The notes below the pieces were generated by a model. It saw nothing but the letters and a program-made list of their open reading frames with translations. It searched no databases and had not been told where the DNA came from. Below are positions 1-64,000 of a stretch of DNA of 64,000 nucleotides, piece after piece. Position 1 is the first letter of the stretch, and each line of letters opens with the position of its first letter. Position numbers and translations under genes: made by a program. The stretch is from Zoogloea dura (GTDB lineage Bacteria > Pseudomonadota > Gammaproteobacteria > Burkholderiales > Rhodocyclaceae): NCBI RefSeq assembly GCF_012927165.1, contig NZ_JABBGA010000021.1:1-64000 (forward strand). The letters run 5' to 3'.

Positions 1-308
1 GCGGGGGTCAGGTCGATCATCAGCACGCCCAGTTCATTGAGCTTGCGGCTGTTCTCGGCGTGCACGTAGGCGCTGGTGGCGTCGAAGGCGATCTGCACGC
101 CGTCGGCCAGCACATGGGGCAAGAGCCCGTCCACGCCCTCGGCGGTGGTCTTGAGGCCCATCTCGCGGGCCCGCTTGAGGCCGTCCGATTCCGGGTCGAT
201 GCCCACCATCCACACCGGCTCCAGCACCGGGCTGCGCTGCAGTTTGGCCAGCAGGTCGGTGCCGATGTTGCCCGGGCCGATCAGGGCGCATTTGATCTTT
301 TTCGTCAT
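1..308 (-). CDS. mhpF: acetaldehyde dehydrogenase (acetylating), 3'-truncated by window edge
   Basis: The first 102 residues are visible and the rest runs off the left edge. The N-terminus [16 protein letters not shown] carries a Rossmann GxGxxG motif. The following segments ([28 protein letters not shown]) match the MhpF/DmpF/BphJ family, which oxidises acetaldehyde to acetyl-CoA with NAD and CoA at the end of meta-cleavage pathways, usually channelled from 4-hydroxy-2-oxovalerate aldolase. The start is ATG at 308 with GAGAGAG just upstream. The gene is divergent from the amidase at 620. A matching pathway enzyme, 2-oxopent-4-enoate hydratase, lies alone at 21039-21836. The family call is firm; the substrate of the upstream pathway is unknown. 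Confidence 0.88.
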
Positions 309-619
309 GGCTCTCTCTGGGTTGTGGGATGCAGGACGCGCGACGAAGCGGGGAGGGAGGGGACCAGGAGAGGATCCCCCGACTTCGTCGCGCGACTGCA
401 ATCTTTGTTGGTGTTTTGAGTTGAATTTAGTCTAAAAGTAAATTGACTTTAAATCAAACGAGAAGGAAACTTCAATCGCCAAACGAGCTTTGACTCGGGG
501 CGAGGTCGGCGGAAATGTCCATCTGCAACAGGCTGGACGTGCCGCCTTCCCGGCCGGACAGACCCCTTCCCGGTGAGGCCCAGGGCCGCACCCAACCCGT
601 AACAGGAGAGTGATTGCAG
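309..619. promoter_or_regulatory. divergent intergenic region with AT-rich inverted repeats
   Basis: This is 311 bp between two divergent genes, with no ORF I would defend. Bases 407-470 are strikingly AT-rich for this genome. They contain AAAGT-N6-ACTTT (435-450) inside a larger imperfect inverted repeat (TTGAATTTAGTC at 421-432 against GACTTTAAATCAA at 445-457). TTGACT at 443-448 could be a -35 for the amidase, but the matching -10 (GAAACT) is poor. The repeats could be an operator for a transcription factor controlling both genes. This is inference only. Confidence 0.35.
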
Positions 620-1921
620 ATGGACAATCTGGTCAGCATCAGCGCGTCGGAAGCAGCCCGGCGCATTGCCAAGGGAGCGCTCAGCTCGGTCCGCTATACC
701 GAGGCCCTGCTTGCCCGCATCGCCGAACGCGAAGCCGCCGTCGGTGCCTGGATCCATCTGGATCCGTCGGCCGCCCTGGCCCAGGCGCGCGCCGCGGATG
801 CGCGGCCGCCGGTCGGCCCCCTGCACGGCGTGGCAGTCGGCTTGAAGGACATCATCGACACCGCCGACATGCCCACCGCCTATGGCTCGCCGATCTACGC
901 CGGGCACCGGCCGGGCAAGGACGCACCTTCCGTGGCCCAGCTGCGGGCTGCCGGGGCGGTGATCCTGGGCAAGACGGTGACCGCCGAATTTGCCACCTAC
1001 CACCCGGGCAAGACCGCCAACCCCCACAACCTGGCCCATACGCCGGGCGGCTCTTCCAGCGGTTCGGCGGCTGCGGTGGCCGACTATCACGTGGCCCTGA
1101 GCCTCGGCACCCAGACGGCCGGCTCCATCATCCGGCCAGCCAGCTTCAACGGGATCATCGGCTACAAGCCGACCTTCGACGATTTCAACTATGGCGGCCT
1201 GCACGCCCTGGCGCCGTCCCTCGACACCCTGGGCGTGTTCGTGCGCCATTTCGAGGACTTGTCCCTGTCCCGCCAGGTGATGTCGCGCAGCCAGCCGGTC
1301 CGGGCACCCTCCGCGCCGATGGCCGCCGCTCCTCGCATCGGGGTGTGCCGCACGCCGATGTGGGACAAGGCCGACGCCGACATGCAGGAGGCCTTCCTGC
1401 GCACCGTGGACCGCCTCGGCAAGGCGGGCGCGGCCCTGGTGGAGATCGAGCTGCCCCCGTCCTTCACCGCCCTGATCGAAGCCCAGACCCTGATCTTCAT
1501 GGCCGAGGGCGCCCGCCACCTGGAGCGGGAATGGCGTGAACAGCCGGCGCTGCTGAGCCCGGAGCTGCGTGCCCTGCTGGAAAAGGGCCGCGCCTGTTCC
1601 GACGCCGCGGTGGCCGAAGCCCAGGCCCTGGCCGTGCGTTGCCGCGCCGAGCTGGCCGACATCCTGCGCGAGGTGGATGCCCTGATCGCGCCGGCGGCCA
1701 TCGGTGAGGCTCCCCAGGGGCTGGCCGCCACCGGCGACCCCTTGTTCAGCCGTATCTGGACCTTCCTGCACGTGCCCTGCATCAGCTATCCGGTGGGCCG
1801 CGGCGACCAGGGCTTGCCCCTCGGTGTGCAGGCCATCGGCGCCCACGCTGACGATGACCGGCTGATCGGCACCGCCTGGTGGATGGCCGAGCAGTCGGCC
1901 GAATGGACTCCGGTTTCCTGA
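620..1921 (+). CDS. amidase-signature family hydrolase
   Basis: A 433-aa amidase-signature protein (GatA / fatty-acid amide hydrolase superfamily) that hydrolyses C-N amide bonds; the substrate is not predictable. The Ser-cisSer-Lys triad can be assigned as Lys76 (VGLKDI), cis-Ser145 (GGSSSGSAAAVA) and nucleophile Ser169 (GTQTAGSII). The motif around Ser169 is divergent: the usual GTDTGGS Asp and second Gly are Gln and Ala. ATG 620 is preferred over TTG 614 because AGGAGAG (604-610) is 9 nt from the ATG. An M20-type protein follows 26 nt later, so the two probably form an operon for an amide or N-acyl compound. The operon is divergent from an acetaldehyde dehydrogenase. Confidence 0.85.
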   Translation: MDNLVSISASEAARRIAKGALSSVRYTEALLARIAEREAAVGAWIHLDPSAALAQARAADARPPVGPLHGVAVGLKDIIDTADMPTAYGSPIYAGHRPGKDAPSVAQLRAAGAVILGKTVTAEFATYHPGKTANPHNLAHTPGGSSSGSAAAVADYHVALSLGTQTAGSIIRPASFNGIIGYKPTFDDFNYGGLHALAPSLDTLGVFVRHFEDLSLSRQVMSRSQPVRAPSAPMAAAPRIGVCRTPMWDKADADMQEAFLRTVDRLGKAGAALVEIELPPSFTALIEAQTLIFMAEGARHLEREWREQPALLSPELRALLEKGRACSDAAVAEAQALAVRCRAELADILREVDALIAPAAIGEAPQGLAATGDPLFSRIWTFLHVPCISYPVGRGDQGLPLGVQAIGAHADDDRLIGTAWWMAEQSAEWTPVS

Positions 1922-1947
1922 GCACCTGACCTCGAAAGGATATGAAC

Positions 1948-3282
1948 ATGGCTACCCCCCACAAGGAATTCGACGCCCGGCAGAAGGCCTGGTACGAGGC
2001 CGCCTGTGCCCGCATCGACGCGGCCCGCCTGCAGCAGCTCAACATGCAGCTGGTGGACATCCACAGCCCTACCGGCGCAGAGCGCCCGGCCAGCGAATTC
2101 ATGGCCGACTACATGAGCCGCATGGGGCTCAAGGCGACCTATCAGCCGGTCAATCCGATCACCGGCAATGCCTACGGCCGGCTGGCCGGCGACGGCAGCG
2201 GCCCGGCCCTGATGCTCTACGCGCCCATCGACACCCACATCGAGGCCATCCCCGAGCACGACATCCCCTGGGTCGGCCCCGAACTGCGCGACGACATGCT
2301 GCCCAAGGCCCAGGCCCGCGGCGAGACCGTGATCGGCCTCGGCGCCTCCAACCCGAAGGGGATGGTCGCCGCCCTCACCGAGGCCGTGCACGCGGTGCGC
2401 GACGCCGGCATTCCCCTCAAGGGTGACCTGGTGCTGGCCTTTGCCGGCGGCGGCATGCCGGTGGTGGTGCCCGAGCGCAGCCACTACGGGCTGTCCAGCG
2501 GCGTCAGCCACATGATGATGAACGGCGTCACCGCCGACTTCGGGATCATCCTCAAGCCGTGGAACGAGGTCTACTACGAGCACCCGGGCATGTGCTGGTT
2601 CAAGGTCACGGTGAAGGGTTCGCTGGGCTATTCCGGCATTCCACGCGGTACCCCGGGCTTCCGCAGCTCCATCGTGCCGGCCGCCCGCTTGATCCTCGAG
2701 CTGGAGGCCTGGCTGCCCGAATACACCCGTCGCCACACTTCCGACCAGATCGCTCCGGAAGGCTGGATCGCCGCCGTGCGTTCGGGCTGGCCGGAGCGTC
2801 CGGCCTTTCCGTCGGCGGCCACCGAGATCTACCTGGACATGCGCACCAACCCCCAGCAGAGCACCGCTTCGGTGGAGGCGGAGTTTGGTGCCGTGATGCG
2901 CGACATCATCAGCCGCTACCCGGAGATCGACGCCGAGTGGGAGATGACCGCCGCCGTGCCGGGCTCCCGCACCGATCCTTCCAACTGGATCATCCGCAGC
3001 GCGGAGCGGGCCTGGAGCGAGACCCACGGCGGCCAGCCCTACCCGGGCGCGCCCAAGCTCTCCGGCCAGACCGACGCCGCTGCCATCTGCAAGCTCGGCC
3101 TGCCCCTGGTGCGGGTCGGCTACCCGTGGATCGGCGACAAGGACATGCCGGAGGAGTTCACCGACGGCCTGGGCGGCATGGGCGTCAGCCACATCCCCGA
3201 CCTGATCGAGCCGATCAAGGCCTTGATCTATTCCATCATCGACACCTGCACCCGCAGCCGGGAGGAGGTGGGCCTGGGCTGA
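1948..3282 (+). CDS. M20-family (ArgE/DapE/CPG2-like) protein with degenerate metal site
   Basis: A 444-aa protein with the overall M20 layout, including a dimerisation-type insert (GMCWFKVTVKGSLGYSG) and the C-terminal SGQTDAAAICKLGLP segment typical of dinuclear zinc peptidases and deacylases. Key canonical positions differ. The first metal motif HxD reads PID (Pro93-Asp95), the bridging-Asp motif GxGASDxKG reads GLGASNPKG (Asn135), and the Glu-Glu pair is replaced by a glycine run (167-169). It may therefore use another metal arrangement or be catalytically altered. ATG 1948 sits 7 nt after GAAAGGA (1934-1940); ATG 1942 is only 1 nt away from it. Partner of the upstream amidase. Confidence 0.75.
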   Translation: MATPHKEFDARQKAWYEAACARIDAARLQQLNMQLVDIHSPTGAERPASEFMADYMSRMGLKATYQPVNPITGNAYGRLAGDGSGPALMLYAPIDTHIEAIPEHDIPWVGPELRDDMLPKAQARGETVIGLGASNPKGMVAALTEAVHAVRDAGIPLKGDLVLAFAGGGMPVVVPERSHYGLSSGVSHMMMNGVTADFGIILKPWNEVYYEHPGMCWFKVTVKGSLGYSGIPRGTPGFRSSIVPAARLILELEAWLPEYTRRHTSDQIAPEGWIAAVRSGWPERPAFPSAATEIYLDMRTNPQQSTASVEAEFGAVMRDIISRYPEIDAEWEMTAAVPGSRTDPSNWIIRSAERAWSETHGGQPYPGAPKLSGQTDAAAICKLGLPLVRVGYPWIGDKDMPEEFTDGLGGMGVSHIPDLIEPIKALIYSIIDTCTRSREEVGLG

Positions 3283-3292
3283 GGCTCCGCGC

Positions 3293-4465
3293 CTAGCGCT
3301 CCGCCACCACCATCAGGTTGCGGGGCGTCAGGCTGCGTTCGCAGAAGGTGCCGAGGCGGGCCTGGAAGCCGGCTTCTTCCAGGCCCAGCGCCACGTCCAG
3401 GGCGAGCCAGATCTCCAGCGGGCGGCGGAAGGCGTGGCGGACCAGTTCCAGGCGGCGGACTTCGCCACGGCGCTGTTCGCCGGTGGCGAGCCAGTGGGCT
3501 CCGTCGATCCCGGCGCCCACTGCCAGCCCTTCGCGCTCGGCCAGGCGCAGGCAGTATTGCGTGAAATCGCCCGACAGCCAGCTGGCGGGCACCGGCTTGA
3601 AGGGGCGGATGGCCTCGCCCAGCATGGCGTTGCGCAGGGCCACGAAGCCGAGCTTCCAGGCCTGGTCGCGGGCCAGCCGTTCACGGATTCGGCGCACGGC
3701 GGTAACGGTTTCGGTGACGGCCAGGCGCAGGGTATTGCCGTCGAGTGACAGATCGGCGTCCCGGTTGAGGGGGCGGTAGCCGTCCTGGGCGCCACGGTAA
3801 TAGCAGCAGGGGGCGAGGCGGTAGGCGTGGGCTTCGTCCTCGGCGGCGTTGCGCACCAGGGTCCGGTGCAGTTCGCCACAGGCGTGCAGGGCCAGCACGC
3901 TGCGGCCCCGCAGCAGCGGGCGGGAGGCGGGGGCCAGGGCGTCGGCGCACACCACGGCCTGCTCGATGCCGGCCCGCCGGGCCAGGTGGAGTGCATCCTC
4001 GCAGAGGGTCGCGTCGATTTCCAGAGAGCTCACCGCTTGCTGGTCGCTGAAGGCCAGGCGCCGGCCCAGGTGCCCCTTGCCGGCACACCATTCCAGCAGC
4101 GGCGCCGACGAGGCTGGGGCGTGCCTGGCGAAGGCCTCGATCTGCAGGCGTTTGCGCTGGGGGATGCCCCAGTCGAACTGCGCGCAGGTGGGGGCCAGTT
4201 CGCGGGCGGGCAGGGCCGGCAACTTGCACAGCGCGGCGAGCCGCGCGGCATCCGGGAAATGGCGGGCCAGCCAGTCATACAGGGCTTCCGGGCTGTCGGC
4301 GAGGCTGGCCAGCGTGGCGTCGTCCAGCTGCAGGGCTGCTTCGGCCAGGCCCGGCCACTGCTCGCACCAGGCCGGCCGGCGCAGGTAGAAGGGGGAGGCC
4401 TGCCAGAGGTCCTGGTGAGTCTGCAGGCAGTCCTGCAGGTCGAGAAAGTGTTCGCGCAGAGTCAT
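3293..4465 (-). CDS. class I SAM-dependent methyltransferase (Methyltransf_32 / METTL25-GSTCD type)
   Basis: A 390-aa predicted cytoplasmic methyltransferase. Motif I reads LLEWCAGKGHLGRRLA (around residue 125). Later segments SVLALHACGELHRTLVRNA and LAPCCYYRG resemble the GKGHLG / LHxCGxL / CCY signature of the METTL25/GSTCD-like group, whose targets are poorly known; a protein or RNA substrate is possible. The start overlaps the stop of the upstream octaheme cytochrome gene by 4 nt (ATGA), so the two are co-transcribed and probably translationally coupled. That pairing is unusual because one product is periplasmic and the other cytoplasmic. It converges with the M20 gene, 10 nt between stops. 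Confidence 0.78.
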   Translation of the reverse strand: MTLREHFLDLQDCLQTHQDLWQASPFYLRRPAWCEQWPGLAEAALQLDDATLASLADSPEALYDWLARHFPDAARLAALCKLPALPARELAPTCAQFDWGIPQRKRLQIEAFARHAPASSAPLLEWCAGKGHLGRRLAFSDQQAVSSLEIDATLCEDALHLARRAGIEQAVVCADALAPASRPLLRGRSVLALHACGELHRTLVRNAAEDEAHAYRLAPCCYYRGAQDGYRPLNRDADLSLDGNTLRLAVTETVTAVRRIRERLARDQAWKLGFVALRNAMLGEAIRPFKPVPASWLSGDFTQYCLRLAEREGLAVGAGIDGAHWLATGEQRRGEVRRLELVRHAFRRPLEIWLALDVALGLEEAGFQARLGTFCERSLTPRNLMVVAER

Positions 4466-6684
4466 GGCCGTCGCCCCAGGGCGGGGTCGTCAGGGTTGAT
4501 GTCGGCGAGGCGGCGCAGGGTCGTCTCGGCCGCGGTGGTGTCGCCGGCCTGGCGCTGGTAGCCGGCGAGCGCCAGCAGCAGATCCCGTTCGCCGCGCTCG
4601 CGGGCGGCGTTCTCGAGGACCTGGATGGCTTCGTTCCGGCGTCCTGCATCGGCCAGCAGCGCGGCATGCAGATAGGCCGTGCGGCCGCTGGCCGACGGCA
4701 GGGGGGCGGCCCTGGTCAGCAGGGCCAGGGCGTCGGCCTTGCGTTGCTGGCGGATCAGGCCGAGGGCCAGAGCCTCGTGCAGGGCGGCCTCCTGGGGGAG
4801 GCGTTTGAGACCGTCGCGGAGCAAGGCTTCGGCGTCGCTCTCCCGCCCCTGGCGGCGCAGCAGATCGGCCAGGTTGATGATGCCGGCCAGGTAGGCCGGA
4901 TCGAGCCGGAGGGCCTGGCGCAGGGCCTGTTCGGCGCCACCGATGTCGCCCGTGGCTTCCAGCAGGGGCGCCAGGCCCAGCCAGGATTGCGGGAAGTCGG
5001 CGTTCTCCCGGGCTGCAGCCTCGGCCTCCCGGCGGGCCGCCAGCCAGGCTTCGCGCCGGGCCGGGGCCAGCTGGGGAAGGGCCGGGGCGAGGGCGCGGGC
5101 GGCTTCGATGCGCACGGCGCGCAGCGGGTCGGCGAGCAGTGGCTGCACCTCGCGCAGCGCCTCCCGCGGGGCGAGGGCCGCCACCGCGTGGATCGCGGCG
5201 ATGCGCAGCCTGCCATCCGGGTCGGCCAGGGCGGCAAGCGCCAGGCGGGCCGCAGCGGGGCCGGGGTAGGCGGCCAGTTCTTCCAGGGCTTCGGCCCTCA
5301 CGATGGGCGGCTGGGCGGCGTCGCCGGCGATCCGCTGCAGCCCGGCCGCGGCGCCGGGGCGCATGCCGCGGGCGGCGGCGAAGGCCTGGCCGTAGTGGTA
5401 TTCGGCGCGGCGGCCGTCGCCATACCAGCGCGCCACCGCCGCCGCGGCCCAGGCCGGGTCCTTGTCGGTGTGGCACAGGTTGCAGGCGTTGGGCGAGGCG
5501 GTCTCGGCCGACAGATCCGGGCGGGGGATGCGGAAGGCGTGGTCGAGCCGCGGGTCGACGCCCATGTAGCTGCGCTTGGGGGCGTGGCAGTCGACGCAGC
5601 TCACCGGCGTGTCGTGATGGTGGTGGGCCGGGCTGTCGTAGTCCTTGCGCTGCAGGCCGCGGGTGTCCACGTGGGGGCCGGCGGCGGGGCCGACCGGGTT
5701 GTGGCAGCCGGTGCACAGGGCGTTGCCGGCGGCCCGGGTCTTGCCCGAGTGGGCGTCGTGGCAGTCGGTACACACCAGCCCCCTGGCGTGCATGCGGCTC
5801 TGCTGCCAGGAGCCGAGGTTGAAGACTTCGTCGCGCTGCTGGCCATCATTGAAATAGCGCCCGGCGGGCAGCCCGACCGGCAGGGCGTGGTCGAGCAGGG
5901 GCTGGCCGACCGGGTAGGCGGAGGTCAGGGTGGCGCGCAGCACGTGGCAGTAGCCGCAGGCCTCGGTCTGGACCTGCCCGTTGCCGGCCCGCAGGTCGGC
6001 GGCGAAGCCCTTGTGGGGCGGGGCTTCGCCGCTGCGGCGGCCGCGGGCCCAGGCCAGGTGCCCGCCGGCGGGGCCGTGGCAGGCCTGGCAGGTCACGCCC
6101 TGGGCGGCGTAGGTGGTGGCGTAGCGGCCGCTGACCGGGTCGTAGTTCTTGCGCAGCCCGGTGCTGTGGCAGGCGGCGCACATGGCGTTCCAGTTCTGGG
6201 GCGGGCGGCTCCAGTGCAGCACGTCCCGGTAGTCGATGCGCTCGTCCGGGTGCAGGCTGTACCAGCGTTTGCCCTTGACGTCCCAGGCCGTGGTGAGGGC
6301 CTGCAGGCGTCCGCCGGGCAGGGCCACCAGGTATTGCTGCAGGGGTTCCAGGCCGAAGGTGTGGTGAACCTCGAAATCACGCCGGCGGCCGTCCGGTCCG
6401 TCGGTGTTAACAAAGAAGCGGCCGCCACGTCGGAAGAAGCGGGTGAGCTGGCCGTCCTGGCGGAAGCTGCCGCCATCGAACAAGCCCTTCACCGTGGCCG
6501 CCGTGGCGCTCTGCATGGCGCGGGCATGCTGGGAGCCGGCGTGGCTGCGCTGCTGGGCGGCGTGGCAGGCGGCGCAGCCGGCCTCATCCACCAGGCTGTG
6601 CTGCGCGGCGGGGGCCGGCACGGCGGACAGGATGTTCACGAACAGCGCGATGAGCAGGATGGCAAGAAAACGGCAGGCGGGCAT
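4462..6684 (-). CDS. octaheme c-type cytochrome with HEAT-like and TPR domains
   Basis: A 740-aa exported protein. A hydrophobic signal peptide (residues about 5-27, ending VPAPAA) is followed by eight CxxCH haem-binding motifs between about residues 37 and 415: CAACH, CAACH, CQACH, CGYCH, CTDCH, CTGCH, CVDCH and CNLCH. Next come alanine-rich HEAT-like repeats (about 440-540), then TPR-like repeats to the C-terminus (LGLAPLLEATGDIGGAEQAL and similar). The haem part resembles cytochrome c554-type multihaem domains used in periplasmic electron transfer. The repeats suggest a protein-docking or scaffolding role. No catalytic identity can be assigned. It overlaps the downstream methyltransferase by ATGA. 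Confidence 0.85.
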   Translation of the reverse strand: MPACRFLAILLIALFVNILSAVPAPAAQHSLVDEAGCAACHAAQQRSHAGSQHARAMQSATAATVKGLFDGGSFRQDGQLTRFFRRGGRFFVNTDGPDGRRRDFEVHHTFGLEPLQQYLVALPGGRLQALTTAWDVKGKRWYSLHPDERIDYRDVLHWSRPPQNWNAMCAACHSTGLRKNYDPVSGRYATTYAAQGVTCQACHGPAGGHLAWARGRRSGEAPPHKGFAADLRAGNGQVQTEACGYCHVLRATLTSAYPVGQPLLDHALPVGLPAGRYFNDGQQRDEVFNLGSWQQSRMHARGLVCTDCHDAHSGKTRAAGNALCTGCHNPVGPAAGPHVDTRGLQRKDYDSPAHHHHDTPVSCVDCHAPKRSYMGVDPRLDHAFRIPRPDLSAETASPNACNLCHTDKDPAWAAAAVARWYGDGRRAEYHYGQAFAAARGMRPGAAAGLQRIAGDAAQPPIVRAEALEELAAYPGPAAARLALAALADPDGRLRIAAIHAVAALAPREALREVQPLLADPLRAVRIEAARALAPALPQLAPARREAWLAARREAEAAARENADFPQSWLGLAPLLEATGDIGGAEQALRQALRLDPAYLAGIINLADLLRRQGRESDAEALLRDGLKRLPQEAALHEALALGLIRQQRKADALALLTRAAPLPSASGRTAYLHAALLADAGRRNEAIQVLENAARERGERDLLLALAGYQRQAGDTTAAETTLRRLADINPDDPALGRRP

Positions 6685-6861
6685 GGCTTCGATCCGGGAG
6701 CGTGCCGCGCATCCTACATGCGGCCACGCGGCAAGGGCAGGGGGCTTGCCGCCCGGGGGCGATCGGCATGGGCGGATCGGCGTCGGTGGGGGCGGCAGGG
6801 TGTCCGGATGTCCTATTCGTAATGCGTAAAAGTCGGTGGCCGGGTGCCGTCGGGGATGTGC

Positions 6862-6895
6862 ATTTGGGTTAAAATCGGTTAAATAAAATAACAGT
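6862..6895 (+). promoter_or_regulatory. AT-rich promoter candidate upstream of the fused binding protein
   Basis: Within the 263-bp divergent gap, bases 6868-6895 are AT-rich, with a GGTTAAA direct repeat (6867-6873 and 6877-6883) and TAAAAT at 6884-6889, a plausible -10. No good -35 lies at the right distance. Positional evidence only. Confidence 0.3.
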
Positions 6896-6947
6896 CATGT
6901 CGTTATGGTTATTTCGCACTCTTGCAGGAAAGGCGGAGATCGCTGAA

Positions 6948-9137
6948 ATGAGCAGGGTGTCCGCGAAATTGGCCGTTGTGCTGGGCGTTGCCGCCGCCGT
7001 GGTGCTCGCCTGCCTGTGGTGGCTGGCCGGGAGCGGCCCGGGCCGCCAGGGGCCCGGTGCGCCGGTCGAGCGCGCCGCGGCGCCTGTGCCGGTGGCCGAA
7101 GCGCGGCAGCTGCGGCTGGGGCTCAACATCGCGGCCGGGAGCGCCCTGCATGCCGCGGCGGAGCTCTTCGCCGAGCGCGTGGCCGAGCGCAGCAATGGCC
7201 GCCTGAAGATCACCGTGCACCCCGACCAGCAGCTCGGCAGTGACGACCAGATGCTGGAGATGGCGCGCAACGGCAGCCTCGACCTGGTGCTGACGCCGAC
7301 GGCCAAGCTCAGTTCGGCCGTGCCGGCGATGCAGTACGCCGATCTGCCCTTCTACTTCTCCAGCCGTGAAGAGCTCTACGCCATGCTGGATGGCGAGCCC
7401 GGCGAGCTGCTGCTGTCCAAGCTCGGCCGTATCGACCTGGTGGGCCTGACCTTCTGGGAGAACGGCTTCAAGCAGTTCACCGCCAATATGCCGATCCGCC
7501 GCCCGGAGGACTTCGCCCGGCTGCGCATCCGCACCATGAAGAGCCCACTGATCGCCGACCAGTTCGCGTCCCTGGGGGCCACGCCCATCCCGATCGACTT
7601 CCACGCCACCTACCAGGCCCTCAAGGACGGTGCGGTGGATGGCCAGGAGAACCCGCTGGTGGCCATCGTGGGCATGCGCTTCCACGAGGTCCAGAAGCAC
7701 CTCACCCTGTCCAACCACGCCTATCTGGCCTATGTCTTCTCGGTGAGCCGCAAGGTTTACGAGACCCTGTCGCCGGAAATGCGCGAGCTGATCCGCCAGA
7801 CGGCGCGTGAACTGACCCTCTGGGAGCGGCAGGAGACCGCCCGGCGGGAGGCCGACTTCATTGCCCGGATCCGTGAGGCCGGTGTCGAGATCCACACCCT
7901 CTCGGTGGACGAGCGGCGGCGCTTTGCCCAGGTCATGGCGCCGGTCGCCGACAAGTTCGGCTTCGAGGTGGGCTACGACCTGCTCGCCAAGACCGAGGAG
8001 CTGCGCTTCGCCCTGGCGGCCCGCGGCGGCGAGGCGAAAGGCCGGCAGCCCTGGGTGCTGGCTCTCGACGCCGACCTGTCGGCGCGCGGTGCGCAGGCAG
8101 GCGGGGCGATCTACCGGGGCGCCCAGATGGCCATCGACGACATCAACCGCAAGGGCGGCCTGCTCGGCGCGCCGCTGCGCCTGCTGGCCCGCGACCATGC
8201 CGCCAACCCCATGGCGGGGCGGCACAACCTCGAGCTCTTTGCGGCCATTCCGTCCGTGCTGGCGGTGATGGGGGGCATGCACAGCACCGTGGTGACCGAG
8301 GAACTCGACGACATCCACCGCCTGAAGATGCCTTATCTCGTGCCGTGGGCGGCGGCCCAGGGCATCACGCTGCATGAGCTTCGGCCGAGCTACACCTTCC
8401 GGGTCTCCATCAACGATACGCAGGTGGCGCCCTTCCTGCTGGAGCGGGCGCTGCGCAAGCACTCGCGGCTAGCCGTGCTCATCGAACAGTCGCCGTGGGG
8501 GCGCAGCAACGAAGCCGCGCTGCGGCCGCTCATCGAACGCCTGCCGGCTGGCAGCGTGGAGCTGGTGTGGTTCCAGGACGGCGACACGGGGGTCGATGCC
8601 ATCGTGGACGGGCTGGTCCGGGCCGGCCGCCAGGCCATCGTGTTCGTCGGCAACGGCATCGAGGCCGGCGTTGTCGTGCGGGCTCTGGCCCGCCAGGACA
8701 AGCCGATCCCGATGTTCGCCCACTGGGCCCTGGTCGGCGGCGATTTCTGGGGCGCCAACCAGGCCCGTCTCGAGAAGGTGGATCTGCGCTTCATCCAGTC
8801 GGTGGTGGAGGACGACGCGGCGCGGAACCGCGCCTTCGCCGCCTTCCTCGCCAGCTACCGGCAGCGCTACGGCCTGGGCGCCGGTGCGCCGGTGCCCTCG
8901 CTGATGGGCAGCGCCCATGCCTACGACGCGGTGCACCTGCTGGCCCAGGCGGTGCGGCGCGCCAACTCGCCAGACCGTGGGGCGATCCGCAGTGCGCTGG
9001 AGTCGGGACTCAGCCATGCCGGCGTGATGCGGGACTACCGCCCGGCCTTCACCCCGCAGCGCCATGACGCGCTGGATCGCAGCCAGCTGAGGCTGGCCCG
9101 TTTCGACGGGCGGGGCCGCATCGTGCCGGCGGACTGA
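6948..9137 (+). CDS. fused DctP-type (TRAP) and LivK-type (ABC) periplasmic binding protein, probable sensory input
   Basis: A 729-aa protein with two complete binding-protein domains. After a membrane-targeting N-terminus (residues 1-27; VLAC at 19-22 could be a lipobox, otherwise a signal anchor), residues about 52-350 are a DctP/TRAP domain. It has the conserved ligand-arginine motif LRIRT (Arg195) and the signature TYQALKDGAVDGQENP. Residues about 367-720 are a Peripla_BP_6/LivK-type domain (GAIYRGAQMAIDDINRKGG, VMGGMHSTVV). No TRAP permease (DctQM) or ABC permease/ATPase is nearby. The next gene, 3 bp on, is a hybrid histidine kinase, so sensing is more likely than transport. ATG 6948 has GGAG 9 nt upstream; an in-frame ATG at 6897 would only add an unlikely leader. 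Confidence 0.85.
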   Translation: MSRVSAKLAVVLGVAAAVVLACLWWLAGSGPGRQGPGAPVERAAAPVPVAEARQLRLGLNIAAGSALHAAAELFAERVAERSNGRLKITVHPDQQLGSDDQMLEMARNGSLDLVLTPTAKLSSAVPAMQYADLPFYFSSREELYAMLDGEPGELLLSKLGRIDLVGLTFWENGFKQFTANMPIRRPEDFARLRIRTMKSPLIADQFASLGATPIPIDFHATYQALKDGAVDGQENPLVAIVGMRFHEVQKHLTLSNHAYLAYVFSVSRKVYETLSPEMRELIRQTARELTLWERQETARREADFIARIREAGVEIHTLSVDERRRFAQVMAPVADKFGFEVGYDLLAKTEELRFALAARGGEAKGRQPWVLALDADLSARGAQAGGAIYRGAQMAIDDINRKGGLLGAPLRLLARDHAANPMAGRHNLELFAAIPSVLAVMGGMHSTVVTEELDDIHRLKMPYLVPWAAAQGITLHELRPSYTFRVSINDTQVAPFLLERALRKHSRLAVLIEQSPWGRSNEAALRPLIERLPAGSVELVWFQDGDTGVDAIVDGLVRAGRQAIVFVGNGIEAGVVVRALARQDKPIPMFAHWALVGGDFWGANQARLEKVDLRFIQSVVEDDAARNRAFAAFLASYRQRYGLGAGAPVPSLMGSAHAYDAVHLLAQAVRRANSPDRGAIRSALESGLSHAGVMRDYRPAFTPQRHDALDRSQLRLARFDGRGRIVPAD

Positions 9138-9140
9138 AGC

Positions 9141-11813
<2,673 letters not shown>

Positions 11814-11829
11814 TCTTTCGGATCTGTGT

Positions 11830-11847
11830 CTATCGGATATCCGACAG
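11830..11847. promoter_or_regulatory. palindrome upstream of ccoG
   Basis: TCGGATATCCGA (11833-11844) is a perfect 12-bp palindrome within imperfect flanks, and another TCGGAT occurs just upstream (about 11818). It lies 60-75 nt before the ccoG start, between the kinase and ccoG genes. It could be an operator; no known regulator site is recognised. Confidence 0.25.
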
Positions 11848-11906
11848 CCTGAATCTGTTTCCATATGTGCCCCGGTGTTCTACTCCATGCCAGGAGGAAC
11901 ACCGCG

Positions 11907-13310
11907 ATGAACGCACCTGCACCCGTCAATAAAGTCCGCGAAGCCAAGCTCGAGCTCTACCGCAAGAAAGGCAAGATCCACGCCCGGGAGGTGCGTGGCC
12001 GCTTCAACACCCTGCGCTGGGCCGTGGTGTGGGTCACCCAACTGATCTTCTTCGGCAGCTGCTGGCTGCAATGGAACGGCCAACAGGCGGTGCATTTCGA
12101 CATCGCCCACGAAAAGCTCCGCCTCTTCGGGCTGGTGCTGTGGCCGCAGGATGCGCTGCTGCTGGCGATCGCCCTGATCCTGGCGGCCACCGGGCTGTTT
12201 CTCGTCACCGCGGTGGCGGGGCGGCTGTTCTGCGGGTTTGCCTGTCCGCAGACGGTCTATACCTCGATCTTCATGTGGATCGAGACCCGCGTCGAGGGCG
12301 ACCACCTGGCCCGCCTCAAGCTCGACCAGTCTCCCGCCTCGCCGCGCAAGCTGCTCCTGCGCGGCACCAAGCACCTGCTGTGGGGGCTCTTCGCGGTGTG
12401 GACGGCGATCACCTTCGTCGGCTACTTCACCCCGGTGCGCGAGCTGCTGCCCGCCGTCGCCGGCTTGGAGCTGGGCCCCTGGGAGATCTTCTGGCTGATC
12501 TTCTACGCCGTGTTCACCTATGTGCAGGCCGGCCTGGCCCGCGAGGCGGTGTGTCAGCACATGTGTCCGTATTCGCGCTTCCAGGGGGTGATGTTCGACA
12601 GCAACACCCGTACCGTGAGCTACGACGTGCAGCGCGGGGAACCCCGCAGCCGCCAGGCCAGGGCCGCCGCCACCGCCGCGAATGGCGCGAACGCGGTCAA
12701 GGGCGACTGCGTCGATTGCAGCATCTGCGTGCAGGTCTGTCCCACCGGCATCGACATCCGCGACGGCCTGCAATACCAGTGCATCAACTGCGGCCTGTGC
12801 GTGGATGCCTGTGACGACGTGATGACCCGCGTCGGCAAGCCGGTCGGCCTGATCCGCTTCGCCTCCGAGCAGGAGCTGGCCGGCAAGCCGGCCCGCGGCG
12901 GCAGGCCGCGCCTGGCCGTGTATGGCGGCCTGATCGCGGTCTTCGTCGCCCTGGGGGCCTGGACCGCCACCCAGCGCTCCCTGCTGCTGGTGGACATCCT
13001 GCGCGACCGGGGCAGCCTGGCCCGGGAAGCCGCCGATGGCCGCATCGAGAACGCCTACACCCTGAAGCTGATGAATCTGGTCGAGGAGGCCCGCGACTTC
13101 GAGGTGTCGGTGAACGGCCTGCCCGGCATCGAGCTGGTCGGGGCCAGCCGCTTCGCCGGCGTGCCCGGCGGCATCCGCGAAGTGCATGCGACGGTGGCGG
13201 TGCCCGCCGATGCCGGCCCCGCCGGGGCCCACCGCATCAACTTCGAGATCCGCGCCGTGCAGGACCCGGCCACCCGCATCAGCGAGAAGAGCACCTTCGT
13301 GCTGCCCTGA
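11907..13310 (+). CDS. ccoG: cytochrome c oxidase accessory protein CcoG (FixG/RdxA)
   Basis: A 467-aa membrane iron-sulfur protein that supports cbb3-type cytochrome oxidase assembly, where CcoG acts as a cupric reductase (family knowledge). Several transmembrane helices are interrupted by GRLFCGFACPQTVYT. A two-[4Fe-4S] ferredoxin region reads CVDCSICVQVCPTG and CINCGLCVDACDD. The C-terminal part (about 340-467) has one more helix and an Ig-like FixG domain. Start ATG 11907 has a perfect AGGAGG 9 nt upstream; an in-frame start at 11865 is less likely. The ccoNOP oxidase genes are not in this window. It is followed 34 nt later by sulfite reductase, an odd neighbour. Confidence 0.95.
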   Translation: MNAPAPVNKVREAKLELYRKKGKIHAREVRGRFNTLRWAVVWVTQLIFFGSCWLQWNGQQAVHFDIAHEKLRLFGLVLWPQDALLLAIALILAATGLFLVTAVAGRLFCGFACPQTVYTSIFMWIETRVEGDHLARLKLDQSPASPRKLLLRGTKHLLWGLFAVWTAITFVGYFTPVRELLPAVAGLELGPWEIFWLIFYAVFTYVQAGLAREAVCQHMCPYSRFQGVMFDSNTRTVSYDVQRGEPRSRQARAAATAANGANAVKGDCVDCSICVQVCPTGIDIRDGLQYQCINCGLCVDACDDVMTRVGKPVGLIRFASEQELAGKPARGGRPRLAVYGGLIAVFVALGAWTATQRSLLLVDILRDRGSLAREAADGRIENAYTLKLMNLVEEARDFEVSVNGLPGIELVGASRFAGVPGGIREVHATVAVPADAGPAGAHRINFEIRAVQDPATRISEKSTFVLP

Positions 13311-13344
13311 TCGACCGCGACAGAACCCCTCGGAGAGAACCCCT

Positions 13345-15006
13345 ATGTACCGCTACAACGAGACCGACCAGCGGCTGGTGGACGAACGCGTCCTGCAGTT
13401 CCGCGACCAGATGCGGCGCTTTCTCGACGGCAGCCTGGGAGAGGACGAGTTCCGCCCCCTGCGCCTGCAGAACGGCCTCTACATCCAGCGCCACGCTCCC
13501 ATGCTGCGGGTCGCCATCCCCTACGGCACCCTGGCCAGCCACCAGCTGCGCAAGCTCGCTGACATCGCCCGCCGCTACGATCGGGGTTACGGCCATTTCA
13601 CCACCCGCTGCAACATCCAGTACAACTGGGTGCGCCTGGAGGAGGCGCCGGACATCCTCGCCGAGCTGGCCGGCGTACAGATGCATGCCATCCAGACCTC
13701 CGGCAACTGCGTGCGCAACATCACCACTGACCCCTTCGCCGGCGTCGCCGCCGACGAGGTGCTGGACTCACGCCCCTACTGCGAGATCCTGCGCCAGTGG
13801 TCCACCCTGGCCCCGGAATTCCTCTACCTGCCGCGCAAGTTCAAGATCGCCCTGTCGGGGGGCGGCGAAGACCGGGCCGCCGTGCGCTTCCATGACATCG
13901 GCGCGGTGGCGCGGCATGGCGAGGATGGCCGCATCGGCTTCCAGGTGCTGGTGGGCGGCGGCCTCGGCCGCACCCCCATGGTCGGCAAGGTGTTGTGCGA
14001 CTTCCTGCCCCGCGAGGAGCTCCTCAACTACTTCGACGCCATCCTGCGGGTCTATAACCGCCACGGCCGGCGCGACAACAAGTACAAGGCGCGCATCAAG
14101 ATCCTGGTGAAGGACCTGGGCCTCGAGGCCTTCGCCCGCGAGGTGGATGACGAATGGGCGTGGAGCCGGGGTGGCCCGGGCTGCATTGCCGACTCGGCCT
14201 TCCGCGAGATGGAGGCCTTCTTCACCCGTGACAGCGCGGCGCTCCCCGATGATGGCGTGGCTGCCCTGGGTGCCCTGGTCGATAGCAACAAGCCCTTCGC
14301 CCGCTGGGTGGAACGCAACGTGGCGCCGCACCGGGTGCCCGGACGGGCCATCGTCACCGTCTCCCTGAAGAAGACCGGCGTGCCCCCCGGCGACGCCACC
14401 GCCGAGCAGATGGACGGCATCGCCGACCTGGCCGAGCGCTTCAGCGCCGGCGAGATCCGGGTCAGCCACGAGCAGAACCTGGTCCTGCCCCACGTGGCCC
14501 GCCGCGATCTCTTCGCCCTGTGGGAAGGACTGCGTGCCCTCGGCCTCGCCACCCCCAACATCGGCCTCATCAGCGACCTGGTGTGCTGCCCCGGCGGCGA
14601 TTTCTGCTCCCTCGCCAATGCCCGATCCATCCCGGTGGCGGAGGCGATCCAGCGGCATTTCGACGATCTCGACTACCAGTTCGACCTGGGGCCACTGGAG
14701 CTCAACATGTCTGGCTGCGTCAACGCCTGCGGCCACCACCACATCGGCCACATCGGCATCCTCGGCGTGGATAAGAACAACGAGGAGTGGTACCAGGTCA
14801 CCCTCGGCGGCCGCGAAGGCAACCGCGCCGCGCTGGGCCGGGTGATCGGCCCGTCCTTTGCCGCGCAGCAGATCCCCGGGGTCATCCAGCGCCTGCTGGA
14901 GGTGTACGTGGCGCTGCGCCATGAAGGCGAGATCTTCATCGACGCCGTCGAACGGCTCGGCCTCGAGCCCTTCAAGGCCCGTGTTTACGGAGGTGTGACG
15001 GCATGA
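13345..15006 (+). CDS. cysI: sulfite (nitrite/sulfite) reductase haemoprotein subunit
   Basis: A 553-aa sirohaem/[4Fe-4S] reductase reducing sulfite to sulfide (or nitrite to ammonia). Two ferredoxin-like half-domains are visible (YGTLASHQLRKLADIARRY, later EIRVSHEQNLVLPHV). The four cluster cysteines sit in CCPGGDFCSLANARS and NMSGCVNACGHHHIGHIG. The DUF934 gene overlapping its stop (ATGA) is a partner typical of the assimilatory sulfite-reductase cluster in proteobacteria, which favours sulfite as substrate. The other usual members (cysH, cysDN, cysG) are absent here. ATG 13345 follows GGAGAGAACCCCT. Confidence 0.9.
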   Translation: MYRYNETDQRLVDERVLQFRDQMRRFLDGSLGEDEFRPLRLQNGLYIQRHAPMLRVAIPYGTLASHQLRKLADIARRYDRGYGHFTTRCNIQYNWVRLEEAPDILAELAGVQMHAIQTSGNCVRNITTDPFAGVAADEVLDSRPYCEILRQWSTLAPEFLYLPRKFKIALSGGGEDRAAVRFHDIGAVARHGEDGRIGFQVLVGGGLGRTPMVGKVLCDFLPREELLNYFDAILRVYNRHGRRDNKYKARIKILVKDLGLEAFAREVDDEWAWSRGGPGCIADSAFREMEAFFTRDSAALPDDGVAALGALVDSNKPFARWVERNVAPHRVPGRAIVTVSLKKTGVPPGDATAEQMDGIADLAERFSAGEIRVSHEQNLVLPHVARRDLFALWEGLRALGLATPNIGLISDLVCCPGGDFCSLANARSIPVAEAIQRHFDDLDYQFDLGPLELNMSGCVNACGHHHIGHIGILGVDKNNEEWYQVTLGGREGNRAALGRVIGPSFAAQQIPGVIQRLLEVYVALRHEGEIFIDAVERLGLEPFKARVYGGVTA

Positions 15007-15467
15007 GCGTACTGATCAGGGATGGACGGGTTGTCGACAACCTGTGGCCCCTGCTGCCGGAGGAGGAGGGTGCCGCGGCGCCCCTGCCGGCCGCAGGACG
15101 CATCCTGCTGCACCTCCCGCGCTGGCTCGAGGAAAGCCGAAATCCGCAGCGGGCCGCCTGCGGCGTGTGGCTGCAGCCCCATGAAGACCCGGAGCTGCTC
15201 GTGCCGGATCTGCCGACGCTGCCGGTGATCGCCTTGAGCTTTCCGGTGTTCACCGACGGCCGGGCCTATTCCCAGGCCCGCCTGCTGCGCCAGCGCCACG
15301 GCTTCCAGGGCGAGCTGCGGGCAGTGGGCGATGTGTTGCGCGACCAGCTATCCGCCATGGCGCGCTGCGGTTTCGACGCCTTCCTGCTGCGCGCTGATCA
15401 GTCGCCCGAGGCGGCCTTGGCCGCGTTGGGCGGAGGGCCCCGTCCGCCGTGGCCCCGCTGGCCTTGA
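15003..15467 (+). CDS. DUF934 protein associated with sulfite reductase
   Basis: A 154-aa soluble protein matching the DUF934 pattern: an N-terminal RDGRVVDNLWPLL, a central FPVFTDGRAYSQARLLR motif, and GFQGELRAVGDVLRDQLSAMARCGFDAF. It is nearly always encoded beside cysI-type genes and is thought to assist sulfite reduction; the mechanism is unknown. It overlaps the upstream gene by ATGA. The last residues are Pro/Arg-rich. Confidence 0.88.
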   Translation: MSVLIRDGRVVDNLWPLLPEEEGAAAPLPAAGRILLHLPRWLEESRNPQRAACGVWLQPHEDPELLVPDLPTLPVIALSFPVFTDGRAYSQARLLRQRHGFQGELRAVGDVLRDQLSAMARCGFDAFLLRADQSPEAALAALGGGPRPPWPRWP

Positions 15468-15476
15468 TCAGGATGG

Positions 15477-17303
<1,827 letters not shown>

Positions 17304-17490
17304 CGCTCCCGCCGTGAAATCGCCCTGGGCCGAGTATACCGATGCGGGCCGTGCCCGCCATGCGGTCTACCACAGGAGCTGCAAACCTTATCGATCCGTG
17401 CGGGTGGTTCGGGGGGGCGTTGGGAGAGGCGGATGATGCGGGGGAGGGAAGGCCGGAGCCGGCCGGTGCGCCATCGGGTAACATCGCCCC

Positions 17491-18186
17491 ATGCTGAAGC
17501 CTGAACACATCAAAGCCATCTCGCTTGACCTGGACGACACCCTGTGGCCCGTCTGGCCTACCATCGATCGCGCCGAGCGGCTCCTACACGACTGGTTTGC
17601 CACCCACGCCCCGCGCACCGCCGCCCTCTACCCGGGCCCGCAGGCCCTGCGCGGGATCCGCGATGCGGTGGAGCGGCAGCGGCCCGATCTGGCCCATGAC
17701 ATGAGCGCGCTGCGCCGCGAGTCGATCCGCCTGGCCTTGTCCCACGCCGGGGATGATCCGCAACTGGCCGGCCCGGCCTTCGACGTCTTCCTCGCCGAGC
17801 GCCACAACGTGAGCTTCTTTCCCGACGCCCTTCCGGCCCTCGAAGCCCTGGCCAGCCGCTACCCGCTGGTGAGCCTGAGCAACGGCAACGCCGAGATCTC
17901 CCGGGTCGGCCTCGCCCCCTACTTCGTCGGCAGCGTCGCGGCGCTCCAGGCCGGCTTCTCCAAGCCCGACCCCCGCATCTTCCAGCTCGCCGCCGACGCC
18001 GCCGGCGTACAGCCCCACGAAGTGCTGCACGTGGGTGACGACGCCCACCTCGACGCCCTCGCCGCCCTCCAGGCCGGTATGCAGGCGGCCTGGGTCAATC
18101 GCACCCAGGCCGCGTGGCCCCATGCCGAGCGGCCGCAGCTTGAAGTGGCGCATCTGGGGGAGCTGGTGGAAATCCTCTCTGCCTGA
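17491..18186 (+). CDS. HAD-superfamily phosphatase (subclass IA, YigB-like)
   Basis: A 231-aa cytoplasmic hydrolase with all HAD motifs: I, SLDLDDTLWP; II, SLSNGN; III, the Lys of FSKPDPRIF; IV, HVGDDAHLDALAA. The helical cap between motifs I and II suits a small phosphometabolite. YigB-like enzymes dephosphorylate FMN and the riboflavin precursor 5-amino-6-ribitylaminouracil phosphate, but the substrate here is only a guess. Monocistronic, divergent from the diguanylate cyclase. Confidence 0.85.
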   Translation: MLKPEHIKAISLDLDDTLWPVWPTIDRAERLLHDWFATHAPRTAALYPGPQALRGIRDAVERQRPDLAHDMSALRRESIRLALSHAGDDPQLAGPAFDVFLAERHNVSFFPDALPALEALASRYPLVSLSNGNAEISRVGLAPYFVGSVAALQAGFSKPDPRIFQLAADAAGVQPHEVLHVGDDAHLDALAALQAGMQAAWVNRTQAAWPHAERPQLEVAHLGELVEILSA

Positions 18187-18325
18187 TGCTCGCCATGAGC
18201 CGTGCGCAGAACAAGCCCTGAATAGTCGGCGTAAGCTGTTATTGAATGCTAGGCTGGCTGATCGGATGCGGGAGGCAGAAGATAGATTGACTTTGCGCGC
18301 CTGATGCCGGGAACGTGGAGGCGTG

Positions 18326-20824
18326 ATGAAAAACCCATCCTTGAAATGGATCCTGCCAGCCCTGTTCACGCTCCTGCTGGCCGGACTTGCATTCATTCAA
18401 GGCACGTCATGGCGCAGCAGCAGCGATGTGCATGCACTCCTGGAGCTGTCGTCCTCGCTGGTCGCCGTCACTGCGGGCGTGATGGTCCTGGTCCACTTCT
18501 TCACGACAGGGCGCTGGTTTTATTTGCTGGTGTCGATCGGCTTCATCCAGGTCGGGGCCGAGGAGCTGATCCACTCGGTCTTTTCGTTCGACCGGATCTG
18601 GGACGTTGTGTCCCAGCAGAACCGCTGGGCCATTTCATCCACCTGGCTGGCTGGCAGGGCCACGCTGGTGACCTGTGTGCTGGTCGGAGTCTTGTTCCGC
18701 GACAGGGTCATCACGCCTGAACGCCGGATCAGCAAGGCATTCACGCTGAATGCCGCGGGCTTCCTGACCTCCGCCACCCTCGCCCTCGCGATCTTTTCAT
18801 CCGACACGCTGCCGGGCTTCGTGCGAGTCGGCACGACCAGCAAGCAGCTGATCGAAATAGGCCTCGGATCACTCTACCTGCTGGCTGCCTGGCTGATCTT
18901 CAGGATCCACCGGAGGGCCGGTGGCGGGCCGCTCTTGCTGAGCCTGCTGCTCTGCTTCATCAGCGAGGCCTTTGTCCATTTCTATGTCTTCAATGCCGCG
19001 TATTTCTACGATGCACACTGGGATGCGGCACATCTCCTGAAGCTGATCGGCTACTTCTTCCCGATATTCGGCGTGTGGGGAGAGACCATAAAGATATACA
19101 GGAAATCCCGGCGGCAGCTTGTGACCGTTGAAAACGAGGTGGCGCAGCGGATAAGGATGGAGTCCGAGCTGAAGAGGCACAGGGAGATCCTGGAAGAGGC
19201 CATAACGAAGAGAACGCAACAGTTGGCGGACGCCCGTGATCAAGCCAATAGTGCCAACGCTGCAAAGGGTGAATTCCTGGCAAACATGAGCCACGAAATC
19301 AGAACACCCATGAATGCGATCATCGGGATGACGGATCTGGCGCTGCGTGGAGAGCTCGCCCCCAAGCAAAGGGCCTATCTGGAAAAGAGCAGTACGGCGG
19401 CCAGGGGCCTGCTCGTGATCATCAACGATATCCTGGACTTCTCGAGGATAGATGCGGGCAAGCTGAACCTGGAGAGCAGCGAGTTCTCCCTCGAGGAGGT
19501 GCTCAAGGATGTCGCCGACCTGTGCCTCATGCGGACCCAGGAAAAATGTCTTGAATTGCTGTTCGATATGGATCCCGAGATTTCAAGACTGGTCCTGCGG
19601 GGCGATCGTGTCAGGCTCGGCCAGGTCATCCTGAATCTGGTCTATAACGCGATCAAGTTCACCGATCGGGGGGAGGTCTATCTGGGGATATCCCGGGCTG
19701 CGTCCCAGGGGAGCGAGATCACCCTTCAGTTCGAGGTGCGTGACACGGGCATCGGAATGACGGCGGACCAATGCCGCCAGGTCTTCCTGGCCTTCACCCA
19801 GGCCGACACATCGACAACCCGGCGCTTTGGTGGAAGCGGATTGGGGCTGGCGATCTCGACCCGCCTGGTCGAGCTCATGGGCGGCAAGATCTGGGTTCAA
19901 AGTGCCCCTGGCCTGGGAAGCCAGTTCTTCTTCACCGCCCGCTTCGGCGTTCAGGGAGTGGGGGGGCGCATCAAGCCGGACCCCGTTGTGCTGCCGGATC
20001 CGCTCCGCGTGCTGGCGGTCGATGATAACCACACGGCTCTCGAGATCATCAAGGAGTCCCTCCACGGCATGCAGTGTGAGGTATCCACTGCCCTGGATGT
20101 GCCATCTGCCATCGACATGCTGGTGTCCGCACAGATCAGGGGCCAGGCCTTTCATGTAGTCCTGATGGACTGGCAGATGCCCGGGACGAGCGGCCTGGAT
20201 GGATTGCGGGAGATCAGGGGGAACAGCAATATTTCAAAGACCCTGCTGCTCGTGATGATGACGGGGTACAGCCGGGATGCCCTGAAGGAGGCGGCAAAGG
20301 ATGTCATGTACGACGGCATCGTCGAGAAGCCCATCCTGCCATCAAGCCTCCACGGCGCAATCGTCCAGCTGTTCGGAGAGGCCGGAAAGGCCTTCGACCC
20401 CATTGCGAAGAGGAATGATCGCGGGGAGGCCGGGTTGAAGTGGGAGGGGGTCAGGGTGCTCCTTGTGGAAGACAACTTCTTCAACCAGGAACTGGCGAAG
20501 GAGCTACTCCAGGAGGCCGGAATCCAGGTCACCTTGGCCGGTGACGGACGGGCTGCCATTGAAAAGCTCGATCAGGAGGAGTTCGATCTTGTCCTGATGG
20601 ACTGGCAGATGCCCGTGATGGATGGCTTTGAAGCCACGAGACGCATCCGTGAGGAGCCACGCTTCCGCAACCTGCCCATTCTGGCCATGACGGCGAACGC
20701 CATGATCGGCGATCGGGAGAAATGCCTCGCCGCAGGCATGAACGATCACATCCCCAAGCCTATCGATGGGCATCACCTATTGAAAATGCTGGAGAAGTAC
20801 CTGGGGCCCCGTGTGCCCATATAG
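18326..20824 (+). CDS. hybrid histidine kinase with multi-helix membrane sensor, two REC domains
   Basis: An 832-aa kinase. The N-terminal 250 or so residues form about seven transmembrane helices with little periplasmic sequence, similar in style to MASE-type integral sensors. A coiled coil, HisKA ([17 protein letters not shown]), HATPase_c (FGGSGLGLA) and two receivers ([13 protein letters not shown] and [13 protein letters not shown]) follow; no Hpt. ATG 18326 lies 5 nt after GGAG. Codon use differs from its neighbours: many AGG/AGA arginines and ATA isoleucines and visibly lower GC, which suggests later acquisition. No cognate regulator is adjacent. Confidence 0.88.
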
Positions 20825-20924
20825 GGGCGGCTTCACAGGCCTGTGAGAAGGATTGCAGGTGCTGTGGGAAGGATTCAAAGCCCTGCGCGAAGCATCCGCA
20901 GCCCTGTGTGAAACGCTGCGCCGG
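20823..20924 (+). repeat. REP-like half-site followed by four 21-bp tandem repeats
   Basis: Immediately after the kinase stop, 20823-20836 (TAGGGGCGGCTTCA) matches one arm of the palindromes at 29284 and 39313. Then four degenerate units start at 20841, 20862, 20883 and 20904, exactly 21 bp apart, each beginning CTGTG or CTGCG and then nGAA. In one frame (from GTG 20859) they encode heptads, LWEGFKA / LREASAA / LCETLRR, an amphipathic helix pattern, ending at a stop near 20940. It could be a tiny ORF of about 27 codons or a degenerate gene relic. Confidence 0.5.
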
Positions 20925-21038
20925 GGTGATGGGATGGCTTGATTGCTGCGGCGCACAAAGGCATCATCGCGATCCCTCCCCTAGCGAACGATCGGAGTGG
21001 GCGCCTATAAGCCTGCCCGGTGTTCTCCCTGTAAAAAC

Positions 21039-21836
21039 ATGAACATGCACCACGCCCTGATCGCCGAGTTGGGCGATGAACTGTTGGCGGCCCTGCAGGA
21101 AGGCCGCAGTATTGCGCCGCTCACCGAGCGCCACCCCGAGCTGGGTGTTGACGACGCCTACCGTATCTCCCGCTATGTGATGGCCCGGCGCGAGGCGCTG
21201 GGCGAGAAGGTGGTGGGCAAGAAGGTGGGGGCCACCAGCGCGGTCGTGCAGCAGATGCTCGACGTGCATGCGCCGGACTTCGGTTTTCTCACCGATGCCA
21301 TGCAGCACCCCGACGATGCGGCCATCTCCCTGTCCCGCTGCGGGCTGATCCAGCCGCGGGTCGAGGGCGAGATCGTCTTCAAGCTCAAGGCCGACCTGGT
21401 CGGCCCCGGGGTGACCCGCGAGGCGGTGATGGCGGCCACCGAGTGGGTGGCGCCGGGCTTTGAGATCGTCGATTCGCGCATCGACGACTGGCAGATCCGG
21501 ATGGCCGATACGGTGGCCGACAACGCGTCCTGTGGCCTCTTCATCGTGGGGCAGCGCCAGACCCGGCCCGATGACCTGGACCTGGCGTCGCTGCGCATGG
21601 AGCTGTGCCGCAACGGCGAGCCGGCCGGCAGCGGCCTCGGAGCGGCCATCCAGGGCCACCCGGCCGAGGCGGTGGCCTGGCTGGCCAATACCCTGGCTGG
21701 TCTGGGTATTCCGCTGCGGGCGGGGGAGCTGGTGTTGTCCGGTTCGATGGGCCACCTCACACCGGTGCGGGTCGGTGACCGGCTGGCGCTGGAGATCGAC
21801 ATCCTGGGCGGCTGTTCGGTGCGCTTCGTGCGCTGA
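21039..21836 (+). CDS. mhpD: 2-oxopent-4-enoate hydratase (2-hydroxypenta-2,4-dienoate hydratase)
   Basis: A 265-aa enzyme of the MhpD/DmpE/BphH family, adding water to 2-hydroxypenta-2,4-dienoate to give 4-hydroxy-2-oxovalerate in meta-cleavage of aromatics. Family landmarks: GKKVGATSAVVQQML, PDFGFLTDAM, LIQPRVEGEIVFKL, FEIVDSRIDDW and DNASCGLFIVG. The related 4-oxalocrotonate decarboxylase (DmpH) is the main alternative. The start is ATG 21039 or ATG 21045; neither has a clear ribosome-binding site. It stands alone; the only pathway partner seen is the acetaldehyde dehydrogenase fragment at position 1. Confidence 0.87.
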   Translation: MNMHHALIAELGDELLAALQEGRSIAPLTERHPELGVDDAYRISRYVMARREALGEKVVGKKVGATSAVVQQMLDVHAPDFGFLTDAMQHPDDAAISLSRCGLIQPRVEGEIVFKLKADLVGPGVTREAVMAATEWVAPGFEIVDSRIDDWQIRMADTVADNASCGLFIVGQRQTRPDDLDLASLRMELCRNGEPAGSGLGAAIQGHPAEAVAWLANTLAGLGIPLRAGELVLSGSMGHLTPVRVGDRLALEIDILGGCSVRFVR

Positions 21837-21855
21837 GCCTGGGCGGGTGGCGGGC

Positions 21856-22263
21856 TCAGCCGTGGCGGCTGGCGAGGTCTTTCTCGAAGGCCGCGATCAC
21901 CGCTTCGTCGCGGCTGGCGTAGGACTCGCCGGGATGTTGCTGCCAGTTCTGGTCGGTCAGTGGGGCGAGGTCGGCCTCATCGGCGAAAGCGTGGATGAAG
22001 CGCTCGCCGGGCGTCTTGTAAACCGTGAACAAGGCGTTGGAATAGACCACCGGCAGGGGCATGCTGAGGGCCCCGATCTCCACATCGTAGAGTTCGCAGG
22101 CAGCGTTCAGCGCGTTGTCGTAGCTGTCTTCAAACGGGCAGTCGTGGTAGTTGTCGGCGTTGATCTCGACGCCGGCCGCCTCGTATACGTAGCCATTGGC
22201 CTGGGGCACGTGCCAGATGGCGAAGTCGATGTGCTCGAATACCTTGGTGACGCTGTCGTTCAT
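21856..22263 (-). CDS. conserved hypothetical protein
   Basis: A 135-aa acidic soluble protein (MNDSVTKVFEHIDFAIWHVPQ...), no signal peptide or membrane helix. I do not recognise the family. ATG 22263 is preferred to longer upstream frames because AAGGAAG lies a few bases upstream and the coding pattern starts there. It converges with the hydratase gene, 19 nt between the ends. Confidence 0.7.
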   Translation of the reverse strand: MNDSVTKVFEHIDFAIWHVPQANGYVYEAAGVEINADNYHDCPFEDSYDNALNAACELYDVEIGALSMPLPVVYSNALFTVYKTPGERFIHAFADEADLAPLTDQNWQQHPGESYASRDEAVIAAFEKDLASRHG

Positions 22264-22581
22264 TGTTCTTCCTTGAAGTCTGGCCGCCATTGTAATGGCC
22301 TTTTGTAATGGCCTCTTGCGCGTGCCCCGGCGGGGGCATGGCGTGGTACAGGTGCCCTGATTTGAAACACTGTGCCGTGGCGGGTGGCCTGCAGTTGTCC
22401 ACCCTCGTGACATGGTGCAACACGGCATGAACCGCCATGCCCGCGGCGCGGCGCGGCCTATCCCGCGCCGGGCCCCGCCGCGGGCCTGCCTGCACGCCGC
22501 TGGCATGGGGCTTGCCCATCTCTCCGCCATCCCCGCTGCCCTGGCGGGGGCGCTTTTCCTGTGCTAGATGGGAGGTGGGAG
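22264..22581. other. 318-bp divergent intergenic region with short direct repeats
   Basis: No convincing gene. TTGTAATGGCC occurs twice, 13 bp apart (22290-22300 and 22303-22313), just upstream of the minus-strand gene, and TGCCCCGGCGGGGGCA nearby (about 22323-22338) can form a hairpin. These may be regulatory. The remainder is unremarkable GC-rich sequence. Confidence 0.35.
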
Positions 22582-23319
22582 ATGGGTATGGCAGACGCAA
22601 TGGGCTTGTGGCGGCAGTTGCTGCAGATCCAGGAGCCGTGGACGGTGCGCGAGTGCCGCGCCGACGAGTTCAACCGCTGCATGGAGATCTGTGTCGGGGT
22701 GGAGGCGCCGCGCGGCTGGTTCCGCCTGGGGCGGGCGACAGCCGCCGGCGAGGAGTTCGTGTGGCGGCATACCGGCTTTGGTGACTGGCGGGTGCGCCTG
22801 CGCGTCATCGTGCCGCAGGGCAGCGAGCCGCCGCGCCATGCCTGGGCCGGCGAGGCCGGCATGCCCTTCACCCGTGCCCTGGATCGCCAGGTGCTGGCGC
22901 TGCTGGGCGAGGGCGTGGGCATGACCGGGGTGTGTTCCCTGCTGGACATCCCCATGTCGGAGCTGTGGCGCTACCGCCATGCCCTCGACAGCGGCAAGCA
23001 CGGGGTGTCGGTGGACGCTTACGCGGCGAGCACGGCGGTGCCGGCGCCGGCCGCCAACGAGCCGGCCGGCAATATCTCGTCGCGGGTCCCCGACGCGGCC
23101 GACCCGGTGTGGCAGCGCCTGGTGGATGGCAGCCTGGACATTGATGTGCGGGTGCTCGGCCTGCAGATGCTGCTGTCGCGCCTGCGCAGCCAGGCCGCCC
23201 TGATCGCCGACGAGCAGGTGCTGGCGGTCAAGCTGCGCGAGCTGCACCGCTACTTTGTGCGGCATGAACGCATGCTGGCCCACGAACTGGGCCAGATGTG
23301 CCTGGCGGAGGCGGCATGA
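22582..23319 (+). CDS. hypothetical protein with helix-turn-helix-like segment
   Basis: A 245-aa soluble protein with no family I can name. The N-terminal 100 residues look like a small mixed domain. The segment LLGEGVGMTGVCSLLDIPMSELWRYR (about 110-135) has the spacing of a helix-turn-helix. A Pro/Ala-rich linker leads to a helical C-terminus. ATG 22582 is 6 nt after GGAGG. The stop overlaps the ATG of a 42-codon repeat ORF (ATGA at 23316), linking it to the gene at 23441. Confidence 0.7.
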   Translation: MGMADAMGLWRQLLQIQEPWTVRECRADEFNRCMEICVGVEAPRGWFRLGRATAAGEEFVWRHTGFGDWRVRLRVIVPQGSEPPRHAWAGEAGMPFTRALDRQVLALLGEGVGMTGVCSLLDIPMSELWRYRHALDSGKHGVSVDAYAASTAVPAPAANEPAGNISSRVPDAADPVWQRLVDGSLDIDVRVLGLQMLLSRLRSQAALIADEQVLAVKLRELHRYFVRHERMLAHELGQMCLAEAA

Positions 23320-23440
23320 GCGCCGCCCGGCCGCCCGAAGGCGCTCGCACCGCAGCCCGCCTGGGCGTAGGTAAGCTTATGAGCGCCGCCCGGCCGCCCG
23401 AAGGCGCTCGCATCGCAGCCCGAAGGACGGAGGTAATCTT
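23316..23440 (+). repeat. two tandem 63/62-bp repeats, each ending in RBS plus ATG
   Basis: Copy 1 spans 23316-23378 and copy 2 spans 23379-23440. The first 44 or so bases of each differ by a single C/T. Each unit ends in a Shine-Dalgarno-like stretch (GTAGGTAAGCTT, GGAGGTAATCTT) directly before an ATG, so duplication has multiplied a start site. The 1-bp length difference moves the third ATG (23441) out of the repeat frame and creates the stop. Confidence 0.85.
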
Positions 23441-23444
23441 ATGA
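23316..23444 (+). CDS. 42-codon ORF made of two tandem copies of a start-site cassette
   Basis: The ORF is two near-identical units beginning MSAARPPEGAR. It starts at ATG 23316 (overlapping the upstream stop; GGAGG 4 nt before) and ends with TGA 23442-23444, overlapping the ATG at 23441. Both ends are ATGA overlaps, so ribosomes could pass from the upstream gene through this ORF into the next. Arg/Ala/Pro-rich composition makes a folded protein unlikely; a translational-coupling leader is more plausible. Translation is not proven. Confidence 0.45.
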   Translation: MSAARPPEGARTAARLGVGKLMSAARPPEGARIAARRTEVIL

Positions 23445-24430
23445 GTAGAGGAACGATGATCAACCGCCTGATGACGCCGGACGAGGCCGCCGGCCTGATC
23501 CGTGAAGGGCGCCTTCTGATGCTGGCCGGTGACGAGGCGGCCCTGCGCCGGTTGCCGGCAGGCAACTGGATAGGCGGCACCATCCCGTACTTCATGGACG
23601 ACACGGGTGGGGTGAGCAGCCGCGAGCGCCTCTTCGTGACCGAGGTGCCGGTGACGGCCGGTGCGCCGCAGCTGCGCTTCTACGATGTGGCAGGGCTCGA
23701 CCAGCTGTGCGTGGACGGGCCGGACAATGGCTACAGCTTGATCATCATTCCGGCCTTCTCGGCGGTGCATTCCCTGTATGCGCGGCGTGCGCCGGCCTTC
23801 GAGGACATGTTCATCAAGCCGGTCGCCGGCTGGGTGGCGGGCTGCCACCTGGACGATCTGGGGCGGGCCACGCCGCAGGTGGTGCTGGGCAGCGGCCCGC
23901 ACTTCGACTCCGAGCGGGCGGTGGTGATGCACGTGCCCCTGCCTGACGAGGCCTATGCCCGTATCGACATCCTCAATGCCATGACGCAGGGCGGCGAGGA
24001 CAGCCTGCGCTTTGCCGAGACGGGGTTTTCGGCGTCGGCCTGCACGGTGAATGGCGAGCCGCGCAACCTGGCGGAGTACCTGCTGGCCCGTGGGGCGGAC
24101 ACGCGCCTGCCGCTGGTGGCGGACTACGGCGGCGCGTCGGTGAATGTGTCGATCAAGGCGATCGACGGGGCTGCCGGCCGGGTGGATTTCTATGCCCCGG
24201 TGTTCGATGACGTGGAATATCGCCTGGCTGCGCCGGTGGACTTCTCGGTTCCGCCGGTGGAGGAGGGGATGGAGCCGGCCTTGTGGTCGTGCAACTGCAT
24301 CCTCAACTATGCCTACTGGGGCCTGGAGGGGCGCAGCACCGGCACGCCGCCCGGGCCGATGAGCTTTGGCGAGATCGCCTACCTACTGCTCAACCAGACC
24401 CAGGTGTGTCTGCGTATTGGCCGAGACTGA
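23441..24430 (+). CDS. hypothetical protein, weakly FIST-C-like
   Basis: A 329-aa soluble protein without signal peptide. I do not recognise the family with confidence. The C-terminal stretch (CILNYAYWGLEGR, GPMSFGEIAYLLLNQTQVCL) resembles the G-x-x-x-GEIA...NQT ending of FIST_C sensory domains, but only loosely. ATG 23441 is preceded by GGAGGTAATCTT from the repeat cassette. It is translationally chained to the upstream genes and converges with the GGDEF-EAL gene, compatible with but not proving a signalling role. Confidence 0.65.
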   Translation: MSRGTMINRLMTPDEAAGLIREGRLLMLAGDEAALRRLPAGNWIGGTIPYFMDDTGGVSSRERLFVTEVPVTAGAPQLRFYDVAGLDQLCVDGPDNGYSLIIIPAFSAVHSLYARRAPAFEDMFIKPVAGWVAGCHLDDLGRATPQVVLGSGPHFDSERAVVMHVPLPDEAYARIDILNAMTQGGEDSLRFAETGFSASACTVNGEPRNLAEYLLARGADTRLPLVADYGGASVNVSIKAIDGAAGRVDFYAPVFDDVEYRLAAPVDFSVPPVEEGMEPALWSCNCILNYAYWGLEGRSTGTPPGPMSFGEIAYLLLNQTQVCLRIGRD

Positions 24431-24464
24431 GGTACGGAACTGAGGGGCGGGACTGAGCGGGCAG

Positions 24465-24485
24465 GGCCGGGGCGCGACCCCGGCC
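24465..24485. terminator. hairpin between convergent genes
   Basis: An 8-bp GC stem (GGCCGGGG / CCCCGGCC) with a 5-nt loop lies between the converging stops at 24430 and 24487. The T-tract is very short, so it would be a weak bidirectional terminator or a transcript-end stabiliser. Confidence 0.45.
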
Positions 24486-24486
24486 T

Positions 24487-26676
24487 TCAGTGGATGCGCG
24501 GGGCGGGGACGCCCAGGTGGAAGCCCTGGGCGTAGTCCACCCCCATCTCCCGCAGGGAGGTGAGGATCTCTTCGGATTCGACGAACTCGGCGATGGTGAG
24601 GATGCCGAGCTCCTGGCACAGGCGGGTGAGGTTGCGTACCAGGATGGTGTCCACCTTGGAGCGCACGATGTTCTTCACGAAGGCGCCGTCGATCTTCACA
24701 TAGTCGAAACTCAGCTCGCGTAGGTAGTGGAAGGAGTTGTAGCCGCTGCCGAAGTCGTCCAGCGCAAACAGGAAGCCCTTCTTGCGCAGGTCGCTGAGGA
24801 ATTTGCGCATGTGGGTCATGTCGCCGATGGCGTCCCGCTCGAGGATCTCGAAGACGATGACGCTGGGCGGAATGCTCAGCTCGGTGCACAGCTGCTCGGC
24901 GTAGCCGAGGATGCCGCGGCCCTGGATCTCCTGCGCCGACAGGTTGATGAAGAGGCGGAAGGGGGCCTGGCCGGAGTCGAGCCGGGCGCGGGCGGCGCGC
25001 AGGGCCTGCTCGATGATGGTGCGGTCGAGATCCCGCCCGAGGCCGTATTTCTCGATGGTCTCGATGAACATGCCGGCCGACAGGGTGCGCCCGTCGGGCT
25101 CGATGATGCGGGCCAGGGTTTCGCAGGCGATGGGCTCGCCGGTGCGCACGTCGATGATGCGCTGGTAGAAGGGGACCACGCGGCCTTCGCGCAAGGACAG
25201 GCGCAGCTTCTCGGCGTAGTCGCGGGTGAGGCGGCTGGCCTGGATGCGGTCTTCCACCGACTCCAGGGTGCCGATGCCGTCCTTGCCCAGCTCCTTGGCG
25301 CGGTACAGGCCGAGGTCCACCCCGGCCATCAGGTCGGAGAGGCTGCGGGCGTCGTTGGGATAGGTCACCACGCCGATCGAGGTGGTGACGTGGAAGCGCC
25401 GCCCTTCCTCGCTCTCGAAGGTCATCTGGCGCAGCTCGGTGCGCAGTTTTTCGGCCACGATCATGGCGCCGTCGGCGCCGGTCTCCACCAGGATGATGGC
25501 GAACTCGTCGCCGCCGATGCGGGTGGCCAGGTCGCCGTTGCGCATGATCGAGCGCATGCGCTCGGCCACCTGCTGCAGGACCCGGTCGCCGCAGGGGTGG
25601 CCGTAGGTGTCGTTGACGTCCTTGAAGTCGTCGAGGTCAAGCATCAGGATCGAGAACTGGTGCTTGTGGCGCTCCGAGCGGCCGACTTCGTAGCCGAGGA
25701 TCTCGTTGAAGTAGCGCCGGTTGTGCAGGCCGGTGAGGGGGTCGTGGGTGGAGTAGTACTCGAGCTCCGAGAGGGTCCGGTTGAGGGCCTTGGAGGAGCC
25801 CACCACCATTACCATGACCGCCAGGATGGAGTGGATGACGCTGCTCTCCTGGGGCGTCAGCTCGTCCATGGAGGCGTAGGCGATGCCGAGCAGGCCGGCC
25901 AGGTTGGAAGCTTCGATGTCCTGCACCGGCACGGTGATCATGCGGATGTTGTCGATGCTGCCGACGTCCCGCCCTTTGCGCCCGGGCACCTGGAACTCCT
26001 CGATGTCCAGGGCCACGTCGGGCGGCAGCTTGAGGTGGGACACCATGTCGCGCGACAGGTTGTTGCGGGCGGCGTCCTTCACCTCCTGCGGAAACGTCCC
26101 CATGTAGTAGATGTACAGCGACAGGGCGTTCTCTTCCGCGAAGGCGATGAAGAACAGGTCGAAGGGGAAGTAGTCGTGGAAGCCCAGCAGCACCTCCTGC
26201 ACGAAGGCCTTCCACTGGGTGACCTTCTCGTGCGACAGCACGATGGTCTCGAGGACCTGGCTCTGGCGCTCCAGGAGGTCCTTCTCCAGCAGGGTGCCGG
26301 CCAGGCTGCGCGAGGTGCGGTCGAACTCGAGCATCGCCTGCTGCAGGTCGAGGGCGTTCTGCTGCCATTTGCGCCGGCGCTCGTCGAGGAGCAGGTTGAG
26401 GGTGCGGTCCAGGCGCTCGCAGCGAGCCACCGAGCGGGCCAGCCCGGAGGTGATGGCGGCGCGTTCCTCCGCATCGAGGTTGAGCTTGCCGATCTGGTCG
26501 ATGGCGGTGCGCAACCCCTCCAACAGCTCGATGTGGGTGCTCTGCGTCATTTCGGTGACGCTGGAGGCGAAGCGGCGGTTGCGGGTCTGGTTCTCGAAGA
26601 GGGCCGCGAAGTTCTCGAGGACGCGCTGGCGCATCGCCTCCTGGCCTTCGGGCAGTAGCGGGACGATGGAACTCAT
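24487..26676 (-). CDS. GGDEF-EAL c-di-GMP turnover protein with GAF-like sensor region
   Basis: A 729-aa cytoplasmic protein. A helical N-terminus (about 1-160) precedes a GAF-like region (about 165-305), then GGDEF (about 320-480, intact RIGGDEFAII) and EAL (about 495-725). The EAL core reads ETL (ACETLARI), but the catalytic pattern is largely kept: NLS, a DDFG motif, the KID lysine and AEFVES. Both synthesis and breakdown are therefore possible. ATG 26676 overlaps the stop of the ODP gene (ATGA), so longer upstream readings are rejected. Operon order is chemoreceptor, ODP, this gene, suggesting di-iron redox/O2 control of c-di-GMP. Confidence 0.9.
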   Translation of the reverse strand: MSSIVPLLPEGQEAMRQRVLENFAALFENQTRNRRFASSVTEMTQSTHIELLEGLRTAIDQIGKLNLDAEERAAITSGLARSVARCERLDRTLNLLLDERRRKWQQNALDLQQAMLEFDRTSRSLAGTLLEKDLLERQSQVLETIVLSHEKVTQWKAFVQEVLLGFHDYFPFDLFFIAFAEENALSLYIYYMGTFPQEVKDAARNNLSRDMVSHLKLPPDVALDIEEFQVPGRKGRDVGSIDNIRMITVPVQDIEASNLAGLLGIAYASMDELTPQESSVIHSILAVMVMVVGSSKALNRTLSELEYYSTHDPLTGLHNRRYFNEILGYEVGRSERHKHQFSILMLDLDDFKDVNDTYGHPCGDRVLQQVAERMRSIMRNGDLATRIGGDEFAIILVETGADGAMIVAEKLRTELRQMTFESEEGRRFHVTTSIGVVTYPNDARSLSDLMAGVDLGLYRAKELGKDGIGTLESVEDRIQASRLTRDYAEKLRLSLREGRVVPFYQRIIDVRTGEPIACETLARIIEPDGRTLSAGMFIETIEKYGLGRDLDRTIIEQALRAARARLDSGQAPFRLFINLSAQEIQGRGILGYAEQLCTELSIPPSVIVFEILERDAIGDMTHMRKFLSDLRKKGFLFALDDFGSGYNSFHYLRELSFDYVKIDGAFVKNIVRSKVDTILVRNLTRLCQELGILTIAEFVESEEILTSLREMGVDYAQGFHLGVPAPRIH

Positions 26677-27449
26677 GCGTTGTCGATCCCCCGGAAGCGG
26701 CCGGCCGCTTCCATCAGGTCCACACCGCATTCGAGGTGCTGGAACCACTCCAGGAAGGCCGGCACCGCGGCGCCGCGGTAAACGGGGCCGTGCTGCGGCG
26801 CGATCATGTCGATGGGCAGCTTCGACACCATGTCCACCCACAGGCGGGTCGCCCGGTTGGACGCCATGTAGCGGCGGTGGAAGCCTTCGATGTACGGCAG
26901 GTGGGCCTGGAAGTCGTCCACATAGGGCGTGTCCACCCCGTCGGGCATCATGGCGGCGCCGATGTCGCCGGTGAAGAGGATGCGCGAAACCGGGTCGTAC
27001 ACGTTGATCTGCCCTTCCGAATGCAGGAAGTGGGCAGGCAGCAGGTCCAGGTGGAAACCGGGCGTGATCTCGCAGTGCATGCCCTCGTCGGGCACCCCGA
27101 CGAAGCGCTCCATGGAGGGCAGGCCGTAGTGCGGCAGGAAGCGCAGCCAGATGCGCGACACATACACCGGGGCATTGCTGATCTCCAGCCAGGTGCCAAG
27201 GCCGCCGACGATGTCCGGGTCCTGGTGGGAGAGCATGATGGCCTTGAGCGCATCGGGGCCGATGTAGCGCAGCATTTCCGACAGGACGCGCGGCATCACG
27301 CCGAAGCCGCCCGGGTCGAGGAGCACGCCGTGCTCCCCGTTGACGATCAGGTACTGGTTGGAGCGGATGCCGTCTTCTTCACCGGGTTCGCTTTCGTTCA
27401 GCAGGATGAAGCGGTGGTTCTCCGTGCTGAACAGGGGGATGTTGCGCAT
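26673..27449 (-). CDS. ODP-type di-iron metallo-beta-lactamase-fold oxygen/redox sensor protein
   Basis: A 258-aa beta-lactamase-fold protein like the di-iron half of flavodiiron proteins, without a flavodoxin domain. Probable ligands are His75, Asp77 and Asp79 (SHQDPDIVGG; Glu of the flavodiiron motif is Asp and the adjacent His is Ile80), His143 (FLHSEG), Asp162 (TGDIG) and His220 (APQHGP). This fits the ODP family, in which a Treponema member binds O2/iron and works with a chemoreceptor (literature from memory). Its position 34 nt after an Aer-like chemoreceptor and overlapping a GGDEF-EAL gene supports a sensor role over an O2-reductase role. Confidence 0.85.
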   Translation of the reverse strand: MRNIPLFSTENHRFILLNESEPGEEDGIRSNQYLIVNGEHGVLLDPGGFGVMPRVLSEMLRYIGPDALKAIMLSHQDPDIVGGLGTWLEISNAPVYVSRIWLRFLPHYGLPSMERFVGVPDEGMHCEITPGFHLDLLPAHFLHSEGQINVYDPVSRILFTGDIGAAMMPDGVDTPYVDDFQAHLPYIEGFHRRYMASNRATRLWVDMVSKLPIDMIAPQHGPVYRGAAVPAFLEWFQHLECGVDLMEAAGRFRGIDNA

Positions 27450-27483
27450 GCAGTTGTTTCCTAAAATATTACACTTCTGTTAA

Positions 27484-29100
27484 TCAGTGTATCGTGAATC
27501 CTTCGATCAGGGCTTTGAGGCGGCCTGAAGTGTGAAGGAGTTCCTGGGCGGCCCGGGTGGCGCAGCGCGCGGCTTCCTGGTTGTCCTCGATACGCTGGGT
27601 GATGCGTTCCATGCTGCGCGCCACGTCCTCGCTGGCCTGGGTCTGTTCCACCGTGGCGCTGGAGATCTGGCGCGACCTCTCGGTCACTTCGTCGGCCGCG
27701 CCGGTGACGTTGCCCAGGTCGCCGGCGCCTTGCTGCAGGTGGCTGATGGTGGCCTCCACTTCGCGCCGGGCCGATTCCATGGCCTCCACCGCCAGCCCCG
27801 ACATGGCCTGGATCTGGTCCACCGTGGTGGTGATCTCGCGGGTGCTCGAGGCGGTGCGTTCGGCCAGGGTGCGCACTTCGTCGGCCACCACCGCGAAGCC
27901 GCGCCCCTGCTCGCCGGCACGGGCGGCCTCGATGGCGGCATTGAGGGCCAGCAGGTTGGTCTGGCTGGCCAGCGCCGAGATGACGCCGGTGATGTTGCCG
28001 ATCTGCTGGATTGCTTCGGAGAGGGCGGTCACGGTGGCGCCGGACTGGGCCATGGCATCGACCACCTGACGGGTCATCGACATGGTCTGGCCGATGCGCT
28101 GGTTGCCGGTCTCGATCAGGGACTGGACCCGGTTGGCCGCGTCGGAGGTGTCGGTGGCATTGCTGGCCACCTCGCGCACCGACACGCTCAGCTGTTCGGT
28201 GGCGGCGGTGACGCTCTGGGCATCGTCGAACTGGTGCGCGGACTGTTCGCTGACCTGGGCGATCTGCTGCTCCAGGTCGCGGCTGCGGGCTTCGATGGTG
28301 TCGGCCGTCGTGGCGATGTCGTCGAGCATGGCCAGCAGGTTCACCTGCATGCCGGCAAGCTGGCAGAACAGCAGGCCGGTTTCGTCCCGGCTGGTGACGT
28401 CCACCTCGTTGGTCAGCTTGCCCTCGGCGACCCGGTTGAAGAAGTCGACGGCGCGGCTCAGCGGGCGGTCGATCTTGATCGTGAAGTAGATGCCGATGGT
28501 GATGGCAGCGAGGCTGTTGAGCAGGGCCGCGGCACCCACCACCGGCAGCATGTCGGCATTGAGCAGGCCGGCCAGGGCCGGCACGGCGAGGCCTGCGGAG
28601 AGCAGGGAGATCCCCCCCATGATGGCCCACAGGCGGGTGCTGAAGGACAGGCGGCCGAGCAGGCCGGGGCGCACCACCGGAAAGTCGGCGCGCTTCTCGC
28701 GCACCTGCTGGTACAGCGCCTCGGCCTGGCGCACCTGCTCGCGGCCGGGTTCGGTGCGCACCGACATGTAGCCGACGACCTGCCCGTCCTTGCGGATCGG
28801 CACCACCGCCGCCTTGACCCAGTAGAAGTCACCGTTCTTGCAGCGGTTCTTGACCAGGCCATGCCAGGGCAGGCCGCTCTTCAGGGTGCCCCACAGATCA
28901 GCAAAGGCGGCGGGTGGCATGTCGGGGTGACGGACCACGTTGTGGTGCTGCCCGATCAACTCCGCCCGGCTGAATCCGCTGATCTCGATGAAGGCCTCGT
29001 TGGCATAGGTGATCACGCCCCGGGTATCGGTCTTGGACACCAGGTAGCGCCCCGGAGGGAAGGAGATTTCGCGCTGGCTGACAGGCTGGTTGATCTTCAT
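27484..29100 (-). CDS. aer: Aer-like chemoreceptor: PAS-2TM-HAMP-MCP
   Basis: A 538-aa energy/redox-taxis transducer. A cytoplasmic N-terminal PAS domain (about 20-125; [30 protein letters not shown] is the Aer-type pattern) is followed by two close membrane helices (about 155-205) with almost no periplasmic loop, HAMP (about 208-262) and a methyl-accepting signalling domain with the highly conserved hairpin tip ([31 protein letters not shown]). The PAS would bind FAD. It is the first gene of the operon with ODP and GGDEF-EAL. A 19-nt hairpin (CCGACT...AGTCGG, 29126-29144) lies in its leader. Confidence 0.92.
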
Positions 29101-29283
29101 GGGGGTCCCTCTCTGGCGTGGGGGGCCGACTCGAATGAAGTCGGACTAGGTGTTGATCCGGGGCGCGCTACACACAATGGGTCAATCTACTTGTCTCGTT
29201 CAAACGATATCAGTCCGGGGGACAGCTGTATGTCAGGATTTCCTGAATCGAGAGAGGGGTAATGCAAGGCGGGGGTAGGGGGC

Positions 29284-29313
29284 GTGTAGGGGCGGCTGAA
29301 GCCGCCCCTACAC
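29284..29313. repeat. perfect REP-like palindrome
   Basis: Perfect 14-bp arms (GTGTAGGGGCGGCT and its complement) around a 2-base centre, between the stop of the regulator at 29349 and the start of the chemoreceptor, both on the minus strand. The core GGGGCGGCT...AGCCGCCCC recurs at 39313-39398 and as a half-site at 20823. There is no T-tract, so it is more REP-like than a simple terminator. Confidence 0.75.
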
Positions 29314-29348
29314 ATAACTACACACCTACATGCCCCTGCCCGATCCGC

Positions 29349-29984
29349 TCAGTCGCCTGTCAGGCCGTGGCGGATGGCGTAGCGGAGCAGGTCGGCGTTG
29401 TTGTCGATGCCGAGCTTTTCCATCAGGCGCATCTTGTGGGTGCTGACCGTCTTGGGGCTGAGATGCAGGCGCTCGGCGATGTCGCCGAGGGCCTGCCCGG
29501 CGGCGATGCCCGCCAGGACCTGGTTCTCCCTGTCGGACAGAGCCAGGTGCGGCGCCGCGCCAGGCTCCGCGTGTGCCACGGCGTGGGGCCGGCACTGCAG
29601 GGCCGGGTCCACGAAGCGCCGTCCCCCGGCCACCAGGCGGATACCGTCGAGCAGCACCTCGGGCTCGCTGCCCTTGGTGACATAGCCGTTGGCGCCGGCC
29701 CTGAGGGCGCGGTCGATGATCTGCCCTTCGTTGTGCATGGACAGGACCAGGATGGGCAGGGTGATGCCGCCATCGCGCAGGCTGCGGATCAGGGCTACGC
29801 CGGAGAGGCCGGGCATGGCCATGTCGAGTAGCAGGACGTCGGCCGACACGGCCTTGAGCTGGCCTGCGATCTCCTCGCCCCGGGTGGCTTCGCCGGCCAC
29901 CGTGATGTCGAGGGTGGTGGCGATGATCTGCGTCAGCCCACTGCGGACGATGGCGTGATCATCGGCGATCAGGACCCGGATCAT
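29349..29984 (-). CDS. NarL/FixJ-family response regulator
   Basis: A 211-aa regulator: receiver domain (MIRVLIADDHAIVRSGL; predicted phospho-Asp near residue 54 in LLLDMAMPG) and a C-terminal LuxR-type helix-turn-helix (LSDRENQVLAGIAAGQALGDIAERLHLSPKTVSTHK). It binds DNA as a dimer when phosphorylated. ATG 29984 overlaps the stop of the upstream kinase (ATGA), so they are a cognate pair. Target genes are unknown. A paralogous pair lies at 44515-46715. Confidence 0.92.
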   Translation of the reverse strand: MIRVLIADDHAIVRSGLTQIIATTLDITVAGEATRGEEIAGQLKAVSADVLLLDMAMPGLSGVALIRSLRDGGITLPILVLSMHNEGQIIDRALRAGANGYVTKGSEPEVLLDGIRLVAGGRRFVDPALQCRPHAVAHAEPGAAPHLALSDRENQVLAGIAAGQALGDIAERLHLSPKTVSTHKMRLMEKLGIDNNADLLRYAIRHGLTGD

Positions 29985-31102
29985 GTCGGAGCCGCGTCCA
30001 GCAGGGGGATGAAGATCGACAGGCTGACGCCTGCGCCCGGGGCGCTGTCCAGGCGCAGGTTGCCCCCCAGGGCGCGAACCCGCTCTTCCATGCTGAGCAG
30101 GCCGAAGCCGCGCGACGGGGAGGGGGTCTTGGGGTTGAAGCCGCGGCCGTTGTCCTGGATGTGCAAGCTGAGGTGCGTCTCCGCGCTGCGCAGGGCGATC
30201 TCCACCTCGCTGGCCTCGGCGTGACGGACCACGTTGGTGAGGGATTCCTGCACCACCCGGAACACGACGGTGGCCCGGTCTTCGTCGAGCTCGATGTCTT
30301 CGTTGCCGATGTCGAGACGGCAGCAGATGCCGGAGCGGAGCTCCAGGTCTTCGGCCAGCCACTCGAGGGCGGCCGCCAGGCCCAGGTCGAGGGCCGCGGG
30401 GCGCAGGTTGCTGGAGATGCGCCGCACCGTCTCCATGGTGTCGTCGAGCAGCCCGCCCATGCTTTCGGCCAGGCGCAGCAGCTCCGGGTTGTGGCCGAAG
30501 CCCAGGCGCAGCAGCGAGATGTCCAGCTTGAGGGCGGTCAGGCGCTGGCCCAGGTCGTCGTGGATCTCCCGGGCGATGTGCGTCCGTTCGTCTTCGATGA
30601 GTTTCTTCTGGTGGGCAGAGAGGGTGCGCAGGTCGTGTTCGACCCGCTTCTGGTAGTCGATGTTGAGCATCTGTCCCAGGGTGCTGGTGACCCGGCCGTC
30701 CTTGTCCAGTACCGGGCTGACCACCATCAGCGCCCACACCACCTGCCCGTCCTTGCGGATGTAGCGCTTCTCTTGCTGGAAGCGGTGCTCGTCCTGCCCC
30801 AGCACGCGGGCCCGGCCGCGCAGGTTCTCGTCGAGGTCGTCCGGGTGGGTGATGTCCTGGTAGCAGCGCTTGAGCAGCTCTGCCTCGCTGTAGCCGGTGA
30901 AGTCGCACATCGCCTGGTTGACCCGGATGTAGCGGCCCGCCGGGTCAGCCACGGCCATGCCGATCGAGGCACCGTCGAAGGTCTCGCGCAGCAGCTCCCG
31001 GTCGGCGTGCCAGGCGGCGCGGGTGCGCAGCAGCAGGGCCAGCAGGGCCGTGGCGGCGAGGCTGGCGAGGAGGGCGAAGGCGAGGGGCGCGGAGGGGTTC
31101 AT
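29981..31102 (-). CDS. PAS-containing NarX-type histidine kinase
   Basis: A 373-aa kinase with one N-terminal membrane helix (LAFALLASLAATALLALLL), a PAS domain with PAC (about 40-160), a HisKA_3 dimerisation domain (ERTHIAREIHDDLGQRLTALK, phospho-His in EIHDDLG) and an HATPase_c domain (RGFGLLSMEERVRALGG). It has no periplasmic sensor domain of note, so the signal is probably read by the PAS in the cytoplasm. Translationally coupled to the NarL-type regulator. Confidence 0.92.
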   Translation of the reverse strand: MNPSAPLAFALLASLAATALLALLLRTRAAWHADRELLRETFDGASIGMAVADPAGRYIRVNQAMCDFTGYSEAELLKRCYQDITHPDDLDENLRGRARVLGQDEHRFQQEKRYIRKDGQVVWALMVVSPVLDKDGRVTSTLGQMLNIDYQKRVEHDLRTLSAHQKKLIEDERTHIAREIHDDLGQRLTALKLDISLLRLGFGHNPELLRLAESMGGLLDDTMETVRRISSNLRPAALDLGLAAALEWLAEDLELRSGICCRLDIGNEDIELDEDRATVVFRVVQESLTNVVRHAEASEVEIALRSAETHLSLHIQDNGRGFNPKTPSPSRGFGLLSMEERVRALGGNLRLDSAPGAGVSLSIFIPLLDAAPT

Positions 31103-31265
31103 GGGGGCTGATGTGATTTTCGGCGCATTCTGCTGTGAAGAAGGGTTCCGCGGGAATAAATCGAGGGCCGACCCGTGCGTTCGTCACGCTCCCGGCGGGG
31201 GCGTGCCTGCATCATCCGTGCCGAACCCGACCCCTGCATGAAGCCGCCCCTTGAACATATCCTCC

Positions 31266-32168
31266 ATGTCCCAGTTGCTTTCCTCCTGCCTGCGCCGCCT
31301 GTCCCTTGCCGCGACCCTGGCGCTTGCCGCCGCGGGCAGCCAGGCCGGCATGCGTGATGCGGGCGTGGGCGAGGCTCCGGAGTGGAGCGACGAGCCGCCG
31401 GCCCTGGCGCGCCTGCTGGAGAACGGCTTCCGTGCCGAGCTGAACCGGCAGCCCGGCCAGGCCGCGGCCAGCTACTGCGCCGCGGCCCGGGACGGTAGCG
31501 TGGAGGGGCAGTACCGCCTGGGGCGGATGTACCTGAATGGCCAGGGCGTGGCCCGCGATGTACAGATCGGCGCAACCCTGATGTCCATCGCGGCCCAGCG
31601 TGGCCATGAGAAGGCCCAGACCGAGGCGACGCCGCTGGCCTCCGCCGAGAAGCTGCCGGACTGCCTGATCACCGGCAAGGCGCCGGAGGTGATGCTGGCC
31701 GACAACGGTGAGCCGGTGCCCCATGAGGTGGTGGAGCGTTTCGTCAAGGCCCTGCCGGCCGACAAACGCCGCAACGCCCAGCTGGTGCAGAAGCTGGCCG
31801 TGCGCTTCAACGTGGATCCGCGCCTGGCCCTGGCCATCGTGCGGACCGAGTCCAACTTCGACGCGGGTGCCCGCTCGCCGAAGAACGCCATGGGCCTGAT
31901 GCAGCTGATCCCCGACACCGCCGAGCGCTTCGGTGTGCGTGATGCGCTGGACCCCGAGCAGAACGTGCGCGGCGGCCTGGCCTACCTGCGCTGGTTGCTG
32001 CAGCAGTTCAAGGGCGACGTGGCCCTGGCTGCGGCCGCCTACAACGCAGGGGAAGGCAATGTGGCGCGTTACAAGGGCGTGCCGCCCTTCGCCGAGACCC
32101 AGGAGTACGTGCGCCGCGTCCTCGCCTTCTATCGTTCGCCGCGCCACCCCGAGGTGCTGCGCGGCTGA
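31266..32168 (+). CDS. lytic transglycosylase (SLT domain) with Sel1-like repeat
   Basis: A 300-aa exported peptidoglycan lyase. Signal peptide residues about 1-27 (LAATLALAAAGSQA). A Sel1/TPR-like segment (AARDGSVEGQYRLGRMYLNGQGVARD) precedes the C-terminal SLT domain, with catalytic Glu in IVRTESNFDAGARSPKNAMGLMQLIPDTAERFG and AYNAGEGNVARYKGVPPFAETQEYVRRV. It cleaves MurNAc-GlcNAc bonds to 1,6-anhydro products. ATG 31266 is chosen over TTG 31251; no clear ribosome-binding site. Single gene. Confidence 0.92.
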   Translation: MSQLLSSCLRRLSLAATLALAAAGSQAGMRDAGVGEAPEWSDEPPALARLLENGFRAELNRQPGQAAASYCAAARDGSVEGQYRLGRMYLNGQGVARDVQIGATLMSIAAQRGHEKAQTEATPLASAEKLPDCLITGKAPEVMLADNGEPVPHEVVERFVKALPADKRRNAQLVQKLAVRFNVDPRLALAIVRTESNFDAGARSPKNAMGLMQLIPDTAERFGVRDALDPEQNVRGGLAYLRWLLQQFKGDVALAAAAYNAGEGNVARYKGVPPFAETQEYVRRVLAFYRSPRHPEVLRG

Positions 32169-32247
32169 TTTCTGCCGGGCCCCTTCACCGGGCCTGTGCC
32201 TTTCCTGTACTTTCTCTCCGCATCCATAACAACAGGGTACGGAGAAC

Positions 32248-33678
32248 ATGCACCTTCAACAGTTTTACATTGGCGGCCAATGGGTCGCCCCGAGCGGCAC
32301 TGCGCGCCTCGACGTGATCAACCCGGCCACCGAAGAGGCCGTGGCGAGCATCGCCGCAGGTGGCCCGACCGATGTGGAGCGCGCCGTGGCAGCTGCCCGC
32401 GCGGCCTTCCCGGCCTATGCCGCCACCTCGCGGGAAGAGCGCCTGGCACTCTTCGAACGCATCGCCGTAGCCTACAAAAAGCGCTTCGACGACATGGCCA
32501 AGGCCATCTCGGCCGAGATGGGCGCGCCATACAAGCATCTGGCCAGCAGCGCCCAGAGCGGCTCCGGCCTGAACCACTTCAAGGCGGCCGCCCGCGCCCT
32601 GGCGGAATTCGAGTTCGAGTACAGCCAGGGTGACACCCGCATCCTGCGCGAGGCCGCCGGCGTGTGCGCGCTCATCACCCCGTGGAACTGGCCGGCCAAC
32701 CAGATGGCCTGCAAGGTCGCCCCGGCCCTGGCGGCGGGCTGCACCATGGTGCTCAAGCCCTCCGAGCTGGCGCCCCTGTCGGCCATCGTGCTGGCCGAGA
32801 TCCTCGACGATGCCGGCGTGCCGGCCGGCGTGTTCAACCTGGTCAATGGCGACGGCGCCGGCGTGGGCGCCGTCCTGTCGGCCCATCCGGACGTGGACAT
32901 GGTGTCCTTCACCGGCTCGACCCGGGCCGGGCGCGCGGTGATGAAGGCCGCCGCCGATACCATCAAGAAGGTCTCCCTCGAGCTGGGCGGCAAGTCGGCC
33001 AACATCCTGCTCGACGACGCGGACTTTCCGCGGGCGGTGAAGCAGGGCGTGCTGACCCTGATGACCAACAGCGGCCAGAACTGCAACGCACCCTCGCGCA
33101 TGCTGGTCCCGCGCGAGCGCCTGGCCGAGGTGGAAGCCCTGGCCGCGGCGGCTGCCGCCAAGGTGGTGGTGGGGGATCCGCAGGTGGAGACGACGACCAT
33201 GGGGCCGGTGGCCAACCGGGCCCAGTTCGAGCGGGTCCAGGCCTTCATCTCCGGTGCCGTCGCGGAAGGTGCGCGGCTGGTGACCGGCGGCCCCGGGCTG
33301 CCGGAGGGGCTGGAGAAGGGCTTCTTCGTGCGCCCGACGATCTTCAGCGGCGTGACGCCGGCGATGACCATCGCCCGGGAGGAGGTCTTCGGGCCAGTGC
33401 TGGCCATCCTGCCCTACGCCGACGAGGAGGAGGCCGTGCGCATCGCCAACGACACGGTATATGGCCTGTCGGGCTATGTGTCCTCCGGTGACCCGGCCCG
33501 CGCCCGCGCGGTGGCGCGCCGCCTGCGTACCGGCAACGTCCATCTCAACGGCGCGCCGCTGGACAGCAACGGCCCCTTCGGCGGCTACAAGCAGTCCGGC
33601 CTGGGCCGCGAGTGGGGGGGCTGGGGGCTCGAGGAGTTCCTCGAGGTCAAGGCCATCCTCGGCTTCGGCGAGGCTTGA
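32248..33678 (+). CDS. NAD(P)-dependent aldehyde dehydrogenase
   Basis: A 476-aa ALDH-superfamily enzyme oxidising an aldehyde to the acid. Landmarks: PWNWPANQMACKVAPALAAGC, the nucleotide-binding FTGSTRAG, the catalytic Glu in LELGGKSANI, the catalytic Cys in NSGQNCNAPSRML and the late motif EEVFGPVLAI. The substrate is not evident. The usual GQxC context is intact, so it should be active. ATG 32248 follows ACGGAGAAC. A K+ channel gene starts 12 nt after the stop. Confidence 0.92.
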   Translation: MHLQQFYIGGQWVAPSGTARLDVINPATEEAVASIAAGGPTDVERAVAAARAAFPAYAATSREERLALFERIAVAYKKRFDDMAKAISAEMGAPYKHLASSAQSGSGLNHFKAAARALAEFEFEYSQGDTRILREAAGVCALITPWNWPANQMACKVAPALAAGCTMVLKPSELAPLSAIVLAEILDDAGVPAGVFNLVNGDGAGVGAVLSAHPDVDMVSFTGSTRAGRAVMKAAADTIKKVSLELGGKSANILLDDADFPRAVKQGVLTLMTNSGQNCNAPSRMLVPRERLAEVEALAAAAAAKVVVGDPQVETTTMGPVANRAQFERVQAFISGAVAEGARLVTGGPGLPEGLEKGFFVRPTIFSGVTPAMTIAREEVFGPVLAILPYADEEEAVRIANDTVYGLSGYVSSGDPARARAVARRLRTGNVHLNGAPLDSNGPFGGYKQSGLGREWGGWGLEEFLEVKAILGFGEA

Positions 33679-33690
33679 GGCCGCTCGCCC

Positions 33691-34137
33691 ATGCTGCTGG
33701 TCGCCCTTGTCTGCCTCGGCCTGCTGGTGCTCACCACGGTGATCCACTACGAGGTCCTGCGTGGCTTGTCGAATGTGCTGCCGGGGCTCGAGATCCGGCC
33801 GCGGGCCAAGCTGATCGTGGTGATCGTGGCGGCCTTCGTGGCCCATGTCATCGAGATCGTCCTGTATGCGGCGGCGATCTGGATCTTGGTGCGCTTTCCG
33901 GCGCTGGGTTCCCTGGGCGATTCGGCCCGTTTCGGCTTTGACGTCTCCCTGTATTTCTCGGCGGAGACCTTCACCTCCCTGGGCTACGGCGATGTGGTGC
34001 CGGGAGGTGACCTGCGACTGCTGGCGGGGGCCGAGGCCCTCAATGGACTGCTCCTGATCGGTTGGTCGGCGTCTTATGCTTACATCGCCATGGAGCGCTT
34101 CTGGAACGGTGGCCCGGCTGTCGGGCCGGAGCGCTGA
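33691..34137 (+). CDS. small two-helix potassium channel (Ion_trans_2)
   Basis: A 148-aa membrane protein: helix about 2-20, another about 40-70, a pore loop with selectivity filter SLGYGDVVP (around 96-104) and a final helix (LNGLLLIGWSASYAYIAM). GYGD marks a K+-selective pore. No ligand-binding or RCK domain, so gating is unclear. It lies 12 nt after the aldehyde dehydrogenase and ends before a bidirectional terminator. Confidence 0.85.
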   Translation: MLLVALVCLGLLVLTTVIHYEVLRGLSNVLPGLEIRPRAKLIVVIVAAFVAHVIEIVLYAAAIWILVRFPALGSLGDSARFGFDVSLYFSAETFTSLGYGDVVPGGDLRLLAGAEALNGLLLIGWSASYAYIAMERFWNGGPAVGPER

Positions 34138-34214
34138 AAGGGGAACTGCAGCATGCGTCTGCAGGTGGTGGAGGACGACCTGGTCAGGGGCGACACTGCA
34201 TCGACTGATGTGAC

Positions 34215-34252
34215 AAAAAAACCCGCCGTGCTTGCGCAGGGCGGGTTTTTTT
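34215..34252. terminator. bidirectional intrinsic terminator
   Basis: A7 + CCCGCC ... GGCGGG + T7: a 6-bp GC stem with a 12-nt loop and a run of seven T on either strand. It sits between the convergent K+ channel and phasin genes and should terminate both. Confidence 0.9.
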
Positions 34253-34305
34253 CGCTTGTCCGGGTGACGCCCGGGGGGCGTCACCGGCAAGAAGGGTTTG
34301 CCTGA

Positions 34306-34869
34306 TCAGGCAGCCTTCTTGGTGGACTTGGCGGGGGTGGAGGCGCTGACGGCCTTGACGGTGGCGCTGGTGGCAGCGGCAACGTTGGCTTCGGCGATCT
34401 CGGCGACTTGCTTGGCGGCCTTGGTCACGCTGTCGTAGGCGGAGTTGGCGGCGGCGATGGCGGACTTCACGGCAGCCACGGCAACGTCGGAACCGGCGGG
34501 AGCGGACTTGGCGGCCTTGTCCAGAGCGGCGGCGAAGGTCTTGTTGGCTTCAGCCACTTGAGCTTCGAACAGCTTGGAGACTTCTTCCTGGGTCTGGGAG
34601 GCGATTTCGTAGATGCTGCGGGAGTAGGCAACAGCCTTCTCGACCACCGGCTGGGCCAGGGCGGTTTGCAGGGACACGAACTCTTGCACGTCCTTGGCGC
34701 CGAGCAGGGCCTTGGCGGAGGCAACGCTGTCTTCGAGGACGGCGCGGGCGGTGTTCAGGTTCAGGGCGGCGATGCGCTCGGCGCTGGCGAAGGCGGTGTT
34801 GGCCAGGGTCAGCAGGGTTTCAACATTGGCCTTGTTGGCGGCGACGATTTGCTCGGGGGTGGTGGTCAT
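34306..34869 (-). CDS. phaP: phasin (PHA granule-associated protein)
   Basis: A 187-aa alanine-rich, all-helical amphipathic protein coating polyhydroxyalkanoate granules. N-terminal MTTTPEQIVAANKANVETLLTLANTAFASAERIAALNLN is the betaproteobacterial phasin pattern, and the C-terminus is Lys/Ala-rich (PAKSTKKAA). AAGGAGA lies 5 nt before ATG 34869. It has its own near-consensus promoter (34949-34976) and a strong terminator, consistent with the high expression typical of phasins. No PHA synthase genes are in the window. Confidence 0.93.
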   Translation of the reverse strand: MTTTPEQIVAANKANVETLLTLANTAFASAERIAALNLNTARAVLEDSVASAKALLGAKDVQEFVSLQTALAQPVVEKAVAYSRSIYEIASQTQEEVSKLFEAQVAEANKTFAAALDKAAKSAPAGSDVAVAAVKSAIAAANSAYDSVTKAAKQVAEIAEANVAAATSATVKAVSASTPAKSTKKAA

Positions 34870-34948
34870 GACAATCTCCTTGAGTGAATGGGCGAATTAC
34901 AGTCCAGGTTTGCAATGCCCCGGTTTGGTGCGCTGCAACATGGTGTTC

Positions 34949-34976
34949 ATTATATGCACACAAGAAGGGCTGTCAA
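34949..34976 (-). promoter_or_regulatory. consensus sigma-70 promoter of phaP
   Basis: Read on the minus strand: TTGACA (34976-34971), 16-bp spacer, TATAAT (34954-34949). Both hexamers are perfect, unusual in this GC-rich genome. The expected transcript starts near 34942, giving a leader of about 70 nt before phaP. Confidence 0.85.
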
Positions 34977-35052
34977 CATCTTTTTGTTGCGACGCACAAA
35001 AGCTTTTTCTGCTCTTAATATGCTTGAAAACAAAAAGCTTTTTCGTTTTTTT
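34977..35052. promoter_or_regulatory. AT-rich region with inverted repeat upstream of the phaP -35
   Basis: Next to the -35, 34981-35001 is an imperfect inverted repeat (TTTTGTTGCG / CGC-ACAAAA). Further upstream AAAAGCTTTTT occurs twice about 35 bp apart (34998 and 35033) with A/T runs. The first could bind a phasin repressor such as PhaR and the second could act as an UP-type element. Both roles are inferred from position. Confidence 0.4.
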
Positions 35053-35128
35053 TCGATCGGCCGGAGCATGCGGTGGAGATCAAGGCTGCATGCGGGTTTC
35101 CAGCCGGTCGAGGGGGGCTGGCCGGTGC

Positions 35129-35674
35129 TCAGGGGGTGCTGTCGCCTTCCTTTTTCTTCGGCTGGATGGTGACCTGGACGCGACCTTGCTGGCTGGGCAC
35201 GGTGGTGGCGTTGGGGCCGTTGGTGACCACGTAGGTTTCGGTGACGCCGTTGAACTGGATGTACTGGCCGCGGACTTCGTCGGTGCCGCTCTTGACGTGG
35301 GCGCGCTGGAAGAACTGGGAGAGTTCGCTGCGGGCGTCGTGCTCGATGCGCTCGCCTTCGCCTTCGACCCATTCGTTCTTGCCTTCGCGCTTCTGGCGGA
35401 AGCGGGCCAGGCCGCCTTCGCCGCCGGTGGCGACGCCGCGCTGGTAGCCCTCGACGTCCTGGGTGACGACCAGCTTGTCGCTGCGGATGGTGAGGGTGCC
35501 CTGGGTGAGGACGACGTGACCCGTGAAGATGTGGATCTTGTTCTTGTCGTCCACCGTGACCTTGTCGGCTTCGATGCCGACCGGCTTGGAGCGGTCGGCC
35601 TTCTCGGCGTGGGCGGAGAAGGGGACGGCCGCGAGGAGGGCGAGGAGGGCGATCTGCCGGAGTGCTGTTTTCAT
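35129..35674 (-). CDS. lptA: LPS transport periplasmic protein LptA
   Basis: A 181-aa periplasmic protein that forms the bridge carrying lipopolysaccharide to the outer membrane. Signal peptide 1-23 (LLALLAAVPFSAHA), then the OstA-type beta-jellyroll (VGIEADKVTVDDKNKIHIFTGHVVLTQGTLTIRSDKLVV). ATG 35674 overlaps the lptC stop (ATGA). The usual following gene, lptB, is not adjacent; an AT-rich gap and phaP follow instead. Confidence 0.93.
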   Translation of the reverse strand: MKTALRQIALLALLAAVPFSAHAEKADRSKPVGIEADKVTVDDKNKIHIFTGHVVLTQGTLTIRSDKLVVTQDVEGYQRGVATGGEGGLARFRQKREGKNEWVEGEGERIEHDARSELSQFFQRAHVKSGTDEVRGQYIQFNGVTETYVVTNGPNATTVPSQQGRVQVTIQPKKKEGDSTP

Positions 35675-36255
35675 GGTTTCGGCACGAGAAGGTTTCGGTA
35701 GAGGATGCCGCGCACCTTGCCCTGGAGGCGAACCTCGCCGACGAGGTTGTCGCTTTCCATGCGTTCGGCGTCGATCACGGTGGTGCCCTGGGTGAGGGTG
35801 ACGGGCGCTTCGGTGCGCATCTTTTCGTCGTCGGGCCACACGGTCATGCGCTGGGTGCGCAGCGTGGATTCGGGTTTGCCGGGCGTCGCGGCGCGTCGCA
35901 GGAAGACCTTGTCGGTCATGACGACCGTTTCGCCGTCCTTGCTGACGGTGGCGAACTCGGATTCCATGCGTACCGGCTCGGGCCGGTTGAGGTAGTCGAG
36001 GCGCGGACGGACGAGTTCGGTGCTTTCGTCGTCGCCATAGTGGACCATGCGGTCGGCGACGAGTACGTACTGGGTCTTGCCGTGGATGTCGAAGCGCCGC
36101 ACGGTGAGCTTGTCGGCGGTGAAGTCGGGCTCATGGCGGGTCTTGTCGGTTTTGACGACGGGTTCCTGCTGGGTGACCCGGTCGAGCCACACGCTGACCC
36201 CGGCCAGCAAGGTCAGGACGAGGACGGGAAAGAGGCTGAGGCCGCGGTTGGTCAT
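35671..36255 (-). CDS. lptC: LPS export inner-membrane protein LptC
   Basis: A 194-aa bitopic protein: one N-terminal helix (LSLFPVLVLTLLAGVSVWL) and a periplasmic jellyroll (PDFTADKLTVRRFDIHGKTQYVLVADRMVHYGDDESTEL) that passes LPS from LptBFG to LptA. Overlaps lptA by ATGA. It lies 9 nt after kdsD, where many proteobacteria have kdsC between the two; that gene is missing here. Confidence 0.93.
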   Translation of the reverse strand: MTNRGLSLFPVLVLTLLAGVSVWLDRVTQQEPVVKTDKTRHEPDFTADKLTVRRFDIHGKTQYVLVADRMVHYGDDESTELVRPRLDYLNRPEPVRMESEFATVSKDGETVVMTDKVFLRRAATPGKPESTLRTQRMTVWPDDEKMRTEAPVTLTQGTTVIDAERMESDNLVGEVRLQGKVRGILYRNLLVPKP

Positions 36256-36264
36256 GGGCTGGGC

Positions 36265-37257
36265 TCAGATTACCTTGGCGCGCATCAGGTCGTGGTGGTT
36301 GAGGGCGCCGACCAGCTTGCCGTCGGGCCCGGCGACGAGCAGCTCGCTGATGCGCAGGCGTTCCATCATCTCGGCGGCTTCCACTGCCAGGGCGCCGGCG
36401 TGGATGGTCTTGGGCTTGCGGCTCATTACGTCGGCGATTCGGGCGGTGCTGAAGTTGCAGCCGCTGGCCAGGGAGCGGCGCAGGTCGCCGTCGGTGTAGA
36501 TGCCGACGATGTGTTCGTGGGCGTCGACGATGGCGGTCATGCCGAGCCCGGCGCGGGTCATCTCCATGAGGGCGTCGGCGAGCAGGGCTTCTTCGGCCAC
36601 CCGGGGGACGTCACCGCCGCTGCGCATGACGTCGGAGACGTGGGTGAGCAGGCGCCGGCCAAGGGCGCCGCCCGGGTGCGAGCGGGCGAAGTCGTCGGGA
36701 CCGAAGCCGCGGGCGTCGAGCAGGGCCACGGCAAGGGCGTCGCTGAGGGCGAGGGCGGCCGTGGTGCTGGCGGTGGGTGCCAGGTTGAGCGGACAGGCCT
36801 CTTCGCGGACGGCGCCGTTGAGGTGCACGTCGGCCTCGCGCGCCAGCGGGGAGTCGGGGTTGCCGGTGAGGGCGATGAGGTGGGCGCCCTGGCGCTTGAC
36901 CAGGGGCACGATCTTGAGCAGCTCTTCGCTGCTGCCGGAATACGAGATGGCCACCAGCACGTCGTCGGCGGTGATCATGCCGAGGTCGCCGTGGGCGGCT
37001 TCGGCGGCGTGCACGAAGTAGGCGGGGGTGCCGGTGCTGGCCAGGGTGGCGGCGAACTTGCGGCCGATGTGGCCGGTTTTACCGATGCCGGACACGATGA
37101 CCCGGCCGGGGGAGGCGAGGATCAGGTCGACGGCGCGGGTGAAGGTTTCGTCCAGTTGCCCGGCCAGGGCCTGCACGGCCTCGGCTTCGATGCTGAGGAC
37201 GCGGCGGGCGAGGTCGAGCACGCGGGCATGCGCAGCGGCGAGAGGGGCTGAGCTCAT
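36265..37257 (-). CDS. kdsD: arabinose-5-phosphate isomerase
   Basis: A 330-aa enzyme converting ribulose-5-P to arabinose-5-P for KDO synthesis. The SIS sugar-isomerase domain (about 40-180: VIVSGIGKTGHIGRKFAATLASTGTPAYFVHAAEAAHGDLG, ISYSGSSEE) has the family His in FARSHPGGALGRRLL. Two CBS domains follow (about 205-330), likely regulatory. First gene of kdsD-lptC-lptA. Divergent from the KefB-type gene with a 76-bp gap. Confidence 0.94.
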   Translation of the reverse strand: MSSAPLAAAHARVLDLARRVLSIEAEAVQALAGQLDETFTRAVDLILASPGRVIVSGIGKTGHIGRKFAATLASTGTPAYFVHAAEAAHGDLGMITADDVLVAISYSGSSEELLKIVPLVKRQGAHLIALTGNPDSPLAREADVHLNGAVREEACPLNLAPTASTTAALALSDALAVALLDARGFGPDDFARSHPGGALGRRLLTHVSDVMRSGGDVPRVAEEALLADALMEMTRAGLGMTAIVDAHEHIVGIYTDGDLRRSLASGCNFSTARIADVMSRKPKTIHAGALAVEAAEMMERLRISELLVAGPDGKLVGALNHHDLMRAKVI

Positions 37258-37333
37258 GGGCGACGTGGGTATAATCGGGCGAAGAAGTATATCAGAACGA
37301 CTATTCGGCCCGACCCGGGGCCCTTCCCTGCCT

Positions 37334-39307
37334 ATGCATACGTTTGAGCTGGTGCTCGCCCTGCTCGCCGGCTCCGTGCTGGTGGTGGGGATCTTTCGTT
37401 CCCTGAATCTGCCGCCGGTGCTCGGCTATCTGATGGTGGGAGCGGCCGTAGGGCCCCACGCCATGAACCTGATGCCGGATACGGGCGGCGCGCGTGCGCT
37501 GGCGGAGTTCGGGGTGGTGTTCCTGATGTTCACCATCGGGCTGGAGTTCTCGCTGCCGCGCCTCTACAGCATGAAACGCATCGTGTTCGGCCTGGGCGCC
37601 ATGCAGGTGGTGGCCTGCATGGTGGTGGTGATGCTGGCGGGGGCGGTGCTGGGCCTGGGCTGGGGGGCGAGCTTCGCGCTGGGCGGGACGCTGGCAATGT
37701 CGTCCACCGCCATCCTGTCCAAGCTGCTGTCCGACCGGCTGGAGCTGGATTCAAAGCACGGGCGCGAGGCGATCGGGGTGCTGCTGTTCCAGGATCTGGC
37801 GGTGGTGCCTCTGCTGATCCTGATCCCGGCCTTGTCGCGGCCGGCGGATCAGTTGATGACTACCCTCGCGCTGGCTACCGTGAAGGCAGTGGTGATGCTG
37901 TCGCTGGTGCTGTTCCTGGGCCAGAAGCTGATGCGCCGGTGGTTCTTCCTGGTGGCGCGGCGGCGCTCGGCCGAGCTGTTCATGCTGAATGTGCTGTTCA
38001 TCACCCTGGGGTTGGCATGGCTGACGGAAATCGTGGGCCTGTCGATGGCGCTGGGGGCCTTTCTGGCCGGCATGCTGATTTCCGAGACCGAGTACCGCTA
38101 CCACGTGGAGGAGGACATCAAGCCTTTCCGTGATGTGCTGCTGGGTCTGTTCTTTGTGACGGTGGGGATGTTCCTGGATGTGGGGCAGATCATCGTCAGC
38201 CTGCCGGCGGTGCTGGCCATGCTGGCGGCACTGCTGCTGGTGAAGTTCATGGTGGCCGGCGGCGCCTCGCGCCTGATGGGCAGCCCCCAGGGCACGGCGG
38301 CGCGTACCGGCTTGTGGTTGTGCGCGGGCGGTGAGTTCGGTTTCGTGCTGCTGAGCCAGATCGACGAGGCCCGGCTGTTGCCGCCGGCCTTGTCCCAGGT
38401 GGTGGTGGCGGCCCTGGTGCTGTCCATGCTGCTGGCGCCGCTGGTGGTGCAGTACAGCGAGAAGATCGTGCTGCGCCTGGTACCGTCGGAGTGGATGAGC
38501 CGCTCGCTGCAACTGACCAATATTGCGACCCAGTCGATGTTCGTGGACAAGCACGCCATCCTGTGCGGCTTTGGCCGTAACGGGCAATACCTTGGCCGCC
38601 TGCTGGAGCAGGAGGGGATCACCTATATCGCGCTGGACCTCGACCCGGAGCGGGTGCGGGAGGCGGCTGCGGCGGGCGAGACGGTGGTGTTTGGCGATGC
38701 GGCCAAGCGCGAGACGCTGGTGGCCGCGGGGATCTCGCGGGCTTCGGTGGTGGTGGTGACCTATGCCGACACCGATGCGGCCCTGCGTGCCATGGCCCAG
38801 ATCCGCGCAGTGCGGCCGGATGTGCCGGTGGTGGTGCGCACGGCCGACGAGGTGGACCTGGAGAAGCTCAGGCTTGCAGGTGCCGCCGAGGTGGTGCCGG
38901 AGGCGGTGGAGTCGTCGTTGATGCTGGCCTCCCACGCGCTGGCCCTGCTGGGGGTGCCGTTGCCGCGCATCCTCAAGCGCATCCGGGAGATCCGCGCCGA
39001 GCGCTACCACCTGCTGCGGGGGATCTACAGGGGCGGCGAGCATCTCCACGAGGAGGCCCTGGAGGAGCGCCAGCAGAACCGCCTGCATTCGGTGGTGATG
39101 GCGGCGGGGGCCCATGCCATCGGCCATTCACTGGCCGAACTGCACCTGGGAGAGACCGGGGTGGAAGTCAGCGCCGTGCGCCGCCAGCGGGTACGCATGG
39201 TGGACCCGCTCCCCGAAACCCGCCTGGAACTGGACGACGTGCTGGTGCTCCTCGGCACCCCGTCCCAACTGGCCCTCGCCGAAGCCAGGCTGTTCAAGGG
39301 CATGTAG
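37334..39307 (+). CDS. KefB-type monovalent cation:proton antiporter (CPA2) with TrkA-N/TrkA-C
   Basis: A 657-aa inner-membrane transporter. About 12 helices cover residues 5-390 (LEFSLPRLYSMKRIV, LLFQDLAVVPLLILIP with the conserved QDLAVVP motif). An RCK/TrkA-N nucleotide-binding domain (VDKHAILCGFGRNGQYLGRLLEQEG) and a TrkA-C domain end the protein. It probably exchanges K+ or Na+ for H+ under ligand control. ATG 37334 gives the expected hydrophobic N-terminus. TATAAT at 37270-37275 is a plausible -10, but the -35 is poor. Confidence 0.92.
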   Translation: MHTFELVLALLAGSVLVVGIFRSLNLPPVLGYLMVGAAVGPHAMNLMPDTGGARALAEFGVVFLMFTIGLEFSLPRLYSMKRIVFGLGAMQVVACMVVVMLAGAVLGLGWGASFALGGTLAMSSTAILSKLLSDRLELDSKHGREAIGVLLFQDLAVVPLLILIPALSRPADQLMTTLALATVKAVVMLSLVLFLGQKLMRRWFFLVARRRSAELFMLNVLFITLGLAWLTEIVGLSMALGAFLAGMLISETEYRYHVEEDIKPFRDVLLGLFFVTVGMFLDVGQIIVSLPAVLAMLAALLLVKFMVAGGASRLMGSPQGTAARTGLWLCAGGEFGFVLLSQIDEARLLPPALSQVVVAALVLSMLLAPLVVQYSEKIVLRLVPSEWMSRSLQLTNIATQSMFVDKHAILCGFGRNGQYLGRLLEQEGITYIALDLDPERVREAAAAGETVVFGDAAKRETLVAAGISRASVVVVTYADTDAALRAMAQIRAVRPDVPVVVRTADEVDLEKLRLAGAAEVVPEAVESSLMLASHALALLGVPLPRILKRIREIRAERYHLLRGIYRGGEHLHEEALEERQQNRLHSVVMAAGAHAIGHSLAELHLGETGVEVSAVRRQRVRMVDPLPETRLELDDVLVLLGTPSQLALAEARLFKGM

Positions 39308-39308
39308 G

Positions 39309-39398
39309 TGCAGGGGCGGCTTCAGCCGCCCGCGGACTTCGTTCAACGGCCTGCGCTTGATCTGCGCACGGCGGGCGGCTGAAGCCGCCCCTACATGC
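39309..39398. repeat. REP-like doublet in inverted orientation
   Basis: Two palindromes, GGGCGGCT-TC-AGCCGCCC (39314-39331) and GGGCGGCT-GA-AGCCGCCC (39373-39390), face each other across about 41 bp. The flanks (CATGTAGG... and ...CCCTACATG) are also inverted, so the whole 90-bp block is a long imperfect inverted repeat, like a REPIN/BIME. It lies between the convergent antiporter and pilin genes. The core matches 29284-29313. Confidence 0.8.
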
Positions 39399-39406
39399 CC
39401 CCTGCA

Positions 39407-40063
39407 TCAAAACGATGTACACACCGTGTATTGCGCGCTGTCCGTCAGTTCTGCCGGGAGCACCGCATTGCCGCTGGCGACGCTGCCGGCGAGCAGGCGG
39501 ACGCTGCCGCTGTTGGGCTGACCGTCGTCCATGGTGGTGTCGATCTGGCGGGCGAAGTTGCCGTTGAGGTTGTCCTGGCAGACGAAGAAGCTGCCGGCCC
39601 AGCCGCTGATCGGAGTCTGGCCGGTGATGCCGATGCGGCCGCCCATGGCATTGCGGGGCAGCCAGTCGAGCAGGACGATGCCTTCGGCGGCGGGGTTGCG
39701 GCTGTCACCGGTGGCCAGGTTGGCCAGGCGGACGTGCTGCCAGAACAGAACCGCCTCGTCGCTGGCGACGCTGGAGTTCCAGGGGCCGTCGATGCGCCCG
39801 TTGCCGACGCTGCCACCGGTGCTGGCCTTGATGGCGCCGCCGAGCCGGTTGGTCACCCCGGGGTCGTCGCCCGGCATGGCCCGGAAGCGGTCCTGGTAGG
39901 CATAGACGTGGGTGGCGGTGGAGCGGAAGTCGCTGACCATGCTCTTGACCTTGGCACTGTTGATCAGCTCCTGGCCCTTCAGGACGCCACCCAGCAGCAG
40001 CCCGATGATGACCAGTACGACGGCGATTTCGACCAGCGTGAAGCCCGCATTTGTCCTGTGCAT
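39407..40063 (-). CDS. type IV pilin-like (pseudopilin) protein
   Basis: A 218-aa prepilin. The short basic leader MHRTNAG is cleaved before FTLVEIAVVLVIIGLLLGGVLKGQELI, with Glu at +5 as required. The rest is a globular pilin-like domain with late cysteines (FFVCQDN, YTVCTSF) that may form a disulfide. Likely a pilus or secretion-pseudopilus subunit. First of four same-strand genes to 42469 by position, but separated from the next by 146 bp. No assembly ATPase, PilC or peptidase is nearby. Confidence 0.85.
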   Translation of the reverse strand: MHRTNAGFTLVEIAVVLVIIGLLLGGVLKGQELINSAKVKSMVSDFRSTATHVYAYQDRFRAMPGDDPGVTNRLGGAIKASTGGSVGNGRIDGPWNSSVASDEAVLFWQHVRLANLATGDSRNPAAEGIVLLDWLPRNAMGGRIGITGQTPISGWAGSFFVCQDNLNGNFARQIDTTMDDGQPNSGSVRLLAGSVASGNAVLPAELTDSAQYTVCTSF

Positions 40064-40209
40064 GGTGTCTCCCCTTTTTTCCTTGCCGGCCGGATGGCCA
40101 GGCAGGTGTTGGTTTGGACTGCCATGTTAATGCCATTGGAATTATTTGGCGCGGGCTGTTGGGTGGCGTTATGAAGAGTTAACAGAGTTTTTGAATATGG
40201 AGGCCGGGT

Positions 40210-40920
40210 TCAGGGTGCAGGGAGCTTGCCGGCGCTGCTCAGGTGGTAGGCGATCAGATTGGGTGAGAGCCAGGTGAGGCGGTCGTCGAAGGCGCCGCCG
40301 GGCGCGTCGGGGTTTTCGGAGAGGGGCCGGCTGTAGAAGCGCTTGCCATCGGTGGCGGCATTGCGGGCTTCGTCGCTGTTCGTGATGGGGGGCGACAGCA
40401 CGCTGCCATCGGCGTGGGTGGCGCCGAGGCCGTTGGCCCCGTGGGACAGAATGACGGCGGGCGACTGGCCGGTGGTGGTGGTGAGGCTCAGCTCGGCGCC
40501 GTCGAGGTTGCGGGTGAAGACTTCGAGCTTGCCGTCTTCGAGTTTGGTCAGGGGTTTGTCGGCGTAGGTCGGGGTGACGACGTAGCGCAGGCGCCGGGAC
40601 CAGCCGTCCTCACCGCGGATGCCAAGGGTGGCCCAGGGCAGCAGGCCGTTGTACTGGGTGCACAGCGTGCCGCTGAGGGCCTCCGCGCCGTCGGCAGGCC
40701 CTTTGGCCGGGCAGGGCAAGCGGTTGTAGCGGACAAGGTGGCCGAGCAGGGCGTCCCGGGCTTCGGCCAGCGCTTCGTCGGTGCGTTGTTCGGCCTGGCG
40801 GGCGATGCGGGCGGTGAGCCCGGCGGTAAGGGGGCCGGCGAGCAGGGCCAGGATGAGCAGCACGACGGCCAGCTCGACGAGGGTGAAGCCGGCGGGGTGG
40901 CGGGCGGAGTGTTGGGGCAT
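40210..40920 (-). CDS. prepilin-type protein
   Basis: A 236-aa prepilin. Leader MPQHSARHPAG before FTLVELAVVLLILALLAGPLTAGLTARI. The C-terminal domain is long, with Cys residues in RLPCPAKG and TLCTQY. Similar in architecture to the gene at 40935, with a shared RLPCPA / LPCPD-type motif after a long helix, suggesting duplicated minor pilins. Confidence 0.82.
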   Translation of the reverse strand: MPQHSARHPAGFTLVELAVVLLILALLAGPLTAGLTARIARQAEQRTDEALAEARDALLGHLVRYNRLPCPAKGPADGAEALSGTLCTQYNGLLPWATLGIRGEDGWSRRLRYVVTPTYADKPLTKLEDGKLEVFTRNLDGAELSLTTTTGQSPAVILSHGANGLGATHADGSVLSPPITNSDEARNAATDGKRFYSRPLSENPDAPGGAFDDRLTWLSPNLIAYHLSSAGKLPAP

Positions 40921-40934
40921 GGGTTCAGGCGGGG

Positions 40935-42134
40935 TCAGGGCAGGCAGAGTGCGACGTCTGTGGAGGCCGGGCTGAGGCGGGCGCTGAAGGGCAGGTTGAT
41001 GCGATCGCTCAGCGGGGCGAGGGTGCCGGCGCCAAGGGCGGCCAGGGTGGTGTCTTCCAGGTAGGCGCCCGGGTAGGCCGGGTCGGTGGGGGGGAGGCGC
41101 GGCTGGCTGGCCAGGCGCTCACCGCCGAAGATGAGGGCGCCCCGGCAGCGGGTGAGCAGGCGTCCGGCCAGGCAGTCGCTGCCGTCAGCGCAGCGGGCAT
41201 AGCGCATGAGGCCGGCCCAGTTGGCCACCGGGTCGCGCAGGGTGTCGCCGCGGCACGGGCCGCTCAGCCCGTTGAGGGCGGGCAGTCGGCCGATCCGGAC
41301 AGGGCCCAGGAGCTGGTTGCCGGCCGGAGCCGGCAGGCCGCTATGGAGCAGGCAGTCGGCCGTTGCCTGGAGGACGCCCTGGAGGTAGCCGGCATAGTTG
41401 CCGCGGCTCTTGAGGGGCAGGTAAAGGTCGGTGATGGTGATGACGGCGATGCGGTCGTTGCTGTCAGGGGAGGCGGCCTGCAGATCTGTGGTGCCGCTGG
41501 CGGCCGGTGTGCCAATGGCTTCGACATAGGCGCTGAGCTTGGCCGCGTCCGGGTCGCCGCCGCAGCGGCCGGGCCCGGCCTGGCGTTGTTGTGAGGGAAG
41601 CGGCGGGCCGGGGGCGATGATGACGGCGGCGGCCAGACCGAGCGGGTCGCCGGGCAGCGCAACGGTGCCGCCGGATTGATCGACGAGGCGGAAGCTGCCG
41701 GTGCTGTCCCAATTGAGGGCGGTGGGCTTGGGATTGTTCTTGACGTTGCCGGAGACGGCGTACCACAGGCATTCGCCGGCGCCGTCGCGGAGGTCGGGCA
41801 GGTTGAGGGTGAGCCAGGGCAGGCGACCGATGACGGCCCGGCCCTGGTTGCCGCAGGTCTCGGCGGAGCCGTCGCCGTCGAGGTCGGGGCAGGGCAGGTA
41901 GCCGTAGTCGGCGTTGGGGTGACCTTGTTCGCGGTAGGTGGCGGCGAATCCGATGAGGGCCTGGCGGGCGCTGGCGAGGGCGCGGGTGCTGCGGATCTCG
42001 GCGGCGAGCCGGCGGGCGGCTTGGTCGGCGGGCGTGTTGTGGTGGGCCAGCAGCCAGCCCAGACCACCAAGACCGAGCAGGACGATCAGGGCCGGCAGGA
42101 TCATGCCGCGCTGGGGGCTGGCTGCGCCGGGCAT
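40935..42134 (-). CDS. minor pilin-like membrane-anchored protein
   Basis: A 399-aa protein with an N-terminal hydrophobic helix after MPGAASPQRG (MILPALIVLLGLGGLGWLLAHH) but no standard G/FTxxE prepilin site. A long helix (ALASARQALIGFAATY) precedes a globular part with LPCPDLDGDGSAETCG, a Ca-like DxDGD loop and several cysteines (RCGGD, CLLHS, RCADGSDC, RCRG). The ALIGFA...YLPCPD layout resembles the neighbouring prepilin. ATG 42134 shares one base with the upstream stop (TGATG), so the start is well supported. Confidence 0.75.
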   Translation of the reverse strand: MPGAASPQRGMILPALIVLLGLGGLGWLLAHHNTPADQAARRLAAEIRSTRALASARQALIGFAATYREQGHPNADYGYLPCPDLDGDGSAETCGNQGRAVIGRLPWLTLNLPDLRDGAGECLWYAVSGNVKNNPKPTALNWDSTGSFRLVDQSGGTVALPGDPLGLAAAVIIAPGPPLPSQQRQAGPGRCGGDPDAAKLSAYVEAIGTPAASGTTDLQAASPDSNDRIAVITITDLYLPLKSRGNYAGYLQGVLQATADCLLHSGLPAPAGNQLLGPVRIGRLPALNGLSGPCRGDTLRDPVANWAGLMRYARCADGSDCLAGRLLTRCRGALIFGGERLASQPRLPPTDPAYPGAYLEDTTLAALGAGTLAPLSDRINLPFSARLSPASTDVALCLP

Positions 42135-42469
42135 CAGGGAGGGCTGGCCGGCGGGGTGCCGACGCGCAGGCGGTGCGTGCGTCCGTCGGCGGTGGTGATG
42201 AGGGCGCTGCTGTCGCGCAGGCGGATCCGGGATGCCTCGCCGGGCGTGGCCTTGCCGTCGAGGAAGAGGGTGGGCGGCCCTTCGCTGCGGGTGATGATGC
42301 CGTCCAGGCGGGGCGGCGGCGAGGGGGGCTCGGCCCTGCTGAGGGGCTGCTCCATGCGGGCGCGCTCGGCCGGGGTGAAGAAGAGGCGCCCAAGAGGTTC
42401 TGCCCGCACGCCGGGGCCGGCGACGAGAAGGGTGATGGGCAGGAGTATGCGTATCGATGTGTATGGCAT
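42134..42469 (-). CDS. small secreted protein of the pilin-like cluster
   Basis: A 111-aa protein with a signal peptide (ILLPITLLVAGPGVRA), then EPLGRLFFTPAERARMEQ and a small beta-rich domain (ITRSEGPPTLFLDGKATP...). The FFTPAERARx motif occurs in small periplasmic proteins near pilus or type II-like genes (from memory); the function is not known. Translationally coupled to the next gene (TGATG). Confidence 0.7.
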   Translation of the reverse strand: MPYTSIRILLPITLLVAGPGVRAEPLGRLFFTPAERARMEQPLSRAEPPSPPPRLDGIITRSEGPPTLFLDGKATPGEASRIRLRDSSALITTADGRTHRLRVGTPPASPP

Positions 42470-42488
42470 GTCGATACGAATTTAGCAT

Positions 42489-42513
42489 AAAGCCGGCGCG
42501 GGGCCGGCTTTTT
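42489..42513. terminator. GC hairpin between the pilin-like cluster and diguanylate cyclase
   Basis: AAAGCCGGC-N5-GCCGGCTTTTT: a 9-bp stem with five T on the plus strand but only three on the minus strand. Both flanking genes run on the minus strand, so its role as terminator for the cyclase at 42551 is plausible but weak. Confidence 0.5.
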
Positions 42514-42550
42514 GCTCTGTACTGCCGGCCCGGGTGGGCACCCGATGCTG

Positions 42551-44335
42551 TCAGGGGGCGGAGATGACCCGGTTCTTGCCGGAGCGCTTGGCGATGTACA
42601 TGGCCTTGTCGGCCCGGTCGATGGCGGATTCGGGGGTTTCCTCGGGGCGCATCTGGACGACCCCGGCGCTGAAGGTGATCAGCAGCTTCTGCTGGCGGGC
42701 CAGGAAGAAGCGCTTGGTGAGGGCGCGCTGCAGGCGGACCAGGGTGCTCACCGCGCTGTCGAGCTGGGTGTCGGGCAGCAGGATGACGAATTCCTCGCCG
42801 CCGTAGCGGGCAACGGAGTCCTGTGGGCGGACGTTTTCGCGGACGACTTCGGCGAGGTGCTGGAGGGCCTCGTCGCCGGTCTGGTGGCCGTGCTGGTCGT
42901 TGATGAGCTTGAAGTTGTCCACGTCGAGCAGGCCGATGCACAGCGCCGAGCCGCGGCGCTGGGCCAGGGCGGTCTCGCGGGCCAGAGCTTCATCAAGGCC
43001 CTTGCGGTTGAGCACGCCGGTGAGGGGGTCGTGACGGATCAGCTCGCTGGTTTGTTCGAGTTCGATCTGCAGGCGGGTTATTTCGCCATTGGCGTGGTTG
43101 ACGCGGGAGCGCAACTCATCGAGTTCCTGGCGGGAGCGGCGGGTGGATTCCTGCACCGTCCGGGTTTCGCGCATGACCTCGTCGATGACGTCGGTGAGCT
43201 CGCTGATGTCGGCGGCCCCGGCAATGCGCTCGGCGCACTTTTCGATCTTGTCGTGGTAGTCGCCGGTGGATTCGGAGAAGTCGCTGAGGCGATCGACAAA
43301 GCGGGCCAGCATCTCCTTGAGCCGGGCCTGGGCTTCGCTGAGCTCGTTCTTGAGGGCGCCCTGGCGGTTGATGACATCACGCAGGCGGGTTTCGAGTTCG
43401 CCGAGGATGCGGATGTCCAGCGGGTGGTCGAACATTTCGCCCATCAGGGCGAGCTGGCCCTGCAGCCAGCGATCGTCCACGACCAGCTGGCTGATGTTGT
43501 CGAGGATGAGGTGGAGGACGCGTTGCAGGGCGTCGCGCAGGGCGTGCTGGTCTTCGGCGGTCCAGTCCAGGCTGGCGCGCAGGCGGTCGAGGCGCTCGCG
43601 CAGGGATTGGGGGGCGGAGGTGCCGCGGATGGCGCTGGAGAGTGCTTCGGCCTCGCTGGCCAGGTCGGGGTCGGCTGGGCGGACCTGGCTGGCCAGGCTG
43701 GCCAGCAGGGTGGCCAGCATGTCGGCAAAGGCCTGATCGCTGCCGCCAGCCGGGGGCGTCGGGGCGAGTTCCATGACCGGAGCCGTCGCCGGTGCTGCGG
43801 CCGGGGCCGTGGCAGCAGGGGCGGCGGCGGTTGCATTGCCGTTGCCGGGGAGTTCTTCATCGCCATTGCGGGACCACGAGCGCAGCAGGCCTTGCAGGCG
43901 TTCGTGGAGTTTTTCGGGGTTGTTGCCGGAGGCATTGAGCACCCGGTCGAGCATTTCGCGCTTGCGGGCCTGGGTCAGGCCGGCCTGGCGGCGGTCCCAT
44001 TCGGCGATGAGGTCGCGCAGCAGGCTGCCCCAGTTGAGGTCGAGCTGCTCGCTGCGGGTGAAGCCCTCGATGAGCACGCTGCGCATGGCGGCCCAGTCGG
44101 ACTGGGCGACCGAGGCTTCAAATTCGCGCACCAGGCGCAGGGATTCGTGGTTGTTGCGGGGCAGGGCTGCGGCAATGAGCTTGAGGGCGCGCTCCGGGAA
44201 GACATCCTCGGCGATCGAGCCGGCGATCTCGTGGTACAGCGAGCGGTAGTTGTCCGGAGTCGGGGCGATGCGCCGCAGGGCGAGCTGGCGCAGGGTTTCA
44301 CGGGCAACGTCAGACGGCTGACTGGTGTCGGTCAT
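42551..44335 (-). CDS. diguanylate cyclase with long helical N-terminal region
   Basis: A 594-aa soluble protein. The N-terminus (PTPDNYRSLYHEIAG) starts a long helical region, with an Ala/Pro linker near 180-215 and a coiled coil near 310-420. The C-terminal GGDEF domain (about 430-594) has GGEEF (VARYGGEEFVILLPD). Several RxxD-like positions are possible, so product inhibition is unclear. ATG 44335 (MTDTSQPSD) is preferred; the upstream in-frame stretch is basic and unlike coding sequence. No transmembrane helix. Confidence 0.87.
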   Translation of the reverse strand: MTDTSQPSDVARETLRQLALRRIAPTPDNYRSLYHEIAGSIAEDVFPERALKLIAAALPRNNHESLRLVREFEASVAQSDWAAMRSVLIEGFTRSEQLDLNWGSLLRDLIAEWDRRQAGLTQARKREMLDRVLNASGNNPEKLHERLQGLLRSWSRNGDEELPGNGNATAAAPAATAPAAAPATAPVMELAPTPPAGGSDQAFADMLATLLASLASQVRPADPDLASEAEALSSAIRGTSAPQSLRERLDRLRASLDWTAEDQHALRDALQRVLHLILDNISQLVVDDRWLQGQLALMGEMFDHPLDIRILGELETRLRDVINRQGALKNELSEAQARLKEMLARFVDRLSDFSESTGDYHDKIEKCAERIAGAADISELTDVIDEVMRETRTVQESTRRSRQELDELRSRVNHANGEITRLQIELEQTSELIRHDPLTGVLNRKGLDEALARETALAQRRGSALCIGLLDVDNFKLINDQHGHQTGDEALQHLAEVVRENVRPQDSVARYGGEEFVILLPDTQLDSAVSTLVRLQRALTKRFFLARQQKLLITFSAGVVQMRPEETPESAIDRADKAMYIAKRSGKNRVISAP

Positions 44336-44514
44336 TTTGGCTCGGCGAGGGAAGGAGGGGCGTTGGTTCATCCTGCGGCCTGCGGGTTTGCCATGCCATT
44401 CGTATGGCATGGGGCTGGGTCGCTAATCTTATCGGATAACGGCTCATCCCCAGCGGCCTTGAGGACAGGAATCGAAGATCCTGAGCTGTCGGGATGCCAG
44501 GAGTGTCGTTTTTT

Positions 44515-45156
44515 TTACTCCGCCAGACCGTGCTTGAGGCCGTAGTGGGTGAGCTCGGCGTTGTTGCGGAGGTTCATCTTCTCGAGCAGACGGGCGCGGT
44601 ACACGCTGACGGTCTTGACGCTGAGGTTGAGGGCTTCGGCGATCTCGGTGGGGGTCTTGCCAGAGGCGATCATGCAGAGGGTCTGGTATTCCCGGTCGGA
44701 CAGCTTTTCGTGGGCGGGCCGGTCTGAGTCCTCGCCGATGGCGTTGGCCAGCTCTTCGGCCAGGGAGGGGCTGACGTATTTCTTGCCGCTGGCCACCTGG
44801 CGGATGGCGGTGACCAGCAGGTCGGGGGCGCTCTGCTTGGTGAGGTAGCCGGCCGCGCCGGCCTTGAGGGCACGGATGGCGTATTGCTCCTCCGGGTACA
44901 TGCTGAGGATGAGGATGGGCAGGCGGGGGAATTCCTTCTTGATGAGCTTGAGCGCATCGATGCCGTTGCGGTCGGGCATGGAGACGTCCATCAGGATCAC
45001 GTCCCATTCGCCGCTGCGCACCATCTGAACCGCCTGGACGCCGTTCTCGGCTTCGCCGGTGACGGTGAGGTCGGGCGTGTCGGAGAGGATCTGGCGCAGG
45101 CCCTGGCGGACGATGGCGTGGTCGTCGGCGATCAGGACTCGGATGGGCTTGCTCAT
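44515..45156 (-). CDS. NarL/FixJ-family response regulator
   Basis: A 213-aa regulator: receiver (MSKPIRVLIADDHAIVRQGLRQIL; phospho-Asp in ILMDVSMPDRNG) plus LuxR helix-turn-helix (LSDREYQTLCMIASGKTPTEIAEALNLSVKTVSVYRARLLEKM). ATG 45156 overlaps the kinase stop (ATGA). It resembles the regulator at 29349-29984 in layout and sequence, suggesting paralogy, and is close in style to the UvrY/GacA group, but its targets are unknown. Confidence 0.92.
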   Translation of the reverse strand: MSKPIRVLIADDHAIVRQGLRQILSDTPDLTVTGEAENGVQAVQMVRSGEWDVILMDVSMPDRNGIDALKLIKKEFPRLPILILSMYPEEQYAIRALKAGAAGYLTKQSAPDLLVTAIRQVASGKKYVSPSLAEELANAIGEDSDRPAHEKLSDREYQTLCMIASGKTPTEIAEALNLSVKTVSVYRARLLEKMNLRNNAELTHYGLKHGLAE

Positions 45157-46715
45157 GCTGGGGTGCTCCGGGTGGTGGGCTGGGTTTCCTCGGGGGGGCC
45201 GGGCCGCAGCGGGGCGCGCAGGACGAGGCGCGTGCCGTGAGGCTGGACGGGGCTGAGCCCGAGGGTGCCGCCCAGGCTGCTCATGCGCTCGCGGATTCCG
45301 CGCAGGCCGAAGGAGCGGGGTTTCTGGAGGTCGGTGGCGGCGAGGCCGCAACCATCGTCGGTGATCTCGAGGACGGCTTCGTCTCCTTCCTGCATGAGCC
45401 GGATGTCCACCTGGGTGCCGCGGGCGTGCTTGCTGACGTTGGTGAGCGCCTCCTGGAAAATGCGGAAGAAGGCCAGGGCGGTATCGTAGTCCGGGTCGAG
45501 GTCGTGGTCGGTACAGAGAATGTTACAAGTGATGCCGGTGCGCTGGGCAAAGTCTTCGCCCTGGGATTCGATGGCCGCGGCGAGGCCGAAATCCTGGAGG
45601 ATGCCGGGACGCAGCTCGCGGGTGACGCGGCCGACGGTGGCGATGGCGTCGTCCACCATGCGACCGACGTTGCGCGCACGTTCGCGAGCCTGGGCCGGTT
45701 GTGCCTCGAGCTTGGCTTCGAGCAGGGACATCTCGAACTTCATGGCGACCAGGGTGCCGCCCAGCACGTCATGCACGTCCCGCGCGATCCGCTCCCGCTC
45801 GTCTTCCTTGATGCGTTGCAGGTGGTTGGACAGGGCGGCGAGCTGGCTGCGGGATTCCCGCAGGTCAGCCTCGACGTGCTTGCTGTGGGTGATGTTCCAC
45901 ATCACACCCTCCCACACCACCTCGCCGGAGTCCGAGAGCCGGGGCGAGCTGCGCAGGTTGATCCATTTCTGTTCGCCGGACGGGAGCTGGATGCGGCCTT
46001 CCCAGTTGAGGGTGGCCAGGCTGGTCGCCGAATCGGCTGCCGCCTTGACGAAGCGCGGCAGGTCTTCGTCGAGCAGCCAGGTCATCCAGCCGCCGGAGCC
46101 GCCGATCAGCTCTTCGGCGGGGGCGCCGAAGAGCATCGCCGCGGCCTCGCTGAGATACTGGAAGCCGAGGGTGCCGTTGGCGGAGTAGCCCATCTGGAAG
46201 ACCACCCCCGGGATGTTGTCGGTGAGTGCCCGCAGGCGCGCTTCGCTGCGCCGCAGGGTGAGTTCTGCCAGCCGCTTCTCGTGCCGGTTGGCGACTTCCC
46301 GCAGTTCCCGCTCGACGGCGGGGATGAGACGGTCGAGCTTGTTCTTGCTGAGGTAGTCGTGGGCGCCGGCGCGCATCGCGGCGATGGCCTCGTCCTCCTG
46401 CATGACGCCGGAGACAATGATGAAGGGCACGTCGAGGGCCAGCTTCTGGGTCAGCCACAGGGCCCCCCGCGCGCTGAAGCCGGGCAGGTTGTGGTCGCAC
46501 AGGATCAGGTCCCAGCGCTCGTCGCGGAGGGCTTCGCGCATCTCGTTCTCGGAGGTGACCTGGCAGTAGACCGGGTTGTAGCCCGCCTTGCGGAAATGGT
46601 GCAGCAGGAGCAGGACGTCGTTCTCCGAATCCTCGATGAACATCAGGCGGAGCGTCTTGCGGGACGGGGCTTCCAGGGGGTTGGAAGGGACGTCAACCTT
46701 GGTGGCGGTGGGCAT
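45153..46715 (-). CDS. histidine kinase: REC-PAS-HisKA_3-HATPase
   Basis: A 520-aa cytoplasmic kinase lacking membrane helices. An N-terminal receiver (LRLMFIEDSENDVLLLLHHF; phospho-Asp in LILCDHNLPG; SKNKLDR) is followed by PAS/PAC (about 175-300), HisKA_3 (DERERIARDVHDVLGGTLVAMK) and HATPase_c (SFGLRGIRERMSSLGG). A receiver at the front makes it a phosphorylation-gated kinase able to take input from another kinase. ATG 46715 (MPTATKVDV) is chosen; upstream in-frame sequence is unlikely coding. Coupled to the regulator by ATGA. Confidence 0.9.
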   Translation of the reverse strand: MPTATKVDVPSNPLEAPSRKTLRLMFIEDSENDVLLLLHHFRKAGYNPVYCQVTSENEMREALRDERWDLILCDHNLPGFSARGALWLTQKLALDVPFIIVSGVMQEDEAIAAMRAGAHDYLSKNKLDRLIPAVERELREVANRHEKRLAELTLRRSEARLRALTDNIPGVVFQMGYSANGTLGFQYLSEAAAMLFGAPAEELIGGSGGWMTWLLDEDLPRFVKAAADSATSLATLNWEGRIQLPSGEQKWINLRSSPRLSDSGEVVWEGVMWNITHSKHVEADLRESRSQLAALSNHLQRIKEDERERIARDVHDVLGGTLVAMKFEMSLLEAKLEAQPAQARERARNVGRMVDDAIATVGRVTRELRPGILQDFGLAAAIESQGEDFAQRTGITCNILCTDHDLDPDYDTALAFFRIFQEALTNVSKHARGTQVDIRLMQEGDEAVLEITDDGCGLAATDLQKPRSFGLRGIRERMSSLGGTLGLSPVQPHGTRLVLRAPLRPGPPEETQPTTRSTPA

Positions 46716-46860
46716 GCGTGAGTCTGGCGGCTGCGTGAATGAGGCGGTTTGTTTATAATCCGGCCCTCGACAGGGTCTGAGCCTCCTCGAAGCATAGTGC
46801 AGCCCGGCCTTTTCCGTCCATGTGCGCGCCTTGCCGGAGGGTGTCACCGGCCTCGTCAGA

Positions 46861-46934
46861 GCCCCCTTAGTTAAGTGGTATAACAGTTGACTTGTAATCA
46901 TCAGTTGGCGGTTCGATTCCGTCAGGGGGCACCA
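46861..46934 (+). tRNA. tRNA-Thr (anticodon UGU)
   Basis: A 74-nt cloverleaf. Acceptor GCCCCCU pairs AGGGGGC, the D-arm is GUU...AAC, the anticodon loop CUUGUAA places UGU at 34-36, the T-loop is UUCGAUU, and CCA is encoded. The anticodon stem has one mismatch (U-U). Reads ACA and other ACN threonine codons. A TATAAT at 46754-46759 lies about 100 nt upstream; its link to this gene is uncertain. Confidence 0.9.
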
Positions 46935-47065
46935 GAATAATCAGGCACTTGGGCCGATCCGCGAGGGTCGGCCCTTGTTCTTTGCGGGGCCGGCGGGCAC
47001 CCGGTGGCCATACTGTGCCACCAGGGCTTCCGCCTTGCCTTGCGATGCGACAGGATGGAGTGGCG

Positions 47066-47377
47066 ATGAGGACAAATCTGCAGGTTCCGTTTGCGGAGAA
47101 GGATGAAGCCAAGGCGCTGGGGGCCCGCTGGGATCCGGGTCGGCGTACCTGGTATGTGCAGAACGTGGCCGATCTGGCCCCGTTTGCCCGCTGGATGTCG
47201 GCCGGGGCGGAAGCGGCCGCGGCGCCGTCCGGCGCTGTGCCGGCGCGCAAGATGTCCCAGGCATCGGTGGTCAAGACCGGGGCTGCGTTCATCGAGCTGG
47301 CCTGCGACTGCCTGCCGTGGGAGGGATGTGCCCGGTGCCGCGAGCTTCTGCTGGCGCGGGGCTGGCTGGTGCGCTGA
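47066..47377 (+). CDS. DUF5710-like small protein
   Basis: A 103-aa protein. The N-terminal motif NLQVPFAEKDEAKALGARWDPGRRTWYV is the DUF5710 pattern also found in primase and plasmid-associated proteins. The C-terminus has four cysteines (ACDCLPWEGCARCREL) that could bind zinc. Function unknown. ATG 47066 has GGAG 5 nt upstream. Sits between two tRNA genes. Confidence 0.75.
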   Translation: MRTNLQVPFAEKDEAKALGARWDPGRRTWYVQNVADLAPFARWMSAGAEAAAAPSGAVPARKMSQASVVKTGAAFIELACDCLPWEGCARCRELLLARGWLVR

Positions 47378-47427
47378 GCTGCCTGCCCGGGATTCGCGGT
47401 TATTTTTGCTTCACTGCAAAAAAAAGC

Positions 47428-47456
47428 TTGGTGTTTTTGATTCGGGGGCTTACTAT
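47428..47456 (+). promoter_or_regulatory. promoter of initiator tRNA
   Basis: TTGGTG (47428-47433), 17-bp spacer, TACTAT (47451-47456), then a GC-rich discriminator just before the tRNA. This arrangement is typical of stringently controlled stable-RNA promoters. Confidence 0.65.
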
Positions 47457-47470
47457 TCGCCCCCTCCAGA

Positions 47471-47547
<77 letters not shown>

Positions 47548-47556
47548 GATTCAAGC

Positions 47557-47597
47557 AAAACGGCCCGATCATTCATTTGATCGGGCCGTTTTGTTTT
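47557..47597 (+). terminator. intrinsic terminator after tRNA-fMet
   Basis: Perfect 15-bp stem (AAAACGGCCCGATCA / TGATCGGGCCGTTTT) with a 6-nt loop, then GTTTT. Starts 10 nt after the tRNA. The symmetric A/T ends let it also serve the minus-strand Spy-like gene ending at 47628. Confidence 0.92.
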
Positions 47598-47627
47598 CTG
47601 GGGCCGGATCCGGCCCTGGTGCGATGC

Positions 47628-48131
47628 TCAGCGCGGGCGGCGCCCCGGGCCTTGACCGGGTTGCTGCGGAGCCTCGGCTTCCCGGTTGCGCAGGCGGCTG
47701 CGCTGTTCGGGGGTCAGCACTGCCGACACTTCACGCACGGTCGCGGCGCGTTCGCGGAGCAGGGCAGCATAGGCTTCGGCTTCGCGGGCGATGAGTTCGT
47801 CGCCCTTTGCGGCGTCGTAGTTGTCGGAGAGCTGCAGGGTTTCACGTTCGGCCCGCAGTCTGGCGAGTGCCCGGCCGGCTTTCCATTGGGCCGGTGCGTG
47901 GGCGTGGCGGATCTTGAAGATGGATTCCCGCTGCTCTTCGCTGAGGGACGGATCCCGCAGCAGGGGAGGGCCGCCCATCTCGTGGTCGAAGTGGTGATGG
48001 CCGGGGAAGCGTCCCGCTTCGCAGGCCTGGGGCTTGTCGCCGCCATGGCGCGGTGCCGCGAAGGACGGGGACGACAGGGCGATGCCTGCCGTGACGATGC
48101 TGGCCAGCAGGGTGGGGCCGAGTAGTTTCAT
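47628..48131 (-). CDS. cpxP: Spy/CpxP-like periplasmic chaperone (LTxxQ family)
   Basis: A 167-aa periplasmic protein. Signal peptide 1-25 (LLASIVTAGIALSSPSFA), a His-rich stretch (GHHHFDHEMGG) and helices with LSEEQRESIFKI and the LTPEQRSRLRNRE motif of the CpxP/Spy family. Spy is a chaperone and CpxP restrains the CpxA kinase. It is divergent from cpxR-cpxA with three CpxR-like boxes between, so it is very likely a Cpx-controlled gene. Symbol by context; a spy-like role is equally possible. Confidence 0.82.
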   Translation of the reverse strand: MKLLGPTLLASIVTAGIALSSPSFAAPRHGGDKPQACEAGRFPGHHHFDHEMGGPPLLRDPSLSEEQRESIFKIRHAHAPAQWKAGRALARLRAERETLQLSDNYDAAKGDELIAREAEAYAALLRERAATVREVSAVLTPEQRSRLRNREAEAPQQPGQGPGRRPR

Positions 48132-48218
48132 GTTTGTCTCCAGTGTCGGGAAGTCGGATCGGGCGGTCAGGCGGACGGTATTGCCGTTCCTGATGGGAGG
48201 ATGATCCCGCGCCCCGGC

Positions 48219-48290
48219 GTTAAGAGGCGTTACCCGTCGGTAAATTCCAGTTAAGCGGCAGGCCGCCGGCGCAGCGTAAAGCTGGGTAAA
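48219..48290. promoter_or_regulatory. three CpxR-type boxes in the cpxP-cpxRA intergenic region
   Basis: Three GTAAA-N5-GTAAA-like sites: GTTAA-N5-GTTAC (48219-48233), GTAAA-N5-GTTAA (48240-48254) and a perfect GTAAA-N5-GTAAA (48276-48290). They lie between the divergent starts at 48131 and 48367, predicting CpxR control of both transcripts, including autoregulation. Confidence 0.75.
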
Positions 48291-48366
48291 TGGCGGCGGA
48301 GAGGCTCCCGCCGGGGGCGCCCCAGGCCGTAAGATCTTCCACTGGATGGATTGGGGGTGACCCGGA

Positions 48367-49068
48367 ATGAGCAAGGTATTGCTGGTGGACGACGATGTGG
48401 AACTGTCGTCCATGCTGAAGGAATATTTGGTCCAGGAGGGCTTCGAGGCGGACACCGTGCATGACGGTGAAGCTGGCATTGCCGCCGCGCTGTCGGGTGA
48501 ATATGCCCTCGTGGTGCTGGACGTGATGATGCCGAAGGTGGGCGGGATCGAGGCCCTCGGCCGCATCCGCGCGCGCAGCAGCATCCCGGTGCTGATGCTG
48601 ACGGCGCGGGGCGACGACGTGGACCGGATCGTCGGCCTCGAGCTCGGTGCCGACGATTATGTGCCCAAGCCGTGTACGCCCCGTGAGCTGGTGGCGCGGA
48701 TCAGGGCCATTCTCCGGCGTGTCCCAGAGGGCGGGATGCCGGATGCCCAGGCAATCAGTCCGGGCAGTCCATTGCTGGTGGGGCAGTTGTCCATCTGGCC
48801 GTCGATGCGGCGCGCCCAGTGGAAGGGCGGGCCCCTCGAGCTGACGAGCACCGAATTCAATCTGCTGGAGATCCTGGCCCGTTGTGCCGGGCGGGTGGTC
48901 AGCAAGGCGGAGTTGTCCGAGCAGGGCCTTGGCCGGCCATTGGCCCGCTTTGACCGGAGCATCGATGTGCATCTTTCCAGCATCCGCCACAAGCTGGGTT
49001 TGCGCCCTGATGGTCGTTCCTGGATCGAGACCGTGCGTGGGCTCGGTTATCAGCTGGTTTGCGAATGA
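48367..49068 (+). CDS. cpxR: OmpR-family response regulator CpxR
   Basis: A 233-aa regulator. Receiver domain (SKVLLVDDDVELSSMLKEYL, phospho-Asp52 in VVLDVMMPK, Lys in YVPKPCTPREL) and a winged-helix DNA-binding domain (ELTSTEFNLLEILARCAGRVVSKAELSEQGLGRPLARFDRSIDVHLSSIRHKLG). The C-terminal sequence is CpxR-like, and CpxR boxes lie directly upstream. It overlaps the kinase gene by ATGA. Responds to envelope stress. Confidence 0.9.
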   Translation: MSKVLLVDDDVELSSMLKEYLVQEGFEADTVHDGEAGIAAALSGEYALVVLDVMMPKVGGIEALGRIRARSSIPVLMLTARGDDVDRIVGLELGADDYVPKPCTPRELVARIRAILRRVPEGGMPDAQAISPGSPLLVGQLSIWPSMRRAQWKGGPLELTSTEFNLLEILARCAGRVVSKAELSEQGLGRPLARFDRSIDVHLSSIRHKLGLRPDGRSWIETVRGLGYQLVCE

Positions 49069-50486
49069 GGCCGGGGCGTCTTTTCTGGAAGTTCTTCTTT
49101 GCCTTCTGGCTGGCCTTGCTGGTGGCGAGTGCCGCCGTCGGCACGGCTGTCTGGCTGCATCGCGAGGCCCTTGAGCGGGAGCGTGCGGATGTCGGGCGCC
49201 TGCTGGGCGTGGCGGAAGGGCCGCGGGCCGACATGGCGGTGGCTGCGGCGGCGTCGGTGCTGGCCCATGGCGGTGAAGAAGCCCTGCGCCGCCTGCTGGC
49301 CGAATGGTCGGGCGAGCGTGCCCCCCGTGTGCTGGTGGTGGATGACGCCGGGCATGATCTGCTCGGTCGCGAGGTGGCCTCCGCGGCGCTTGCCGAGGCG
49401 CGTGCCTGGCGCGATGACGACGGGCATCGCCAGCCGGTCAGGCAGGTGAGCGGGCTGGATGGTCGCCACTGGGTCTTGTTCATCCCCGCCAGGGCGGAAG
49501 ACGGGGCCTGGGAGCGGCATCTCCGCCCCGGAGGCGGTCGACCGCCGCCGCCTCCGGGGCGGCATGGTCCGACTCCGCCCAATCCCTGGATTCCGATTGG
49601 TAGTGGTCTGCTGGCCAGCGTGCTGTTCAGCGCGCTGCTGGCCTGGCATCTGTCCAAGCCGATACGCAGTCTGCGCTGGGCATTGGGCTCGGTGGCGGCG
49701 GGCAATCTGGAAACCCGCGTGCGTCCCCTGATGGGGGCCCGCCGGGACGAGATCGCCGATCTGGGTGAGGATTTCGATCGGATGGCGCGCCAGCTGCAGA
49801 GCCTCATCGTGTCCCAGCGTCGCCTGCTCCACGATGTGTCTCACGAACTGCGCTCTCCCCTGGCGCGCCTGCAGGCGGCCATCGGTCTGCTGCGCCAGGA
49901 CCCGGCGCGGCTGGCTGCCTCGATCGAGCGGATCGAGCGGGAGGCGGGGCGGCTGGATGATCTGGTCGGGCAGTTGCTGACCATGGCGCGCCTGGAGGCC
50001 GGTGTGCGCGATGCACCAAAGGCACGGATCGAATTGTTCGATCTGGCCGCGTCGATTGCTGAAGATGCGCGTTTCGAGGCGCAAAGCCTGGGGCGCGACC
50101 TGCTGTTCCACGGGGACGGCGAGGCCGAGGCCACACTGCGCGTCGAGTTGATCCAGCGGGCCTTCGAGAACGTGATGCGCAATGCGGTGAAATACACGGC
50201 GGAGGGGAGTTGCGTTCAGGTTGCGGCGGTGCAGGAGGGGGATGTCTTCGTGCTGCGCGTCGATGATGCCGGCCCTGGCGTGCCGGCGGCCGATCTGGAG
50301 GCCATCTTCGAGCCCTTCTATCGTTGCGGTGCAGGGCAAGGGGCCGACGGCTTCGGCCTGGGCCTGGCGATCGCGCGTCGCGCGGTGGATCTTCATGGAG
50401 GTAGGCTGCGCGCGGAAAACCGGCCAGAAGGGGGGCTTCGGATTGAGATTCGGCTGCCTCTTGGTGGCACCGCACAAAAGGAATAG
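49065..50486 (+). CDS. cpxA: envelope-stress sensor histidine kinase CpxA
   Basis: A 473-aa kinase. Transmembrane helix about 8-28, a periplasmic domain to about 175 with a Pro-rich stretch (GGGRPPPPPGRHG), a second helix near 185, HAMP (SKPIRSLRWALGSVAAGNLETRV), HisKA (RLLHDVSHELRSPLARLQ) and HATPase (GADGFGLGLAIARRAVDLHGG). Start ATG 49065 overlaps the cpxR stop. The periplasmic domain is the presumed site for restraint by the CpxP-like protein. Confidence 0.88.
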   Translation: MRPGRLFWKFFFAFWLALLVASAAVGTAVWLHREALERERADVGRLLGVAEGPRADMAVAAAASVLAHGGEEALRRLLAEWSGERAPRVLVVDDAGHDLLGREVASAALAEARAWRDDDGHRQPVRQVSGLDGRHWVLFIPARAEDGAWERHLRPGGGRPPPPPGRHGPTPPNPWIPIGSGLLASVLFSALLAWHLSKPIRSLRWALGSVAAGNLETRVRPLMGARRDEIADLGEDFDRMARQLQSLIVSQRRLLHDVSHELRSPLARLQAAIGLLRQDPARLAASIERIEREAGRLDDLVGQLLTMARLEAGVRDAPKARIELFDLAASIAEDARFEAQSLGRDLLFHGDGEAEATLRVELIQRAFENVMRNAVKYTAEGSCVQVAAVQEGDVFVLRVDDAGPGVPAADLEAIFEPFYRCGAGQGADGFGLGLAIARRAVDLHGGRLRAENRPEGGLRIEIRLPLGGTAQKE

Positions 50487-50520
50487 GCGCGGCCGGGTTC
50501 AAGCTGCTAGAATGCCGGCC

Positions 50521-50620
<100 letters not shown>

Positions 50621-50632
50621 CCCGAATTCATC

Positions 50633-50667
50633 GAGAAAGGCGTCCCCAGGGGCGCCTTTCTCATTTT
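50633..50667 (+). terminator. intrinsic terminator after SRP RNA
   Basis: A 10-bp stem GAGAAAGGCG / CGCCTTTCTC with a 10-nt loop, then ATTTT. It lies 12 nt after the ffs end. Confidence 0.88.
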
Positions 50668-50745
50668 CAGCCGCGTCAGGCTGAAAACCCGACCCCTCGG
50701 GGGGGCAGCGACCCGCGCAGCGGCGGGGCTGTTAGAATCCCGCCC

Positions 50746-52857
50746 ATGGCTTACCAAGTACTTGCCCGCAAGTGGCGCCCCCGCAGCTTTGAGACACTCG
50801 TCGGGCAGGAGCACGTGGTCCGTGCGCTGACCCATGCCCTGCAGACCGGGCGCCTGCATCACGCCTATCTGTTCACTGGTACCCGGGGGGTCGGCAAGAC
50901 CACCATCTCGCGGATTCTGGCCAAGGCCCTCAACTGCGAAACCGGGGTGACGGCCACGCCGTGCAACCAGTGCGCGGCCTGCACGGCCATCGATGCCGAC
51001 CGTTTTCCCGACTACGTGGAGATGGACGCCGCCTCCAACCGGGGCGTGGACGACATGGCCGCGCTGCTCGACCAGGCGGTGTATGCGCCGGTGCAGGGGC
51101 GCTACAAGGTCTACATGATCGACGAAGTCCACATGCTCACCGGGCATGCCTTCAATGCGATGCTGAAGACCCTCGAGGAGCCGCCCGAGCACGTCAAGTT
51201 CATCATCGCCACCACCGATCCGCAGAAGATCCCGGTCACGGTGCTGTCCCGCTGCCTGCAGTTCAACCTCAAGCAGATGCCGCCCGGCCATATCGTCGGG
51301 CATCTGACCCGCCTGCTCGAAGCCGAGGCCGTGCCCTTCGAGCCTGGTGCCCTGCGCCATATCGCCAAGGCCGCCAGCGGTTCCATGCGCGACTCCCTGT
51401 CCCTGCTCGACCAGGCCATTGCCCACGGTGCCGGCAAAGTGGAGGAGCAGGCCGTCCAGGACATGCTGGGCACGGTGGGGGACGACCACCTGCACGTGCT
51501 GCTCGGCGCCTTGGCTGCCGGTGATGTGCAGGCCCTGCTGGGTGCCGTCGACGCGATGGAGGCGCGCAGCCTCTCCTTCGATTCCGCCCTGCAGTCCCTG
51601 GCCAGCCTGTTGCACCGCATCGCCCTGGCCCAGATGGCGCCGGCGGCCATCACCGACGAGTTCGAGGCGGCCCGCCTGCGTCCCTATGTCGAGGCCTTCG
51701 ACCCGGAATTCCTGCAACTGGCCTACCAGATCGCCATTCACGGCCGGGACGAACTGGCCCTGGCGCCGGATGAGACCACCGGTTTCTCGATGAGCCTGCT
51801 GCGCCTGTTTGCCTTCCGGCCGGAACAGCCCGCCGGCCTGGGCGGCGTGCTGGCGTCGGGGGGCGGCCAGGGGCAGGCGCGGAGCCTGCCTGCCGGTGTG
51901 CCGCCGGGCACCGCTCCATCCGGTGCGGCGCCGACCGCTGCTCCGCGGCCGCAAGCCGCCGCGGCCCCGGTCGTGTCCGCTCCGGCGGTGGGGGCGGTCG
52001 CGCCGCGTGCCGCCGAAGCAGCGCCTGTGCCGCCGATGCCGGCCGCACAGCCCGTGGCTCCGGAGCCGCTGCACCAGCCTGAGCCTGTGGCTGTCGCACC
52101 CGTGGCGCCGCCGGCGCCTGCCGTCGCGGTGGTGCCGGCTGTACCTGTTCCGCCGCCTGCGCCGGCTGTGCGCGGCGAACCGGGTCATGGCAGCAGCGTG
52201 CCCCCCTGGGAAGATCTGCCGCCCGAGGCGGATGCCTATTTTCAGGCGCCGCCTGCCCCGGCGATGGCGGCTCCGACCGTCGTGCAGCGGGAGGTGCCGC
52301 CGGCGCCCGCCGTGCAGGCCGTGGCCGAGCCCCGGCCGGTGCCGGCAGCCGCGCTCGTCGAGCCTGTCGCAGTCGCAGTCGTTGAGGCCCCCGGCGCTCC
52401 CGCGATCGCCCCCTCCGGCGCCCCTGCAGGCGAGCCCTCCGCGGCCCCGGCGCAGCCCGCCGGCCCGCTGCCCGGCAACATCGACTGGCATGCCCTGCAG
52501 GATGGCCTGGGGCTTGGTGGCTTGAATTTGCAGCTGGCCCAGCACAGTGAGCTGATCGAGGTCGCCAACGACCTCTTCCGGCTGCGCCTGGCCAGCGACC
52601 AGAAGCACCTGCTGCAGATCAACCGCAGTGGCGTGGAGCGCCTGCAGGAGGCCTTGACCACCCATTTCGGCCGGCCGCTGAAGGTGCATGTGGAAGTGGG
52701 TGATATCGCCACCGAGACGCCCGCCCAGCGCAACCAGGCAGAAAAGGCCGAGCGTCACGCCGCGGCCGTGGCGGCGCTGCAGCAGGATCCGTTTGTCCGC
52801 GAATTGATTGAGCGTTTTGGTGCCACGCTGGAAACCGCGTCGGTCAAACCGCTTTGA
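50746..52857 (+). CDS. dnaX: DNA polymerase III subunits gamma/tau
   Basis: A 703-aa clamp-loader ATPase. AAA+ domain with Walker A GTRGVGKT (about 45-52), a four-Cys zinc module (CETGVTATPCNQCAAC), Walker B MIDEVHML, an SRC-type arginine finger (VLSRCLQF) and the clamp-loader collar. A Pro/Ala-rich linker (about 375-575) separates the tau C-terminal domain that contacts DnaE and DnaB. I saw no A-AAA-AAG slippery site, so a gamma form by frameshifting is not evident. TAGAAT (50733-50738) just before the start suggests a very short leader. Confidence 0.95.
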   Translation: MAYQVLARKWRPRSFETLVGQEHVVRALTHALQTGRLHHAYLFTGTRGVGKTTISRILAKALNCETGVTATPCNQCAACTAIDADRFPDYVEMDAASNRGVDDMAALLDQAVYAPVQGRYKVYMIDEVHMLTGHAFNAMLKTLEEPPEHVKFIIATTDPQKIPVTVLSRCLQFNLKQMPPGHIVGHLTRLLEAEAVPFEPGALRHIAKAASGSMRDSLSLLDQAIAHGAGKVEEQAVQDMLGTVGDDHLHVLLGALAAGDVQALLGAVDAMEARSLSFDSALQSLASLLHRIALAQMAPAAITDEFEAARLRPYVEAFDPEFLQLAYQIAIHGRDELALAPDETTGFSMSLLRLFAFRPEQPAGLGGVLASGGGQGQARSLPAGVPPGTAPSGAAPTAAPRPQAAAAPVVSAPAVGAVAPRAAEAAPVPPMPAAQPVAPEPLHQPEPVAVAPVAPPAPAVAVVPAVPVPPPAPAVRGEPGHGSSVPPWEDLPPEADAYFQAPPAPAMAAPTVVQREVPPAPAVQAVAEPRPVPAAALVEPVAVAVVEAPGAPAIAPSGAPAGEPSAAPAQPAGPLPGNIDWHALQDGLGLGGLNLQLAQHSELIEVANDLFRLRLASDQKHLLQINRSGVERLQEALTTHFGRPLKVHVEVGDIATETPAQRNQAEKAERHAAAVAALQQDPFVRELIERFGATLETASVKPL

Positions 52858-52879
52858 ATCCGTTCGCCCCCGTTGGTCT

Positions 52880-52924
52880 CTTTTGTCCCTTTTATCCCTT
52901 TTGTTTCTTTGACCCCTTGAACCC
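52880..52924 (+). repeat. five 9-bp polypyrimidine tandem repeats between dnaX and ybaB
   Basis: Units start exactly every 9 bp at 52880, 52889, 52898, 52907 and 52916: CTTTTGTCC, CTTTTATCC, CTTTTGTTT, CTTTGACCC, CTTGAACCC. The coding-strand tract is almost purine-free and lies just before the ybaB ribosome-binding site. Role unknown; could vary in length by slippage. Confidence 0.8.
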
Positions 52925-52942
52925 CCTTCGGAGAATCCCATC

Positions 52943-53266
52943 ATGATGAAAGGCGGCATCGCCGGCCTGATGAAGCAGGCCCAGCAAATGCAGGACAACA
53001 TGAAGAAAATGCAGGACAGCCTCGGCGGCATTGAAGTCGAAGGCCAGTCCGGCGCCGGCATGGTGAAGATCACCATGACCTGCAAGTACGACGTCCGCCG
53101 GGTCAACATTGATCCGTCCGTGATGGACGACAAGGAAATGCTCGAGGACCTGATCGCCGCGGCGGTGAATGATGCGGTGCGCCGTGTCGAGTCCACCACC
53201 CAGGAGAAGATGTCCGGCTTCACCGCCGGCCTCAACTTGCCTCCCGGCTTCAAGCTGCCTTTCTGA
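52943..53266 (+). CDS. ybaB: YbaB/EbfC nucleoid-associated protein
   Basis: A 107-aa dimeric DNA-binding protein. [24 protein letters not shown], an acidic [17 protein letters not shown] strand and C-terminal GFKLPF are typical. Conserved between dnaX and recR. ATG 52943 (or 52946) follows CGGAG. Confidence 0.94.
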
Positions 53267-53286
53267 GCGGCGGCTGACCTCGACCC

Positions 53287-53883
53287 GTGAGCGCGCCCTC
53301 CAGTCTCGACATCCTGATCGAAGCCCTGCGTTGCCTGCCGGGGGTGGGCCCCAAGTCCGCCCAGCGGATGGCCTTCCATCTGCTGCAGCGGGATCAGCGG
53401 GGGGCCGCCAAGCTGGCCACCGCCCTGGGGCATGCCCTCGAGGTGCTGCGTCACTGCGCCCGCTGCAACACCTTCTGCGAGGACGAGATCTGCTCCCGCT
53501 GCGCCAACCCGCAGCGCGACGGCTCCCAGCTGTGCGTGGTGGAGATGCCGGCCGACCTGGCCATGCTCGAGCAGACGCACAGCTACCACGGTCTGTATTA
53601 CGTGCTGATGGGGCGCTTGTCCCCCCTCGACGGCATCGGCCCGCGGGAGCTGGGGCTGGAGAAGCTGTTGGCCCGGGCCGGCGACGGCGTGGTCCAGGAG
53701 GTCATCCTGGCCACCAATTTCACCAACGAGGGCGAAGCCACCGCCCACATGGTGGCCGAGTTGCTGCGCAATCGCGGCATCCGCGTCAGCCGCATCGCCC
53801 GGGGCATTCCGGTGGGTGGCGAGCTGGAACACACGGATTCCGGCACCATCGCCCAGGCCTTGGTGGAGCGTCGGGCGCTTTGA
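53287..53883 (+). CDS. recR: recombination mediator protein RecR
   Basis: A 198-aa protein of the RecFOR pathway loading RecA at gaps. N-terminal helix-hairpin-helix ([20 protein letters not shown]), four-Cys zinc finger ([16 protein letters not shown]), Toprim domain ([26 protein letters not shown]) and the C-terminal [16 protein letters not shown] motif. GTG start at 53287. Normal length for the family. Confidence 0.95.
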
Positions 53884-53949
53884 TCGTGCTGCCCCGGCGT
53901 GCTTGGCCGGTGGTGGTCCCGCGACTTTCGACTGCATGAGTCTATCCGG

Positions 53950-55152
53950 ATGGAATCGACAGGCATGAAGCCCCTGCAAGGGGTCAAGGTGCTCGAGCTG
54001 GGCACCCTGATCGCCGGACCTTTCTGTACCCGCATCCTCGCCGAGTTCGGCGCCGAGGTGATCAAGATCGAGTCGCCGCAGGGCGGGGACCCGCTGCGCC
54101 AGTGGCGCAAGCTGCACCAGGGCACGTCCTTGTGGTGGTCGGTGCAGGCCCGCAACAAGAAGTCGGTGACGATCAATCTGAAGCATCCCGAGGGGCTCGA
54201 GATCGTCCGCCGGCTGGCGGCGGAGGCGGACATCGTGGTCGAGAACTTCCGCCCCGGCGTGCTTGAAAAGCTCGGCCTGGGTTGGGATGTGCTGTCGGCC
54301 GCCAATCCCGGCCTGGTGATGGTCCGCCTGTCGGGTTTCGGGCAGACCGGCCCCTATAAGGATCGGCCGGGCTTCGGGGCGATCGGCGAGTCGATGGGCG
54401 GGCTGCGCTACATCACCGGCTTTGCCGACCGTCCGCCGGTGCGTACCGGCATTTCCATCGGCGATTCGATTGCGGCCCTGTGGGCGGCCATCGGCGCCCT
54501 GATGGCCCTGCGCCACCGGGAGGTGAATGGTGGCGCCGGCCAGGTCGTCGATGTGGCGCTCTACGAGGCGGTATTCGCGATGATGGAGAGCATGGTCCCG
54601 GAGTTCGATGTGGCCGGCTTCATCCGCGAACGCACGGGCAACATCATGCCCGGCATCACTCCGTCCAACACCCACACCACCCGCGACGGGCGGCACATCA
54701 TCGTCGGCGGCAACGGAGATGCGATCTTCCGGCGCCTGATGCTCGCGCTCGGGCGTCCCGACCTGGCGGATGACCCGGAGCTGGCCAGCAATGCCGGGCG
54801 GGATCGGCGGGCGGTGGAGATCTACGGGGTCATCGACGCCTGGGTCGCGGCACGGGATGGCGACGCGGTGCTGGCGGCGATGGAGGCGGCCGAAGTCCCC
54901 GCGAGCCCGGTGTTTTCGGTGGAGGACATGTTCCGCGATGCACAGTTCGCCGCCCGCGGCATGATCGAGGAGGCAACCCTGGCCGACGGTACGTCCATCC
55001 GAATTCCCGGCGTGGTGCCCCGTCTGGCGGATACGCCTGGCTCCACCGAATGGCTGGGGCCTGGGCTGGGCGAGCACACTGATGCGATTCTCACCAGCCT
55101 GGGTTATGCGGCCGATCAGATCACGCGCCTGCGGGCCGACGGAGCGATCTGA
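53950..55152 (+). CDS. family III CoA-transferase (CaiB/BaiF)
   Basis: About 400 aa. N-terminal [43 protein letters not shown] and [14 protein letters not shown] are the family signature. The catalytic Asp lies in [17 protein letters not shown]. It moves CoA between carboxylic acids; substrates cannot be told. Start ATG 53950 or 53965; the second gives the classical [11 protein letters not shown] beginning. Follows recR with a 66-nt gap, probably by chance of synteny. Confidence 0.9.
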
Positions 55153-55223
55153 CCCGGCTTGTCCCGGGGATGTCGCGCAGTCGCGTTATCATCGGGCTTA
55201 TTCCTTTTTCATCCGGAAGTGTC

Positions 55224-56243
55224 ATGTCCACCATTCTCGTGACCGGCGGTGCCGGCTACATCGGTTCCCACACCTGCGTCGAATTGCTGGCGGCAGGCTA
55301 CGACGTTGTCGTCGTGGACAATTTCTGCAACAGCAAGCCCGAGGCCCTGCGCCGTGTCGAGGCCATTGCCGGGCGGCGTCTGGCTGCCGTCATCAATGCC
55401 GACATCCGTGACAAGGCGGCCCTGCGTGTCGTGTTTGCCGGGCACCGCATTGACGCGGTGATCCACTTCGCGGCCCTCAAGGCGGTCGGCGAGTCGGTGG
55501 CCAAGCCGCTGATGTACTACGACAACAACATCGCCGGTACGGTGGCGCTGGCCGAGGTGATGGCCGAGGCGGGCGTCAAGTCGCTGGTCTTCAGCTCTTC
55601 CGCCACCGTGTATGGCGACCCGGCCAGCGTGCCGATCCGCGAGGATTTCCCGACCGGGCCGACCAATCCCTATGGTCGTACCAAGTGGATGATGGAGTAC
55701 GTGCTTTCCGACCTGGCGGCGGCGGATCCTGAGTGGCGGGTGGCGCTGCTGCGCTACTTCAACCCGGTGGGGGCTCACGCCAGCGGGCGTATCGGCGAGG
55801 ATCCGAACGGCCTGCCCAACAACCTGATGCCCTTCGTGAGCCAGGTGGCGGTGGGGCGCTTGCCGCAGCTCCGTGTGTTTGGCGGCGACTATGCGACGCC
55901 GGACGGCACGGGGGTGCGTGATTACATCCATGTGGTGGATCTGGCTGTCGGCCATGTGGCGGCGGTGCGTCGCCTGGCGGAACGTCCGGGTGTGCTGACG
56001 GTCAACCTTGGCACGGGGCGTGGCTACAGCGTGCTCGAAGTCATCAAGGCCTTCGAGGTGGCGAGCGGCCGCAAGGTCCCCTACGAAATCGTCGCGCGAC
56101 GTCCGGGTGATGTGGCCCAGTGCTATGCCGAGCCTGGGCTGGCCGAGGCCGAGCTGGGCTGGCGGGCGAGCCGCGGTATTGACGAGATGTGCGCCGATTC
56201 CTGGCGCTGGCAGAGTTCCAATCCCCAGGGGTATCCCGATTGA
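55224..56243 (+). CDS. galE: UDP-glucose 4-epimerase
   Basis: A 339-aa short-chain dehydrogenase-type epimerase interconverting UDP-glucose and UDP-galactose for surface polysaccharides. NAD-binding [16 protein letters not shown], the catalytic Ser/Thr region [14 protein letters not shown] (Tyr-xxx-Lys) and [10 protein letters not shown] are all present. ATG 55224 (MSTILVTGG) is correct by family. The stop overlaps the TTG start of the next gene. Confidence 0.94.
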
Positions 56244-56629
56244 GCACTGAAGACCTGCCTGTAAGCGACGCCCTCAACGTGCTGGGAGGGCAGTTGCTGG
56301 CCTGTAGTTATGCGCCATTGACCGGCTGGATGCGCACCGGCTGCTGTGAGGCCGATCCGGACGATCTGGGGCGCCACCATGTGTGCGTTAAGGTGAACGA
56401 GGAGTTCCTGGCCTTCAGCGCCATGCGCGGCAACGATTTGTCCACGCCGCGCCCCGAATTCCGCTTCGCGGGCCTGCGGCCGGGCGATCGCTGGTGCCTC
56501 TGCGCCCTGCGTTGGCGGGAGGCCTGGGAGGCCGGGGTGCCACCCCCGGTGGTGCTGGCGGCCACCCACATGGCCGCCCTCGAGGTGATTCCCCTTGAGG
56601 CGCTCAAGCGTTACGCCGTGGATCGCTGA
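56240..56629 (+). CDS. DUF2237 family protein
   Basis: A 129-aa soluble protein: [77 protein letters not shown] and [14 protein letters not shown] are the DUF2237 signature; function unknown. Cysteines in GCC and CLC are conserved in the family. TTG 56240 overlaps the galE stop and starts a natural N-terminus; the longer ATG 56189 would overlap galE by 55 nt. Confidence 0.88.
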
Positions 56630-56642
56630 ACGAGCCCGATCG

Positions 56643-58085
56643 TCACAGGCCTGCTACCCACTCCAGCAGGGCGTCCTGAACCTCGCGCCCGGCGCCGGCA
56701 TTGGGGTGGTTGATCAGCAGGACCACGATGTAGCGATGTCCGCTGGCGCCCTGCACATAGCCGGCCAGGCTGCGCACGCCATCCAGCGTGCCGGTCTTGA
56801 TGTGGGCTGAGCCAGCGGCGGGACTGTTGGCGACCCGCCGCCGGGCGGTGCCGTCCCGGCCGGCGATCGGCAGCGAGGCGATCAGCTCCGGCATGCTGCG
56901 GCTGCGCCAGGCGGCCATCAGGAGGCGGCCCACGGTGTCGGCGCTGACCCGCTCGCTGCGGGACAGGCCGGCACCGTTTTCGATCACCAGTTTGTCGGTG
57001 GGAATGCCTGCTGCGGCGAGTGCGCGTTCCACTACCCGGCTGCCTGCCGCGGCCGAGTCGCGGCCAGGCTCGCTTTCTGCGCCGAGGGTGGCGAGCAGGT
57101 GGCGGGCAATCACGTTGTTCGACCACTTGTTCATGTCGCGGAGCACCTCCGGCAGTGTCGGTGAGGTGCTCTCCGCCAATGGTCGGGCGTTGGCCGGGGC
57201 CGGGCCGTTGACGAAGCGGCCGTCGATTTCACCACCGAGTTCCCGCCACAAGGTCCGGAACTGCCCTTCGAACAGCCGGGTAGGCGTCAGCGGGGCGAGG
57301 TTCCAGTCGAAGGCCGGGGGGCATGCAGGAGGCAGGCTGCCCTCCAGGGTCAGCACGCTGTTGCCGTTCGAGTCCTCCCGGCTGTCGGCGGTGAGCAGGG
57401 CAGACGGATCGTTGCACGGCCCTGTTCCGGCACGACGTATCCGGTTGTCCAGGCCGAGCCCGGCGGGGAGCGGGTCGATGCTCACCTCGGCCCCTGTCGC
57501 GCTTGGCACGAGCCGCAGGGGCAGGGCGCCGTAGTCGATGTTGAGGGCGTCGGCAGGGGCGTTGTAGGGGCGCAGCGGGCGCTGGTCGAAGGCGCCCGGG
57601 TCGTGGGGAGGGAGCTGGAAGAAGCGTCTGTCGGTGACCACGTTCCCTTCGATGTGGCGAATGTCGCGGCTGCGCAGTTCCCGCAGCAGCAACCACAGCC
57701 GTTCCCGTGACAGGCGCGGGTCGCCACCGCCGATCACGTACAGGTCACCCTGGAGGACGCCGTTGCGGATGGGGGCCTCGGTCACGATGCGGGTTTTCCA
57801 GGTGTAGGTCGGGCCGAGCTGGTCGAGGGCCGCATAGGTGGTCACCAGCTTCATGACGGAGGCCGGGTTCATCGCCTCGCCAGTCCGATGGGCCAGGAGA
57901 GGCGTGGCTGCGTCCACATCCTGGACCAGTACGGCGATGGCCGTGCGAGGGATCGCGGTGCGTGCCAGGCTGCTCTCCAGGGCAGGAGGCCAGGCCGGGG
58001 CCGCAGGGGCCGCCGGTGCCAGCGCGACGAGGCTCAGCAGTGTGGCCAGGTGGATCGACGGAGGGGCGGAGAAGGGGGGCGGCAT
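56643..58085 (-). CDS. dacB: D-alanyl-D-alanine carboxypeptidase/endopeptidase (PBP4 type)
   Basis: A 480-aa periplasmic serine enzyme trimming or cleaving peptidoglycan cross-links. A hydrophobic signal region (LATLLSLVALAPAAPAAPA) precedes the active-site motifs SxxK (MNPASVMKLV), SxN (NKWSNNVIARH) and KTG (AHIKTGTLDG). The large insert between SxxK and SxN is the peptidase S13 hallmark. ATG 58085 is the first ATG; a TTG at 58127 is less likely. Converges with the DUF2237 gene. Confidence 0.92.
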   Translation of the reverse strand: MPPPFSAPPSIHLATLLSLVALAPAAPAAPAWPPALESSLARTAIPRTAIAVLVQDVDAATPLLAHRTGEAMNPASVMKLVTTYAALDQLGPTYTWKTRIVTEAPIRNGVLQGDLYVIGGGDPRLSRERLWLLLRELRSRDIRHIEGNVVTDRRFFQLPPHDPGAFDQRPLRPYNAPADALNIDYGALPLRLVPSATGAEVSIDPLPAGLGLDNRIRRAGTGPCNDPSALLTADSREDSNGNSVLTLEGSLPPACPPAFDWNLAPLTPTRLFEGQFRTLWRELGGEIDGRFVNGPAPANARPLAESTSPTLPEVLRDMNKWSNNVIARHLLATLGAESEPGRDSAAAGSRVVERALAAAGIPTDKLVIENGAGLSRSERVSADTVGRLLMAAWRSRSMPELIASLPIAGRDGTARRRVANSPAAGSAHIKTGTLDGVRSLAGYVQGASGHRYIVVLLINHPNAGAGREVQDALLEWVAGL

Positions 58086-58271
58086 GGCGTACACGTAGGG
58101 AGTATTCGGGGCAGAACGACGGAACAATTATGCCCTTACGCTGCGTGAAGTCGCTGCTGCGCCGCACAAAGCAAGCGGATTATTACGCCATCGGGGAGTG
58201 TCCGGAAGGGTCTCTGGATGCTGTTGATTGCCATAATTCCCAATGCTGGCGCGGGTTTAGCGCTATAGCCC

Positions 58272-58300
58272 TTTTTTTGGGTACGGGTTTTCGCTATACT
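58272..58300 (+). promoter_or_regulatory. putative petABC promoter
   Basis: TATACT (58295-58300) with a T-rich stretch (58272-58278) 17 bp upstream as a weak -35, about 57 nt before petA. The rest of the 271-bp gap holds nothing I can assign. Confidence 0.4.
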
Positions 58301-58356
58301 CCGCAAGTTTTCCGTATTGCGATCTTCGAAGTCTCTTTTATTGAGGTTAGTGGGCC

Positions 58357-58950
58357 ATGAGCGTGGATCAGAAAGTGGATGCGGGTCGGCGCCAGCTGTT
58401 GCTGGTGACGTCGGCGGCAGGGGGCGTGGGCGCAGTCGCCGCGGCCGTGCCGTTCGTCGCGAGCCTGACGCCGTCGGAGCGTGCAAAGGCAGCCGGTGCG
58501 CCGGTTGAAGTGGATATCAGCAAGCTGGGCCCGGGTCAGATGATGACCGTCGAGTGGCGCGGCAAGCCGGTCTGGATCATCAATCGCACCAAGGAAATGC
58601 TGGAGTCGCTCAAGAAGACCGATGGTGAGGTCAGCGATCCCAATTCCGACAAGCCGATGCAGCCGGAGTACGCCAAGAACGAAACCCGTTCCATCAAGCC
58701 GGAAATCCTGGTGGCGGTGGGTATCTGCACCCACTTGGGCTGTTCTCCGTCCGACAAGTTCAAGACGGGTGCCGAAAGCGGTGTGAGCCCCGACTGGGCC
58801 GGTGGTTTCCTGTGCCCCTGTCACGGTTCCACCTTCGACCTGGCTGGCCGCGTCTACAAGAGCAAGCCCGCGCCGGACAATCTTGAAATTCCGCCGCACA
58901 AGTACCTGGCCGACACCAAGATCCTGATCGGCGAAGACGGAAAGGCCTAA
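58357..58950 (+). CDS. petA: ubiquinol-cytochrome c reductase, Rieske iron-sulfur subunit
   Basis: A 197-aa subunit of the bc1 complex. N-terminal GRRQLLLVTSAAGGVGAVAAAVPFVA is a Tat-type anchor helix that is retained. The 2Fe-2S cluster is bound by Cys-His pairs in CTHLGC and CPCHGS. It carries electrons from quinol at the Qo site to cytochrome c1. First gene of petABC; 3 nt separate it from petB. Confidence 0.96.
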   Translation: MSVDQKVDAGRRQLLLVTSAAGGVGAVAAAVPFVASLTPSERAKAAGAPVEVDISKLGPGQMMTVEWRGKPVWIINRTKEMLESLKKTDGEVSDPNSDKPMQPEYAKNETRSIKPEILVAVGICTHLGCSPSDKFKTGAESGVSPDWAGGFLCPCHGSTFDLAGRVYKSKPAPDNLEIPPHKYLADTKILIGEDGKA

Positions 58951-58953
58951 ACG

Positions 58954-60219
58954 ATGACGACGAAATCTCAAGCTGTTCTCGACTGGATCGACGCGCGCTT
59001 CCCGCTGACGTCGACCATCAAAGGGCACCTCACCGAGTATTACGCTCCCAAGAACTTCAACTTCTGGTACTTCTTCGGTTCCCTGGCGCTGCTGGTGCTG
59101 GTGATCCAGATCGTCACCGGCATCTTCCTGGTGATGCACTACAAGCCCGATGCGTCCCTCAACGCGTCCGGCGTGCCGGTGGCTTTCGCCTCCGTCGAAT
59201 ACATCATGCGTGACGTGCCGGGTGGCTGGATCATCCGCTACATGCACTCCACCGGTGCTTCGGCGTTCTTCATCGTCGTTTACCTGCACATGTTCCGCGG
59301 CCTGCTCTACGGTTCCTACCGCAAGCCCCGCGAACTGATCTGGATCTTCGGCACCCTGATTTTCCTGGCGCTGATGGCCGAGGCCTTCATGGGCTACCTG
59401 CTGCCCTGGGGCCAGATGTCGTTCTGGGGCGCACAGGTGATCGTGAACCTGTTCTCCGCGATTCCCGTGATCGGTCCGGACCTGTCCGTGGTCATCCGTG
59501 GTGACTTCGTGGTGTCCGACGCGACCCTCAACCGCTTCTTCTCCTTCCACGTCATCGCCGTGCCGCTGATCCTCATCGGCCTGGTTGCCGCCCACATCGT
59601 CGCCCTGCACGAAGTCGGCTCCAACAACCCGGATGGTGTCGAGATCAAGAAGAAGAAGGGCGCCGACGGTCATCCGCTGGACGGCATCCCCTTCCATCCC
59701 TACTACACCGTCAAGGACATCGTGGGCGTGGTGGGCTTCCTGATCGTCTTCTCCTTCATCGTGTTCTTCGCACCCGAAGGTGGCGGCTACTTCCTGGAGT
59801 TCAACAACTTCATCCCGGCCGACCCGCTGAAGACCCCGCCGCACATTGCGCCGGTGTGGTACTTCACCCCGTTCTACTCGATCCTGCGTGCGGTGACCTA
59901 TCCGCTGCTGGGCATCGACGCGAAGTTCTGGGGTGTGGTGGCCATGGGCGCAGCCGTGGTGATCATTGCCTTCCTGCCCTGGCTGGACCGCAGCCCGGTG
60001 AAGTCGATCCGCTACAAGGGCGGTCTGTTCAAGGCCATCCTGGCTGTTTTCGTCGTTTGCTTCTTCATCCTCGGCTATCTCGGCGTGCTGCCTCCCACTC
60101 CGGGTCGCACCCTGGTGTCGCAGATCTGCTCGGTGATCTATTTCGGCTTCTTCCTGCTGATGCCCTGGTACTCGAAGATCGACAAGTGCAAGCCCGAACC
60201 TGATCGGGTGACCGGTTAA
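58954..60219 (+). CDS. petB: cytochrome b subunit of bc1 complex
   Basis: A 421-aa inner-membrane protein with about eight helices carrying two b haems (helix-B and helix-D histidine pairs, e.g. RYMHSTGASAFFIVVYLHMFRG and SFHVIAVPLILIGLVAAHIVALHEVG). The Qo-site PEWY-type loop reads IAPVWYFTPFYSILRA, with VWYF in place of PEWY as in several betaproteobacteria (from memory). Six nt before petC. Confidence 0.96.
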   Translation: MTTKSQAVLDWIDARFPLTSTIKGHLTEYYAPKNFNFWYFFGSLALLVLVIQIVTGIFLVMHYKPDASLNASGVPVAFASVEYIMRDVPGGWIIRYMHSTGASAFFIVVYLHMFRGLLYGSYRKPRELIWIFGTLIFLALMAEAFMGYLLPWGQMSFWGAQVIVNLFSAIPVIGPDLSVVIRGDFVVSDATLNRFFSFHVIAVPLILIGLVAAHIVALHEVGSNNPDGVEIKKKKGADGHPLDGIPFHPYYTVKDIVGVVGFLIVFSFIVFFAPEGGGYFLEFNNFIPADPLKTPPHIAPVWYFTPFYSILRAVTYPLLGIDAKFWGVVAMGAAVVIIAFLPWLDRSPVKSIRYKGGLFKAILAVFVVCFFILGYLGVLPPTPGRTLVSQICSVIYFGFFLLMPWYSKIDKCKPEPDRVTG

Positions 60220-60225
60220 TAGAGA

Positions 60226-60978
60226 ATGAAAGCCATGAAAAAACTTTTGTCAGCTCTCTTGTTCGCACCGCTGCTTGCGCTTGCCAGCGGTCCCGAACTG
60301 CACCTCGACAAGGCGCCGGTATCCACCGATCCGGCTGCCCTGCAGAATGGCGCCAAGATCTTCGTCAATTACTGCCTGAACTGCCACGGCGCCAGCTACA
60401 TGCGCTACAACCGGCTGCAGGAAATCGGTCTGTCCGAGCAGATGATCAAGGACAACCTGATGTTCACTGCCGACAAGATCGGCGAGCCGATGCGCATCGC
60501 CATGCAGCGTGACGAGGCCAAGGTCTTCTTCGGTGCCGCGCCTCCGGACCTGACCGTGATCTCCCGTTCCCGTGCCTCCGAGTTCGGTAGCGGCGCCGAC
60601 TGGCTGTACACCTACCTGCGCAGCTTCTACCGTGACGAAAGCCGTCCGACCGGCTGGAACAACGTGATCTTCGAAAACGTCGGCATGCCGCACGTTCTCT
60701 ACGAGCTCCAGGGCCAGCAGGTTGCCAAGGTCGAGCAGAAGGACGATGGTCACGGTAACAAGGTCAAGGAGATCTCCCTTGAGCCGGGCACGCCGGGCAA
60801 GCTGTCCAAGGAGGAGTACGACAAGGCGACCGCCGACCTCGTCTCCTACCTGGTGTGGATGGGTGAGCCGATGGCCGAGAAGCGCAAGAGCATCGGTACC
60901 GGGGTGATCGCTTTCCTGGGCCTGCTGTTCGTCCTGTCCTACCTGCTCAAGAAGAACTTCTGGAAGGACATCCACTAA
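60226..60978 (+). CDS. petC: cytochrome c1 subunit of bc1 complex
   Basis: A 250-aa protein with signal peptide (LLSALLFAPLLALAS), haem motif CLNCH near residue 46, the distal Met ligand probably in ENVGMPHVLYE, and a C-terminal anchor helix (TGVIAFLGLLFVLSYLLKKNFWKDIH). ATG 60226 or 60235. Passes electrons to soluble cytochrome c. End of the petABC operon, before a strong hairpin and sspA. Confidence 0.96.
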   Translation: MKAMKKLLSALLFAPLLALASGPELHLDKAPVSTDPAALQNGAKIFVNYCLNCHGASYMRYNRLQEIGLSEQMIKDNLMFTADKIGEPMRIAMQRDEAKVFFGAAPPDLTVISRSRASEFGSGADWLYTYLRSFYRDESRPTGWNNVIFENVGMPHVLYELQGQQVAKVEQKDDGHGNKVKEISLEPGTPGKLSKEEYDKATADLVSYLVWMGEPMAEKRKSIGTGVIAFLGLLFVLSYLLKKNFWKDIH

Positions 60979-61027
60979 TACTCGGCGGCGGGTTTGCCGA
61001 TGCAGTCCCTTGCTGTCGCCGAGCAAG

Positions 61028-61059
61028 ACGCACCGCGCGCCATCCGGCGCGTGGTGCGT
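61028..61059 (+). other. strong RNA hairpin between petC and sspA
   Basis: Two 14-nt arms (ACGCACCGCGCGCC against GGCGCGTGGTGCGT, one G-U pair) with loop ATCC. No T-tract follows, so it is not a standard terminator. It could stabilise the petABC transcript end or mark a processing site before sspA. Confidence 0.6.
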
Positions 61060-61089
61060 GATTCAGAGTATCCGTGGGGTAACACAACG

Positions 61090-61686
61090 ATGATGAATTT
61101 GTATTCCGGAACGACAGATCCTTTCAGTCACCGGTGCCGTATCGTGCTCTTTGAAAAGGGCATGGATTTCCAGGTGATTGATGTCGATCTCTTCAACAAG
61201 CCGGAAGACATCGCCGTCATCAACCCGTACAACCGGGTTCCTGTGCTGGTTGATCGTGACCTCGTGCTCTACGAGTCCAACATCATCAACGAGTACATCG
61301 ACGAGCGTTTCCCGCATCCCCAGCTGATGCCGCCCGACCCGATCATGCGTGCCCGGGCCCGGCAGCTGCTGCACACCTTCGAGCTGGAGCTGTTCTCCCA
61401 TATCGATGCCCTGGAGAAGAATCCCAAGGGCGCCGACAAGGAGCGTGCCCATGTTCGTGACCAGCTGACCCAGCTGGCGCCCATGTTCACCAAGCAGAAA
61501 TTCCTGCTGGGTGACGAGTTCTCCATGCTCGACGTGGCCATTGCGCCGCTGTTGTGGCGTCTGGACCACTACGGCATCGAACTGCCCCGTTCGGCCGCAC
61601 CGCTGATGAAGTACGCCGAGCGGATCTTCAGCCGCCAGGGTTTCATCGATGCCATGACCCCGTCCGAAAAGGTCATGCGCCGCTGA
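61090..61686 (+). CDS. sspA: stringent starvation protein A (GST-fold RNA polymerase-associated)
   Basis: A 198-aa protein with thioredoxin-like N-terminal (MMNLYSGTTDPFSHRCRIVLFEKGMDFQVIDVDL, NRVPVLVDRDLVLYESNIINEYIDERFPHPQLMP) and helical GST C-terminal domains. It binds RNA polymerase during starvation and lacks GST activity. The petABC-sspA-sspB order is the standard betaproteobacterial arrangement. Confidence 0.95.
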   Translation: MMNLYSGTTDPFSHRCRIVLFEKGMDFQVIDVDLFNKPEDIAVINPYNRVPVLVDRDLVLYESNIINEYIDERFPHPQLMPPDPIMRARARQLLHTFELELFSHIDALEKNPKGADKERAHVRDQLTQLAPMFTKQKFLLGDEFSMLDVAIAPLLWRLDHYGIELPRSAAPLMKYAERIFSRQGFIDAMTPSEKVMRR

Positions 61687-61693
61687 TGCATTC

Positions 61694-61735
61694 CGGGGCT
61701 GCGTTCCGACGCAGCCCCGTTTCCTTTCCTTTTCC
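61694..61735 (+). terminator. hairpin with T-rich tail between sspA and sspB
   Basis: A perfect 11-bp stem (CGGGGCTGCGT / ACGCAGCCCCG) with a 4-nt loop followed by TTTCCTTTCCTTTTCC. Probably terminates or attenuates sspA transcription ahead of sspB. Confidence 0.7.
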
Positions 61736-61782
61736 TGTTTCTGCGGCCTGTTCCGGGCCCGCACGCCGGAGGCCACCCGGTC

Positions 61783-62229
61783 ATGAGTGAAGTTTCCACC
61801 AAGCCCTACCTGATCCGCGCCATTCATGAGTGGTGTGTGGATCAGGGGCTGACGCCCTACCTCGCGGTTGCTGTCGATCGCCGTACCCTGGTGCCACGCA
61901 GTTTCGTGCAGGATGGCCAGATCGTCCTGAACATCAGCCCCGATGCGACCCAGAGCCTGGTGATGGGCAATGAGATGATCGCCTTCCAGGCGCGTTTCGG
62001 CGGAGTGGCCCAGAACATTTCCGTTCCTGTCGAGAATGTTTCGGCGATCTATGCCAGGGAGAACGGGCATGGCATGGCCTTTGAGCCGGCAAGCCTGGCT
62101 GATGGCGAGTCGTCCGTCGACGAGGCTGAGCTGGCCGAGGAGCCGATGGATGCACTGGCCGAGGACATCACGCCCCCGGAGCCACCCAAGGGTGGTGGCC
62201 TGCGTGCCCATCTGAAGCTGGTCAAGTAA
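61783..62229 (+). CDS. sspB: ClpXP protease specificity-enhancing factor SspB
   Basis: A 148-aa adaptor delivering ssrA-tagged proteins to ClpXP. Folded domain 1-105 (KPYLIRAIHEWCVDQGLTPYLAV, IVLNISPDATQSL, FQARFGGVAQNISVPVENVSAIYARENG), an acidic flexible linker, and a basic/hydrophobic C-terminal tail (GGGLRAHLKLVK) that docks on ClpX. Confidence 0.95.
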   Translation: MSEVSTKPYLIRAIHEWCVDQGLTPYLAVAVDRRTLVPRSFVQDGQIVLNISPDATQSLVMGNEMIAFQARFGGVAQNISVPVENVSAIYARENGHGMAFEPASLADGESSVDEAELAEEPMDALAEDITPPEPPKGGGLRAHLKLVK

Positions 62230-62334
62230 GCCCTCTTTTTGAGCCAGGGTCTGTGCGATTGATCTGGCTCAGGGTGTGCCCGGGTGTCTGGGCGCTAGAG
62301 TAGCAAGCATCTTCTTTTTTCGAGGTTTCCCGAC

Positions 62335-62829
62335 ATGGCAGCGATGGAATGGACTGAAAAGCTCACCTTGGGCCTGGGCGTGATGGATCAGACCCACCAG
62401 GAGTTCGTCGAGGCCTACAACCGCATGCTCGCGGCTGAGGGTGATGCACTGCTGGTTGAGATGGATGCCTTCCTGGCGCATACGATCGAGCATTTCGACC
62501 AGGAGAATCGCTGGATGGAGAAGATCGGCTTTCCGGGTTGTCACAAGGCCGAGCACGACCGCGTGATCGCCGTCTGTCGCGATGTGCGCAAGCGTGTCGA
62601 ACGTGGCGACGCGGCCCTTGGGCGCCAGCTTCTCCAGGAATTGCCGATCTGGTTCGACAACCATGTGGAATCCATGGACGCGGCCTTGGCCGCCTATATC
62701 GAATCCATCGGCTTTGATACCGAAACCGGAGAAATCCGCAATCCGCCCAGCCAGGATTGCGAGGACGGTTCCCCGGCCTGTTGTACGCCGCCGGCCGCAG
62801 TGCCTGCTGTCGAGCAGCAGCCGGCCTGA
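62335..62829 (+). CDS. bacteriohemerythrin with Cys-rich C-terminal tail
   Basis: A 164-aa four-helix-bundle protein binding O2 at a di-iron site. The full ligand set is visible: His21, His53, Glu57 (HFDQE), His70 and His74 (HKAEH), His110 and Asp115 (HVESMD). After the bundle (about 1-130) is a tail with three cysteines (QDCEDGSPACC) and Pro/Ala, absent from minimal hemerythrins. It may store or sense O2 for respiration or signalling. Followed by a terminator. Confidence 0.93.
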   Translation: MAAMEWTEKLTLGLGVMDQTHQEFVEAYNRMLAAEGDALLVEMDAFLAHTIEHFDQENRWMEKIGFPGCHKAEHDRVIAVCRDVRKRVERGDAALGRQLLQELPIWFDNHVESMDAALAAYIESIGFDTETGEIRNPPSQDCEDGSPACCTPPAAVPAVEQQPA

Positions 62830-62898
62830 TCTGCTCCCATTTCACCGCGGTGCCGCGGTGACGGGGCTGCTCGGCCGGCGTGCCGGCGAGCGCTCCAT

Positions 62899-62921
62899 GG
62901 CCGGCCTTGAGCCGGTTTTTT
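62899..62921 (+). terminator. probable terminator after hemerythrin gene
   Basis: CCGGC-CTTGA-GCCGG followed by six T and a further pyrimidine run. A short 5-bp stem but a good T-tract, 70 nt after the stop. Confidence 0.55.
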
Positions 62922-63046
62922 CTTTTCTTCCAAAGTCTTTCCGGCGGTCGCCTCCCGCCCTGGCGGCCTGAGTTCGAATGCTCGAGCTAAAGTCGTCGCC
63001 TGCCGTGACGATATGCCTTCCAATCAGGTTTCGACGGGTGGGGAAG

Positions 63047-63925
63047 ATGTCTTTTGTGCGGATCAGCAATGGCGAGGTTGAGGTCGGGCGTCCCGTGCTC
63101 TGGCCTCTTTACGACGACAAGAAGCAGCTCCTGCTTGCCCGCGGTGTGGTCGTCGAAACCGAATCCCAGAAAAAGGCCCTGATGGAGCGTGGCCTCTTCC
63201 GCAAGCTGCAGGTCAGTGAAACCCGTGCCAATCCTGAGAGCGGGGAGAAGCCTGCGGGTGACAACTGCAGCTTCGACGAGATCAAGCTGGATATTGGCGA
63301 CACCCTCCAGCTGCAGACCCAGAGTGATACTGGCCAGGCGCGTTATTACGTCAAGCTGATCGGCTATCTCAAGGGCAAGAGCGTGCTGGTGACCACGCCG
63401 ACCCAGGATGGCAAGGTTCTGTTGATGCGCGAGGGGCAGGCTTTCGTTGTCCGCCTGTTTTCGGGGAAGAGCGTGTTTGCCTTCGGCGCGACCATCCATA
63501 AAGTTGCGAACGTGCCCTTTCCCCATCTTCACCTGACTTATCCGTCCCAGGTCCGTGGGCTGGTTGTGCGGCGCGGGGCGCGGGCGCGGGTCAACCTGAT
63601 TGCTGCTGTCTCGTCTCCGGATGGGCGCTCCCATGCGGCGACGATCGTGGATCTGAGCACAGGTGGTGCGATGCTGGTTGCCAAATCGCCGATGGGCATC
63701 AAGGACGACCGGATCTCCATCAAGTTCCGGGTGGTCGTGAGTGAGGTGGAGCAGTACCTCACGATCCCGGCGGTGTTGCGGTCGGTGCATGCCACCACGG
63801 CTCAGGATGGCGAGCCTCCGCAGGTGCACCATGGTGTCCAGTTTGACGATCTGCCCCATGCAGAGCAGGTCGTTTTGTCGGCCTTTGTCTATCGCATCCT
63901 CTTCGAGGAAACCGCCGAGGGTTGA
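63047..63925 (+). CDS. PilZ-domain c-di-GMP receptor (YcgR-like)
   Basis: A 292-aa soluble protein. The middle part (about 75-170: FDEIKLDIGDTLQLQTQ, YYVKLIGYLKGKSVLVTTP) resembles the YcgR N-terminal flagellar-brake domain. The C-terminal PilZ domain keeps both c-di-GMP motifs, RRGAR (175-179, RxxxR) and DLSTGG (202-207, DxSxxG). Extra N-terminal sequence (1-70) precedes them. Likely effector for the c-di-GMP enzymes in this window. ATG 63047 follows GGGGAAG. The last gene converges with it directly. Confidence 0.9.
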   Translation: MSFVRISNGEVEVGRPVLWPLYDDKKQLLLARGVVVETESQKKALMERGLFRKLQVSETRANPESGEKPAGDNCSFDEIKLDIGDTLQLQTQSDTGQARYYVKLIGYLKGKSVLVTTPTQDGKVLLMREGQAFVVRLFSGKSVFAFGATIHKVANVPFPHLHLTYPSQVRGLVVRRGARARVNLIAAVSSPDGRSHAATIVDLSTGGAMLVAKSPMGIKDDRISIKFRVVVSEVEQYLTIPAVLRSVHATTAQDGEPPQVHHGVQFDDLPHAEQVVLSAFVYRILFEETAEG

Positions 63926-64000
63926 TCAGCCCCTGCGGAAAGGAAAATCCGGCTCCGGTCGTCTGTCTTCGAGGATGTCGGTGATCGCTTTTGCCGAGCC
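63926..64000 (-). CDS. 3' end of a gene running off the right edge
   Basis: An open frame of 24 codons plus TGA (63926-63928), ending EDRRPEPDFPFRRG. It starts directly after the PilZ stop, a tight convergent junction. Too short to assign a family; called as coding because the frame is open to the edge and the junction position fits. Confidence 0.45.
   Translation of the reverse strand, partial: GSAKAITDILEDRRPEPDFPFRRG

What the first reader, a model, noticed from the sequence alone, without database searches (positions are those of the whole stretch)
6948..11813. Fused TRAP-type and ABC-type solute-binding protein paired with a hybrid histidine kinase
One polypeptide joins a complete DctP-like domain (ligand arginine LRIRT and the VDGQENP signature kept) to a complete LivK-like domain, and a two-receiver hybrid kinase starts 3 bp later. 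No TRAP or ABC membrane subunits are nearby. This looks like a periplasmic two-ligand sensor: each lobe binds its own solute (organic acid and amino-acid-like ligands are typical of the families) and both inform one kinase, an AND/OR-type input module. Fusing binding proteins from two different transporter classes is, to my knowledge, not a standard described architecture. The missing Hpt implies a multi-step relay elsewhere.
Basis: partly seen in the sequence, partly recalled or inferred. Interest (0 to 1): 0.82.

Follow-up and report, generated by a model that had tools for sequence, protein, structure and literature searches.

The report
Two-domain binding protein feeding one receptor
Two nutrient-binding domains, each of a kind that normally serves a different type of transporter, are fused into one protein that in nearly every case examined is encoded right next to one kind of membrane receptor, so it is probably a sensor part rather than a transporter part, with an output that may often be the signal c-di-GMP.

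Summary
Window 6948-9137 is one ORF: N-terminal hydrophobic helix, complete DctP (TRAP) domain, complete LivK-like (Peripla_BP_6) domain; a two-receiver hybrid kinase starts 3 bp later. It is not a frame error: the fusion recurs in beta- and gammaproteobacteria, Magnetococcales, and records labelled SAR324, Desulfobulbaceae and Sulfuricurvum. A receptor with the same ectodomain lies within 150 bp downstream in 64 of 69 fusion rows (misses explained) and 0 of 35 DctP-only rows. DctM-like genes: 0 of 39 fusion loci, 13 of 24 controls. The ectodomain is predicted Cache/LuxQ-like. The output behind it varies: hybrid kinase, PAS/GAF kinase, or GGDEF-EAL without kinase; c-di-GMP genes lie nearby in 23 of 40 distinct loci. 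The closest LivK relatives stand alone, mostly beside related receptors. So this is probably a membrane-tethered two-domain co-receptor of the LuxP-LuxQ / NspS-MbaA type: a new variant of a known kind. That both lobes bind ligands, and AND/OR logic, are unproven: one lineage has lost the DctP pocket residues, another much of the LivK domain. Hpt presence varies (7 of 12 fusion partners scanned have it).

The parts
6948..9137 (+). Fused solute-binding protein, 729 aa (alternative start 6897, 746 aa)
   Evidence: AF2 model mean pLDDT 89.7, pTM 0.86
6963..7028 (+). N-terminal hydrophobic helix, residues 6-27, probably an uncleaved membrane anchor
   Evidence: AF2 helix 6-27; hydrophobic 19-mer in 55 of 58 non-identical fusion rows (2 of the 3 exceptions are cut at the 5' end), median 20 residues before DctP, lipobox pattern in 2; anchor versus cleaved signal is inference
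7029..7097 (+). Low-confidence linker between helix and DctP domain (residues 28-50)
   Evidence: pLDDT below 50 at 28-49
7098..8015 (+). DctP (TRAP SBP) domain, residues 51-356
7470..7472 (+). K175, K in 51 of 53 fusion rows (R in 2), presumed ligand contact
   Evidence: pocket role recalled from SiaP
7530..7532 (+). R195, presumed DctP ligand arginine, 51 of 53 fusion rows
   Evidence: role recalled from SiaP R147
7650..7652 (+). N235 of VDGQENP, 51 of 53 fusion rows
8043..9134 (+). LivK-like (Peripla_BP_6) domain, residues 366-729
8346..8348 (+). W467 (in PWAA), shared by fused and standalone receptor-linked LivK proteins
   Evidence: 50 of 53 fusion rows; 17 of 17 rows of A4, 9 fused and 8 standalone
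9141..11813 (+). Hybrid histidine kinase, 890 aa
9258..9890 (+). Periplasmic ectodomain, residues ~40-250, Cache/LuxQ-like fold (predicted)
10203..10400 (+). HisKA domain
10539..10886 (+). HATPase_c domain
10941..11294 (+). First receiver domain (approximate limits)
   Evidence: two Response_reg stretches; limits read from sequence
11388..11720 (+). Second receiver domain
11739..11822 (.). Point where two close Zoogloea relatives carry about 2.1-2.3 kb more, with a GGDEF-EAL gene that the window lacks there
   Evidence: blastn breakpoints with L039 and L040; GGDEF and EAL profile hits

Best explanation
A membrane-tethered periplasmic co-receptor. The fused SBP does not feed a transporter. It docks on the Cache-type ectodomain of the receptor encoded directly downstream, in the manner of LuxP on LuxQ or NspS on MbaA, and its ligand-driven open/closed state sets the receptor's activity. 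The LivK lobe is the likelier docking platform, because its nearest relatives are standalone LivK proteins mostly encoded beside distantly related receptors; the DctP lobe is a second, strongly conserved input. The receptor's output varies (two-receiver phosphorelay here; GGDEF-EAL in Sulfuricurvum), and in many lineages a neighbouring gene is a c-di-GMP enzyme, so the pathway often probably tunes c-di-GMP and attachment or biofilm state to extracellular solutes. Shown: fusion, hydrophobic N-terminal helix, folds (as models), conserved pairing, no permease genes found near, differing outputs, c-di-GMP genes near many copies. Inferred: tethering, docking, ligands, direction of control, biofilm output.
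Against: No interaction, ligand or phenotype data, and no complex model. In the window no HD-GYP gene is near (nearest on the contig at 92 kb) and the nearest GGDEF gene is on the other strand, 3.7 kb beyond the kinase. 17 of 40 distinct loci show no c-di-GMP gene in the held flank, some of them with short flanks; other regulators occur: OmpR-like in L042, REC-HATPase in L059, L062 and L087, REC-SpoIIE in L066, which also has an HD-GYP gene. The control loci for c-di-GMP are largely other taxa, so that contrast is weak. LuxQ ranks below KinD and DctB, which bind ligands directly (recalled), so the ectodomain may itself bind a ligand. 3 of 13 standalone LivK relatives have no ectodomain hit beside them. 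Copies outside Pseudomonadota rest on one or two records each, mostly MAGs.
Confidence: 0.72

Rival explanations
1. Two-ligand coincidence detector: the DctP lobe binds an organic acid, the LivK lobe a second, different ligand, and both together set receptor activity.
For: Both domains complete in the divergent rows compared; both keep conserved residues (R195 and K175 51 of 53; W467 and H592 50 of 53; R485, D490, Y659 53 of 53). Confident single model, pTM 0.86.
Against: L126/L127 have lost K120, N172, R195 and N235 yet keep LivK and receptor; L125/L155 keeps DctP, receptor and an HD-GYP gene but lacks about LivK profile positions 108-262. So neither pocket seems needed everywhere. R485 and D490 may be general family residues (recalled).
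Confidence: 0.4
2. One-ligand sensor with an adaptor: the DctP lobe is the only ligand sensor and the LivK lobe is a scaffold that docks on the receptor.
For: DctP is the most conserved module (mean pairwise identity 0.569, against LivK 0.403 and ectodomain 0.368, 1378 pairs); LivK and ectodomain divergence are linked (partial correlation 0.71); L125/L155 keeps DctP and lacks much of LivK.
Against: LivK keeps a full fold and conserved residues in nearly all rows; standalone LivK proteins sit beside related receptors without any DctP, so LivK probably senses something there; L126/L127 lost the DctP pocket; the DctP-ectodomain partial correlation is nearly as high (0.65).
Confidence: 0.35
3. Orphan transport SBP: the protein delivers substrates to TRAP or ABC permeases encoded elsewhere, and the kinase reports on transport.
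For: The genome holds other TRAP and LivHM-type permeases (6 DctM, 27 BPD_transp_2 matches).
Against: Almost no permease linkage in 39 fusion loci, near-constant linkage to the receptor, hydrophobic N-terminal helix in 55 of 58 rows, fused DctPs on one side of a branch apart from transporter DctPs (89/82).
Confidence: 0.08
4. Annotation or assembly artefact joining two genes.
For: None found.
Against: Same junction in dozens of independent genomes.
Confidence: 0.01

Closest known systems
LuxP-LuxQ (Vibrio AI-2 receptor pair; PDB 2hj9, 1zhh)
   Different: LuxP is a single SBP of another family (recalled); here two SBP domains of different classes are fused, with a probable membrane anchor
NspS-MbaA (polyamine receptor; abstract of PMC8967002 seen)
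   Same: SBP-linked receptor that makes or degrades c-di-GMP, like the Sulfuricurvum locus L073
   Different: single SBP of another family (recalled)
TRAP transporter SBP DctP (TIGR00787, PF03480)
   Same: first domain is over the cut-offs and has the fold
   Different: no DctM-like gene near, fused C-terminally to LivK, probable anchor
ABC-type LivK / Peripla_BP_6
   Different: belongs with receptor-linked LivK proteins (329-413 bits) set apart from other LivK rows (at most 110 bits)
GlnPQ tandem substrate-binding domains (PMC8025302, search listing only)
   Same: two SBP domains in tandem
   Different: linked to an ABC transporter's membrane domain, not paired with a receptor; both domains of one class (recalled)
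PDB 5ere, Desulfohalobium 'extracellular ligand binding receptor'
   Same: one chain with a LivK-like part (33-197) and a Cache-like part (353-593)
   Different: no DctP part detected in the calls made; function not known to me

Membership tests
SBP-dependent receptor (LuxP-LuxQ / NspS-MbaA type) | SBP gene next to a transmembrane receptor gene, conserved across genomes | tested here: met
   64 of 69 fusion rows, misses explained
SBP-dependent receptor (LuxP-LuxQ / NspS-MbaA type) | receptor has a periplasmic Cache/LuxQ-type domain | tested here: met
   on a predicted model; dCache_1 sequence hits in 10 of 14 other receptors scanned are all below Pfam's cut-off of 45 bits; none for P0002 itself
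SBP-dependent receptor (LuxP-LuxQ / NspS-MbaA type) | SBP binds the ectodomain and ligand state controls output | not testable with these tools
   needs binding and activity assays
TRAP transporter SBP system | DctP domain with ligand arginine | tested here: met
   R195 in 51 of 53 rows
TRAP transporter SBP system | linked DctM permease | tested here: not met
   0 of 39 fusion loci (37 distinct), 13 of 24 controls; none on the window's contig; DctQ was not searched
ABC LivK transport system | linked LivH/LivM permeases | tested here: not met
   1 of 39 fusion loci (L045, far end of the flank), 10 of 24 controls; none on the window's contig; LivG/LivF not searched
Hybrid histidine kinase | HisKA, HATPase_c and receiver domains | tested here: met
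Hybrid histidine kinase with its own Hpt | Hpt in the same protein | tested here: not met
   no Hpt hit in P0002; present in 7 of 12 fusion partners of other loci scanned, 0 of 2 standalone-LivK partners; 26 Hpt matches elsewhere in the genome
c-di-GMP signalling module | c-di-GMP synthesis or breakdown gene linked to the system | tested here: inconclusive
   23 of 40 distinct loci in the held flanks; in the window only an opposite-strand GGDEF gene 3.7 kb beyond the kinase; L039 and L040 carry GGDEF-EAL next to the kinase

The most novel reading that the evidence does not exclude
A family of membrane-tethered co-receptors that unites two great solute-binding protein classes (TRAP DctP and ABC LivK) in one polypeptide, so that one Cache receptor reads two chemically different extracellular solutes and converts them into a phosphorelay or directly into c-di-GMP turnover; an interchangeable two-input front end found in records of at least four phyla (Pseudomonadota, Thermodesulfobacteriota, Campylobacterota, SAR324; labels).
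Probability: 0.4. Interest if true: 0.76.

Novelty: new variant of a known kind. Interest (0 to 1): 0.62.

Why it matters
Characterised SBP-activated sensor kinases are few (about 10, by a passage of PMC9602780). This is a phylogenetically broad, genetically constant example whose input is two fused SBP domains and whose output module differs between kinases and c-di-GMP enzymes. It makes testable how SBPs dock on Cache domains and whether one receptor can integrate two solutes. It also warns that a DctP-family hit need not mean transport.

Tried and rejected
Frame error or chimera: rejected by recurrence. Transporter component: rejected on linkage. L017, first taken as a possible split version, looks like an ordinary TRAP operon (DctP followed by an ORF that found the DctM genes of the window's genome by BLAST; not Pfam-scanned). 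The 817-aa open frame around one DctP match of this genome is not a fusion: its ORF in L006 is 365 aa; the other long frames were not examined. Evolutionary order is unresolved: the DctP tree puts the fusions on one side of a branch (89/82), but in the LivK tree L105/L106 group with the standalone proteins, so either DctP was lost there or gained twice. Divergence correlations are weak evidence because all modules share one history. A profile of the ectodomain found no PDB sequence up to E = 1. Rows left out: L056 (SBP ORF ends early, left as it is), L016, L052 and L072 (cut) from trees and conservation counts; L125 and the duplicates L134 and L135 also from the conservation counts, and one further row (54 rows, 53 with a receptor ORF in range; L103 has its receptor too far away). 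Of the 35 DctP-only rows, L071 is a cut fusion, L149 repeats L002, and L148 and L151 are partial. Literature: nine full-text searches (the last found nothing) showed no DctP-LivK fusion in the listed titles and abstract starts; passages were seen in PMC9602780 and PMC11113362, the abstract of PMC8967002, everything else only as listings. The library lacks most subscription papers, so absence in print is not shown.

Full report

Distribution. A scan of genome contigs returned 60 loci, of which 36 (L039-L073 and L087) hold the fusion or a cut part of it, in records labelled Zoogloea, Dechloromonas, Rhodoferax, Comamonadaceae, Methylomonas, Methylobacter, Azoarcus, Parazoarcus, Magnetococcales, SAR324, Desulfobulbaceae, Sulfuricurvum and others; the other 24 match one domain only. 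Whole-genome searches found fusion matches in 8 of 150 genomes of the family (one cut, G138), 8 of 369 of the class (E up to 1e-100; 2 further genomes matched by LivK alone) and 27 of 398 of the phylum sample (E up to 1e-80; three of them partial, G597, G600, G673; 18 further genomes matched by one domain). The samples overlap (all include the window's genome) and only a few candidates per genome were scored, so these are lower bounds. Eight genomes carry two fusion copies (for example G537, G559, G540). The window's own genome has one. The nearest relative is a Zoogloea MAG (L040, 91-92% identical). Many records are MAGs; copies outside Pseudomonadota rest on one or two records each.

Partner gene. 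In the first set of 46 loci, 41 rows (the window counted twice, some duplicates) have an ORF similar to the kinase directly downstream, at -89 to +108 bp except 417 bp in L056, whose SBP frame is broken; 4 others (L016, L052, L071, L072) are cut and L017 is a TRAP-type gene. With a profile of the ectodomain (A3), 64 of 69 fusion rows have it within 150 bp; the misses are L016, L052, L072 (cut), L056 (broken frame) and L103 (477 bp away). Rows include copies of the same genome from two collections (55 distinct of 65 complete). None of 35 DctP-only rows has it (L071 among them is itself a cut fusion, and two are partial). A 4-bp gene overlap occurs in 16 of 41 rows.

Not a transporter. With locally built profiles (6 DctM and 10 LivH/M-type sequences of the window's genome), DctM-like genes were found in 0 of 39 fusion loci longer than 8 kb (37 distinct) and in 13 of 24 control loci (13 of 14 DctP-type); LivH/M-like genes in 1 of 39 (L045, at the far end) and 10 of 24 (10 of 10 LivK-type). 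DctQ, LivG and LivF were not searched.

c-di-GMP. Pfam shows REC-HD-GYP neighbours in L044, L046, L052, L071 (upstream), L058, L061, L063 and L067 (downstream), and in L068 a REC-GGDEF gene plus an HD-domain gene (20 neighbour proteins were chosen for these scans, mostly because they showed receiver similarity). With local profiles 25 of 48 rows hold a c-di-GMP gene in the held flank (23 of 40 after merging L010-L015, L134 and L135 with their duplicates; HD-GYP in 14 of 40), against 2 of 24 controls, which are largely other taxa. Seven genomes hold 110 HD_5 matches in about 33 Mb, about 0.04 expected per 12.5 kb, while 3 of those 7 fusion loci have one; by my arithmetic P is about 0.002, ignoring kinship. 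L155 has an HD-GYP gene overlapping the receptor gene. In Zoogloea L039 and L040 a GGDEF-EAL gene follows the kinase by about 100 bp; the window lacks that stretch (breakpoints 11739/11822). Against: 17 of 40 loci show none; L042 has an OmpR-type, L059, L062 and L087 REC-HATPase, L066 a REC-SpoIIE regulator besides its HD-GYP gene; the window has only an opposite-strand GGDEF gene at 15477-17303 near the kinase.

Where the parts come from. The best LivK relatives outside the fusion are 13 standalone proteins scoring 329-413 bits with the fusion's LivK profile; 10 of 13 lie beside an ectodomain hit (33-96 bits), whereas 10 LivK rows of at most 110 bits have none. Partners of two of them are a PAS hybrid kinase (L128) and a PAS-GGDEF-EAL protein (L129). 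W467 is shared by all 17 rows compared and H592 by nearly all. Fusions have a hydrophobic stretch a median of 20 residues before DctP (55 of 58); the standalone proteins have one right before the mature domain. I read these as anchor and cleavable signal (by eye; no signal-peptide program was run). Trees: fused against TRAP DctPs need one change (89/82); fused LivKs need three, two forced, because L105/L106 sit with the standalone group. One fusion with later DctP loss, or two gains, both fit.

Which lobe senses? DctP is the most conserved part (0.569 mean pairwise identity; LivK 0.403; ectodomain 0.368). R195 and N235 are kept in 51 of 53 rows; K175 is K in 51 and R in 2. The exceptions are L126/L127, which keep LivK and receptor (their alignment near R195 has an insertion). 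L125/L155 keeps DctP but lacks about LivK profile positions 108-262; an assembly fault there is not excluded. So neither pocket seems indispensable everywhere. Ligands: by family an organic acid for DctP, possibly an aromatic or amino-acid-like ligand for LivK; not tested.

Mechanism. Best supported: the tethered fused SBP docks on the Cache ectodomain and gates it, with LivK as the likelier dock; the signal leaves by phosphorelay here, in other lineages also through c-di-GMP enzymes. Docking, ligands and logic are inferred. Class: new variant of the SBP-dependent receptor kind (LuxP-LuxQ, NspS-MbaA). A passage of PMC9602780 puts characterised SBP-activated sensor kinases at about 10.

Noticed in passing
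window 11739-11822; L039 6411-8426; L040 11991-14084: A GGDEF-EAL gene lies between kinase and the ccoG-like gene in two close Zoogloea relatives and is absent there in the window; the last ~25 codons of the kinase lie beyond the breakpoint.
   Followed up: partly
L125 / L155 (3924-5612): Fusion with much of the LivK domain missing but DctP, receptor and an overlapping HD-GYP gene kept.
   Followed up: partly
L126, L127, L156: Fusions with a fast-evolving DctP lobe; L126 and L127 have lost the ligand arginine and other pocket residues.
   Followed up: partly
L073 7935-12391: Record labelled Sulfuricurvum: same fused SBP, but the partner is a dCache-GGDEF-EAL protein and no kinase.
   Followed up: yes
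L128, L129, L018-L023, L025-L027, L029, L035: Standalone LivK proteins, 10 of 13 beside a related receptor ectodomain (kinase in L128, GGDEF-EAL in L129): an apparently common receptor-linked LivK group.
   Followed up: partly
window 4462-6684 (-): Multihaem cytochrome with HEAT/TPR-like repeats upstream of the SBP gene, on the other strand.
   Followed up: no
window 18323-20824 (+): A second two-receiver hybrid kinase with a MASE3 membrane domain, 6.5 kb downstream of the first.
   Followed up: no
PDB 5ere: Solved chain with a LivK-like part and a Cache-like part; a possible template for LivK-Cache docking.
   Followed up: no
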